This document shows, one piece after another, positions 1 through 47,648 of a stretch of 47,648 nt of DNA; positions within the stretch are counted from its first letter, which is position 1, and each line of letters begins with the position of its first letter. A model generated the notes under the pieces. That model saw only the letters and a list, made by a program, of their open reading frames with translations. It was not told the DNA's origin and made no database searches. The position numbers and the translations under genes are program-made. Source of the DNA: Actinomycetota bacterium (GTDB lineage: Bacteria; Actinomycetota; Geothermincolia; Fen-727; Anoxymicrobiaceae); NCBI GenBank assembly GCA_016927325.1, contig JAFGMY010000102.1, positions 1 to 47,648 on the forward strand. Reading direction: 5' to 3'.

Positions 1-1
1 A

Positions 2-661
2 AACCTGAACCTGAGGTTCGCCGGAGTCGGCTTGCTGCTGCTGTTGCTCGCCAGCACGGTTGTCGCGCCTTACTATACTGTTGTTCAGGACCCTTACAGC
101 ACTACCGAGATAGGAGGTGCAGTATTTGCCGGTGTCGATGCTTCGGTGTTGAGTGAATCGAAGGAAAAGAAGGCGGAGGAAAGAGACTATAAGGACTGGA
201 TGATACTTTTTGCCAACCATCCGGAGCTCTCGATATACAAGGGGCATAAAGCAAGGGTTATCGGGGAAGTACTTCTGGATAAGCGTCTCCCGGCCGGCTT
301 CTTCTTCCTGAGCTGGAAAGCTGTTACGCACTGTGAACATTGTGCAAAGCCGATTTCGCTTACATGCGAAGTTGTTGATGGCACAGAGGTTCCTGAGAAT
401 GGTGAATGGATTGAAGCTGTGGGAGAATTCGAGTTGGTGAAGATCGGCGCGCAGGACGTTCTGGTTCTCGAGGTGAGAGACTACAGCAAGGTGCCGGAGC
501 CGGACGATATGTTTCTGCGTTTGCATGGCGGGGCAGAGCCGGCTGCGGAACCTCTTAGTACCTGGAGTGGCTGGAATCCGGACCGGCGGCTGATGATAGC
601 ACGGCCGGGGCTGGTGGATGGCCCGTCTTCCGTGGATAGCCTGGTAAAGGTTGGGGAGTAG
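2..661 (+). CDS. Hypothetical membrane-associated protein, weakly DUF1980/TIGR03943-like; 5' end probably outside the window
   Basis: Frame stays open from base 2 through the listed TTG start (NLNLRFAGVG-LLLLLLASTVV), giving an N-terminal TM helix; C-terminal part has NHPELSIYKGHKARVIGEV...HCEHCAKP. Confidence 0.55.
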   Translation, partial: NLNLRFAGVGLLLLLLASTVVAPYYTVVQDPYSTTEIGGAVFAGVDASVLSESKEKKAEERDYKDWMILFANHPELSIYKGHKARVIGEVLLDKRLPAGFFFLSWKAVTHCEHCAKPISLTCEVVDGTEVPENGEWIEAVGEFELVKIGAQDVLVLEVRDYSKVPEPDDMFLRLHGGAEPAAEPLSTWSGWNPDRRLMIARPGLVDGPSSVDSLVKVGE

Positions 662-1427
662 CTTGAAGAATATATGGGCAATTACTGAAGCCGTTCTGAA
701 GGATACCGTAAGGAAGAGACTTTTCCTTGCAGTGCTGTTGTTCGGCGCGGCGCTGTTGGGGCTGCTGCCGCTTATACCGTCTTTCAAACTGGGGCTCAGG
801 TGGCAGTTTCTTGTCGATATCTCCTTGAGCCTCACGTCGATTTTCGCGGTCGTGCTCGCCGTCATCCTCTCAGCCAACCAGGTCAGGGGTGAAGTTGACG
901 GCAGGACAATCTATAACGTCCTTTCCAAGCCCGTAAGCAGGCTGCAGTACCTTCTGGGCAAGTACCTGGGGATCCTGATCGCCCTGGCCCTGGTGCTCGC
1001 GGTGGTCGGAATGGAGATATCGCTTCTGGTGGTTTTCAAGTTCCACGTCTTTAAGCCCCAGGTTTTTGCAGGGGTGCTGACAGTATTCCTGGAAGCGTCG
1101 ATAATAGCCGCGTTCTGTCTTTCCGTTTCCACATTCACCACCGCGCCGATAGCGGTATTCTCGACAATCCTTTTTTATCTCTTATGTCATGACAACGTGA
1201 TAACAGGAGAGACTGTTCTGGGCGGAACCGGTGGGGGGCTGAAAGTTTTTGCCTGGGGTTTCGAGTACCTTATTCCGAACTTGAACAAGTTCAACCTGGC
1301 CGATGAAATCGGTTATGGTGCCGTCTTGACATTAAAAGGGATGATGGGTCTGGTTGGATACGCTTTTCTGTTTGTTGCGGTTCTGCTCTTCATAGGGTAT
1401 GGGGTATTCAGAAGGTACAACTTGTAA
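651..1427 (+). CDS. ABC-2 type transporter permease subunit
   Basis: Six-TM hydrophobic profile; motif 'ANQVRGEVDGRTIYNVLSKPVSRLQYLLGKYLG' typical of ABC-2 permeases; overlaps the previous CDS. Confidence 0.8.
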   Translation: MGSSLKNIWAITEAVLKDTVRKRLFLAVLLFGAALLGLLPLIPSFKLGLRWQFLVDISLSLTSIFAVVLAVILSANQVRGEVDGRTIYNVLSKPVSRLQYLLGKYLGILIALALVLAVVGMEISLLVVFKFHVFKPQVFAGVLTVFLEASIIAAFCLSVSTFTTAPIAVFSTILFYLLCHDNVITGETVLGGTGGGLKVFAWGFEYLIPNLNKFNLADEIGYGAVLTLKGMMGLVGYAFLFVAVLLFIGYGVFRRYNL

Positions 1428-1463
1428 GCGGCGCGGGAGTCTTGTCCGGCATTAACCGGCCTT

Positions 1464-1877
1464 CTACTTGTATACATCCGACAGGTCTTTGAGCCTGGTT
1501 GTGGCTAGGTAGTCCCGCGCCCTGGAGTTTATTTCTTCCAGCATTCCGCCCATAATACAAACCCGGCTGCTGCATATCTTATCCGGGAACAGGCACTCCG
1601 AATCCCTGAACGGCCCTTCAAGGCATTCATATACCTCAAGCATCGTGGTTTTGTCACCTTTGCCCGCGAGCGTATAACCTCCCGCCGGCCCTCTTATAGA
1701 CTTGACGAGACCTGCTTTTGTGAGCCGCTGAAGTACTTTGGAAAGGTGCGCAGACGATACTTGAAGCTTCTCGGCCATGTCCGCGGTTGAAAGAACAAGG
1801 TTCTTTTCAGAGGCGAGCAGGACCATCGCGTGCAGTCCCAGCGACAAGGCTTCGGTGACTCTAATGAGATATGCCAA
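1464..1877 (-). CDS. Rrf2 family transcriptional regulator with a cysteine cluster
   Basis: Winged-helix text 'GLHAMVLLASEKNLVLSTADMAEKLQVSSAHLSKVLQRLTKAGLVKSIRGPAGGYTLA' plus 'CLEGPFRDSECLFPDKICSSRVC'. Confidence 0.88.
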   Translation of the reverse strand: MAYLIRVTEALSLGLHAMVLLASEKNLVLSTADMAEKLQVSSAHLSKVLQRLTKAGLVKSIRGPAGGYTLAGKGDKTTMLEVYECLEGPFRDSECLFPDKICSSRVCIMGGMLEEINSRARDYLATTRLKDLSDVYK

Positions 1878-2004
1878 TCATGAACCTCCAGTCTGATTGT
1901 GTACAAGTGTCAATGGTACCATAATGCCGGTACATCATTATTAGACCGGGAGCAGGCTACCCATGTATGAAAATCGATTATCAGCTTTTCGGCGACCCCG
2001 GGTT

Positions 2005-2628
2005 CTACTTGTCCTGGACAAGATAACCGATTACGATAAGACGTTTGGAAGCGCTGTAAGGCGGGTCGCAGGCGGAAAGCGTCACCCTTGGTTCGCCTTC
2101 CTGGCTGAGGACTGAAGTATCGCCGGGGTCCACTTTGAGTTGTTTGGTTACTTCGTAAACGAATTTCCCGTCAATGGTCTCGACTATCACCTTATCCCCG
2201 GCTTTCAAAAGGTCGATATTCCTGAACGGCGCACCGTATGTCGTACGGTGCCCGGCTATTACCACGTTTCCGGTAAGGCCGGGATAGGCTGTGCCGGGGA
2301 CATGTCCAGGGCCGCGCTTGAGGTTCTCCTGATCGTCCGTCCCTTCCAGCTCCACAACGATGTAGTCGACATCGATTTCGGGAATAGTCAGATGGGCGAC
2401 TCCACCGTGCAGATCAGGAGGCTCGGTGTCCCGGTTGTTAATTGCCTTGCCCCAGTATTCCATCAGGTCCGATTGCGCACGGGACATGGACCTGTTGGTG
2501 TTATAAATATACAGGTAGACCCCGGCAAGCAGCGACGCGCCGATGAGGAAAAGTACGGCCCCCGCAATGAGCAGGGGCCGCCTTTTTCTATTTATAACGC
2601 GGGCTTCGTGCTTTCCTTTACTTCTCAC
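2005..2628 (-). CDS. Sortase, class E-like
   Basis: N-terminal TM; 'IPEIDVDYIVVEL', 'GNVVIAGHRTTYGAPFRNIDLLKAGDKV', catalytic-type 'TLSACDPPYSASKRLIV' (His, Cys, Arg present). Confidence 0.88.
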   Translation of the reverse strand: MRSKGKHEARVINRKRRPLLIAGAVLFLIGASLLAGVYLYIYNTNRSMSRAQSDLMEYWGKAINNRDTEPPDLHGGVAHLTIPEIDVDYIVVELEGTDDQENLKRGPGHVPGTAYPGLTGNVVIAGHRTTYGAPFRNIDLLKAGDKVIVETIDGKFVYEVTKQLKVDPGDTSVLSQEGEPRVTLSACDPPYSASKRLIVIGYLVQDK

Positions 2629-5600
2629 GCTTTCTTCTTCTGAACGTTTCGGTCGCCATGAAAAGCGGTCCGGCGGCCATCATTGAAAGAGCCATGATTA
2701 TCAGCAAGCCCAGGTTGTCTCCGGTGTATGGAAGCGAACTGGTCGTCGTTGTTGTGGCAGCCGGTGTGGCTTGTGCCAGCGGCGGAGTGTTCTGGACGGG
2801 CTGCTTGTAATCCAGCGCCGGTTTTTCAACCGTCACGGGAGCCGAGTCGCTGTCCTCCAGAATGGCGCCGTTTTCGTCGGCCGCGCTTACCGCCGCGTTG
2901 TTTTCGACTTCGCCTTCCTTCATTGCGACGAAGTAGACGGTTACGCTTACCGATTCTCCTGGATTAAGGCCTTTGCCGCCGCTTATGTCGGTCCAGGCGA
3001 TCTCGCCGTCGTCGACGTTATCGTCCGATTCCGGGCCGGCGAACTTGTAGCTCAGGTACTCCGTGTCGTAGGTATCCTTCAGGTTTACATTTGCCGGAAT
3101 GAAAGTGTTTCCGGTGTTGGTTACCTGTATATCGTAGGTGAAGGTGTCTCCAACCGTTACTTTGCCGTCGCTGTCATTGAGGGTTTTGGTGACCTCGACG
3201 CCTCCGAGTCCCACTTCTTTCTTGGGTATTATCACGAGGCTGTGGTCGTCTGAATCGGTGACCTCTTCTTCACAGCGTGTCATTCCGGTAACGGTGGCGG
3301 TATTCACCAGCGGGTTGGGGTCATCTTCCTGTACCGCATATACAGCCTGAAGGGTTTTCGACTCGCCGACGTCAAGAAAGTCGATCGTGCCGATGTCCCC
3401 TATCACATCGTCGGTCACCACGAGATCGATCAGCGGGGTGTCGCCGGTGTTTTTGACCTCGAACTCGTATGTGATTTCATCGCCGACAGTGGCTGACTCA
3501 GGTCCGGTTTTGATGATCTCGACTACCGGGTTCAGCACTTCCAGGCTGTGGTCGTCCGTGTCGGTGATTTCTTCCTGGCACGGCGTACATGCTGTAACGG
3601 TCGCGGTGTTCACCAGCGGATCGGGATCTTCACCGGTTATCGTATAGGTCGCTTCAAGTGTTGTGGACTCACCGGCGCCGAGCACTTCAATGGTGCCGAT
3701 ATCTCCGATTACATCGTCGGTTACGACCAGGTTGGTCAGATCGGTGTCACCGGTATTGGTTACCTTGAACTGGTAACCCACTTCGTGTCCTACGCAGGCC
3801 GACTCAGGGCCGGTCTTCTCGATCTCGACAGCCGGGTTCAGTATGTCGACCACGTGGTCGTCCTGCGCCGTCACCTTTCCGCAGCACAGTGAGCACGCGT
3901 TGACTGTCGCTGTATTCACCAGCGGATCGGGGTCTTCCATACCGACAACGTAGTCTACCTTGAAGCACATGGTCTGGCCCGGCCACAAGATAACGAGAGG
4001 ACAGAGCTTCTCTTTCCAGTCCAGAGTCGGGTCTTCGACAACAATGCCCATGAGCGGCATGTTTCCGGTGTTCTTTATCTTTATCCTGTAAGTAATCTTG
4101 TCACCCCTGCAGGCCGTTTCCGGGCCGTTCTTCTCGATTTCGATTACGGGGTTCTTGACCAGCAGTTTGTGAACGTCTCTGTCTTTGACCGTTCCGCAAC
4201 GGGACTCTCCAGTGACCATCGCGATGTTTGTGAGCAAGCAGGCATCTTCCGGCTTCACCTGGTAGTCGGCGGTGAAACAGAGTGTCTGGCAGGGTGCCAG
4301 TGTGCCGAGGTTCCTGGTGAGGTCGAGTTTTGGATCGGTCACGGTAACATCCGCGAGCGGAACGTTTCCGGTGTTCTTTACGATGAACTTATAAGTTATG
4401 GTATCACCGGCGCAAGCGGCGATCGGGCCGCACTTCTCTATGTCTATCGACGGTTTGCCGACCACCATCTTATGGCAGTCTGTGTCAGTGACCATCCCAC
4501 ACGGGGAACAGGCGGTTACGAGCGCCGTGTTCACTATCAGGCATGGGTCCCATGGCAATACCTTGTAACTTCTGGTGAATGTCTCGGAGCCGCCGGCGGG
4601 AATGGAGCCAAGGCACTTGATGAGGCCTATTCTCGCATCAGTTACCACCACGTTGCTGAGCGGTACGTCGCCGGTGTTGTTTACCGTGAACGTGTAGGTT
4701 ACGCAATCACCGACGCAGGCCGTTTCCGGGCCGCTCTTTATTATCTGAATGCCCGGCCTGGGCTTTATGATCTCAACTGTCCACTTGCTGTTGTCTTCAA
4801 CCGTCTCGCACCCGTACTTGCCTTTTACGGAAGCCTCATTATAAACCGGTCCGTTCTCACACGGGCCTGTCTTATAAGTTGCCGTAAAGGTGCTCACCCC
4901 GGCATCTCCGGCAGGGAGGGTCCCGAGGTACCTGGTCAGGTTGAGCTTCTTGTCTTTTACGGTTACATCGGCGAGCGGAACATTGCCGGTGTTGGTGACT
5001 GTGAATGTGTATGTAATTGTTTCGCCGGCCTTGACAGACCCCGGCCCGGTTTTCTCAAGGGAGATACCGGGGTCAGGCCTGAAGATGTCCACTGTCCAGC
5101 TTGCCTCGTCGGTTACCGGCAGTTCAGTGCAGTAGCCGATTGCGGAAGCGGTATTGGTAAGCGCATCGGGATCGCCCGGCTTCACCGTGTATGTCTTTGA
5201 GAAAGATGAGGCCTGGCCCGCCGTAAGTGATACGGGGCCGTAAATAACGCCGCCCAGCATAGCATCGGTTACGGTAACGTTGCTCAAGGGTGTGTCCCCG
5301 CTGTTGGTAACCGTGAAGTTGTAGGTGATGGTCTCGCCGACCGTCGCCGATGCCGGCCCGGTCTTGGCCAGGTCGATGTTCGGATTCACTTGCGGCGGCT
5401 GCTGATAGACGTTTATCCTGACTGTATGGCTGTCCGTCGCCCTTACAGTTCCGCAATCCCGGTCGTGGTTGTAATTACCGACGGCGGAAGCGGTGTTGTT
5501 GATGTTTCCGATCGCGCCTGCCGGGATTGTGTAGCTTTTGGTGAAGGATTGCTGGGCTCCCGGAGCCAGGCTTCCCACGGCATGCACCATTCTCAGCATC

Positions 5601-5821
5601 CCGTCGGACACCGAAACATTGGATAGCGCGATATCGCCGTTATTGGTGACCGTGAAGCTGTAGGTAATGGCCTCGCCAGCGTCCGCCGTATCGGGCCCTG
5701 TTTTTGACAGGCTTATACCTGGATTACAGGCCTGTGCCGGTGTAGCTGCCAGGACAGGCAGCAGTGATGACAGTAGCAGTGCCACCACCAGCAAAGAAAA
5801 CATCTTCTTTCTTGAACTCAT
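2618..5821 (-). CDS. LPxTG-anchored surface protein with nine DUF11-type repeats
   Basis: Signal peptide; nine repeats of 'P.I.I.KTGP..A..GD.ITY.F.V.NTGD.PL..V.V.D'; C-terminal 'LPYTG-DNLGLLIIMALSMMAAGPLFMA-RRRKREK' sorting signal. Confidence 0.92.
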   Translation of the reverse strand: MSSRKKMFSLLVVALLLSSLLPVLAATPAQACNPGISLSKTGPDTADAGEAITYSFTVTNNGDIALSNVSVSDGMLRMVHAVGSLAPGAQQSFTKSYTIPAGAIGNINNTASAVGNYNHDRDCGTVRATDSHTVRINVYQQPPQVNPNIDLAKTGPASATVGETITYNFTVTNSGDTPLSNVTVTDAMLGGVIYGPVSLTAGQASSFSKTYTVKPGDPDALTNTASAIGYCTELPVTDEASWTVDIFRPDPGISLEKTGPGSVKAGETITYTFTVTNTGNVPLADVTVKDKKLNLTRYLGTLPAGDAGVSTFTATYKTGPCENGPVYNEASVKGKYGCETVEDNSKWTVEIIKPRPGIQIIKSGPETACVGDCVTYTFTVNNTGDVPLSNVVVTDARIGLIKCLGSIPAGGSETFTRSYKVLPWDPCLIVNTALVTACSPCGMVTDTDCHKMVVGKPSIDIEKCGPIAACAGDTITYKFIVKNTGNVPLADVTVTDPKLDLTRNLGTLAPCQTLCFTADYQVKPEDACLLTNIAMVTGESRCGTVKDRDVHKLLVKNPVIEIEKNGPETACRGDKITYRIKIKNTGNMPLMGIVVEDPTLDWKEKLCPLVILWPGQTMCFKVDYVVGMEDPDPLVNTATVNACSLCCGKVTAQDDHVVDILNPAVEIEKTGPESACVGHEVGYQFKVTNTGDTDLTNLVVTDDVIGDIGTIEVLGAGESTTLEATYTITGEDPDPLVNTATVTACTPCQEEITDTDDHSLEVLNPVVEIIKTGPESATVGDEITYEFEVKNTGDTPLIDLVVTDDVIGDIGTIDFLDVGESKTLQAVYAVQEDDPNPLVNTATVTGMTRCEEEVTDSDDHSLVIIPKKEVGLGGVEVTKTLNDSDGKVTVGDTFTYDIQVTNTGNTFIPANVNLKDTYDTEYLSYKFAGPESDDNVDDGEIAWTDISGGKGLNPGESVSVTVYFVAMKEGEVENNAAVSAADENGAILEDSDSAPVTVEKPALDYKQPVQNTPPLAQATPAATTTTTSSLPYTGDNLGLLIIMALSMMAAGPLFMATETFRRRKREK

Positions 5822-6660
5822 ATTTCCCCCTTGTACTCAGTTCTTTCCTGGGCTTCTTTATTAAGTAATGCTGATCGTTTTGTCCGCAACTGTTGGAATA
5901 ATTTGGACCTGGGCTGGGATTGTCAACAAAAAAACCAGCCTCTCGGCCGGTCGGTTTCACCACTGGCTCCACGGGAAATCAGGTGACCATCTAAGAAATT
6001 CCCGCTTCAGCGCCCCCGGTTTCAGTATCAGGGTATGCATCAACTTCAGGACATACCTTTACGTAACTATTTTTCTATTCCAGCCGGATACTTACCCCCT
6101 CCGAGGTAATTCATTGCGAACAAACCGTTTTCCCCCAGAGCTTGTGCAATGTTTAATAACGGATACTATAACAAAATGTTGGAAAAATCAAGCGGTGGCC
6201 TTGATATGAAACGGTTTTATTGTTGCTTTAAGCAACACGGAAATCCGTCTGGACAGCTTCTGATAATGAAATAGTCTCATAAATATTTGTCAGGATACGG
6301 ACACCGGCAAAATGTTGAACCATATCAAGTAAGTACCATGTCGCCGGACAGACCCCGAAGCGGAAGCAGCGCTGATGGCAGAAAAGAAATAAGCTAAGGC
6401 AACGGTAACTTACAGAAAGCCCGGCTCTTCAGCCGAGGATTGCCATTTTCCGCACCGGATTACTATGAAGTCCCCAGTTATATCCGGATATCGCGGAAGA
6501 GAAAGTACCAGCTATTTCAACCCTGGATTACCCGCGCCTGGCGGCAGGGTTTCGCTGGATCGGATAGAAGTAAGAATTTGACAAGGGGTTTCTAAAGGGT
6601 TCCAGGGTCGTCCCACTGTCTGGAACCGGGAGACCATGACGCGGCGGCACAAGGAGACCA

Positions 6661-8349
6661 ATGAGTGAATCACGGGATAGCGGCCTCGGGACGGTTCTGG
6701 TTGAAAAAGGTCTTTTATCGGAAGAGCAACTCGAAAAAGCTTTTAAACTTCAGAAAAGGGACGGCATGCGGCTTAAAGACGCGGTTGTGCGCCTTGGTTA
6801 CGCCACCGGCGAGCAGTTGATTGACTTCATAAGCGAGAACGCTGACATGTCCTATGTCAAGCTTACCGTCGACATGATCGATCCGGAAGCGGCCCGCCTG
6901 ATACCGGAGAAAGTGGCACGCGAATACAACGTCATACCTATAACGGTCATTGCCGACATACTTACGATCGCGGTGAGTTCGCCTTTTGATTTATCGTCGC
7001 TTGACGTGACGACTTTCGCGTCTGGCTACTCACTGGAACCCGTCCTTTCGGACGAAGAAGACATTACGAGAGCGATCAACCACTTTTTCGAGGAAAGCAG
7101 GACCGGTGACGGGCTCCTCGCCGGGGAGGAAGACGGTATTGAGTACATGCGAAAGCATGAGGACGAGAAATCAACGATCAATATCTCCGCGGGAGAAAAA
7201 CCGATAGTACGGCTGGTGAACATCCTTTTGATAAAGGCGATCAAGGAAGGGGCAAGCGACATACATGTTGAGCCGAGGACAGATGATGTCCGGGTAAGGT
7301 ACCGTATCGACGGGAGCCTGAAGGTCGCGAAGGTGCTGCCGATAGAGGTCCACAACCCCCTTCTTTCGCGGATAAAAGTACTGTGTGAACTGGATATCTC
7401 CGAGAGGAGGAAGCCGCAGGACGGGCGGTTCTTTGCCAGGTATAGAGGATCTTTCGTTGATTTCAGGGTCGCTACTTCTCCCACTATATACGGTGAATCC
7501 GTTATTCTCCGGATACTCGATCAGTCGAAGGCCTATATAAGGCTCGAGCATCTGGGGTTCGATCCCGCCGACTACCAGAGGGTAATGGACGCGCTTGCCG
7601 AACCTCATGGATTCATACTGGTTACAGGCCCTACCGGCAGTGGCAAAACGACGACTCTGTACGCCGCCATTAACGAGATATACAGCGATAAGAAGAAGAT
7701 AATCACAATTGAGGATCCGGTTGAGTACCGCCTGGAGAACATCAGCCAGATTCCCGTGGATGCCAAGATCGGGTTGACCTTCTCTTCCATCCTGCGTTCG
7801 GTCCTCCGCCAGGATCCTGATATTATCATGGTAGGTGAGATCAGGGACGGCGAAACAGCCCAGATAGCGGTCCAGGCCGCTCTTACAGGACACATGCTGT
7901 TGAGCACCCTGCATACCACAGGGGCGCCGGAGACGCTGCCCAGGCTGGTGGACATGGGCGTGGAGCCTTTTTATGTCCGCGAGGTGGTGCGGTTGATAAT
8001 CGCGCAGAGGCTCGTCAGGAAGCTGTGTAAGCGCTGCAGGGAACCTTATGTTCCCCAGGAGGATGAGCTGATGGAAACGGGTTTGCCTCCGGACGGCCGG
8101 TATACGTTTTACCACCCGGTAGGTTGTGACTTTTGCGGCAACAGCGGGTACAGGGGCCGCAGCGCGGTTTTCGAAGTCATGAGGATTAACGAAGATATCA
8201 AAGCGTTGCTGACTATGGAGATATCTCCGCTTGAAGTGAGAAAGAAAGCGGTCGAGGACGGCATGAGGACGTTCTGGCAGAACGCGGTCTCCAGGGTGTT
8301 GTCAGGCGAGACGTCCGTTGGCGAGATTCTCGGCAAGATACCTCGCTGA
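6661..8349 (+). CDS. pilB: GspE/PilB family type IV pilus assembly or type II secretion ATPase
   Basis: N-terminal GspE domain, Walker A 'GPTGSGKTTTLYAAI', 'IITIEDPVEY', 'LRQDPDIIMVGEIRDGETAQIAVQAALTGH', tetracysteine zinc motif CKRC...CDFC. Confidence 0.95.
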   Translation: MSESRDSGLGTVLVEKGLLSEEQLEKAFKLQKRDGMRLKDAVVRLGYATGEQLIDFISENADMSYVKLTVDMIDPEAARLIPEKVAREYNVIPITVIADILTIAVSSPFDLSSLDVTTFASGYSLEPVLSDEEDITRAINHFFEESRTGDGLLAGEEDGIEYMRKHEDEKSTINISAGEKPIVRLVNILLIKAIKEGASDIHVEPRTDDVRVRYRIDGSLKVAKVLPIEVHNPLLSRIKVLCELDISERRKPQDGRFFARYRGSFVDFRVATSPTIYGESVILRILDQSKAYIRLEHLGFDPADYQRVMDALAEPHGFILVTGPTGSGKTTTLYAAINEIYSDKKKIITIEDPVEYRLENISQIPVDAKIGLTFSSILRSVLRQDPDIIMVGEIRDGETAQIAVQAALTGHMLLSTLHTTGAPETLPRLVDMGVEPFYVREVVRLIIAQRLVRKLCKRCREPYVPQEDELMETGLPPDGRYTFYHPVGCDFCGNSGYRGRSAVFEVMRINEDIKALLTMEISPLEVRKKAVEDGMRTFWQNAVSRVLSGETSVGEILGKIPR

Positions 8350-8369
8350 CCGCTGGAAAGGGAGTTCAG

Positions 8370-8981
8370 GTGAAATGTGTCAACCACGGTGAGATGGAAG
8401 CGGTAGCGCTTTGCGCCGGCTGCGAGAAACCTCTATGCTCATACTGTATCGAGTCTCAGGACGAGAACGGCAACTGCTACTGTTTCGATTGCGCCATTTC
8501 ACTGAATTTGAGTGATTTTCAAGGAAGAGAAAAGAAGTTCCAGGCGGAGGAAGAGAAAAGAAAGGCGAAAAAGGGCAGGCTGTCCGGAAAAGTCATTGTC
8601 GCGCTGATTACGGCCGCCGTTCTCATAGTGGGAGAAGGGGCATTTATACTTTACACGAAGTTTGCACAGAAGAAATCCGCGCCCACCGTAACCGCGGAAC
8701 AGGAAATCGTCTGGGAAAGAGACGAATGCATTATGAACATGCAGAAGGTAAGAGAAGCGCTGGCGGCCTATCACGCCGGAAACAATCAACAGTACCCGCC
8801 GTCTCTGTATGAAATAACCGGGAGTTATTTCAAAGGGGAGCCGGTTTGTCCAAAAACGAAAGCACCTTACAGCTATGAAAACCTCGGCACTGACTACAGG
8901 CTTTCATGTCCTAACCCGGACGTTCATTCGGCTGCTGAAATATCGTCGAGTGCGGAAGAAGTGCCGCACTTTTCCCCATGA
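8370..8981 (+). CDS. B-box type zinc finger / TM / pilin-head-like protein
   Basis: 'CVNHGEMEAVALCAGCEKPLCSYCIESQDENGNCYCFDCA', then a TM helix, then 'ALAAYHAGNNQQYPPSLYEI...CPKTKAPYSYENLGTDYRLSCPNP'. 21 bp downstream of pilB. Confidence 0.75.
   Translation: MKCVNHGEMEAVALCAGCEKPLCSYCIESQDENGNCYCFDCAISLNLSDFQGREKKFQAEEEKRKAKKGRLSGKVIVALITAAVLIVGEGAFILYTKFAQKKSAPTVTAEQEIVWERDECIMNMQKVREALAAYHAGNNQQYPPSLYEITGSYFKGEPVCPKTKAPYSYENLGTDYRLSCPNPDVHSAAEISSSAEEVPHFSP
8949..8973 (+). terminator. Hairpin with short T run overlapping the 3' end of the B-box CDS
   Basis: AGTGCGG (8949-8955) pairs with CCGCACT (8964-8970), followed by TTTT; lies before the TGA at 8979-8981. Confidence 0.45.
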
Positions 8982-9102
8982 TATTATTATTTTCCGGTTT
9001 CTCCTCAGCTGTTACGGTTCTCATGATAAGTAATGAATGCGTTGAGCGTGGGTGTTTAAAGCCCGGAAGGCTATAAGTGGGTTGTGCGATCAGGAGCAAC
9101 CC

Positions 9103-9543
9103 TCAGCCGTCCTGCGGCTGGAGGTTGTCTTTCCACGAAGGATCGGAGTAGAAGGCTTTCACCGCCTCCAGTTCCAGCAAGAGTTTGTCCATGACATTGT
9201 TGGCGGTTTCGATGTCCGATTCCTTGCCGGCCTCCTCGAGCCTGGAGGCCAGTTCCTGCAGGTTCTCGGCGCCGATAAGTCCAACCGATGATTTAAGGGC
9301 ATGCGCGGATTGCGAAACCTCTTCGCCGTTTTCCTGGTATAGCCCCTCCTTCATCCTGGTCAGCAGTTCACCGTGCTCGCTTAGAAAAATAGCAACAAGG
9401 TCTTCCAGCAACTCGGCGTAGCCGCCTGACAGCCTCATTGCTTTTTCGAGATTTACGGGGACGCCTTCCTGTGAATTTCGTGTCGCCAACTCTACCTCCT
9501 GTAAGCCCCGGCCGCACTGTGCCTGTGACAGCGCGATGGTCAT
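9103..9543 (-). CDS. Hpt domain-containing phosphotransfer protein (true start may be internal)
   Basis: 'HALKSSVGLIGAENLQELASRLEEAGKE' Hpt signature. Confidence 0.8.
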   Translation of the reverse strand: MTIALSQAQCGRGLQEVELATRNSQEGVPVNLEKAMRLSGGYAELLEDLVAIFLSEHGELLTRMKEGLYQENGEEVSQSAHALKSSVGLIGAENLQELASRLEEAGKESDIETANNVMDKLLLELEAVKAFYSDPSWKDNLQPQDG

Positions 9544-9756
9544 CTGGGCAGTTTGCCGCTTGAAATGATTTTAGCACGAATGGAGCCCGATTAATAAAGC
9601 GGGTTTGAAGACAGGCGGAGCCCTTTGGGTTATTGACGGCTGCACCTTCTGTTAAAATAGTACCTGTTAATTTTTTGCAGGTGCGGGGGCAAGCGGTATT
9701 TGCCGGTAACTGTTAATAACAAGCAGAGACGCGCTATCTGAGAACAGGGTGAACCG

Positions 9757-10179
9757 ATGGCCAGGGTATTGATAGTCGAGGACGACGACGCGGTGAAGCG
9801 ACAACTTGATTTTATCCTTTCAAGGGAAGGCAACGAGGTCTTCTCGGTCGAGGACGGTGAAGCGGGTTTCAATATGTTTCAGGAAGTCAAGCCGGACCTG
9901 GTGATCACCGACTGCCTTATCCCCAAGCTTGACGGATTCAAGCTCCTTGCGAAAATCAGGGCTTTGCCCGAAGGTGCCGGCACCCCGGTTATTATGATGA
10001 GCGCGATATATAAAAAGGACCATTACCAGATGGCTGCCATGAAAGCGGGCGCCAGCGCTTTCATGATCAAGCCGGTGGAACCGGACGAACTGCTGGCGAA
10101 AATGGCGGAACTGACTGCCGGCGGGGGAGCCGGACGGCAGGAATCCCAGGGTGGATTCGAGCCACCCGGGCCCGGCTAG
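9757..10179 (+). CDS. Single-domain response regulator
   Basis: 'RVLIVEDDDAVKRQLDFILSREG', 'PDLVITDCLIPKLDGFKLL', 'VIMMSA', 'FMIKPVEPDELLAKM'. Confidence 0.9.
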   Translation: MARVLIVEDDDAVKRQLDFILSREGNEVFSVEDGEAGFNMFQEVKPDLVITDCLIPKLDGFKLLAKIRALPEGAGTPVIMMSAIYKKDHYQMAAMKAGASAFMIKPVEPDELLAKMAELTAGGGAGRQESQGGFEPPGPG

Positions 10180-13100
10180 CCCTCCTTCGACTTGTTTTTC
10201 GAATAGGACTCGAGCAGCCTGTACAGATCATCAGGATCGACGGGCTTGGAAAGATATGAGTCCATGCCCCCTTCCAGACACTTCTCCCGGTCTCCCTTCA
10301 TCGAATGTGCCGTCAGAGCCACGATGGGTACATGTTTTCCGTTTTCCTGTTCGGATTCCCTTATGATCCGGGTAGCTTCAAAACCGTCCATTACCGGCAT
10401 CTGGACGTCCATTAAAACGAGATCGAAATCTTCTTTTTCCATTTCGTCCAGGGCCTCCCTCCCGTTGTTGGCGGTTGTAACCACGTGCCCTTTTTTGCCG
10501 AGAAGCGTCTTCATCAACTTCTGGTTCACCCTGGTGTCTTCGGCCAGCAGAACTTTCAATGAAACCGCGGTTTCTTTTCTTTTCTCTCGAGGCTCTTTCA
10601 CGGCGGAAGGCCTGACCGGTATGTTTCTGGCCGCCATAACCCCGTTCAAAAGATCTGACGGCCTGACAGGGGTTGTTATATAGTTTTCGATTCCCAGCGC
10701 CTTGAGCCTGGGAATACTGTCTTTGAGCATCATAGGGTTGAGAGTGAAAAGTATCGACTCCGCCAGGGACGGGTTTTCATGAATCCGTTTTGCGATAGTA
10801 AAGCCGTCGACTTCAGGCAGGTCGGCGTCGAGGACAAGAAGAGAAAACGGGTTGCCTGAGTCTACTGCTTCAACCAGTTCGGAAAGGGCGTTTTTTCCGT
10901 CTCCGACCCTGGTCGGCAACATGCCCCAATGGGTCAAGGCCCCTTCCATCGTTACACCGGCGGCTTCGCTTCTCAAAGCGATCAGGGCGCGGACTCCCTT
11001 CAGATCCTGAGTTGCCTCAACGTGTCCATCCGGCCGCGGCGGTTTTCCGATTCCGAACTTTACCTCAAAGCTGAAAGTGCTTCCCTTTCCCGGGTTGCTC
11101 ACCAGGCTCATTGAGCCTTTCATTTCACGCACGAGCTGATGCGATACCGAAAGACCCAGGCCCGCGCCGCCATACTGCCTGTTCCATGAGCCGTCAACCT
11201 GTGTAAATGACTCAAAGATCTTCTCCTGCTTGTTCCCGGGGATGCCGATTCCCGTATCGCGGATGAAAAAAATCAAGGTAGCGGACTGTCTGTCAACCGA
11301 CTTAGCTTCAAGAGAAACCGAGACTTCTCCCTGTTCGGTGAACTTAACGGCGTTTCCCAGCAGGTTTACGATGATATGCCTCAACCTGTCCGGATCTCCG
11401 ATAACGAATTCGGGCACGTCCGGGTCCACCCTGAAAACCAGGTCGAGGCCTTTTTCCTGGGCCCTTACTGCGAAAGCCTTGACTGTCGCTCCGGTCATAT
11501 CATGAATATTGAAAAGGGATTCCTTGATTTCAACGCCGGACGCTTCAAGCGTGGCGAAGTCGAGGATGTTGTTGATTATGTTAAGAAGCACTTCCGATGA
11601 TTCTATGATTGTAGTGGCGTACTCCGTCTGCTCCCGCGTAAGCTCCGTTTCGGAGAGGACCCTCGCCATCCCGATTACACCGGAAAGTGGTGTCCGGATT
11701 TCATGGCTTATAGCCGCCAGAAAGCTGGATTTGGCGCTGGAGGCGGCCTCGGCGATTTCCTTGGCTTCTCTCAGCCTGCTTTCCGAGTCCTTGATGCCCG
11801 AGATATCGATTCCGGAAGCCGCGATGTAGAGGGGCTTCCCGCCGTCGTCTTTAATGACGGAAGCGCTTATGAGCATCGGAAAAACCGAATTGTCCTTTTT
11901 TATGTGCCATCTCATCGTCGATTTGAGAAATCCTTGTTTCAGGAGTTGCCGGAACTCCCGGGTGACCCGGTCCAGCATTTTCCGCGGGAAAAAGATACCC
12001 ACATCCTTCATAAGAAGTTCTTCCGGCGCATAACCATGGACTGACGCCAGGTATGGGTTGACATACTGGATTTTGCCCTTGAGGTCGAGGAGCACCACTC
12101 CATATTCCGAGTTGTCGGCGATGTTCTTGAACTTGACTATCTCTTCCTCCAGGCACTTCTGCTGTCTGTTCTCCCTTGCTATTCCCACTGTTTGCCATCC
12201 CGATTCACCTTCTATCGATGAAAGCGCTATTTCGAGCGGGATTACCTTGCCGTCCTTTCCGGTCGCGTGCACTCCCAGAGCATCGCGTTTCCGGGGATCC
12301 GATTCCGTCAGGCGGAACTCCATGAACCCCCTTTCTATGGATTCCTGGTAGCCCTCCAGCGTTATAAGTGAGGACAGGCTTTCTCCCATCGCTTCTTCGG
12401 GAGAGTAGCCGAAAAGGCTCTGAGCGGCGGGGTTCCAGAAGACGATTCTGCCCGTCCCGTCCAGCATGAATATGGGATCCCTTACCGAATCGGTGATCTG
12501 CCTTAGCTTGTTCTCGCTGCTTCGCAGTTTTTCTTCCAGCTTCAGCACGGCGACGGCCTGGTTGCACTGGGCCATCAGCGTATTGATGACGCCCAGCTCG
12601 CTTTCCGGGATCGTTTCCTCGGAACTCGAGGCCGCGAAGACGCATCCTGTCGCTTTTCCGGCTGCGTATATCACAGCTAAGACGCCGGACTTGAGGACCT
12701 CGCCGGCGTTTTCTTTGAGAATTCCGAGTCCGGGCAGTTCCCCGGCGTCAAGGCATACAGGGGCGGCCGCTCCGTTTTCTTGCGCTGCCAGGGCCTGGAA
12801 CTCCGGCTCGTCGAGTTCGTTGACAAACTGGTCTCGGGCGCCTCTGTCCAGGACAAGTACATAAGAGGATGTGATGTCGTCGAGCAGGTACGCGGCTCCG
12901 AGGTCAAGACCGGTGGAGTCCAGAACGGCGTTGAGCGCGGTCTCGAGGATCACCTTCAGGTCGCCGCGCTCGATCACCTGCATCGTCATTTCGAGCTGGT
13001 ATTTGAGGAGCAGTTCGTTTCTTTTGTGGCCGGTAATGTCTCTCCCGATAAAACAGAATGAGTCGGTGATCCCTTCCATGTTCGCGAGCAGCGCGCCGTC

Positions 13101-14195
13101 GAATTCAAAAAGAAGTTTTTCAGCGACCCCGCTTTTGATTTCAAGCTCGACTTTATTTGATGAGCCCGATTCGAGCTTCATGAACTGCTTGACGGTTTTC
13201 TTTACGTTGAAGTCAGGGAACAACTCGACGATGTTCATGCTTTCCAGCTCTTCATCGCTTTTCCCGGTAAAATGCTGAAAAGAGTGGTTCCAGCGAAGAA
13301 ACTTACCCTCAAGGTCTATCACGAAAAACAGGTCGCGCAGTTTGTTCAAAGAAGCGTCGGTCAACGCCTTCTCAATCCTGAGCTCATTTTCCGCTCGCAG
13401 GTTCTCAATGGCGTTGCCGATTCTCTTCGCGATTGCGCCGATGAGCTTTTCTTCTTCCCTGGTAAATGGGTATTCGTTCTGCCTTGCCGCCTTTTCCGGA
13501 TAGCAGACTTCGACCCGCCCGACCGTTTCTAAATGGACCTCAATATCTGCGGAGATCAACCATTTCGTCTTCTTGAAACCGGAGCTTTCATACTGTTTCT
13601 CATCCACGATGACCCTGGCGCCCGCCGAGGCGGGATGTTGAAGGGAGGGCGGTATCAGTTTAACGGTACCCTTCAGGATCTCATCGAGTTTTGCGCCCTG
13701 CCTTTCAATGAGCTTGGATATGCCGTAAAGACAATCGAGTTCCTTTGTGCGCCCGGCGAGCTTCAAGGCAATAGAAGCGTCCCAGTTTCTGTTTCCAGGG
13801 CTTCCCTCTGTCGACACATAATCCAGCGCCCTCTCGACCTCGCTTAGAAGGTCGGCCTCAAGATCGGCGCCCTTTTTCGCGTAGCCGAAAGCACCTGACC
13901 TGAAGACCTCGACCGCCGTTTTCTCGCCGCGGGAACCTGAGACGATTATTAACGGCGAAGGAGATTTTTTACCTTCAAGCAGGTTCGCAAGGGCCAGGCC
14001 GCGCCCTTCAGGAAGGTCGAGGTCGCTTACGACGAGGTCAAAATCCATTTCCTCCACATATCGTTTCGCGGCGGTAAGGCTCCCGGCGACTGTAACGTCG
14101 CAGTCATACTCGCGGCTCAGTATCCTTTCTATTTCATTGGCTTCGCCGCGGTTTACATCAGCTATCAGGACCCTGATGACTTGTTCTTCCTCCAA
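10176..14195 (-). CDS. Hybrid sensor histidine kinase with N-terminal REC, PAS/GAF sensors, HisKA-HATPase and two C-terminal REC domains
   Basis: 'AISHEIRTPLSGVIGMARVL' H-box; 'RHIIVNLLGNAVKFTEQGEV', 'DTGIGIP', 'GGAGLGLSVSHQLV'; N-terminal 'RVLIADVNRGEANEIERIL' and C-terminal 'KVLLAEDTRVNQKLMKTLL...LVLMDVQMPVMDGFEATRIIR' receivers. Confidence 0.93.
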   Translation of the reverse strand: MEEEQVIRVLIADVNRGEANEIERILSREYDCDVTVAGSLTAAKRYVEEMDFDLVVSDLDLPEGRGLALANLLEGKKSPSPLIIVSGSRGEKTAVEVFRSGAFGYAKKGADLEADLLSEVERALDYVSTEGSPGNRNWDASIALKLAGRTKELDCLYGISKLIERQGAKLDEILKGTVKLIPPSLQHPASAGARVIVDEKQYESSGFKKTKWLISADIEVHLETVGRVEVCYPEKAARQNEYPFTREEEKLIGAIAKRIGNAIENLRAENELRIEKALTDASLNKLRDLFFVIDLEGKFLRWNHSFQHFTGKSDEELESMNIVELFPDFNVKKTVKQFMKLESGSSNKVELEIKSGVAEKLLFEFDGALLANMEGITDSFCFIGRDITGHKRNELLLKYQLEMTMQVIERGDLKVILETALNAVLDSTGLDLGAAYLLDDITSSYVLVLDRGARDQFVNELDEPEFQALAAQENGAAAPVCLDAGELPGLGILKENAGEVLKSGVLAVIYAAGKATGCVFAASSSEETIPESELGVINTLMAQCNQAVAVLKLEEKLRSSENKLRQITDSVRDPIFMLDGTGRIVFWNPAAQSLFGYSPEEAMGESLSSLITLEGYQESIERGFMEFRLTESDPRKRDALGVHATGKDGKVIPLEIALSSIEGESGWQTVGIARENRQQKCLEEEIVKFKNIADNSEYGVVLLDLKGKIQYVNPYLASVHGYAPEELLMKDVGIFFPRKMLDRVTREFRQLLKQGFLKSTMRWHIKKDNSVFPMLISASVIKDDGGKPLYIAASGIDISGIKDSESRLREAKEIAEAASSAKSSFLAAISHEIRTPLSGVIGMARVLSETELTREQTEYATTIIESSEVLLNIINNILDFATLEASGVEIKESLFNIHDMTGATVKAFAVRAQEKGLDLVFRVDPDVPEFVIGDPDRLRHIIVNLLGNAVKFTEQGEVSVSLEAKSVDRQSATLIFFIRDTGIGIPGNKQEKIFESFTQVDGSWNRQYGGAGLGLSVSHQLVREMKGSMSLVSNPGKGSTFSFEVKFGIGKPPRPDGHVEATQDLKGVRALIALRSEAAGVTMEGALTHWGMLPTRVGDGKNALSELVEAVDSGNPFSLLVLDADLPEVDGFTIAKRIHENPSLAESILFTLNPMMLKDSIPRLKALGIENYITTPVRPSDLLNGVMAARNIPVRPSAVKEPREKRKETAVSLKVLLAEDTRVNQKLMKTLLGKKGHVVTTANNGREALDEMEKEDFDLVLMDVQMPVMDGFEATRIIRESEQENGKHVPIVALTAHSMKGDREKCLEGGMDSYLSKPVDPDDLYRLLESYSKNKSKEG

Positions 14196-14546
14196 AATAC
14201 ACTTCCCGTAACTGTTTCTGATCGGATACCGAGGCTTGCCCCCATAATCACCGATGATAATTGCGTATCGTTGTTACCGATCGGTCACATTGGATAAACG
14301 CCACTTTTTGAGTTTTTTCGCCTCTTCGTATAGGAAACCTCCGTTCTGTACAGAAGAAAGAACTCTATAGGCTGCAATATCAGCAGTGCGGTGTTCTTAT
14401 CTCACGGCGCGCTTGGGTGTGGATGGCTCTGGAGCAACAAGCATTCGGCATTCAGGGGTGAATAGAAAGGGTGCCTTATTAAAGGCATTTACAGGTTTTC
14501 CCATCGCGTATCCGACGGGTTAAAACCGGTCAGGGAGTGGTGCTGG

Positions 14547-15452
14547 ATGAAGTCACATAAACGGAACTTGATAGTGCCGTTTCGCGGCGGGCGCATGGAA
14601 AGCGGGTTTACCCTGGTCGAACTAATGATCGTTATCGTGATCCTCGGGGTAATGACCGGCATGGCGGTCCCTGTATTCTCCGACTCCAGGGAAATGGCAA
14701 GGAGGAACGCCTGCAATTACACCCAGAGGCAGATCGAATCCGCGCTGACGCAGTGGAGGTTTATGAACAACCAGGAGTTCATTACCGAAGATTGTCTGCC
14801 CGGCGACGGTGAGGCGTACCTCGACCTTGACGGGAATATTCCCGGTGAGGCGGGGAGATCGCTGGCGGAGTTCAAAAAGGGTAGATTTGACTGCCCCTCG
14901 AACGGTGACGGCGTCGGGCGGATATCGGGCTGTGATTATATAACCGACGGTTACGTTGTCGCGTGCCTGACCGACAACAGCGTGGGCACCAGATTCGATG
15001 GCGCCCCGTTCAGACACGACAAGCCCCTGGCCGTTGACTGGAAACATGTCATAGGTGCGGGCGAGGAGGTTGGGAAGCCGGTGTCACCTCTAGGGGACAC
15101 ATTCGATGAGGTTATGGCAAGTTTGATCGAGATGATGAAAGAGTATTACGAGAAGAACGGCAAATGGCCCGCGAAGAATTTCGATAAGATGTGCGAGCAA
15201 CTGGGATTGGATCCGGACGTTCTGGCTGATGCGATCAACGGCCTGTATTTTGCTCCCAAGGGCGCCAATATAGAGATTGCTCCGGGTGAAGATTACTCGA
15301 TTACGGTTAAAGGCGTAAACGGGAAAGACTATACGATTACCAGCAAGAGCGGCAAGCTTGTATACGACGCCAAGTCGGGCAAGTGGTACCGCAACAGTGT
15401 GAACAGGAACAACGAAGTCGATATTTCAACAATGGACGTAAAAAAGAACTGA
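14547..15452 (+). CDS. Type IV pilin/pseudopilin (prepilin) with extended C-terminal region
   Basis: Prepilin motif 'ESG-FTLVELMIVIVILGVMTGMAVPVFSD'; alternative short-leader start ATG at 14595. Confidence 0.9.
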   Translation: MKSHKRNLIVPFRGGRMESGFTLVELMIVIVILGVMTGMAVPVFSDSREMARRNACNYTQRQIESALTQWRFMNNQEFITEDCLPGDGEAYLDLDGNIPGEAGRSLAEFKKGRFDCPSNGDGVGRISGCDYITDGYVVACLTDNSVGTRFDGAPFRHDKPLAVDWKHVIGAGEEVGKPVSPLGDTFDEVMASLIEMMKEYYEKNGKWPAKNFDKMCEQLGLDPDVLADAINGLYFAPKGANIEIAPGEDYSITVKGVNGKDYTITSKSGKLVYDAKSGKWYRNSVNRNNEVDISTMDVKKN

Positions 15453-15643
15453 CAGGTCACATTGCGGACGGCTTATTGTGTCGTCCGGGTTCATGACGGC
15501 TTCTTATCTCAGTATTTGAGGCGAACTCCGGATCAGTTGTGTCCGTTGCGCCGAGTCCGATTATACTCATTCATGAGCACTCAAAGTGACCGGTTTTATA
15601 TTATTGTATTCATAAGTTTTTCATCTGGCGTGAGGAGACAATT

Positions 15644-16306
15644 GTGTGGTTGACGCTTCTTGGTGGCAACAGGAAAGGCAATGAGTTCCGCGGTGTCATG
15701 AGCGGAGAGAGCTATGACAGGCTGACGTCGAGAATAGGCCTGAATGAGGGTTTCTACATGAGGGCCGCCGAACTGATCCCGCTGTCGGAAGGGATGAAGG
15801 TGCTGGACATGGGCTGTGGAACGGGAAGTTTAGGGATCGCTATTGCCGGGATGATAGGCGGGTCCGGCAGGGTTGATTGCGTTGATATCTCGAGCGAACA
15901 GCTCGCTCATGCTGAAGTAAAGTCAAGAACGCTTAAGACACCTTTCCGCTTTCATCGGTGCTCGATGGATGAAACACCGTTTGAGGACGATCAGTATGAC
16001 GCGGTCGTATCGTGCTTTTCATTTCATGAAGCAGCTTCGCGCGTAAGGAGAAAGGCGGTAGGTGAAGCGGCGAGGCTTCTCAGGGAAGACGGGGTTTTTG
16101 TTTTGATAGAGTGGGGCAGGCCGCAACCGGCCCTTTGGGTCCTGCCCTGGATTCCATTCCTGCTTATCGACAGTTGTCTGGACAACTGGACAAACAAGTA
16201 TGCTTTCTTATGCGGTGAAGCGGGGATGGAAACCGTATGCGATACCTACCTGAACAAGTTGGTCCGGTGTCAGATCTTTCGAAAAGCAGGTCACTGCGGA
16301 GAATGA
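15644..16306 (+). CDS. Class I SAM-dependent methyltransferase (start possibly 15698)
   Basis: 'GMKVLDMGCGTGSLGIAIAG', 'VDCVDISSEQLAHA', 'DAVVSCFSFHEA'. Confidence 0.85.
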   Translation: MWLTLLGGNRKGNEFRGVMSGESYDRLTSRIGLNEGFYMRAAELIPLSEGMKVLDMGCGTGSLGIAIAGMIGGSGRVDCVDISSEQLAHAEVKSRTLKTPFRFHRCSMDETPFEDDQYDAVVSCFSFHEAASRVRRKAVGEAARLLREDGVFVLIEWGRPQPALWVLPWIPFLLIDSCLDNWTNKYAFLCGEAGMETVCDTYLNKLVRCQIFRKAGHCGE

Positions 16307-16393
16307 TTCCACAACGCTGCAGGTCGATTGCCGGTTGTGTCAGCCGTTCGCGGATTGCCGGACATTATGGCCGGACCATCTGAAACTGTTTTG

Positions 16394-16627
16394 CTATAAG
16401 TTGCCTATTGTTGCTTTCCGGGTGGGAAAGATGAAACCGTTGGGGAGGAGGTTGTCGGGGACCGCTTCTCCTCTTCCTCTTGCCTGCATTCTTTCGCATT
16501 TATGGAAATTGCCCCAGCAGTAAAGATTGATGAACACGTTCCTCGTGGACTCGATGCGGAAGCATTCGAATACCGGGCAGGTTACGCAGTAAGGACACTT
16601 GGGTTTTACTTTCTTTTCATACCTCAT
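16394..16627 (-). CDS. Small cysteine-rich protein of unknown function
   Basis: 'MRYEKKVKPKCPYCVTCPVFECFRIESTRNVFINLYCWGNFHKCERMQARGRGEAVPDNLLPNG': ordered Cys pattern CxxCxxC...C...C and a familiar-looking VPxNLLPNG tail. Confidence 0.6.
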   Translation of the reverse strand: MRYEKKVKPKCPYCVTCPVFECFRIESTRNVFINLYCWGNFHKCERMQARGRGEAVPDNLLPNGFIFPTRKATIGNL

Positions 16628-16913
16628 CACCGTCACCCCACTCAATAGCGAATTACTCCTTCCTAAGTTGTTTCGTATTCAGAGTGCCTGTGATCCGAGG
16701 GTAATACAGGGGATTATTCAGCGTAATTTGAAGGGGTATCAGACCAACCAGGCGTAAAAGAAGGTTCTAAAGGTGCATCGGTATTGCCTGTATGGCAGTT
16801 GAGGATTGAACGGTGCGCATCAAATTAACTGGTTTATTTGAACCTGTGCGAAAAGTCCTTCGAGCAGGACAACTCTTTGTGAACTTGCGATACCCGGGCA
16901 CGAAGGAAGCCTG

Positions 16914-17414
16914 TTAATCCCGTAGACCTGCCTGATCCGGCGGAACGTTTTTTAATCGTAACCGCTCTCTGCATAAGGAAGAACCGCCGGGAATACTCTC
17001 TATTATTGTCAACTCGAATCCGCACGAACCGAACAGTGTCCGGTCCATATCCATTGCCGCTTCGCAAACTTCCTGTTGTTCCGGAAGGTGGAAACCATAG
17101 GGGCATTCCTTCAAAGTGAACTCCAACTGCGTATTGTCAATATATGAGATATCAATCTCAATGCCGCCCGCGCCGGTGATTTTCTTGAAAAAATCCACGA
17201 AGTCCTCCAGTGAGTCGAAATTCTTGCGTCTTAGAGCGGCGAAGTAACCCGTGAATCCGAAAAACCTGCATATACCCCGGACCATCCAATTCCCGATAAC
17301 GGGAATCCGGTATAGTGAGATGTAAATGCTTCCCAGCAGATGAAACACCTTTTTTCTTGAATCCATAATCAAAAACCCCGCTTTTGTGGAGCGTTGCCGG
17401 AGCCTGTAATCCAA
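16914..17414 (-). CDS. Hypothetical protein
   Basis: 166-aa ORF; 'TLKECPYGFHLPEQQEVCEAAMDMDRTLFGSCGFELTIIESIPGGSSLCR' looks like a conserved ligand/metal-binding pattern; start may be 17364 (MDSRKK). Confidence 0.55.
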   Translation of the reverse strand: MDYRLRQRSTKAGFLIMDSRKKVFHLLGSIYISLYRIPVIGNWMVRGICRFFGFTGYFAALRRKNFDSLEDFVDFFKKITGAGGIEIDISYIDNTQLEFTLKECPYGFHLPEQQEVCEAAMDMDRTLFGSCGFELTIIESIPGGSSLCRERLRLKNVPPDQAGLRD

Positions 17415-17516
17415 GTGTAATGTATTTTCAGATACTTTGTTGACGTGAACGTTTTCTCACTATCGCATAATGCTTCCGGACTGGAGTACAAGGCCGGCTT
17501 TTATCAGCTTTGCTGG

Positions 17517-17591
17517 TGGTGCCCCCGGCAGGATTCGAACCTGCGCACATGGATTAGGAATCCAATGCTCTGTCCCCTGAGCTACGGGGGC
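17517..17591 (-). tRNA. tRNA-Arg (anticodon CCT), CCA encoded
   Basis: Reverse complement GCCCCCGTAGCTCAGGGGACAGAGCATTGGATTCCTAATCCATGTGCGCAGGTTCGAATCCTGCCGGGGGCACCA; 7-bp acceptor stem, loop TTCCTAA; T-T mismatch at the top of the anticodon stem. Confidence 0.95.
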
Positions 17592-17647
17592 GTGGAATAC
17601 TGCTCAGTTTTCTCGAAACGTGATTGTAGCAAATTGGTGAAGGATAA

Positions 17648-18040
17648 TCATTCAAATTCCGTCGATACTCTTGTCAGCGCGTCCATCATGAGGCTCAGTG
17701 CTTTAACGTATTTCGTGGCGGTTGTCTTGTTGCCCTCAAAGGACAGCTTTTTCGCCATCAGAGCCTGAAGGGCATCCATATTGCCAAGCGAGATGTCTTT
17801 CCAAACACCGTAACCGCCGGTGACGGAAAAATCGTATTTATCTTTCTCGCCGGGAGCGAGGCTCGTTACCCGGCCGTTTTTCACTTCCATCCAGAAGGGA
17901 AGGTCGCCCCTTGGCCCGGCGTTGTTTACCACGAACTGGATTACGGCGTTGAAGCCCTTGCCGGCACTGGGAATCTCGCGGTCGTTGTTGATTTCCGTCT
18001 TGAGTGCGAAAGCCCAATTATCGCTGACAAACAGAGCCAT
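17648..18040 (-). CDS. SCP2 sterol-binding domain-like protein
   Basis: 'FVVNNAGPRGDLPFWMEVKNGRVTSLAPGEKDKYDFSVTGGYGVWKDISLGNMDALQALMAKKLSFEGNKT' SCP2-like text. Confidence 0.7.
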   Translation of the reverse strand: MALFVSDNWAFALKTEINNDREIPSAGKGFNAVIQFVVNNAGPRGDLPFWMEVKNGRVTSLAPGEKDKYDFSVTGGYGVWKDISLGNMDALQALMAKKLSFEGNKTTATKYVKALSLMMDALTRVSTEFE

Positions 18041-18285
18041 TAAACCTCCTGCTTTTAAAATGAAACCGGAGTTTTATAGTACTCAATTACACCTGTCCTG
18101 TAAATGATAAGGCACCTTTGACTGACGGTCTCATTTATCTCCAGCGCTCCCATAATGGTTTTATACCTGAATGGAGTCCGGGACCGGTCCTACTTCTCAC
18201 GACGGGCACCGGTATCAGATACCAGGAGTTGGGGAGTTGCGGCAAAAGCCTGCGGATGCTCCGATTTCCACCTTCCGGATTCTTG

Positions 18286-19509
18286 TTAATTTCCATTGAC
18301 TTTGAGGTTGATGTTGCCGCTGGTGGCTTTAATGTTAATGAACAGAGTGGTATCGGTCTTCTCGTACGCGTCGTTTACGAGAATCCTGTCTTTCTCCTCT
18401 TTCCGGACTGCGAGTTCCGGGGCTGTTATTTCCCCTGAAACCGCGGATGCGGTTATATAAACACCAATATCCTCCGGCAGATTTATTGTTATGTTTCCGG
18501 ATGTTGCTTCAACTTCCATGTCCAGATTTCCAGTCCAGAATCCAACCAGGTTGATATCTATGTTTCCGCTTGTGGCTTGCACCCCCGCTTCCAGCGACTC
18601 CGAATAGGAGCCGGTAAGGCTTAAAGTCGTATTACCGCTTGTAACCCTGGTGTCGAGCAGTTTCAGCAGCTTATGGTCACCGGAGAGATCGGCGCTCAAG
18701 TTTCCGCTTGTCGTGTCTGCTTTAAAGCTTTCAACCTGGATGCCCTCGAAATCGAATACGCTGTCAACACTCTTGAGTTGTGCATCCAGCTTGACTGGAA
18801 CATACTCGCTCAGCTCGATCTGCCACTGGTTCTCAGCCCTCCAGAGTCCGGCCGACCACCAGTTTCTCGGCTGCTCAATGGTAACCCGTCCGGTAGACCC
18901 GGAGAAATCGTGATCTATGTCCGGCTTCCACCTGGGAACATTGTATGTGAAGGTGCCATGGACCATGTTTTTGAAATCGCTTCCCCGGCTGACTTCCAGT
19001 TCCCCGGTATGCATCACCAGGCTGGTTTCAACCGAGGTTGCTCCATTGACGGGAACGGACCGTGTAATGATCCTGGTCTCACTTATGCTGGTGATCCCGA
19101 GAGGGATAAGTACGGCGGCAAGGATTACTGGTATCGCGAGGGCTGTGATGCCCAGCGCCAGCCCCGCGTTGGCCATGCCGGAACCTTCGATTTTTCCTTC
19201 TGATTTTCTTATTTCCCTCCTGGAGAGAATCCCGAAAATAATTGCGAGCAAAGGCATTACCAATGGAACGCACAAGAAACCGCCTATGCCCATTATCAGC
19301 GAGGCTACCGCAAGCCCGCTGGTCTTTTTCCCCGCGCCCGGAATATGATGTGGATGCGGAGGAGAGGGAACTCCGGGCGTTGCAGCGCCGGTTCCCTCCA
19401 TGCCGGATTTTACCCCGCATTCAGGGCAGAAAACCGCGTGATCGGGGATTTCCATTCCACAGGAATCGCATCTCATCGACTGCTCCTCGCTATAGCTGGA
19501 TTGTATCAA
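18286..19509 (-). CDS. Zinc-ribbon / DUF4190-like TM / DUF4097-like beta-strand repeat protein
   Basis: 'MRCDSCGMEIPDHAVFCPECG'; two TM segments; repeated 'ATSGNI.INL' strands. Start may be 19476. Confidence 0.8.
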   Translation of the reverse strand: MIQSSYSEEQSMRCDSCGMEIPDHAVFCPECGVKSGMEGTGAATPGVPSPPHPHHIPGAGKKTSGLAVASLIMGIGGFLCVPLVMPLLAIIFGILSRREIRKSEGKIEGSGMANAGLALGITALAIPVILAAVLIPLGITSISETRIITRSVPVNGATSVETSLVMHTGELEVSRGSDFKNMVHGTFTYNVPRWKPDIDHDFSGSTGRVTIEQPRNWWSAGLWRAENQWQIELSEYVPVKLDAQLKSVDSVFDFEGIQVESFKADTTSGNLSADLSGDHKLLKLLDTRVTSGNTTLSLTGSYSESLEAGVQATSGNIDINLVGFWTGNLDMEVEATSGNITINLPEDIGVYITASAVSGEITAPELAVRKEEKDRILVNDAYEKTDTTLFINIKATSGNINLKVNGN

Positions 19510-19708
19510 CCGCTGACACCGAGTTTCCCGGTAGTTAACTTATTCTAGCCCGTGCCGTGCAAAATGACTATATGAACGATTCAGTAGTAGGAATGCGCAA
19601 CATAATCAGTATAATTAAACTATATTAAATATCAGGAGATTTTGCGGAACTCACTCCGATTCCCGGTGTTTTCTTTCACACAGCGAAGTTTCCGCATCGG
19701 AGGATATC

Positions 19709-22522
19709 TTGAAAAGGTTTCTTTCTTCTATTGTACTCGTTGTGCTTCTACTGGCGGGTTTTCCGGCCGGAGTACCCGCCGGGACAAAAGGCCCTGCGGT
19801 CGAGACGGACCTGTTTACCATGCGACAGGGGGCTGAATACGCACCCGGAGAAATTATCGTAAAGTTCAAGCGTGCCGCCGATTCCGGCGCGGTACAGCGG
19901 TTGAGGAGCGGGATCGGCCAGGTCTCATCGGAACTTCTCGGCACCAGGGGCCTGGAGTTGGTGAGAGTCGGCGGACAGAACCTGGAAGCCCTTATCAGGG
20001 CTGTGAGGGATTCTGGACTGGTTGAGTTCGCCGAGCCCAACTATGTAAGGAAAGTGGAGGTCTGGCCCGACGATCCTCCCAACGATCCGGATTATGCCAC
20101 CGAACAGTGGAACTTGAAGAGCTTCGCTCAGGGTGGAATAAATATGCCGGACGCATGGCCGATTGAGACCGGTGAGGCGACTGTTGTTGTGGCTATCCTG
20201 GATACGGGAGTAGCCTACAGGAATGGCGGTGGTTACTCTAAAGCCAACGACCTTTCTTCGTCGACTTTCACCGTCGCTCCCGGCTATGATTTCGCGAATA
20301 ACGATTCATACCCTGATGATGACAACGGTCATGGCACCCACGTGTGCGGAACGGTTGCCCAGACCACCAACAATAACTACCTCGTCGCCGGGGTGGCCCC
20401 CAACTGCAGCGTTATGCCGGTAAAGGTTCTCAATCAGCAGGGGAGCGGCCTTGATTCATGGGTGATCGACGGTCTGGAGTATGCCGCCGACCACGGCGCG
20501 GATGTCATCAATATGAGTTTGAGCGGGCCGGACGACAGCGATGCGCTGGAGGAAGCCGTCGATTATGCTTTTAACAAAGGCGCCGTCGTCTGCGCGTCTT
20601 CGGGAAACAACCATTCCTCGGTTGTGGAGTATCCCGCCGGTTACAGTTCGTGTGTGGCCGTCGGCGCGACGGGGCCTGACAAGACCAAGCCTTTTTATTC
20701 AAATTACGGGGACGCGCTTGATGTCGTGGCCCCTGGAGGAAGCGGCTCGGGAGTGATATGGCAGGAGACTTTCCAGACGCAGGAGGATCCTTATGGAGGT
20801 TTTGCTCTCGTGGGAATGAGCGGTACATCTATGGCATGTCCCCATTTCGCCGGTGTAGCGGGGCTGGTCAAGTCGGCGCATCCGACCTGGAACGCCGCCG
20901 AGGTGCGGGCGGGGGTTGTCTCTGCCTGCAATGATCTGGGTGAGGCCGGGTGGGACCGTTTGTACGGCTGGGGCCTTATCGACGCAAAGGCGGCTCTTGA
21001 GATCACCGAGCCGGTTGTCTCTCAACCCTCGATTTCCGCCATATCCCCGGCGTACGGGGCCGAGGGCAATACAGTGCCCGTACAAATATCGGGCTCGGGT
21101 TTCGGCGGCCGGATGAGGGTATTTCTAAGCCGGCAGGGGGAGGACGACATTGAAGCAAGCGGCATTTCCACTTCGGGCTCGACCGGCTTGAACTGCAGTC
21201 TTAACCTGAATGACGCACAGCCCGGTCTATGGACGGTCAGAATTCACAATACCGCCTTGCTTGAGGACTCGGTGGACGGTGGTTTTGAAGTACAGCCGTC
21301 GGGAGACTACACGTGGTATCTGGCCGAAGGTTCAACCAGCTACGGGTTCGAGGAGTTCGTATTGCTGCAGAATCCCGGGGATGCTCCGATCAATGCTCAG
21401 CTCACTTTCATGACCCCTGCGGGAGCGCGGGACCCTTACCCGGTTACGGTACCGGCGGACAGCAGGGTTACCGTCAGGGTCAACGATCTTATTGCCGATT
21501 CAGACGTGTCGACAAGGATCGACGCCGCGGGTAACGTGATCTGTGAAAGGTCGATGTACTGGGGCAACCGGATCGAGGGTACTGATTCCATAGGGGTACA
21601 GGCGCCTTCGCACACCTGGTATCTCGCTGAAGGTTCGACCGATTACGGTTTTGACACCTTCCTTCTGATACTGAACCCGAATGATAACGATACACAGGTC
21701 ATAGTAACTTACATGACTCCCCGGGGTCCGTGGGAAAGGGAACCTTTCCTTATACCGGCAAACAGTCGTTACAGCATAAACGTAAAGGACGACCTCCCGG
21801 CTGAAGATATGTCGTTCAAGGTGGAGGCGTCCTCGCGCGTCATCGCCGAGCGCTCGATGTACTGGAACGGTATGAGGGGGGGACACGACTCAATCGGAAC
21901 CACGTCACCGGCACAGAGCTGGTACCTCGCGGAAGGCACGACCGACTGGGGCTTCGACGAGTACGTTCTTATTCAGAACCCCAACGACGAGAACGCAGAA
22001 GTGGACATTACCTATATGACCACCGGCGGCCCGGTGCAGGACACCACGAGGACCATCCCCGCTAACAGCAGGGAAACCGTGTACGTCAACGGGATCATGC
22101 CCGGCGAAGACTTGTCGGTGAAGGTGGATGCCGACATGGGGGTTGTGGTGGAACGGGCCATGTACTGGGACAATGGGACCGGCAGGGGGGGGCACTGCGC
22201 TATTGGGGTGACCCAGCCGCACCGGGACTGTTTTCTTGCGGAAGGCACGACCGCCTGGGGTTTCGAAGAGTGGATTCTGATACAGAACCCGAACAGTGCG
22301 GCGGCGCATATCGGAGTGGAATACATGACTTCCCGTGGGCTCGTGAACCGTCCCGGCTTTACGATTGATCCGGGCAGCAGGGTCACCGTGCACGTCAACA
22401 GCGACCTGCCGCCGATTGACACTTCATCACGCGTCTACTCCAACCTGCCGATTATCGCGGAGCGTTCCATGTACTGGAACAACCGGGGGGCGGGGCATGT
22501 ATCCCAGGGTCTTATGCGTTAA
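19709..22522 (+). CDS. Secreted S8 family subtilisin-like protease with IPT/TIG-like domain and four WYLAEG (DUF5719-like) repeats
   Basis: Signal peptide; propeptide 'PGEIIVKFK'; triad 'VVAILDTGVAYR', 'NGHGTHVCGTVA', 'GMSGTSMACPHFAGVAGLV'; four '(W)YLAEG(S/T)T..GF' repeats. Confidence 0.93.
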   Translation: MKRFLSSIVLVVLLLAGFPAGVPAGTKGPAVETDLFTMRQGAEYAPGEIIVKFKRAADSGAVQRLRSGIGQVSSELLGTRGLELVRVGGQNLEALIRAVRDSGLVEFAEPNYVRKVEVWPDDPPNDPDYATEQWNLKSFAQGGINMPDAWPIETGEATVVVAILDTGVAYRNGGGYSKANDLSSSTFTVAPGYDFANNDSYPDDDNGHGTHVCGTVAQTTNNNYLVAGVAPNCSVMPVKVLNQQGSGLDSWVIDGLEYAADHGADVINMSLSGPDDSDALEEAVDYAFNKGAVVCASSGNNHSSVVEYPAGYSSCVAVGATGPDKTKPFYSNYGDALDVVAPGGSGSGVIWQETFQTQEDPYGGFALVGMSGTSMACPHFAGVAGLVKSAHPTWNAAEVRAGVVSACNDLGEAGWDRLYGWGLIDAKAALEITEPVVSQPSISAISPAYGAEGNTVPVQISGSGFGGRMRVFLSRQGEDDIEASGISTSGSTGLNCSLNLNDAQPGLWTVRIHNTALLEDSVDGGFEVQPSGDYTWYLAEGSTSYGFEEFVLLQNPGDAPINAQLTFMTPAGARDPYPVTVPADSRVTVRVNDLIADSDVSTRIDAAGNVICERSMYWGNRIEGTDSIGVQAPSHTWYLAEGSTDYGFDTFLLILNPNDNDTQVIVTYMTPRGPWEREPFLIPANSRYSINVKDDLPAEDMSFKVEASSRVIAERSMYWNGMRGGHDSIGTTSPAQSWYLAEGTTDWGFDEYVLIQNPNDENAEVDITYMTTGGPVQDTTRTIPANSRETVYVNGIMPGEDLSVKVDADMGVVVERAMYWDNGTGRGGHCAIGVTQPHRDCFLAEGTTAWGFEEWILIQNPNSAAAHIGVEYMTSRGLVNRPGFTIDPGSRVTVHVNSDLPPIDTSSRVYSNLPIIAERSMYWNNRGAGHVSQGLMR

Positions 22523-22549
22523 GCGGTCCCGCTTGAACCGGTACCGCTT
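22521..22549 (+). terminator. Inverted repeat at the end of the protease gene; possible terminator
   Basis: AAGCGGT (22521-22527) / ACCGCTT (22543-22549) followed by TATAT; weak T tract. Confidence 0.35.
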
Positions 22550-22578
22550 TATATGGAATAGTCGACGCGTCTTTTCTT

Positions 22579-23091
22579 ATGGGGAGAGCTATGGAGATCG
22601 ATAAAAACCGGTTGGATGAATTGAGACTGGGTGCAATCACCGCCATGGATGGCGTGTGGTTTATGGCCGTCGAGGAAAAGTACGGCCTGGAGGCCGCGCT
22701 GGAACTGGACGTCAAAGCATGGAAAAACTACGGCATGGCAATATTCAAGAGGAGTGCGGGGATGCTGGGCATCAAGCTCGATCCCGGTTCTCCTCCCGGC
22801 ATGGAAAAGATAGGTCTGCTGTTTGAAACATTATGCCGGGTTGACGGGACCGAAAGTGAAACCACTTTTAACGGAAACACCTGCTCTTTCAGGATACTGC
22901 GCTGCGCCTGGTGGGACAACCTGGTAAGATCCGGCAGGACCGGACTGGTGCCATGCGAGGACGTGGACAACGCGATTTTCGCGCACTATCTTCAGAAGCT
23001 CGACCCTTCTTTGAAGATCGAGGCCGTTCATTCACGCCCCAGGGGCGACGGCTTCTGTGAGTGGATCATGAGCGGGAAAGGCGCTGGCTGA
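22579..23091 (+). CDS. DUF6125-like family protein
   Basis: 'LDELRLGAITAMDGVWFMAVEEKYGLEAALELDVKAWKNYGMAIFKR' N-terminal motif. Confidence 0.65.
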   Translation: MGRAMEIDKNRLDELRLGAITAMDGVWFMAVEEKYGLEAALELDVKAWKNYGMAIFKRSAGMLGIKLDPGSPPGMEKIGLLFETLCRVDGTESETTFNGNTCSFRILRCAWWDNLVRSGRTGLVPCEDVDNAIFAHYLQKLDPSLKIEAVHSRPRGDGFCEWIMSGKGAG

Positions 23092-23163
23092 CAGATGTTT
23101 TCCTGCAGGGCTTTTAATTGAGATCGATCATTGAACACCTCTCGGTTTTAATGTTTCATCAAT

Positions 23164-23209
23164 TAAACAATATTATGATAATAAACAATATTATGATAAT
23201 TATGATAAT
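23164..23209. repeat. AT-rich 18-bp tandem repeat (2 perfect copies plus a partial third)
   Basis: TAAACAATATTATGATAA at 23164-23181 and 23182-23199, then TTATGATAAT. Confidence 0.9.
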
Positions 23210-23227
23210 GAATTAAAGGAACCGCGG

Positions 23228-23449
23228 ATGCAGAAGATTCCATGGCTGGATACAACCAAATGCAGAAAGGCAATTGATTGCCGGGCCGCTGAATTTTGTA
23301 AGTATGAGACAATACATGTTCAGCCAGAGTCACCGGAGCAGCCCGGAATCGCCGTTGATTACCCTAAAGTGGACCTCGAATTGTGCAAACGGTGCGGGGA
23401 ATGTGTGCACGCCTGTACTGAAAATGCGATCAAGATGATTCCTGTGTGA
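23228..23449 (+). CDS. 4Fe-4S ferredoxin-like protein
   Basis: 'CKRCGECVHAC' cluster motif plus N-terminal 'CRKAIDCRAAEFC'; AAAGGA SD-like sequence upstream. Confidence 0.85.
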   Translation: MQKIPWLDTTKCRKAIDCRAAEFCKYETIHVQPESPEQPGIAVDYPKVDLELCKRCGECVHACTENAIKMIPV

Positions 23450-23544
23450 TATTGTTCAAATGATAATATTATAATATGTTAAGGTAGATCGTTATGAGTG
23501 GATCAATATTGTAATTAATAGATATGATTTAACAGGAGGAAAAT

Positions 23545-23868
23545 ATGGCTGAAGTTGTTGAGATTAGCGACCAGACCTTCGAATCGGTAATTGCCAACGC
23601 GGGCAAGCCCGCCCTTGTTGATTTCTGGGCGCCGTGGTGCGGGCCCTGCCGGATGATGCATCCCGTGCTGGAAAGCCTTGCCGAGTCAGTGGGTGAATCG
23701 GCTGTAATAGCAAGGTGTAACGTGGATGACAGTCCATCACTCGCCGGCAGGTTCGGCGTCAGCGCCATACCTACCATGATTCTGTTCAAGGATGGTAATC
23801 AGGTCGAGACGATGGTAGGCGTGACACCTGAAGATGAACTCAAGAAAAAGATTGAAGCCAATTTGTAA
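23545..23868 (+). CDS. trxA: Thioredoxin
   Basis: 'PALVDFWAPWCGPCRMMHPVLESLA', 'RFGVSAIPTMILFKDGNQVETMVG'; SD AGGAGG upstream. Confidence 0.96.
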   Translation: MAEVVEISDQTFESVIANAGKPALVDFWAPWCGPCRMMHPVLESLAESVGESAVIARCNVDDSPSLAGRFGVSAIPTMILFKDGNQVETMVGVTPEDELKKKIEANL

Positions 23869-23940
23869 TTTTGTAAGTTTTAATTCTTACTGAACAGCCG
23901 GTGATTTGAAACGGAAATAAAAGGATTCATACCAAATACG

Positions 23941-24636
23941 ATGCTGGACTGGGAAGGCATGCTCGCGTCCACCATATTTTTACCCCGCTGTAATTTCAGG
24001 TGCCCGTACTGCCAGAACCCGGAGTTGGTACTAAATCCCGAGAGCCTCGATTCGGTTCCATATTCCGTGCTGCACGAGTTCTTCGCCGACAGGGCCGGCT
24101 GGATAGAGGGGATATGCATAACCGGTGGTGAGCCATGTCTGCATGAAGATTTACCTGAGCTTTGCTCGAAGCTTAAGGGGGAAGGGATAGGTGTCAAGCT
24201 GGATACAAACGGCAGCTTTCCGGATATGCTGGGCACCCTGATAAATGATAAGCTGATCGACTATGTGGCAATGGATGTGAAAGCTCCCCTCGAAACAACA
24301 GCGTATCGGAATTCCAGCGGAAACAAGCGGGACGATCTGGTTCAGTTAATAGACAAGAGTATTGACATAATAATGAGTTCCGGCATTAAACATGAGTTCA
24401 GAACGACCGTGGTGCCTATGATTCACAGCCCTTCGGAAATTGAGAAGATTGCAATGCGCATCAGGGGCGCGCAGAAATATTACCTGCAGTATTTCAGTCC
24501 CGGCACCACGCTGGACAGCAGGTACTCGAGTCTGAAGCCTTTTACGGAAGACGATATGAACACGATGCTTGACGCCGCTCTGAAGCATTTCCCGGGGAGT
24601 TCCCTGAGGGGGGCGTCCGCCGGGATGGACCAGTGA
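23941..24636 (+). CDS. Radical SAM protein, anaerobic ribonucleotide reductase activase-like (NrdG/PflA-like)
   Basis: 'FLPRCNFRCPYCQNPELV' CxxxCxxC cluster, 'ICITGGEPCLHEDLPELC'. Confidence 0.85.
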   Translation: MLDWEGMLASTIFLPRCNFRCPYCQNPELVLNPESLDSVPYSVLHEFFADRAGWIEGICITGGEPCLHEDLPELCSKLKGEGIGVKLDTNGSFPDMLGTLINDKLIDYVAMDVKAPLETTAYRNSSGNKRDDLVQLIDKSIDIIMSSGIKHEFRTTVVPMIHSPSEIEKIAMRIRGAQKYYLQYFSPGTTLDSRYSSLKPFTEDDMNTMLDAALKHFPGSSLRGASAGMDQ

Positions 24637-24637
24637 T

Positions 24638-25495
24638 ATGAAGTTTCTTCCCGAATGCTACTCCTGTGCGATGAGGCAGGCCAACTCCGCCGCCGGACTT
24701 GTGAGTGATGACAGCTCTTTTCGAGACGAGTGCATGCGTGAAGCCGCCCGTATACTCGCCATGGACAAGCTGGATATGACTCCACCCGCCGTGGGGGAAC
24801 TTATTTATCATAAAATTTCCGAGCTCTCCGGAAACCCCGATCCGTTCGCGGGCCAGAAAGAGAAACAGAACAGGGCCGCGGCAAAACTTCTTCCGTGGCT
24901 GAGAGAGACTATAAACGCGGCTCCCGATCCCTTGTTCATGGCGGTCCGGATTGCGATATCGGGCAATATCGTCGATCCGGGCGCGCTGGAGTCGTTCGAT
25001 CTCGAGAGCACCGTAATGGAAGCGGTTGTAAGCGATTTGAACCTTGACGCCTACCCTTTGTTCCGGCGGAACGTGGAAAACGCCCGCTCCATACTGCTCA
25101 TCGCCGACAACTGCGGAGAAATAGTCTTTGACAGGGTACTGGTCGAGACGCTTTTGAGTTTCCAGGATCTCAGGATAGTGGTCGCAGTCAGGGATGTTCC
25201 GATCATCAATGACGCGACGATGAAAGACGCCGCCGAAATCGGAATGACCGACCTGTGCAGGGTAATATCCAGCGGTTCTCGAATGCCCGGCACCTCACTG
25301 CCGGGGACCACCCCGGAGTTCCGGGAACTTTTCCGGGAATCCGATCTGGTGATATCCAAAGGACAGGGAAACTGGGAGACGCTTGAGGACTGCGACAGAG
25401 ATATTTATTTTATGTTCCAGGTGAAATGCCGGCCGGTATCGGTTATGACCGGTTGCAGAACAGGCCTGCCGGTCCTCGCGTATCATAAGCCCTGA
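24638..25495 (+). CDS. DUF89 / ARMT1-like domain protein
   Basis: 'MKFLPECYSCAMRQ', 'ISGNIVDPGA', 'ILLIADNCGEIVFDRVLVE', 'DLVISKGQGNWETLE'. Confidence 0.88.
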   Translation: MKFLPECYSCAMRQANSAAGLVSDDSSFRDECMREAARILAMDKLDMTPPAVGELIYHKISELSGNPDPFAGQKEKQNRAAAKLLPWLRETINAAPDPLFMAVRIAISGNIVDPGALESFDLESTVMEAVVSDLNLDAYPLFRRNVENARSILLIADNCGEIVFDRVLVETLLSFQDLRIVVAVRDVPIINDATMKDAAEIGMTDLCRVISSGSRMPGTSLPGTTPEFRELFRESDLVISKGQGNWETLEDCDRDIYFMFQVKCRPVSVMTGCRTGLPVLAYHKP

Positions 25496-25654
25496 ACCCC
25501 CTTTGTTTCACTTCGTTGACCGCCTTGATGCCGGGAAAAGACTCTGCTTGACAACACTGAACGCTTGTTCATATTGTTAGACGTACTTTTTATCCTTATG
25601 GCCCGTTCAGCTTTCCAGTAAGCGAATTTGCACCCCGGAGCAAAGGAGGATGCC

Positions 25655-27490
25655 ATGTCGGAGGATACAATATGTGGGCGCTATAAATCCTGCTTAAAAG
25701 AGTACGGCGGCTTGCCCATGATGAAGCACTACCGGGAGGGTGCCTGGCGGGAGATCTCCTGGAATGAGTTCGACGGGATGGTCCAGAGGCTCGGATCGGC
25801 GATGTTGTCACTCGGAATAGAACCAGGGGACCGTATCGCCATCTATTCCGGGAACTGCCCGGAGTGGCAGCTTACAGACATTGCGCTTCTTTCCATCGGG
25901 GCGGTCAACGTCGCTCTTTATCAGACACTGACCGCACCTCAGGCGGAATATATTCTGAGCGATTCAGGCTCCAGGATAGTCTTCGTCGGCGGGGAGGAGC
26001 AGTTGGAGCGAATTCTCAACTGCTATGACGACCTGCCCGGGCTTTTCAAAATCGTTACCATGGACAACAGGGTCTGCGATCATCCGGATGTTATTACGTT
26101 CGACCGGATGCTCGAACTGGGCGCCGAAAAGCTGGATTCCAGGCTGCTGGAGGAACGTCTCGAGCAGTGCGAAGCGGATGATCTCTGTTCAATAATTTAT
26201 ACTTCGGGGACAACCGGGAACCCGAAAGGTGTCATGCTCACGCATGACAACATAATGTCGAACGAGAGGGCGACAAGGACCCTTGGTGAAGTCAATGCGG
26301 GAGATGTCACCCTTTCGATTCTTCCCCTGAGCCACAGCCTGGAGAGGACGGTAGGATATTATCTTCCGATCTTCCACGGGGTTACGATCGCTCATGCCAG
26401 ATCGATAGAAGAACTGATAAACGACTTCCCGGTGATAAAGCCGAACTTCATGGTAAGCGTTCCCCGCATGTACGAGAAAGTGTATACAAAGGTCATCGCC
26501 AACCTGGAAAAAGAACCCGCGTTCAAGAGGCGGATGTTTGAGTGGGCTCTCAAGAACGGCAGAAAGGTCAGCAAGCTCAAGACCGAAAAGAAACCTGTTC
26601 CCTTCTTCCTGGGCCTGAAGTTCAAAATTGCCCGTAAACTGGTATTTTCAAAGGTTTACGAGAAGATAGGCGGCCGGGTGAGGTTTTTCGCGTCGGGAGG
26701 TGCTCCTCTGGCCAGGGAGATATCCGAGTTCTTCCACGCAATGGATATCCTCATTCTAGAGGGATACGGACTTACCGAGACGGCGCCCATTCTTACCGTT
26801 AACAGAGACACCGATTACAGGTTCGGGTCGGTCGGGCTTCCGCTGGAGAATGTGGAGATCAGGATAGCCGAAGACGGAGAGGTGCTGGCCAGAGGCCCGA
26901 ATATCATGAAGGGGTACTACAATAATCCGGAGGCGACAGCCGAAGTCATCGATTCCGAAGGCTGGTTTCATACCGGAGATATAGGGCATCTGGACGAGGA
27001 CGGTTTCCTTTATATAACCGACCGCAAGAAAGACATAATAGTCACCGCAGGCGGTAAGAACATCGCCCCGCAGAACATAGAGAACGTTCTCAAGGTCGAC
27101 AGGTACATTGAACAGGTATGTGTTATTGGAGACAGGCGGAAATTCGTGAGCGCTCTTGTTGTTCCCGATTTTGATGAGCTCAGGGTTTGGGCTTGCGAGA
27201 ATTCGGTTGACGCTGAGAAAAATGAAGACCTTGCAGTAAATGAAAAAGTCATCGATTTCTACCGCGAGCGAATTGACGCACTTCTGGAAGATTTCGCCAG
27301 GTTTGAGAAGGTTAAGAAGTTCGTTCTTCTCCCGGGGGAATTCACAGAAGAAGCAGGTTTTATCACCCCGTCCTTGAAAATGAAAAGAAAGACAGTAGAA
27401 GAGGCCTTCAGGAAAGAGATCGAGGGAATGTACCGTGAGAACGGGGATGTGCAGTTGCGGGCCGGACCGGTCAGGGTAGCGCTGAAATGA
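25655..27490 (+). CDS. AMP-dependent synthetase / long-chain acyl-CoA ligase (paralog 1)
   Basis: 'LCSIIYTSGTTGNPKGVMLTHDN', 'EGYGLTETAPILTVN', 'GWFHTGDIGHLDEDGFLYITDRKKDIIVTAGGKNIAPQNIE'; AAGGAGG SD before ATG 25655. Confidence 0.94.
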   Translation: MSEDTICGRYKSCLKEYGGLPMMKHYREGAWREISWNEFDGMVQRLGSAMLSLGIEPGDRIAIYSGNCPEWQLTDIALLSIGAVNVALYQTLTAPQAEYILSDSGSRIVFVGGEEQLERILNCYDDLPGLFKIVTMDNRVCDHPDVITFDRMLELGAEKLDSRLLEERLEQCEADDLCSIIYTSGTTGNPKGVMLTHDNIMSNERATRTLGEVNAGDVTLSILPLSHSLERTVGYYLPIFHGVTIAHARSIEELINDFPVIKPNFMVSVPRMYEKVYTKVIANLEKEPAFKRRMFEWALKNGRKVSKLKTEKKPVPFFLGLKFKIARKLVFSKVYEKIGGRVRFFASGGAPLAREISEFFHAMDILILEGYGLTETAPILTVNRDTDYRFGSVGLPLENVEIRIAEDGEVLARGPNIMKGYYNNPEATAEVIDSEGWFHTGDIGHLDEDGFLYITDRKKDIIVTAGGKNIAPQNIENVLKVDRYIEQVCVIGDRRKFVSALVVPDFDELRVWACENSVDAEKNEDLAVNEKVIDFYRERIDALLEDFARFEKVKKFVLLPGEFTEEAGFITPSLKMKRKTVEEAFRKEIEGMYRENGDVQLRAGPVRVALK

Positions 27491-27646
27491 TTTGTTTTAC
27501 TATTTACTGTTTGCCATACCTTTGAGACACTTAGATCAGGCTGCTTTGGCAATTGCGCGTTATCTGTCCTTATTTGAGGCCATATTCAAATAGCGCAGAA
27601 ATCAAGCTCTTTATAGAGTTGGGCAAAAGGGGAAAGGAGCAAGGCA

Positions 27647-29431
27647 ATGGGAGAAGAAACAATAGGCGCCGTTTTGAAGTCCCGGGTCGGGAAATATCAG
27701 GATAAAACAATGTTGCGGGTTAACCGTGATGGCGTATGGCGGGAAATAACCTGGAACGAGTTCAACAAGAATGTGGTAAATATCGGTCTTGCGCTTATAT
27801 CTATTGGCATTGAAGCCGGGGACCGAGTGGCGATTTTCTCATCCAACAGCCCCGAGTGGCAGATGATAGACATTGCCGCGCTGTCGATCGGCGCTGCGGA
27901 CGTGCCCCTTTACTCGACCCTTTCCGCCCCACAGGCGAAGTATATCCTTAAGGATTCCGGCTCGCGGGTTGTATTTGTGGGGACCAGGGACCATCTGGAC
28001 AGGATTCTCGAAGTCAGAGACGGTCTTCCCGATCTTCTGAAGATAGTAACGATTGATAACACGGTTTCCGATCACCCCGATGTCATAACCCTGGATGATG
28101 TTCTCAAACTGGGGGAGAAAAACGCCAACAGGGAACAGTTTGACAAGCGCCTCGAGAGCACGAAGCCCGGCGACCTCTGCAGTATAGTCTACACATCAGG
28201 TACGACCGGAGACCCCAAGGGTGTAATGCTGACCCATGATAACTTCCTTTCTAATGTCAGGGCGGCGTCAAAACTTGTCGAGATAGGCCCTGAGGACGAC
28301 TGCCTTTCCTTCCTTCCGCTCAGCCATGTGCTGGAGAGAATGAGCGGTTACTACACTTCAATGTATAACGGAGTACCGATGGCGCATGCCCGTTCGATCG
28401 ACGACCTGGTTGAGGATATCGGTGTGATCAAACCGACATACATGGTTAGCGTTCCGCGTTTATACGAGAAAGTGCATGCGGGAGTGCTGGCGAATGTCGA
28501 AGAAGAGCCCGCGATAAAACAGAAGATATTCCACTGGGCCGTTGGTGTCGGCACCAAAGTGAGCGCTCTGACCGTCAATCACAAACCGGTGCCGTTTTTC
28601 CTCGGCATCAAAAACAAGGTAGCCAACAAGCTTGTTTTTTCCAAGATCTATGAGAAAATGGGCGGCCGTCTCCGGTTCTTCGTTTCCGGAGGGGCGCCTC
28701 TGGCAAAGGAAATAGCCGAGTTCTTCCATGCCATGGGTATTCTGATTCTCGAGGGTTATGGATTGACAGAGACATCTCCGGTCATCACCGTAAACACACC
28801 GGAAGCCATAAGGTTCGGGTCTGTCGGAAGGGCGATTGAGTACGTGGAAGTCAAGATCGACGACAACGGGGAAATAATGGCAAAAGGCCCCAACATCATG
28901 CAGGGTTACTACAATAAACCCGAAGCCACAGCGGAAGTTCTGCATGACGGCTGGTTCCGCACCGGGGACGTCGGGCGGATCGATGAAGACGGTTTCCTTT
29001 TCATAACCGACCGCATCAAGGACATTATAGTAACCGCCGGCGGCAAGAACATCGCCCCGCAGAACCTCGAGAACACGCTCAAGCTTGATAAATATATAGA
29101 CCAGGTTTGTGTCCTCGGGGACAAGAAGAAATTCATCAGCGCTTTGATAGTGCCTAATTTTGATGAGTTGAAAAGCTGGGCTAAGGAGAAAGGCCTGCAG
29201 GTTGGAAGTGTAAGCTACCTCATTAATAATGAAGACGTTATTAATTTCTATCGCGAAAGGATCGACCTGGCACTGAAAGATTTCGCGAAATTCGAGCAGG
29301 TCACGAAGTTTACGCTTCTTCCAAAAGAGCTGACGGAAGAAGCCGGCCTCGTTACACCGACACTCAAGGTAAAAAGGCGCGAGGTAGAGAAAAAATTTGC
29401 CGCTGAAATCGATAAGATGTACACTGATTGA
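27647..29431 (+). CDS. AMP-dependent synthetase / long-chain acyl-CoA ligase (paralog 2)
   Basis: Same motifs and co-linear with paralog 1; SD GGAAAGGAG upstream. Confidence 0.95.
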   Translation: MGEETIGAVLKSRVGKYQDKTMLRVNRDGVWREITWNEFNKNVVNIGLALISIGIEAGDRVAIFSSNSPEWQMIDIAALSIGAADVPLYSTLSAPQAKYILKDSGSRVVFVGTRDHLDRILEVRDGLPDLLKIVTIDNTVSDHPDVITLDDVLKLGEKNANREQFDKRLESTKPGDLCSIVYTSGTTGDPKGVMLTHDNFLSNVRAASKLVEIGPEDDCLSFLPLSHVLERMSGYYTSMYNGVPMAHARSIDDLVEDIGVIKPTYMVSVPRLYEKVHAGVLANVEEEPAIKQKIFHWAVGVGTKVSALTVNHKPVPFFLGIKNKVANKLVFSKIYEKMGGRLRFFVSGGAPLAKEIAEFFHAMGILILEGYGLTETSPVITVNTPEAIRFGSVGRAIEYVEVKIDDNGEIMAKGPNIMQGYYNKPEATAEVLHDGWFRTGDVGRIDEDGFLFITDRIKDIIVTAGGKNIAPQNLENTLKLDKYIDQVCVLGDKKKFISALIVPNFDELKSWAKEKGLQVGSVSYLINNEDVINFYRERIDLALKDFAKFEQVTKFTLLPKELTEEAGLVTPTLKVKRREVEKKFAAEIDKMYTD

Positions 29432-29588
29432 GTTTCAGCAAGAGTATTCGGATTCATCAAAACTTCTGCTGGACGGGTGTGTTTCCCTGTGCTGATGCGA
29501 GCTATCCCGGTTTAAGAGTGCGTCGGTTTCCATCACCGGAATAATATTAATTGGAGCATACGGCGCATATTACATTAAGGAGGAGAAA

Positions 29589-31208
29589 ATGAGGGTGTCG
29601 GTACTTAAGAAGAGGATTCCCGGGCCTGGTACAAACAGGGTGGGAACCTGTCTCCGCGTAGTGTCGGCCATGGTTATTACCGCCGCCGCCATGTTCATGT
29701 TCGCCGTCCCGGCGTTTGCCGCCGTCCCGCAGATACTGAACGTATTTCCGGTTACGGGACCGGTCGGGACACCGGTTGTGATAGCCGGTACGGGTTTCGG
29801 GGCGGAAACTGAATACAGCGCGGTTATGTTCAACGGTGTAGGCGCTGAAGTGACGACATGGCAGAACAATGTAATTTCGGTGACAGTTCCCGAGGGCGCC
29901 ACTACCGGCCCGGTTACTGTTATTAATGCCGACGGTGTCAGCAACGGCGTTGAATTCACGGTAACCGAGACCCCTCAAGCGGATACGACATGGTATCTTG
30001 CGGAGGGCAGCACCGCCTGGGGTTTTGAGACTTACATCCTGATGCAGAACATCACCGATATCGACGCGACGGTGAACGTTACGTACAACACTGAGCAGTA
30101 CGGCAGGATTCCGAGGCCGCAAGCTCTTAATGTACCCCCGAACTCCAGGGTGACCTTCCTGGTAAACGACGACATTTCAAACGTGGATGTCTCGACGGAA
30201 CTCGATTCTTCGCAGCCGATAGTCTGCGAGCGCTCCATGTACTGGAACGGCAGGATCGACGGCCATGATTCAATCGGCGTAACCGACGCCGCGAACGACT
30301 GGTACCTCGCGGAAGGATATACCGACAACGGTTTCGAGACGTGGGTTCTCGTCCAGAACCCGAACCAGCAACTGGCCGCAACGGTAAATGTGACTTATAT
30401 GACATCGAATGGAACGATAGAGAAAGCGCCTTTCCAGGTAGGCGCGGGGCAGCGGTATACAATCAACGTGGCTGAAGACGTCGGCGCGTGTGAGGTGTCG
30501 ACCATGGTCGAAAGCGATCTGGCGGTAATCTGCGAGCGCTCCATGTACTGGGACGGCCGCCGGGGTGGGCATGAGACGATCGGGGTGACACAGCCCGGTA
30601 AAGACTGGTACCTGGCCGAGGGGTCGACCGCCTGGGGTTTTGACACATGGCTTCTGCTTCAGAATCCCGGCGATGCCGAAGCGACTGTCAACGTTACCTA
30701 CATGACGCCGGAAGGTCCGCTGGAACAGCCGGCCTTCGAGATGGAGCCGAACTCGAGGCACACTGTGCATGTCAACGATTACGTGGTGAATTCGGACACC
30801 TCGATCGGGGTGACGGGCAGTGAAGACCTGATCGCGGAAAGAGCGATGTACTGGAACAACGGCACCGGCAGGGCGGGGCACAACACCAGGGGCCTTACCG
30901 GGCTTTCGGATACCGTCTACCTGGCCGAGGGGTCGACCGCCTGGGGGTTCGAGACGTTTGTATGCATGCAGAACCCCAACGATGAAATCGCCAGGGTTCA
31001 AGTGACGTATAACATCAATGACGGCGCGGTCGACGGCGGGGAATGGATTATCCAGCCGAACAGCCGGGTTACCATCAACGTCAACCAGCAGCTTCCGAAT
31101 TACGATACCTCTGTCAAGCTCGAGTCCGATGTGCCGATAGCGGCCGAGAGAGCCATGTACTGGAGCACAAGGGGCGGCGGACACGACTCGATAGGGTGGT
31201 CCCCGTAA
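29589..31208 (+). CDS. Secreted IPT/TIG-domain protein with four WYLAEG (DUF5719-like) repeats
   Basis: Signal peptide; 'PQILNVFPVTGPVGTPVVIAGTGFG' IPT/TIG motif; four repeats 'WYLAEGSTAWGFETYILMQN...ERSMYW...GHDSIG'. Confidence 0.9.
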   Translation: MRVSVLKKRIPGPGTNRVGTCLRVVSAMVITAAAMFMFAVPAFAAVPQILNVFPVTGPVGTPVVIAGTGFGAETEYSAVMFNGVGAEVTTWQNNVISVTVPEGATTGPVTVINADGVSNGVEFTVTETPQADTTWYLAEGSTAWGFETYILMQNITDIDATVNVTYNTEQYGRIPRPQALNVPPNSRVTFLVNDDISNVDVSTELDSSQPIVCERSMYWNGRIDGHDSIGVTDAANDWYLAEGYTDNGFETWVLVQNPNQQLAATVNVTYMTSNGTIEKAPFQVGAGQRYTINVAEDVGACEVSTMVESDLAVICERSMYWDGRRGGHETIGVTQPGKDWYLAEGSTAWGFDTWLLLQNPGDAEATVNVTYMTPEGPLEQPAFEMEPNSRHTVHVNDYVVNSDTSIGVTGSEDLIAERAMYWNNGTGRAGHNTRGLTGLSDTVYLAEGSTAWGFETFVCMQNPNDEIARVQVTYNINDGAVDGGEWIIQPNSRVTINVNQQLPNYDTSVKLESDVPIAAERAMYWSTRGGGHDSIGWSP

Positions 31209-31231
31209 TAAAAATATAACTGTAATGTCAC

Positions 31232-31264
31232 AAAGGCCGGCCCGCTTTGGAGCCGGCCTTTTTT
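31232..31264 (+). terminator. Rho-independent terminator
   Basis: AAAGGCCGGC-(loop)-GCCGGCCTTTTTT directly after the CDS ending at 31208. Confidence 0.88.
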
Positions 31265-31620
31265 CATGTCATTTCCCTGCCCTCTGCGCCGGCTGTAGGC
31301 TCTTTACAGTTTCCGGGACAATAGCTGGAACCCCGCGGTTGCCTGCTGAATTGCGCCGGGATGCTCCGAAAAAGGGAACAACGGAGTGATAATCACCGGA
31401 AATACGGTTGATTTTGAATGGATTCCATTTGATTGATCGAATACGTGTTTATAATGAAAATGGATGAAGTTGCATCAGCATAAATCCTCGATTGTTTCTT
31501 ATTAAAGGGACGCGAGCACCCGGGAAGCCGGCGAAACGCCTTCCAAAGTAATCTTTTACGCACGCGGCATTTATCAAGTTTTACGGGAAAATTGATTCGA
31601 CTATTTCTTGGGGTGGCAAA

Positions 31621-32016
31621 ATGAGCGGAAACGAAGTAAAGAGATTTCTGGTTGTAAACAGCGACATGGTCCTTGGAGAATCGGTCAGAAAGATCCTTGA
31701 GGAGACATTCTCGGTGAAAGTGGATCTCGAGTCTGAAAGCTCCAAAGCCCTGGAGAGGCTCACGCGGGAAAACTATCAGATAGTGATATCTGATTTCTCC
31801 CTGACCGACGGCGACTGCTTCGAACTTCTCCGGGAGATCTCAGTGAGGAACATTGACACCTGCCCTATCGTGGTTGCGCCGAGAGGGGACGAACAGCTTG
31901 CGGCACGCAGTCTCGTTTATGGTGCCGTGGGTTGTGTCGTAAGATACAGAAACTATTTCAGGGAACTGCGGGAGGCGGTCGGCCTTGCGCTGGCCGGCTT
32001 CGAAGTGAAACAATAA
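31621..32016 (+). CDS. Receiver-like domain protein (probably degenerate)
   Basis: 'RFLVVNSDMVLGESVRKIL', 'YQIVISDFSLTDGDCFELL'; conserved Lys position reads 'CVVRYRN'. Confidence 0.82.
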   Translation: MSGNEVKRFLVVNSDMVLGESVRKILEETFSVKVDLESESSKALERLTRENYQIVISDFSLTDGDCFELLREISVRNIDTCPIVVAPRGDEQLAARSLVYGAVGCVVRYRNYFRELREAVGLALAGFEVKQ

Positions 32017-32129
32017 ACCTCGAAATAGAATAAAATTGGAAATGCCAGGTCCAAATCGGTTAAATTATTATCCTGAGGAGCCTTAACTTATATAAGGTAT
32101 GGTGTTAATGGTGGCTGGGGTCGGTTGCA

Positions 32130-33818
32130 ATGAGTGACAAACCAAAAGAACGGTTCCTGGTTGTCGACGACAGTTCACACTTTAGTTTCTTCATCAAGAG
32201 AACGCTGGAGGAACGTTTTTCCGCGCAGGTCAAGGTGGCATGGGACTGTGCTTCAGCGAGGGAAGTTTTCGCAAGGGAGAAGTTTGATGTCATTACCCTC
32301 GATTACGTTCTCCCGGACGGCGACGGCCTCGAGCTTCTTCAGGAGTTCACGTCCGAGGAGTATTGCCCCCCAATTATCATGATAACCGGTGAGGGCGACG
32401 AGAATGTCGCCGCCCGCTGTCTGCACCTGGGAGCTTCCGGTTACGTCGCCAAGTCAAGAGACTTCTACGCGAGGTTATCTGAAGTGGTGGATAAGGTCCG
32501 CGGTGAAGTGGCGAAGAGAAAGGTACACGAGAAGCTCAAGAAATCCAGCGTTGTGCTTCACGCGATAGAAAACATAGAGCAGCTCGTGGCCAGCGAGAAA
32601 GACCGCGAAAGCTTTCTGAGGGGCATCTGCGGCAATCTGCTGGAGGGGCGTGATTACTACAACGCCTGGATAACGCTGCTTGACGATTCGGGCGATATTA
32701 AGAACAACGTCGGTTCCACCATGGGCGAGAAGTATGTCCCCATTATGGATATCTTGAATGAAGGCACTCTCACTGTTTGCTGCAAGAGGGCGCTCGGTCA
32801 GCCCGGAGTGATGATAATGAAGGCTTCTTCGGAAGAGTGCGAGCAGTGCCCGCTCGCGATGGTCTCCCGGGACATTGGTGTAATGGTGGCCAGGCTGAAG
32901 CACGGTGACAATGTGTACGGGCTGCTCGGAGCATACGGTCCGGTTTCGATTACGGAAGACAAAGAAGAGGCTGATGTCATTACTCAGGTGGCCGAAGACA
33001 CTGCTTACGCGCTTGGCGTAATCGAGATCGCGATGGAGCGGAAGAAGGCGGAGGACGCCCTCAAGGAACAGGACAGAAGGCTTCGCGCGATCGCCGATAC
33101 GGTTAGAGAATCGATCATGATTCTCAGCCAGAACGATAAGATCGTGTACTGGAACGCGGGGGCTGAGAGAATGTACGGTTATCCCGCAAGCGAAGCAATC
33201 GGAAAAGAACCCGCGGATATCCTCTTTATCGGCAAAGACCGCATCGCCAACTCGGACCGGTTTATGCTTCACGTTAAGGGCGCCGCCCATGGGAGCACCG
33301 GCGGTGTGGAAGAGTTTGAAGTTACCAACAAGGATGGCGCAAAAATCCATGTCAGCTTCAGCATTACGTATTTCAGTGTCGGGGAAACGGCTTATGTTGT
33401 CGTGGTAGGACGGAACATTTCAGACCATAAGCGTGTGCTCGACGTGCTCAGCAAATCGGAGGGGCGCTATAGACGTCTTTTTGAGTCATTCAGCGAAGGA
33501 ATTGCCGCCCTGACCGAAGAGGGCAAAGTGCTCGAATGCAATCATTCGTTCGCGAGCATTCTCGAGTACAAGCCCGAGGAGCTCATCGATCTGCATTTGA
33601 GCGACCTTGTCGCGGCGAAATGGCTCGGGCGCAGCGGCGAGATGTTTGATTCCCTGACTGATAATGATTTCACCGGGGAGTTCGAGCTCGAGATGATGAA
33701 GCATGAAGGGAAACCCGCGCAGGTGATGGCGAAGATGTTCAGGGCTGACGATGAAGACGACCGTGTATATGGGTGGGTCGTTATTACCGATAAGGCCGGG
33801 GCTGTAAGCAAGGTGTAA
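32130..33818 (+). CDS. Response regulator with REC-GAF-PAS-PAS architecture
   Basis: 'RFLVVDDSSHFSFFIKRTL', 'DVITLDYVLPDGDGLELL'; PAS text 'RRLRAIADTVRESIMILSQNDKIVYWNAGAERMYGY' and 'GRYRRLFESFSEGIAALTEEGKVLECN'; ends without a kinase domain. Confidence 0.88.
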   Translation: MSDKPKERFLVVDDSSHFSFFIKRTLEERFSAQVKVAWDCASAREVFAREKFDVITLDYVLPDGDGLELLQEFTSEEYCPPIIMITGEGDENVAARCLHLGASGYVAKSRDFYARLSEVVDKVRGEVAKRKVHEKLKKSSVVLHAIENIEQLVASEKDRESFLRGICGNLLEGRDYYNAWITLLDDSGDIKNNVGSTMGEKYVPIMDILNEGTLTVCCKRALGQPGVMIMKASSEECEQCPLAMVSRDIGVMVARLKHGDNVYGLLGAYGPVSITEDKEEADVITQVAEDTAYALGVIEIAMERKKAEDALKEQDRRLRAIADTVRESIMILSQNDKIVYWNAGAERMYGYPASEAIGKEPADILFIGKDRIANSDRFMLHVKGAAHGSTGGVEEFEVTNKDGAKIHVSFSITYFSVGETAYVVVVGRNISDHKRVLDVLSKSEGRYRRLFESFSEGIAALTEEGKVLECNHSFASILEYKPEELIDLHLSDLVAAKWLGRSGEMFDSLTDNDFTGEFELEMMKHEGKPAQVMAKMFRADDEDDRVYGWVVITDKAGAVSKV

Positions 33819-33981
33819 AACGCCTCGGTCTCTCCCGAAAAGTCTTGAATCGAGCGCTCCGCACAGTTTTCTCCCCTTTTGATACGCGAGCAACGCCTCA
33901 ATATCCGGCGGTTGACCAGGTTAAAGCGACAAACAGAAGATAAAATTCCTGAATATCCCCCCTGCCAAAGGGATACCGGGG

Positions 33982-34803
33982 TTAAATAGGGAGTTGTTCG
34001 AGAATTTCCATTATCTCATCAGGGGCAGCTTCCCTGGCGTTTGCCGCCGCTTCCGGAAGGGCTATATCGACCGGCTTATTATAATTTGAGAACACGGCTT
34101 TTATGGCAAGGTTGATATCTCCGAGAAGTTCAACGTCTTCGACATACATCTCGAGGTCTACTTCGTCGACCAGCATTGTTTCCTTATCGATAGTAATAAC
34201 CGCGTCTATACTGGTGCGCTTTGACATTTCCTCGATCATGTATTTGACCTCAGGCCCCAGCTCGTCGACTATGTCCTGGTTGAGGATCGCCTGCTCGAAG
34301 AACTTCGGCCCCACCTCAAAAGAGATCACATAACTCTCATCAGTCTCATCTTTGAGCTCGAGATTTTTTGCGTTGCCGGTCAGTTTGTCCAGCTCCGAAG
34401 GCGAAAGCTGAAAAACGTTCATGAGGTCTCTGACCTCGGTGGTGAGGCTCTTGAGCCAGCCCTTTTCGGGTACGAAGGCGTATGCGTAATCATCGATGGA
34501 GTAGGCTTCGGACTCCGTTCCCATCCCGGAAAAACGAATATGGTATTTTGGATTGTTCCTGTCCCCGATATCCGCCGACACGACCATGTCCAGTTTTTCT
34601 TTTTCCTTGCTTATGACCGGGGCGTCGAGCACGGATTTGAAATCAAGGTTAAAGGTTTTAACAACCTGCATCTTCCTGTTGCTTTTTTCTATGATGCCCT
34701 GGAGTTCTTCAGGCTCTTTATCGTTTTTCCCGCACCCCGGGACCACCGCGCCGGAAACGAGCAGAACTGAAAGAAGAAGTAATACGGTTACTGCTTTTCT
34801 CAT
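33982..34803 (-). CDS. Lipoprotein, LppX/DUF6612-like (paralog A)
   Basis: Lipobox 'LLLLSVLLVSGAVVPGCG'; 'FSNYNKPVDIALPEAAA'. Confidence 0.8.
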   Translation of the reverse strand: MRKAVTVLLLLSVLLVSGAVVPGCGKNDKEPEELQGIIEKSNRKMQVVKTFNLDFKSVLDAPVISKEKEKLDMVVSADIGDRNNPKYHIRFSGMGTESEAYSIDDYAYAFVPEKGWLKSLTTEVRDLMNVFQLSPSELDKLTGNAKNLELKDETDESYVISFEVGPKFFEQAILNQDIVDELGPEVKYMIEEMSKRTSIDAVITIDKETMLVDEVDLEMYVEDVELLGDINLAIKAVFSNYNKPVDIALPEAAANAREAAPDEIMEILEQLPI

Positions 34804-34941
34804 CAAAACCTCCGGTAAAAGGTGCCTGCACTTCAATACTACTACGGATTCATGCCCGAGTTTTACGTGTAGCGCATTTTATCACTAATCGTTTCAATGG
34901 GAGGAGACGCCGGACTGCGGCGCTCTTCTTCTGAAGCATGG

Positions 34942-34976
34942 AAAAAGCCCCGGGCTGTCGAAGAAGACCGGGGCTT
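34942..34976 (-). terminator. Rho-independent terminator for the minus-strand lipoprotein gene
   Basis: Minus strand: AAGCCCCGG-(loop)-CCCGGGGCTTTTTCC just downstream of the stop at 35006. Confidence 0.75.
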
Positions 34977-35005
34977 CGGGTTCTGGTTATTGATCGCACC
35001 ATACG

Positions 35006-35821
35006 TTAGATCGGGAGGCCGGGCAAACTGGGTGTCGTGCCGAGTTCGCTTGGGTCGACTTCCGGCGCCGCGGCCGCTTCAGGGGGAAGTTCTATTGTTA
35101 CCGGCTTGTTGTAGTCTGAGTATTTCATGTCCATATCCGCGGTCATATTTCCGATCATGGGCACGTCTTTCATTTCCATCTTGACTTTTGCTTCGGTGAT
35201 ATACATAGATTTCTTGTCGATCGTAAAGACGGCGCTCATGCTCATATTCTTGATCATATCCTCGAACATGCCCATGAACTCTTCGCCCAGTTCATCGCCT
35301 AGCGCATCACTCTCGAACGCGCTCTCGAAGTATTCGCTTCCGATGGTAAACGAGACCTCATAGGACTTACCGTTCTCCGAGACCATCTTTAAATCCTCGG
35401 CGCCCTTGGACATCTTGCCTATTTCGTCGGGAGTCATCTGCGCGTATTCACCTATATCCGCCATCGGCGTCTTTACCCAGCCCATGCCGGGCATCTCCAT
35501 ATAGGTGTAGTTTCCCAGCAGGTAGAGTTCCGTATCCATGCCCATCACTGAAGTGACGATCTGCGCTTTTGGATCTTGCGGGTCCGACATGTCGGCTATC
35601 ATTTCCATCTTGATGTCCTGTTCCGCGCCGTCCATCATGTCCATCTCGTACTCACCGGTGGTTTTCATGGTGAAAGATGTTACATCCTGCATCGCGGCAC
35701 TGCTCTTGTCCAGGATGTCCGCCGTCTCGGCACTGCTTGTTCCGCCGCAGCCGGCCGTCCAGACTCCGAACGAGCCGAGGATAAGCATTAATGAAATCAA
35801 AGACGCCAGTAACTTTCTCAT
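35006..35821 (-). CDS. Lipoprotein, LppX/DUF6612-like (paralog B)
   Basis: Lipobox 'GVWTAGCGG'; 'YSDYNKPVTIELPPEAAA' parallels paralog A. Confidence 0.82.
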   Translation of the reverse strand: MRKLLASLISLMLILGSFGVWTAGCGGTSSAETADILDKSSAAMQDVTSFTMKTTGEYEMDMMDGAEQDIKMEMIADMSDPQDPKAQIVTSVMGMDTELYLLGNYTYMEMPGMGWVKTPMADIGEYAQMTPDEIGKMSKGAEDLKMVSENGKSYEVSFTIGSEYFESAFESDALGDELGEEFMGMFEDMIKNMSMSAVFTIDKKSMYITEAKVKMEMKDVPMIGNMTADMDMKYSDYNKPVTIELPPEAAAAPEVDPSELGTTPSLPGLPI

Positions 35822-35875
35822 AAGGAACCTCCTTTAGTGTTGACTCAATTGTATCAGAATCAGAATGAGCATCTT

Positions 35876-38353
35876 TTATTCAATATTGTCCGCCGGGAAC
35901 CGGTCCGGTTTGCCTCCGGTTGAGGCGGAGTCTCTTATGCGTTGAATTACGAGCAATAAGAGCGGGACAAACAGATAAATGGAGATTGCCGCGGCGGGCT
36001 CGATTCCTGAGTCGTTGAAAAGCAGTGCCGCCACAAGCCCGGCCGTCATACCGGCCATGCCGGCCGTCAGGTAGCGATAACCCCGCCGCAGCTTCCTGAA
36101 CAGCTTGAATTTCCAGTTGAGCAACAAAGCACCGAAAACAGCCAGAAGCAGAAGCAAGCGCCAGGTGGACACAAAAGCCAGGGACCAGTTGGCGGAGAGT
36201 TTCCGCATTGCCTGGGGAAGAACCGACGATATGCCGGCTTCCCTGAAACGGCTTATGGCCCTCCCTGCGTGAGATGCCTGTTCGGGGAGTATCGACGTGA
36301 CGACGATCAGGACGGCGACGCACAGCAGCACGATTATGCCGGCCGCAAGAATCTTCTTCCAGTTGAGCGGCCTGCCTTCCAGTTTGAGCAACGTAGCCGC
36401 CGAGGCCGCCACCGCGGTAATGAGGCCTCCTACGTTTGCCCCGATTCGCGGGTAGCTGAGGAACAGGCCCATTAATATGAAAACGGTGCAGGTGAAAAGA
36501 TATCGTTTCCAGGATTTATCCAGGGTGTTTTGAAAGACCTCGCACACCAGGCAGGCGAACAACACCGATGAACCTACTATGACCCCCATGTACAGGTTTC
36601 CTATACCGTAGTACCTGCCGGCGATTATTATGTCCGATCCGAAAGCGCTCAAGGTCATCAGGGGCGAGCCCAGGAGGGGGTCGATGAGCGCGGTGAAAAG
36701 GGTTGCGCAGGAGACGAATATCATAGAGACAAACATGCCGTGTCCCGCCGTATCTTTAAAGGGCCTGGTTCCCCCCAGGGAAACAGCGGCAAGGCTGGTC
36801 AGAAGGCATATGCCGATTACCAGTGGAATCGAGCGATAGAGTGCGGCGTTGCCGAAAACCGGGTATATCAGGTATGCGAAGGGGCCGCACAGAACCATCA
36901 GGAGGGCGGTTTTCCAGAAAAGCCCATGGTTATAGACTAGATCGTCACGCAGGAAGACGCACATTATAAACAGTGAAATGAGCACCATGACTGAGATCAC
37001 GTAGAACCGGACCATCGATTTTCTGGTTGTTGATGAGGCAACGACGGTTGTTCTGAACTTCTTCATATCGCCGATATCGGTCGAGGTGGATGTTTCCGAC
37101 AGAGGCCTGCCTTCCATTTTGCCCGGGGTGTCTATGCCGAAATATTCGAGCAGCGTCGGCGCGATATCGAAATTGGAGACCACTCCCGTGCGCCTGGTTG
37201 TCGGCGACGCCAGGAGTGTCCCCGTTTTGAACCCCGGGCCGCTTATCACCAGGGGGGTCAGGAGTTCGCCCCTGGCAAGCATTTCCCGCGAGGGGGTCGG
37301 GGTACATATAATCACCATGTCTTTTGACAAATCCAGGGATTTCAGTATCTCGCCTACAGCCTGGTCGCTGTTTTTAATTGCTGCGCTTCGAGCTTCGGCC
37401 AGGGCCTTATCGGTATAATAGGAACTGCCTTCGTCCACCCTGGAGGTCTGACCGAGATCGATCACGACAAGGTCGGTCCGCGGCAGCAACATCTCGGTTT
37501 CCGAGATTATTCTCTCGTAATTGGTAGTTACGTTCGTGTGTTCGGGGTTCACTCCCGAAAGGTTCGCCGATACATTGCCGATGGGCACGATCCCGTTTTT
37601 ATCCATGGCTATGCAGGACGCTTCCCTGTGGATGGCCACCACGGAAGGATAAGCTTCAATTTCCTCCGGGGAGGGAATAAGGTCATCGGAGTACTCCTGA
37701 TCGCGGGATAGCGTGGTGTCTACGGACCTGGCCGGGGCGAGGGAGTCGGCGTTGCCAAGCAAAGCTGTAACCTTACCTTTGGATTTCAGGGTCTGTCCCA
37801 GGAGTCCCGGTTCGCTGGTCGAATAAAAATTGTCCGAGTTCCTGATCATTTCCTCAATGTATAAATTTACAACCGAACCTTCGGGCGCCTTGCGCCCGGT
37901 CCGGGAAGAGTAGATGTTCCCCGCCTTGATCTGCTCTCCCCTCGGTCCCGTCAGAAGCTCATCGTAGTTGAATGCCAGCCCGGCGTTTGAACCCGCGTTG
38001 GCCCGTCCTCCCGCGCCGATTACCAGGTAACTTCCATTGCCGTAAAAATCGCGTACAAGGCGTGCGTTCATAAGAGCGAAGCCGCCAGTGGAAATGAGTT
38101 TGAATATGTTCGGCGCATCGGTTTCGGAAAGGTCGTCGATGCCGATCCTGTCTATTACGAAAAGAACTGCTTTTCCCTTCCCGCCGGGGTTTTCATCGAC
38201 CGCTGTTCCGGGAACACCCCGGGCTGCGGCCCGGGGTGGTGAAAGAGACATGCTCATCGAAAGCACAATGAAAACAGCAAGAATAAAGACCAGTCGGAAC
38301 TTGTTCTTTCCAGCCGGGCTGATAATGCTTACTCGTGCCGTGGTTTTCTGCAT
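35876..38353 (-). CDS. Alkaline-phosphatase-superfamily-like extracytoplasmic domain fused to a polytopic membrane region
   Basis: Starts MQKTTARVSI (CAT at 38351-38353), TM, 'AVLFVIDRIGIDDLSETDAPNIFKL', 'DIAPTLLEYFGIDTPGKMEGRPLSE', then about 9-10 TM helices. The longer listed ORF (to 39580) reads through sequence antisense to the next gene. Confidence 0.82.
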   Translation of the reverse strand: MQKTTARVSIISPAGKNKFRLVFILAVFIVLSMSMSLSPPRAAARGVPGTAVDENPGGKGKAVLFVIDRIGIDDLSETDAPNIFKLISTGGFALMNARLVRDFYGNGSYLVIGAGGRANAGSNAGLAFNYDELLTGPRGEQIKAGNIYSSRTGRKAPEGSVVNLYIEEMIRNSDNFYSTSEPGLLGQTLKSKGKVTALLGNADSLAPARSVDTTLSRDQEYSDDLIPSPEEIEAYPSVVAIHREASCIAMDKNGIVPIGNVSANLSGVNPEHTNVTTNYERIISETEMLLPRTDLVVIDLGQTSRVDEGSSYYTDKALAEARSAAIKNSDQAVGEILKSLDLSKDMVIICTPTPSREMLARGELLTPLVISGPGFKTGTLLASPTTRRTGVVSNFDIAPTLLEYFGIDTPGKMEGRPLSETSTSTDIGDMKKFRTTVVASSTTRKSMVRFYVISVMVLISLFIMCVFLRDDLVYNHGLFWKTALLMVLCGPFAYLIYPVFGNAALYRSIPLVIGICLLTSLAAVSLGGTRPFKDTAGHGMFVSMIFVSCATLFTALIDPLLGSPLMTLSAFGSDIIIAGRYYGIGNLYMGVIVGSSVLFACLVCEVFQNTLDKSWKRYLFTCTVFILMGLFLSYPRIGANVGGLITAVAASAATLLKLEGRPLNWKKILAAGIIVLLCVAVLIVVTSILPEQASHAGRAISRFREAGISSVLPQAMRKLSANWSLAFVSTWRLLLLLAVFGALLLNWKFKLFRKLRRGYRYLTAGMAGMTAGLVAALLFNDSGIEPAAAISIYLFVPLLLLVIQRIRDSASTGGKPDRFPADNIE

Positions 38354-38584
38354 CTCGTTTCCCTTTGCTGTTCTAAGTGCCGGATAAACATTTCCCATGG
38401 GAGGCTCAGTCAGTGGTAAAAGACCACCACCGGCATACCTGGATAATAATACCAGAAAGCATTTCCCGGTAACCTTTGAGTAACCGATCCACCTCCGGAG
38501 CGCCGGTGGTACCAGTCCTTGACCCGGCTTGATAAGATATACACCTGTTTTCCAGTTTCGCCAAACCGTAATCGGAGGTAACAA

Positions 38585-39502
38585 GTGACAACCGACGAGA
38601 ATTATCTGGTGGTAGTTAATCCTGTGGGACGCGGGGGAAAAGCCCTCGAGCGGGGGACATGGCTGCTTAACAAGCTGCAACACCTCGGCGTTAGCCATGA
38701 AGCAGTATTCACCGAGAAGGCCGGCCATGCCCGCGATCTCGTTTCGAACTGGAGCGATCCCGTGGATACGGTTGTGGCGGTAGGTGGTGACGGGACCGTG
38801 AACGAGGTGATAAACGGGATTATCGACTCTGGACAAAACGGCCGGAAACTCGCAGTGCTTCCAAGCGGCACCGCCGATGATTTCGCCAGAAACATGAAGA
38901 TACCCGACAACAGGGAGAAAGCGTTGAAGGCAATGCTCGGTGGAAGTGATAAGACGATAGACCTGATGCTGGTGAACGACCGCTACGCCAGCGTTACGGT
39001 AGGAATCGGACTGGATGCGGAAATCGCCCACCGCACATACAGGAGTAAAAGGTTTCGCCTTCTGGCCTACTGGTACCACGGTTTGAGCATGCTTTTCAAG
39101 CCCATACCGAGAAGCCCGCTTACAATCGATATCGGAGAGTATCACCTGAGGAACGACTTTGTGCTTATCGTAGCGGGGAACGCGGGTGACTACGGACGGT
39201 ACATGAACATGATTCCCGAAGCCCGGATGGATGATGGAGTGGTAAACCTTGTAACCGCGGACATGATGAACCGGTTCAAGGCCCTTCTTCTTTTTCTGTT
39301 GTCTTTCGCCGCCTGGCACCGATGGGCAAGGGAACTGACGTTTTACTCCGGCACGGAGATAGTGATCGAGTGCATGGAAGATGTTTACGCGCAGTTCGAC
39401 GGCGAGGTGGTAACCTATGACAAGGGCGCGGTGCTGGACATGAGAGTCACGCCGTCGGCTTTGCGGGTCAAGGTTCCCGAACAGAAAAAGAAAGGGAAGT
39501 AA
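38585..39502 (+). CDS. Diacylglycerol/lipid kinase family protein (YegS/BmrU-like)
   Basis: 'YLVVVNPVGRGGKAL', 'VAVGGDGTVNEVINGI', 'LAVLPSGTADDFARNMKIP'; GTG start. Confidence 0.92.
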   Translation: MTTDENYLVVVNPVGRGGKALERGTWLLNKLQHLGVSHEAVFTEKAGHARDLVSNWSDPVDTVVAVGGDGTVNEVINGIIDSGQNGRKLAVLPSGTADDFARNMKIPDNREKALKAMLGGSDKTIDLMLVNDRYASVTVGIGLDAEIAHRTYRSKRFRLLAYWYHGLSMLFKPIPRSPLTIDIGEYHLRNDFVLIVAGNAGDYGRYMNMIPEARMDDGVVNLVTADMMNRFKALLLFLLSFAAWHRWARELTFYSGTEIVIECMEDVYAQFDGEVVTYDKGAVLDMRVTPSALRVKVPEQKKKGK

Positions 39503-39519
39503 TGGAGCACATTCACCAC

Positions 39520-39576
39520 AAGAGCGCATCGGCCGCCCCGTGGCAGGCATCTCCTTTCCCCGGTGCTCTTCTTTTC
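39520..39576 (+). terminator. Candidate hairpin terminator after the lipid kinase gene
   Basis: AAGAG-cg-CATCGG pairs with CCGGTG-CTCTT followed by CTTTTC. Confidence 0.5.
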
Positions 39577-39797
39577 TCATGGTGTTTCGACAAAGGCTTC
39601 CTGCCGGACAGGTTTGCTTATGGTGGATGCTGAAAGTTCCATGACGGCGTCATGGGACAGGGCGGTGAGTGCGGGTGGAGAAGGGGGGACCACCTCGATA
39701 TTAACGCAGTAAGGGGCGCGTTTGAGGGTCCGGGTATCTCCGAAAAAAAAAGGACCCTGCTGCGGGTTCCGGGAGCGGCAATCATGTTGGCAGTGCA

Positions 39798-40571
39798 ATG
39801 AAAAACTGGTGGTACGCAAATATTCTGGCGCAGGTTACGTTCTTTGAACGGACTGTTGATTATTTCAGGCCGTTCGTGGAAGAGTGGGGATATATAACCG
39901 TCTTCGTGTTCTCATTACTGGAGCACTCCTTCATGATAGGGCTCGCTGTACCCGGCGACATGGTGCTGCTGATGGGTGCGCTTTATGCCGGGATGGGGGA
40001 GTTGAACATCTTCTGGGTCGCCGCGCTCGCGTTTATCGGCTCGGTGCTGGGAGACAACCTGGGCTACCTGATAGGCAGAAAGCTCGGCCGCCCCCTGATT
40101 GACAGGTACGGCCACGTGTTCAAGCTGAAAGCCCGTGTAATATTTGTAGAGCGCTACTTCAAAAAATACGGAGGCGCGACGGTTTTTATTGCCCGCTTTG
40201 CCTCTTTCGTGGGGACGCTCGCATCCCCGGTCGCCGGAATGTCGAGGATGGACTATAAGCAGTATTTTATTTATGAATCCCTTGGTTCGCTCGTATGGGC
40301 AATCTTGTATGGCCTGCTCGGGTTCTTCTTCGGGTCGAATATAGAGTTGATCGAACAGGTGTTCAGATACGTCGGGAACTTTCTGTTTGGCTTGTTCATT
40401 GCAGTTTGCCTGGGGGCGTATATTTATCACAGGGTCAAGGCGGCGAGAAAGCACTCCAGGGAACTGGGGGAAGTTATGGATGAGGAACTTGACTTCGAGG
40501 AAGATCTCTGCGAAGCCAACCCGGTCGTGGACCGTTTCCGCATGGTAAAAGGAAAAGACCGCGATACCTGA
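39798..40571 (+). CDS. DedA family membrane protein
   Basis: 'EEWGYITVFVFSLLEHSFMIGLAVPGDMVLLMGALYAGMG', 'GDNLGYLIGRKLG', 'FIARFASFVGTLASPVAGMSRM'. Confidence 0.92.
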   Translation: MKNWWYANILAQVTFFERTVDYFRPFVEEWGYITVFVFSLLEHSFMIGLAVPGDMVLLMGALYAGMGELNIFWVAALAFIGSVLGDNLGYLIGRKLGRPLIDRYGHVFKLKARVIFVERYFKKYGGATVFIARFASFVGTLASPVAGMSRMDYKQYFIYESLGSLVWAILYGLLGFFFGSNIELIEQVFRYVGNFLFGLFIAVCLGAYIYHRVKAARKHSRELGEVMDEELDFEEDLCEANPVVDRFRMVKGKDRDT

Positions 40572-40696
40572 GTTTAAGCGGAAGGTGCGACGGATGCTAT
40601 GTTGAAGTTAGACCGGTGCCGGTCTGAAGGCTGGGACACCGGGGTTGAATTCAGAGTATTTTGACAGGTGTTTAAGCTTTGAAACCTGGTTGCAGG

Positions 40697-41338
40697 TTAT
40701 TTGACGAGGCCGCTTCTGAGGGCGTGCGCAACCGTCTCTGTACGGTCTTTTGTTCCCAGCTTATCAAAAATGTGGGCGACATGGGTCTTGACCGTCTGCT
40801 CGCTGATCCAGAGCTCCTTGGCGATCTCCTTATTGGTGTTTCCGTCCGCCAGAAGCTGCAATACTTCCATTTCCCTGTCGGAGAGGCCATACTCCCTTGT
40901 CTGGTTCCTGGAGAGTGACACAAATTCTTTCAGGAGTTGAGCGGTTGCTTCGGGATGGAGCACCGCCTTCCCATCGTTGACCGTTACTATCGCGTCAATC
41001 AAATCATCGGTTGAAGAGCTTTTCAGCATATAACCCATGGCTCCGGATTTCACTGCTTCGTATACATAGCCTTCCTGGTCCAGCATCGTTAGTATCAATA
41101 CAGTCATTTTCGGGTATTTCTCCCTTATCTGCTGGGTCGCCTTGAGCCCGTTCATCCCGGGAAGGCTTATGTCCATAAGGATTACGTCGGGTTTTACCTT
41201 TGTGAGCATCTCAAGGGCTTCCTCGGCTGTCTCCGCTTCCGCGATCACGTCTATGGGGGAGCCCTGTTCGAATACGGCCTTCAACCCGTCGCGCACTATC
41301 TTATGGTCATCCACAATCATCGTCTTTACTTTTTTCAA
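40697..41338 (-). CDS. NarL/FixJ-type response regulator
   Basis: REC 'TMIVDDHKIVRDGLKAVF', 'DVILMDISLPGMNGL' plus LuxR HTH 'LSDREMEVLQLLADGNTNKEIAKELWISEQTVKTHVAHIFDKLG'. Confidence 0.95.
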   Translation of the reverse strand: MKKVKTMIVDDHKIVRDGLKAVFEQGSPIDVIAEAETAEEALEMLTKVKPDVILMDISLPGMNGLKATQQIREKYPKMTVLILTMLDQEGYVYEAVKSGAMGYMLKSSSTDDLIDAIVTVNDGKAVLHPEATAQLLKEFVSLSRNQTREYGLSDREMEVLQLLADGNTNKEIAKELWISEQTVKTHVAHIFDKLGTKDRTETVAHALRSGLVK

Positions 41339-42933
41339 TCCAGGTCCTCCAACGCAGTTTTCAGCGGTATATCAAGTGTAACCGCCGTTCCATTGCCCGG
41401 CATCGAATCGATCCTCAAGCGGCCGCCGAGGAGTTCGGCGCGCTCTCTCATTCCGGGAATTCCGAGGTTCCGTGTTTCCCCCTTGACCAGCCTTTCGATA
41501 AAGCCCTTTCCGTCGTCGGATATTGAAAGGAGAAACCTGTCGGGATTAGCGTCGATTTCCACCGTGGTTCGGGCGGCGTCGGCGTGCTTCTCAACGTTGT
41601 TCAGCGCTTCCTGGGTAATCCTGAACAGATTGACGCTGGCGTCCTTCGAAAGAGGCGGCAGCTCGTCGCTCATCAGCAGGCATGTCTGTATATTGTTTCT
41701 CAGCCCGAAGTCCTTGAGCAGGGATTCGAGCGCAATGGGCAGGCCTATATCCTCGAGATAAAGGGGGCGTATTCCGTGAAGGATATCGCGAAGCTCCTTG
41801 ATATTATCGGTAAGGTTTTTCTCGACAACATCGAGTTCTTCTTTCGCGCCGGGGTATTTAGCGGACCATTTCTTTCCCAGAGCCTGGAGCTGATATGATA
41901 TACCAACGAGCGATTGTACTATCCCGTCGTGGATATCAGCGGCCAGTCTGCTCCGTTCTCTTTCCTGGGCGGTTATCATCTGGTGGAGCAGGTGCTGCCT
42001 GATAGCTTCATCCTCCATCACGTTATCGTGCAGACGGGCCCTCATTACCGCTGAAGCCACCTGGTTCGCGATCGTGGAAAGGAGGTCCCACTCTCCTGCC
42101 GAAGAGCCGACGCTGGACCTGCCCCCGATAATTATCGCCCCCAGGTAGTTGCCGCGTTCCACGAGCGGCATAACATAACCATCGGTTATGTCCTCCGGGT
42201 TATTGAAGAGTTTCGTGAGTTTATGCTCCTGAAGATCGCCGAGAAGAAGTGGTTGATTTCCCCTTGAGAAGGTTTCCTTGAGTTTCTGGCTGGTGTTCTG
42301 ATACTTAACATTCCGGGCTTCAGACAGCTGTCCCTCGGGTTTGCCGATATGGGTGAAAAGGTAAAGGGATGGAGCGTCTTTGTCGTGGAGAAGTATCGCG
42401 CAGAAGGGAAGCTCCAGCAGAATAGTGAGCTTCCTGGCGACCCCCCGCAGAAGGTCTTTCACTTCGGTGGCCGACAACAGGAGGTCGGATATCTGTTTGA
42501 GCGTATAGAGTTGAATTCTTTCGATAGTATCTTTTCGCTCTTTAACAAGCCTTTCTCTTGCTTCCGGCTTCAACGCGCTTCTAATGGCATCTATGAGCAC
42601 GGAAGGGCTGAAAGGTTTGGTAATATACTTGACCGCACCGGTGCTCAAACCTCTGAGCTGGTCTTTCTCGGCCACTTTCGCGGTCACCATCACCACCGGA
42701 ATTTCGTTAAGGTCCGGTTTGGAGTTGATGAAGTCGAGGACGTCCCAACCGCTGATCTTGGGGAGCATTATATCGAGTACGACACAGTCGGGAACCTCTT
42801 TCTCCAGCAGATCAATCGCGCTTTCCCCGTCATATGCCTTGAATACGAACATACCTTCGAGTTCGAGGTTCAGCGCGATAATCTTGAGAATTTCCCGATC
42901 GTCTTCGACAACAAGGATTCTTGGCTTGTCCAT
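41335..42933 (-). CDS. REC-GAF-HisKA_3-HATPase sensor kinase
   Basis: N-terminal REC 'RILVVEDDREILKIIALNL...DCVVLDIMLPKISGWDVL'; 'QERERSRLAADIHDGIVQSLVGISYQLQAL' HisKA_3 H-box; HATPase 'SDDGKGF', 'NLGIPGMRERAELLGG'. Confidence 0.93.
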   Translation of the reverse strand: MDKPRILVVEDDREILKIIALNLELEGMFVFKAYDGESAIDLLEKEVPDCVVLDIMLPKISGWDVLDFINSKPDLNEIPVVMVTAKVAEKDQLRGLSTGAVKYITKPFSPSVLIDAIRSALKPEARERLVKERKDTIERIQLYTLKQISDLLLSATEVKDLLRGVARKLTILLELPFCAILLHDKDAPSLYLFTHIGKPEGQLSEARNVKYQNTSQKLKETFSRGNQPLLLGDLQEHKLTKLFNNPEDITDGYVMPLVERGNYLGAIIIGGRSSVGSSAGEWDLLSTIANQVASAVMRARLHDNVMEDEAIRQHLLHQMITAQERERSRLAADIHDGIVQSLVGISYQLQALGKKWSAKYPGAKEELDVVEKNLTDNIKELRDILHGIRPLYLEDIGLPIALESLLKDFGLRNNIQTCLLMSDELPPLSKDASVNLFRITQEALNNVEKHADAARTTVEIDANPDRFLLSISDDGKGFIERLVKGETRNLGIPGMRERAELLGGRLRIDSMPGNGTAVTLDIPLKTALEDLD

Positions 42934-43254
42934 AAGCGGGAACCCCTTCTTCTTTAGAGAGCCATGAACAGTTTAACTGAAAAAACAGGTTCTCTTCCAG
43001 CACTTAATCAAATCCCCTTGACACCAACGTTATTCAAGCAATTCAGCGGAATTCCTGCCTGTAAAACATTAACTTCTCATGTTCCAGAAACTGGTAATCC
43101 AACGGGTTTATCCGCCGTCATGGAAATAATGGGTCCTGGTTCCATACGGTACCCCGGCTTCATCCCGTTGTGGTCTGGCAACCAGGCGCTAACCGTGTTC
43201 GCTTGATCGTGGTTCAATGTTATAATTCTGTCAGATCGAAGGTGGCGATATTCA

Positions 43255-43330
43255 GCGGGAATAGCTCAGTTGGTAGAGCGCAAGCTTCCCAAGCTTGAGG
43301 TCGCGGGTTCGAGCCCCGTTTCCCGCTCCA
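43255..43330 (+). tRNA. tRNA-Gly (anticodon CCC), CCA encoded
   Basis: GCGGGAATAGCTCAGTTGGTAGAGCGCAAGCTTCCCAAGCTTGAGGTCGCGGGTTCGAGCCCCGTTTCCCGCTCCA; stem CAAGC/GCTTG, loop TTCCCAA. Confidence 0.97.
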
Positions 43331-43393
43331 GCCATCGTGCTTAACCCCGGTGTCCCAGGATGTGCAACTTTCACAAAATAGAAATGCACCACA

Positions 43394-43514
43394 TGGCTCC
43401 GGTCATTCTTTCCGTGTAATGAAAACGCAAACCGCAAGACGCGACCCCTTTTTTGGCTCCGGTCATTCTTTCCGTGTAATGAAAACGCAAACCGCAAGAC
43501 GCGACCCCTTTTTT
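43394..43514. repeat. Perfect 60-bp tandem duplication
   Basis: TGGCTCCGGTCATTCTTTCCGTGTAATGAAAACGCAAACCGCAAGACGCGACCCCTTTTT occurs twice head-to-tail with no mismatch. Confidence 0.97.
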
Positions 43515-43519
43515 AATCG

Positions 43520-43540
43520 CGAGCCGTGTTTCCCGCTCCA
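43520..43540 (+). repeat. Partial copy of the tRNA-Gly 3' end
   Basis: CGAGCCGTGTTTCCCGCTCCA versus tRNA 3' end CGAGCCCCGTTTCCCGCTCCA at 43310-43330: 19 of 21 bases match. Confidence 0.85.
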
Positions 43541-43741
43541 TCTTCGAATTCACGATTCACGGCACGGCAACGTGTACAGGACCCTTGAAGGGTGAGAGTA
43601 CCGATTCGGAACACAGGGACGGATCAGCCTGCAGTAGTGATGAAGGCTCTATAATGGCATTGGCTCGAAGGGAAAGGAACTGATCCATTATTTCAGTTCT
43701 TTTAAAGATTCAAGTCAGGCTAATCAGCCGCATTGGAGATA

Positions 43742-45745
43742 TCAATCGCAATCGGTTGTTTTTGATAAGATACCACGTATACTGCCAATCATTTCATTGA
43801 AGGCGTGCTTGAGGCCCTGGAACTCTTCACCTGTTTTGACCGGAATCTCGATATCCAGATCTCCCTCCATGACCTGCTCCACAGCAGCGGCGAGTTCATT
43901 AAGGGGATTGGTAATTCTTCTGCGTATGAGGAGGCTCAGAATAAAAAATGAGATTAATACCAATACAACAAACGTTATTGCCATTGTTATTCCGACAAAT
44001 AGAAGCGTATTTTTATATTCTTTATCATAATAATCATTTAGCGACTTCAATTCCTCATGCATTGGCTTGAAATCAAAATTCCACAGCTCCGCCTTGATTG
44101 GCCCTATTTCCATATCGAAGAGATATGAGGCAACAAGGTATTCCCCGCTGAGCCCCAGCTCGGGAAGTCCATTCTCAAAGAGAGCGTAGGTGTTTTTCTC
44201 GTCAATCCGTCCGGAATAAGAATCGTTGTCTCCTTCTTCGATCTCCAGGAGTCTGCCCAGAACTTGAGGCATATTGTCGTAGATAAGGCTTATATCGCTT
44301 GAGACTGCGATCATCGGCTCAGAAACCCTGAGAGCTGGATTTGGTGGTGATACGCTGAAAGCCAGATCCAATCCATACAATCCCGTTTCGATCAAGAATT
44401 CATATATATCGTTTTGCACCTCTTTGGAAGGAGGTATCGTATTTGAGGCCCGAGCTTGAATATCTTCCTGTATAAACGTTTGGAAATCCTCCGTTGTGTC
44501 GGGTAACATATCTTTGGCATACATAATCTTGATAGTCACTTCTCCAAAATAATTATGGCCGGTGCTCAGCATCTCCGCTTCAGTTCTGATAATCCTTTCC
44601 TTGCTTTTATCAATTAACCGCTCTTGAGAGCGCAGGAAGAAAATAAAACTGAAGGCGCTCGATGCTGCATAGACGAGTGCAATTAGGATTGTTGTGTATA
44701 CAAGCACCATCGATTTGGAAGAGCGAGACTTTCTCTTGTTGCTACCCCGGTTTTCAAAGGATTCTTTCTTCCCTGATTCCTGGCCTGTCGACTTCATGAG
44801 GAGTGCATTCAGACTCTGGAGCATTTCATTGAAAGCGATTTTAAGTCCCTCGAATTCTTCTCCACTTCTAATGGGGACTTTGATATCCAGGTCCCCATCC
44901 ATGACTTCTTCCGCCACATCAGACAGCTCGTCTATGGGTTTGGTAATTCTCCTCTTGATCAGCAGGCTCAAGACCAGGAAAGTTATTATCAGTACGAAAA
45001 TTATTGAACCTCCGACAACCGCCGCAAGCGCCAGGTTTGTGTTTCTCTTCTCTTCATCATAGTAGGCGTCAATAGCGGCGAGCTCACCGCTCATGGGCTT
45101 GAATTCAAAACTCCACAAGGTCGATCCGCCTGTTGTTACGTCATCCCTGCCCGAGGTTACAAGGTATTCGTCTTCCATCCCGAATTGAGGAATTCCCTCC
45201 TCGAACAACTTGTATGTATCACCATTTTCTATCATCGCCGAGAGGTCTTCCGGCAAATCTTGGTAGATATACTGATCGTTGTTGGAGAATAGGACGACAG
45301 CTTTCTCGGCGCTGGAATCGGCGGAGGGTGGCGCGGCTTTCACAATTGCCTCCAATCCGAAGAAACCCGCTCCAACAGCTATTTTCAATATATCGTCAAC
45401 CGCCACTTGAAGGGAGGATAAATTGCCTGTCGAAGCCCCTTTCTCGATTTCCTGTTGAACAGCTTCCCGGCCGGGCACAGAAACTCCGGCGATTTCCAGA
45501 AGATCGTTAATAGTCCTGGCCATGAAAATATGGCTTGAAGCTATCATCCTCGCTTCGGATTCTATTAACTTATCTTTGCTGTTATCGATAAGACGGTTTT
45601 GCGAGCGGTTGTAAAGATAGAGGCTCAATATTCCAGAAACCAGCATTACAACTACAACAAGCGCTGTTATCTGGAATACGATTAATGACCTTCCACTCTT
45701 ATATAAGTTACCACTGCTGACTTTGTATTTGCCTTTTTTCTTCAT
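43742..45745 (-). CDS. Membrane protein with tandemly duplicated TM-extracellular sensor-TM-HAMP modules, no output domain
   Basis: Two co-linear halves: 'RLIDNSKDKLIESEARMIASSH' / 'RLIDKSKERIIRTEAEMLSTGH' and 'RRITKPIDELSDVAEEVMDGDLDIKVPIRSGEEFEGLKIAFNEML' / 'RRITNPLNELAAAVEQVMEGDLDIEIPVKTGEEFQGLKHAFNEMI'. Confidence 0.88.
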   Translation of the reverse strand: MKKKGKYKVSSGNLYKSGRSLIVFQITALVVVVMLVSGILSLYLYNRSQNRLIDNSKDKLIESEARMIASSHIFMARTINDLLEIAGVSVPGREAVQQEIEKGASTGNLSSLQVAVDDILKIAVGAGFFGLEAIVKAAPPSADSSAEKAVVLFSNNDQYIYQDLPEDLSAMIENGDTYKLFEEGIPQFGMEDEYLVTSGRDDVTTGGSTLWSFEFKPMSGELAAIDAYYDEEKRNTNLALAAVVGGSIIFVLIITFLVLSLLIKRRITKPIDELSDVAEEVMDGDLDIKVPIRSGEEFEGLKIAFNEMLQSLNALLMKSTGQESGKKESFENRGSNKRKSRSSKSMVLVYTTILIALVYAASSAFSFIFFLRSQERLIDKSKERIIRTEAEMLSTGHNYFGEVTIKIMYAKDMLPDTTEDFQTFIQEDIQARASNTIPPSKEVQNDIYEFLIETGLYGLDLAFSVSPPNPALRVSEPMIAVSSDISLIYDNMPQVLGRLLEIEEGDNDSYSGRIDEKNTYALFENGLPELGLSGEYLVASYLFDMEIGPIKAELWNFDFKPMHEELKSLNDYYDKEYKNTLLFVGITMAITFVVLVLISFFILSLLIRRRITNPLNELAAAVEQVMEGDLDIEIPVKTGEEFQGLKHAFNEMIGSIRGILSKTTDCD

Positions 45746-45938
45746 TTGGATTTCTCGCGAAGCTACTCAAAAGCTTAAAAACAAGAGATTGCCGTCTCTA
45801 CAATTGCCACAATTATACTACGGCTGGGCTATGCCCACAATCTTCTGTAAATTCCCAAAGCAGTTTAAGCCGTTTTGACTTAAACGGCCATCATTCTCCA
45901 AGATAAGGTGACCAAACCATTTATCGAAAGGAGAAAAG

Positions 45939-46110
45939 ATGGCCAACAAAAAGAGTATGTCGTTAGAAGAGGCACTGCAAGTAATTCTTGCAGCGGAAAG
46001 TGACAATCCGTTCAGGCAGATGCTCCAGTGGATGGTACAGCAGGCTCTGGAACACGAGATGAGCGAGCACCTGGGGGCCCGGTCATACGAGCGAAGCGAT
46101 AAGCGGCTGG
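45939..46110 (+). pseudogene. 5' fragment of an IS256-family (mutator-type) transposase
   Basis: 'FRQMLQWMVQQALEHEMSEHLGARSYERSDKRLG' then homology is lost; SD GAAAGGAG upstream. Confidence 0.78.
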
Positions 46111-46386
46111 GGGTTTTAAGGCATTTTTCATGACTGGATCTACTTTCATTCCAGGGAGGTCGCTTATGCAGTTCTCGAGTTCGATAAAAACGTAGAAGAC
46201 CTGGAACCTCGTCGAAATCAACGAGTATGTCAACGTCGCCCGCTTCGCCCGCTTCGTTCCTGACTACCGAACCGAATAATCCAGGGAAGTTTACATGATA
46301 GCTGCGAGTGATCTCGATTCTGTTTGCTTTCAGGATATCTTTGACTCCACCGGAGCTGAGTTTCTGTTTTCCGCACGAGAGGATAT
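46111..46386 (-). pseudogene. Frameshifted, 3'-truncated MNT-type minimal nucleotidyltransferase
   Basis: Minus strand reads 'GVKDILKANRIEITRSYHVNFPGLFGSVVRNEAGEAGDVDILVDFDEVPGLL' in one frame and 'FIELENCISDLPGMKVDPVMKNALKP' in another; no clear start codon. Confidence 0.72.
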
Positions 46387-46499
46387 GTTCACCCCCTGTT
46401 CATTTCAATTTTTTACCCCTTCAGCCGCTCGTTGCTATTTATTTCGGTTTCACTGTACGATTATCCAGAAAGTGATTACATGCCTGAGAGTGAAGGTTA

Positions 46500-47279
46500 A
46501 TGAACGGTTCGGTTATCGATTTCTATTATTTTACCGGCACGGGAAATACTTTGCGTGTCGCCATGAAGATGGCGGAGACCTTCCGGAAGGCCGGAGTCGA
46601 GACAAATCTTTTGAGGCTCGAGAAAAGCGAAGCGGTTTCAATCAATCCCGATCACGTGATAGGGCTTGCGTTCCCGATTACGGTCCAGACCGCATCACCT
46701 TTCATCTGGAAATTTGTTCACGCGCTGCCAGCCGCACCGGGTACCGAGATCTTCATGGTAGACACGATGATGGCTTTTTCGGGCGCCGTCGTCGGGCCTC
46801 TCCGCCGGGTGCTCAGAGCCAAGAGTTACTCCACGATAGCGGCACGGGAGATAATTATGCCTAACAACTGGTATCCACGAAAAATCAACCGGCGCTGGAA
46901 CAATGCAGTGATTGCCAGGGGCATGCGTAAGGCGGAGAAGTATGCCGGGGATATCCTCTCGGGGGAAGCATGCTGGAGAAGGGTACCGGTACTATCGGAC
47001 GGTTTCTGCAAATTGATGTTGATGGACAGCATCTGGAAGGGACGGGCCGAGGTCGGAGCCAGTTTCCGGGTGGACCTCGAAAAGTGCAACAAGTGCCTGA
47101 TATGCGAAAAACTCTGCCCCGTGGAGAACATTAATATCGACAATGAAAAACCTTTCGATGACCGTTGTATCCAATGCATGAGATGCATAATGTTTTGCCC
47201 CGCCACAGCGATATCAAGGCCGGGGAAAGAGTTTGAACGCTACCGGGCCGTTGATCTGAAAGAGATAATTCATTCGTGA
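46500..47279 (+). CDS. EFR1-type flavodoxin-like/ferredoxin fusion protein
   Basis: 'FYYFTGTGNTLRVAMKMAETF' plus two 4Fe-4S motifs 'CNKCLICEKLCPVENI' and 'CIQCMRCIMFCPATAI'. Confidence 0.88.
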   Translation: MNGSVIDFYYFTGTGNTLRVAMKMAETFRKAGVETNLLRLEKSEAVSINPDHVIGLAFPITVQTASPFIWKFVHALPAAPGTEIFMVDTMMAFSGAVVGPLRRVLRAKSYSTIAAREIIMPNNWYPRKINRRWNNAVIARGMRKAEKYAGDILSGEACWRRVPVLSDGFCKLMLMDSIWKGRAEVGASFRVDLEKCNKCLICEKLCPVENINIDNEKPFDDRCIQCMRCIMFCPATAISRPGKEFERYRAVDLKEIIHS

Positions 47280-47388
47280 ATGCTCTCGGAGAAGAATGAT
47301 TTGAGATGAAGGGGCAGGTCCACCATTATTTACAGGAACCTGCCATAAAATCAGATAGCTGTACCTGTCTGAATTTGAGCGAGTGTGG

Positions 47389-47648
47389 TTACCAGGTAAT
47401 CTGGAAGTAACAGGATGGGTCGTTCAGCTTGACACACGATGTTTGTTTTACATCTCCTTTTATGTCGAACATGTTTAAAATGCCGAGATAGACGCCCTCA
47501 CCATAAACACAATCATACCCGCAATCAGGAATATCCAGCACAATATTTCCTTCTCGCGCTGAGCGGTGGCCGGGTTTCTTTGGACAGCCCGTAGCGATTC
47601 TTAAGTGATAAACCGCTCACCAAACTGCCTCCGATATCCGAATAATAG
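47389..47648 (-). CDS. Partial or decayed protein C-terminus, possibly V4R / small-ligand-binding type
   Basis: Open minus-strand frame ends '...REGNIVLDIPDCGYDCVYGEGVYLGILNMFDIKGDVKQTSCVKLNDPSCYFQITW*'; an in-frame TGA lies near 47615, so it is frameshifted, decayed, or starts there. Confidence 0.4.

Follow-up and report, generated by a model that had tools for sequence, protein, structure and literature searches.

HAMP domains are seen as relays linking a sensor covalently to its effector, and both the domains and receptors of this kind act as parallel dimers. The structural prototype is the HAMP domain of Af1503, itself an orphan without a recognisable effector. In the CetA-CetB system, sensing resides in a cytoplasmic PAS protein, and HAMP and MCP are carried by the membrane protein. 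In mammalian adenylyl cyclases and full-size ABC transporters a membrane module that is homodimeric elsewhere is fused in tandem into a pseudo-heterodimer. The dimeric nature of HAMP bundles has been described (PMC3585426). Af1503, from Archaeoglobus fulgidus, is an example of an archaeal receptor family without an effector, in which the HAMP domain is the sole cytosolic part and which is often encoded beside short STAC proteins (PMC4834066). Here we report a bacterial family of effectorless receptors, starting from a gene found in a stretch of 47,648 nucleotides (contig JAFGMY010000102.1 of assembly GCA_016927325.1, family Anoxymicrobiaceae of the Actinomycetota), hereafter referred to as the window.

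Domain architecture of the 667-aa protein

The gene is located on the minus strand at window positions 43742–45745 and encodes, from an ATG start, a predicted two-module sCache-HAMP receptor of 667 aa without an effector. In each half, two TM helices enclose an extracytoplasmic region of ~200 aa, and the second of them is followed by a HAMP domain; all features are given below with their minus-strand coordinates. In module A, TM1 (45629–45685, residues 21–39), assigned from hydropathy and from a long helix in the model, is followed by the extracytoplasmic sensor (45029–45628, residues 40–239; AlphaFold model with pLDDT 91 and Foldseek matches to WalK, DcuS and CitA sensors), for which AlphaFold and Foldseek point to a Cache/PAS-like core at about residues 133–217, then by TM2 (44972–45028, residues 240–258; hydropathy) and the HAMP domain (44807–44959, residues 263–313; Pfam PF00672). 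A hydrophilic linker of 25 aa between HAMP-A and TM1-B (44708–44782, residues 322–346), predicted to be disordered with pLDDT <50 at residues 322–343, leads to TM1 of module B (44633–44689, residues 353–371; hydropathy), a second extracytoplasmic sensor (43982–44632, residues 372–588) with a Cache/PAS-like core at about residues 461–561 in the full-length model, TM2 (43925–43981, residues 589–607; hydropathy) and a second HAMP domain (43775–43930, residues 606–657; PF00672), which leaves 10 aa before the stop. The halves aligned co-linearly in BLASTP (residues 16–320 against 341–664) with 113/325 identical (35%) and 192/325 similar (59%) aa at an E-value of 2e-69, and both HAMP domains scored above the PF00672 cut-off and showed the two-helix motif. 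Together with the four TM helices, this confirmed the two complete tandem TM-sensor-TM-HAMP modules proposed in the initial annotation. The lack of an effector domain (kinase, cyclase, GGDEF or MCP), also proposed there, was upheld in Pfam and NCBIfam searches of the protein, NCBIfam returning partial matches to HAMP-bearing kinases far under the cut-off. On the same strand 3' of the stop, up to a kinase gene at 42933, no candidate for a lost effector was found among ORFs of at least 80 aa, the sole such ORF being 81 aa long (43252–43497).

A model of the single module was built with AlphaFold from an alignment of 63 modules extracted from the family (mean pLDDT 91, pTM 0.77). It shows a long helix rising from the membrane, two short helices, a β-β-α-β-β-β core (E122–127, E139–143, H155–162, E167–170, E183–191 and E198–206) and a long helix passing through the membrane into AS1 and then AS2 of the HAMP domain. 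The module is thereby modelled as one Cache/PAS-like domain between two helices, followed by a canonical HAMP domain. Foldseek searches with this model gave, with modest scores, WalK and McpB models at the top, followed by WalK, LOV, DctB and DcuS sensors, with CitA also matched; the full-length model retrieved nothing beyond these. At the sequence level, no Cache family was among the matches listed by Pfam and NCBIfam for the window protein and the family modules, and HAMP was matched in all 63 modules (PF00672, E up to 0.1). The solved structures matching the family profile, including Af1503 and HtrII, matched essentially in HAMP only, and Af1503 was not among the 50 best Foldseek matches of the module model.

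Elsewhere in the window, a perfect 60-bp tandem duplication (two copies, 43394–43514) lies directly after tRNA-Gly(ccc) and is itself followed, at ~43520, by a near copy of the 3' end of this tRNA (cgagccgtgtttcccgctcc, compared with cgagccccgtttcccgctcc in the tRNA). The region 43255–43540, with the duplication and the copied tRNA end, resembles the trace left by a small element at the tRNA. Further away, a plausible plus-strand gene of diacylglycerol-kinase-like type (38585–39502) is overlapped by a 1234-aa minus-strand ORF (35876–39580), the true start of which is probably internal.

Size and distribution of the receptor family

The genome to which the window belongs (G000; 2.47 Mb in 178 contigs, 82% complete) contains 38 stretches matching the receptor family, which correspond to ~23 receptor genes, the number being approximate as the bins are fragmented. 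These comprise ~15 two-module and eight one-module genes, in addition to HAMP-only remnants (L033:7934-8236 and C104:2361-2513). Among the two-module genes, 12 are complete, one is frameshifted (L039) and two are cut by the contig end (L044 and L034:3-1142, the latter recognised as a double because it runs into a second TM1). Altogether, 37 of the 43 HAMP domains of this genome belong to the receptor family or its remnants, the remaining six being found in kinases and kinase-like proteins. Of the 31 class genomes, 15 contained relatives, and none were detected outside the class in 347 genomes of the phylum (E 1e-20; E-values are per genome). The named relatives, obtained in a profile search of genome contigs with a 7-row alignment, are all Actinomycetota MAGs and include Ca. 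Geothermincola and Ca. Solincola.

Among the 63 extracted modules, those in C-terminal position end 0–4 aa past one common point after the HAMP domain, with the exception of the contig-cut double L034:3-1142 (56-aa tail) and the frameshifted L039, and no effector-bearing family member was found in the class. Because the members of the alignment set share this end point, the absence of an effector is, as judged from sequence, a trait of the whole family rather than the result of truncation. The architecture had been described correctly in the initial annotation, which overlooked the ~23 paralogues, the one-module members, the repeated two-fold fusion and a co-occurring second family.

This second, distantly related family of effectorless receptors (type II, the family of the window protein being type I) consists of proteins of ~285 aa (L122–L137; e.g. 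L127:5102-5959, G000 C4) with a divergent HAMP domain and the conserved end LQGLLRSGQKVLxRMDEE. Type II receptors are encoded by single genes, frequent tandem gene pairs and two fused doubles (L134 and L135). They were found in 14/14 genomes with type I as compared with 4/16 without (Fisher p 2.2e-5, computed without kinship correction), and in the taxonomic family of the window the same two of nine genomes hold both types. An aldehyde ferredoxin oxidoreductase gene was noted beside the type II gene in L126 (Pfam) and, by the look of the sequence, in L136 and L137.

Origin of the two-module form

One-module and two-module members occur side by side in the family, and no three-module ORF was among the matches listed in the family searches. 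When the two-module state was mapped on the family tree, six changes between single and double were counted, at least four of them forced by well-supported branches, and a single group of two-module members was recovered in 0% of bootstraps, which argues that the two-module form arose several times. In several lineages the A halves and the B halves form mirrored clades. Unfused tandem gene pairs, encountered both in this family (L041 and L063) and in type II (L122–L126 and L128), look like fusion intermediates. The duplication described in the initial annotation holds as regards the co-linearity and 35% identity of the halves of the window protein, but not as a recent in-place event, since these halves are not sisters in the family tree and each groups with different paralogues.

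The linker between HAMP-A and TM1-B consists of 21–39 hydrophilic aa in 18/18 doubles, long enough to reach back to the membrane, and the four hydrophobic TM helices of each two-module chain give a parallel topology. The full-length two-module model reached a pTM of 0.70; since two independently placed modules would be expected at a pTM of ~0.5, the relative placement of the modules seems to be predicted with some confidence. The dimerisation of such receptors and of HAMP domains, the lack of a three-module ORF among the listed matches, the recurrent fusion, the linkers and the pTM value together favour a putative single-chain pseudo-dimer as the most likely nature of the two-module form, model confidence, linker lengths and two-fold stoichiometry being in agreement with pairing in cis. 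Two such chains could alternatively associate through their like modules, A–A and B–B. In general, halves taken from one chain and halves taken from different paralogues show about the same degree of likeness, cis A-B similarity barely exceeding trans, so that sequence similarity cannot tell which modules pair. A single-chain dimer would offer a simple reading of why HAMP-A leads only to another TM helix and, if it holds, the window protein would combine two distinct sensors as a hetero-pair rather than being a fresh duplicate.

Conservation of the HAMP domain and candidate partners

The HAMP domain is the most conserved part of the family, with a mean pairwise identity of 0.55 as compared with 0.19–0.33 in other regions (63 modules); within G000 alone the corresponding values are 0.56 for HAMP and 0.28 for the sensor. 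Effector-linked HAMP domains from the same class share a mean pairwise identity of 0.28 in a small set of nine sequences. Such conservation is as would be expected for a common docking or dimer surface, and where no domain follows the HAMP domain, such constraint hints at a partner, or a mixed pairing, that the members have in common. It also speaks for a signalling role over that of a passive decoy. Part of the conservation could stem from recent expansion or from selection for mixed dimerisation.

Next to the receptor gene, the window encodes a soluble REC-GAF-HisKA_3-HATPase kinase (41335–42933, minus strand; Pfam) and an adjoining NarL-type response regulator (40697–41338, minus strand; Pfam). 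Orthologues of this kinase with 52–56% identity occur class-wide, also in genomes free of the receptor, which weakens its case as a dedicated partner. Over ~40 family loci, no conserved gene neighbourhood was found, the neighbours being mostly metabolic (SDR, FAD oxidoreductases) with occasional signalling genes. In one locus, a one-module receptor gene is preceded at 108 nt, on the same strand, by the gene for a REC-PAS-GAF protein without a kinase domain (L043:5946-8380). In addition, related proteins of 353–384 aa without a Pfam match are encoded near family genes in two genomes (L028:8323-9396, L044:2134-3288 and L050:11345-12406); they carry an N-terminal Cys-x2-Cys ribbon, which is repeated mid-protein in the two sequences read.

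In G000, effectorless membrane sensors are found alongside kinases without membrane sensors, 32 of its 45 kinases having no predicted TM helix. As candidate partners, the soluble PAS/GAF histidine kinases, of which this genome has many, come first, although soluble kinases are frequent in many bacteria, which counts against this hint.

Proposed mode of signalling

The best explanation, which in our judgement is as apt to be right as wrong, is that the window protein is a naturally occurring receptor dimer within one chain, with a candidate partner, encoded by a separate gene, as the recipient of its signal in trans; here we infer both the cis pairing and the trans step. Modules A and B of one chain would lie side by side in the membrane, the two different sensor halves feeding one joint four-helix HAMP bundle. 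Ligand binding on the outside would shift the TM helices and thereby switch the HAMP bundle, the state of which may be read when a cytoplasmic partner encoded by another gene docks on the conserved HAMP. For the effectorless sensors of G000, a separate protein is the probable recipient of the signal. More tentatively, the family may represent a form of bacterial split signalling in which a large array of diverse Cache-HAMP receptors, often single-chain dimers, would act in trans on one shared cytoplasmic partner able to recognise the highly conserved HAMP bundle, HAMP serving as a docking module and not as a covalent relay. No relevant account of stand-alone, orphan or single-chain HAMP receptors came up in a literature search. 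With 37 of 43 HAMP domains effectorless in one genome and HAMP under greater constraint than the sensor, HAMP signalling in trans becomes directly testable, and the single-chain two-module form would provide a natural heterodimeric receptor whose halves can be mutated separately.

An alternative that we consider unlikely is that of co-receptors or modulators, in which family HAMP domains would pair with one another or with the few HAMP-bearing kinases, the mixed receptors tuning or inhibiting these and not driving a dedicated partner. The close likeness of all family HAMP domains makes mixed pairing plausible, the co-occurrence of types I and II is in line with it, and G000 encodes three TM-sensor-TM-HAMP kinases and one Cache-HAMP-PAS protein that could be engaged. 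However, the HAMP domains of effector-bearing proteins are strongly unlike those of the family, ~23 modulators would be in large excess over the few HAMP kinases and a covalent pair would oppose mixed pairing.

The two MCPs of G000 (L120:3102-4436 and L121:4737-6032; 431–444 aa) show a short TM hairpin but lack a sensor domain, and the two-module gene L047 follows a HAMP-MCP gene of the same strand at a distance of ~105 nt. These features would suit a split chemoreceptor, in which effectorless sensors feed sensorless TM-hairpin MCPs through membrane contacts as in rhodopsin-HtrII or CetA-CetB. Yet MCPs were found in each of the 30 class genomes searched, whether or not these have the receptor family, so that they carry zero co-occurrence signal, and G000 has the most family genes but only these two MCPs; we therefore regard this reading as improbable. 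MCPs of ~430–445 aa occur in most genomes of the class.

A slightly slimmer chance is given to the receptors being decoys, ligand sinks or relics, i.e. formerly complete receptors now left without their effector and either binding ligand or decaying. The HAMP-only remnants and the frameshifted L039 do indicate that copies are born and lost, but HAMP is the most conserved part across old paralogues, the end point is common and an effector-bearing family member was not found in the class. Finally, the truncated allele or assembly artefact of an ordinary kinase or chemoreceptor, raised in the initial annotation as a frameshift or as homologues all carrying an effector, has nothing in its favour besides the missing effector and is rejected, the same architecture and end point recurring in dozens of genes from 15 separately assembled genomes and no effector frame lying downstream among ORFs of at least 80 aa.

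Comparison with known receptors

The family shares its TM-Cache/PAS-TM-HAMP input half with WalK-type sensor histidine kinases and McpB-type chemoreceptors, its top Foldseek matches, but these continue into a kinase or MCP signalling domain whereas the present proteins stop after HAMP. Should the receptors signal in trans, sensing and output would reside on separate proteins as in CetA-CetB, the bipartite energy taxis receptor of Campylobacter (PMC2628428); unlike in that system, the membrane protein here holds only the sensor and HAMP. With mammalian adenylyl cyclases and ABC transporters, which are unrelated to the family in sequence and function, only the principle of tandem fusion is alike.

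As in Af1503, the receptors consist of an extracellular sensor, TM helices and HAMP as the only cytosolic part, without a recognisable effector, the sequence match between the two being confined to HAMP residues (family profile against PDB chains). In contrast to the Af1503 family, no STAC-like neighbour accompanies the present receptors, a short ORF with the LGPx(x)A motif being found within 250 nt downstream in 0/45 family genes by a motif test that a divergent STAC could escape. Furthermore, Af1503 is archaeal, whereas the present family is bacterial (Actinomycetota), with ~23 copies that are often fused in twos. Af1503 is thus the closest precedent, to which the present family adds a bacterial host, expansion and repeated two-fold fusion.
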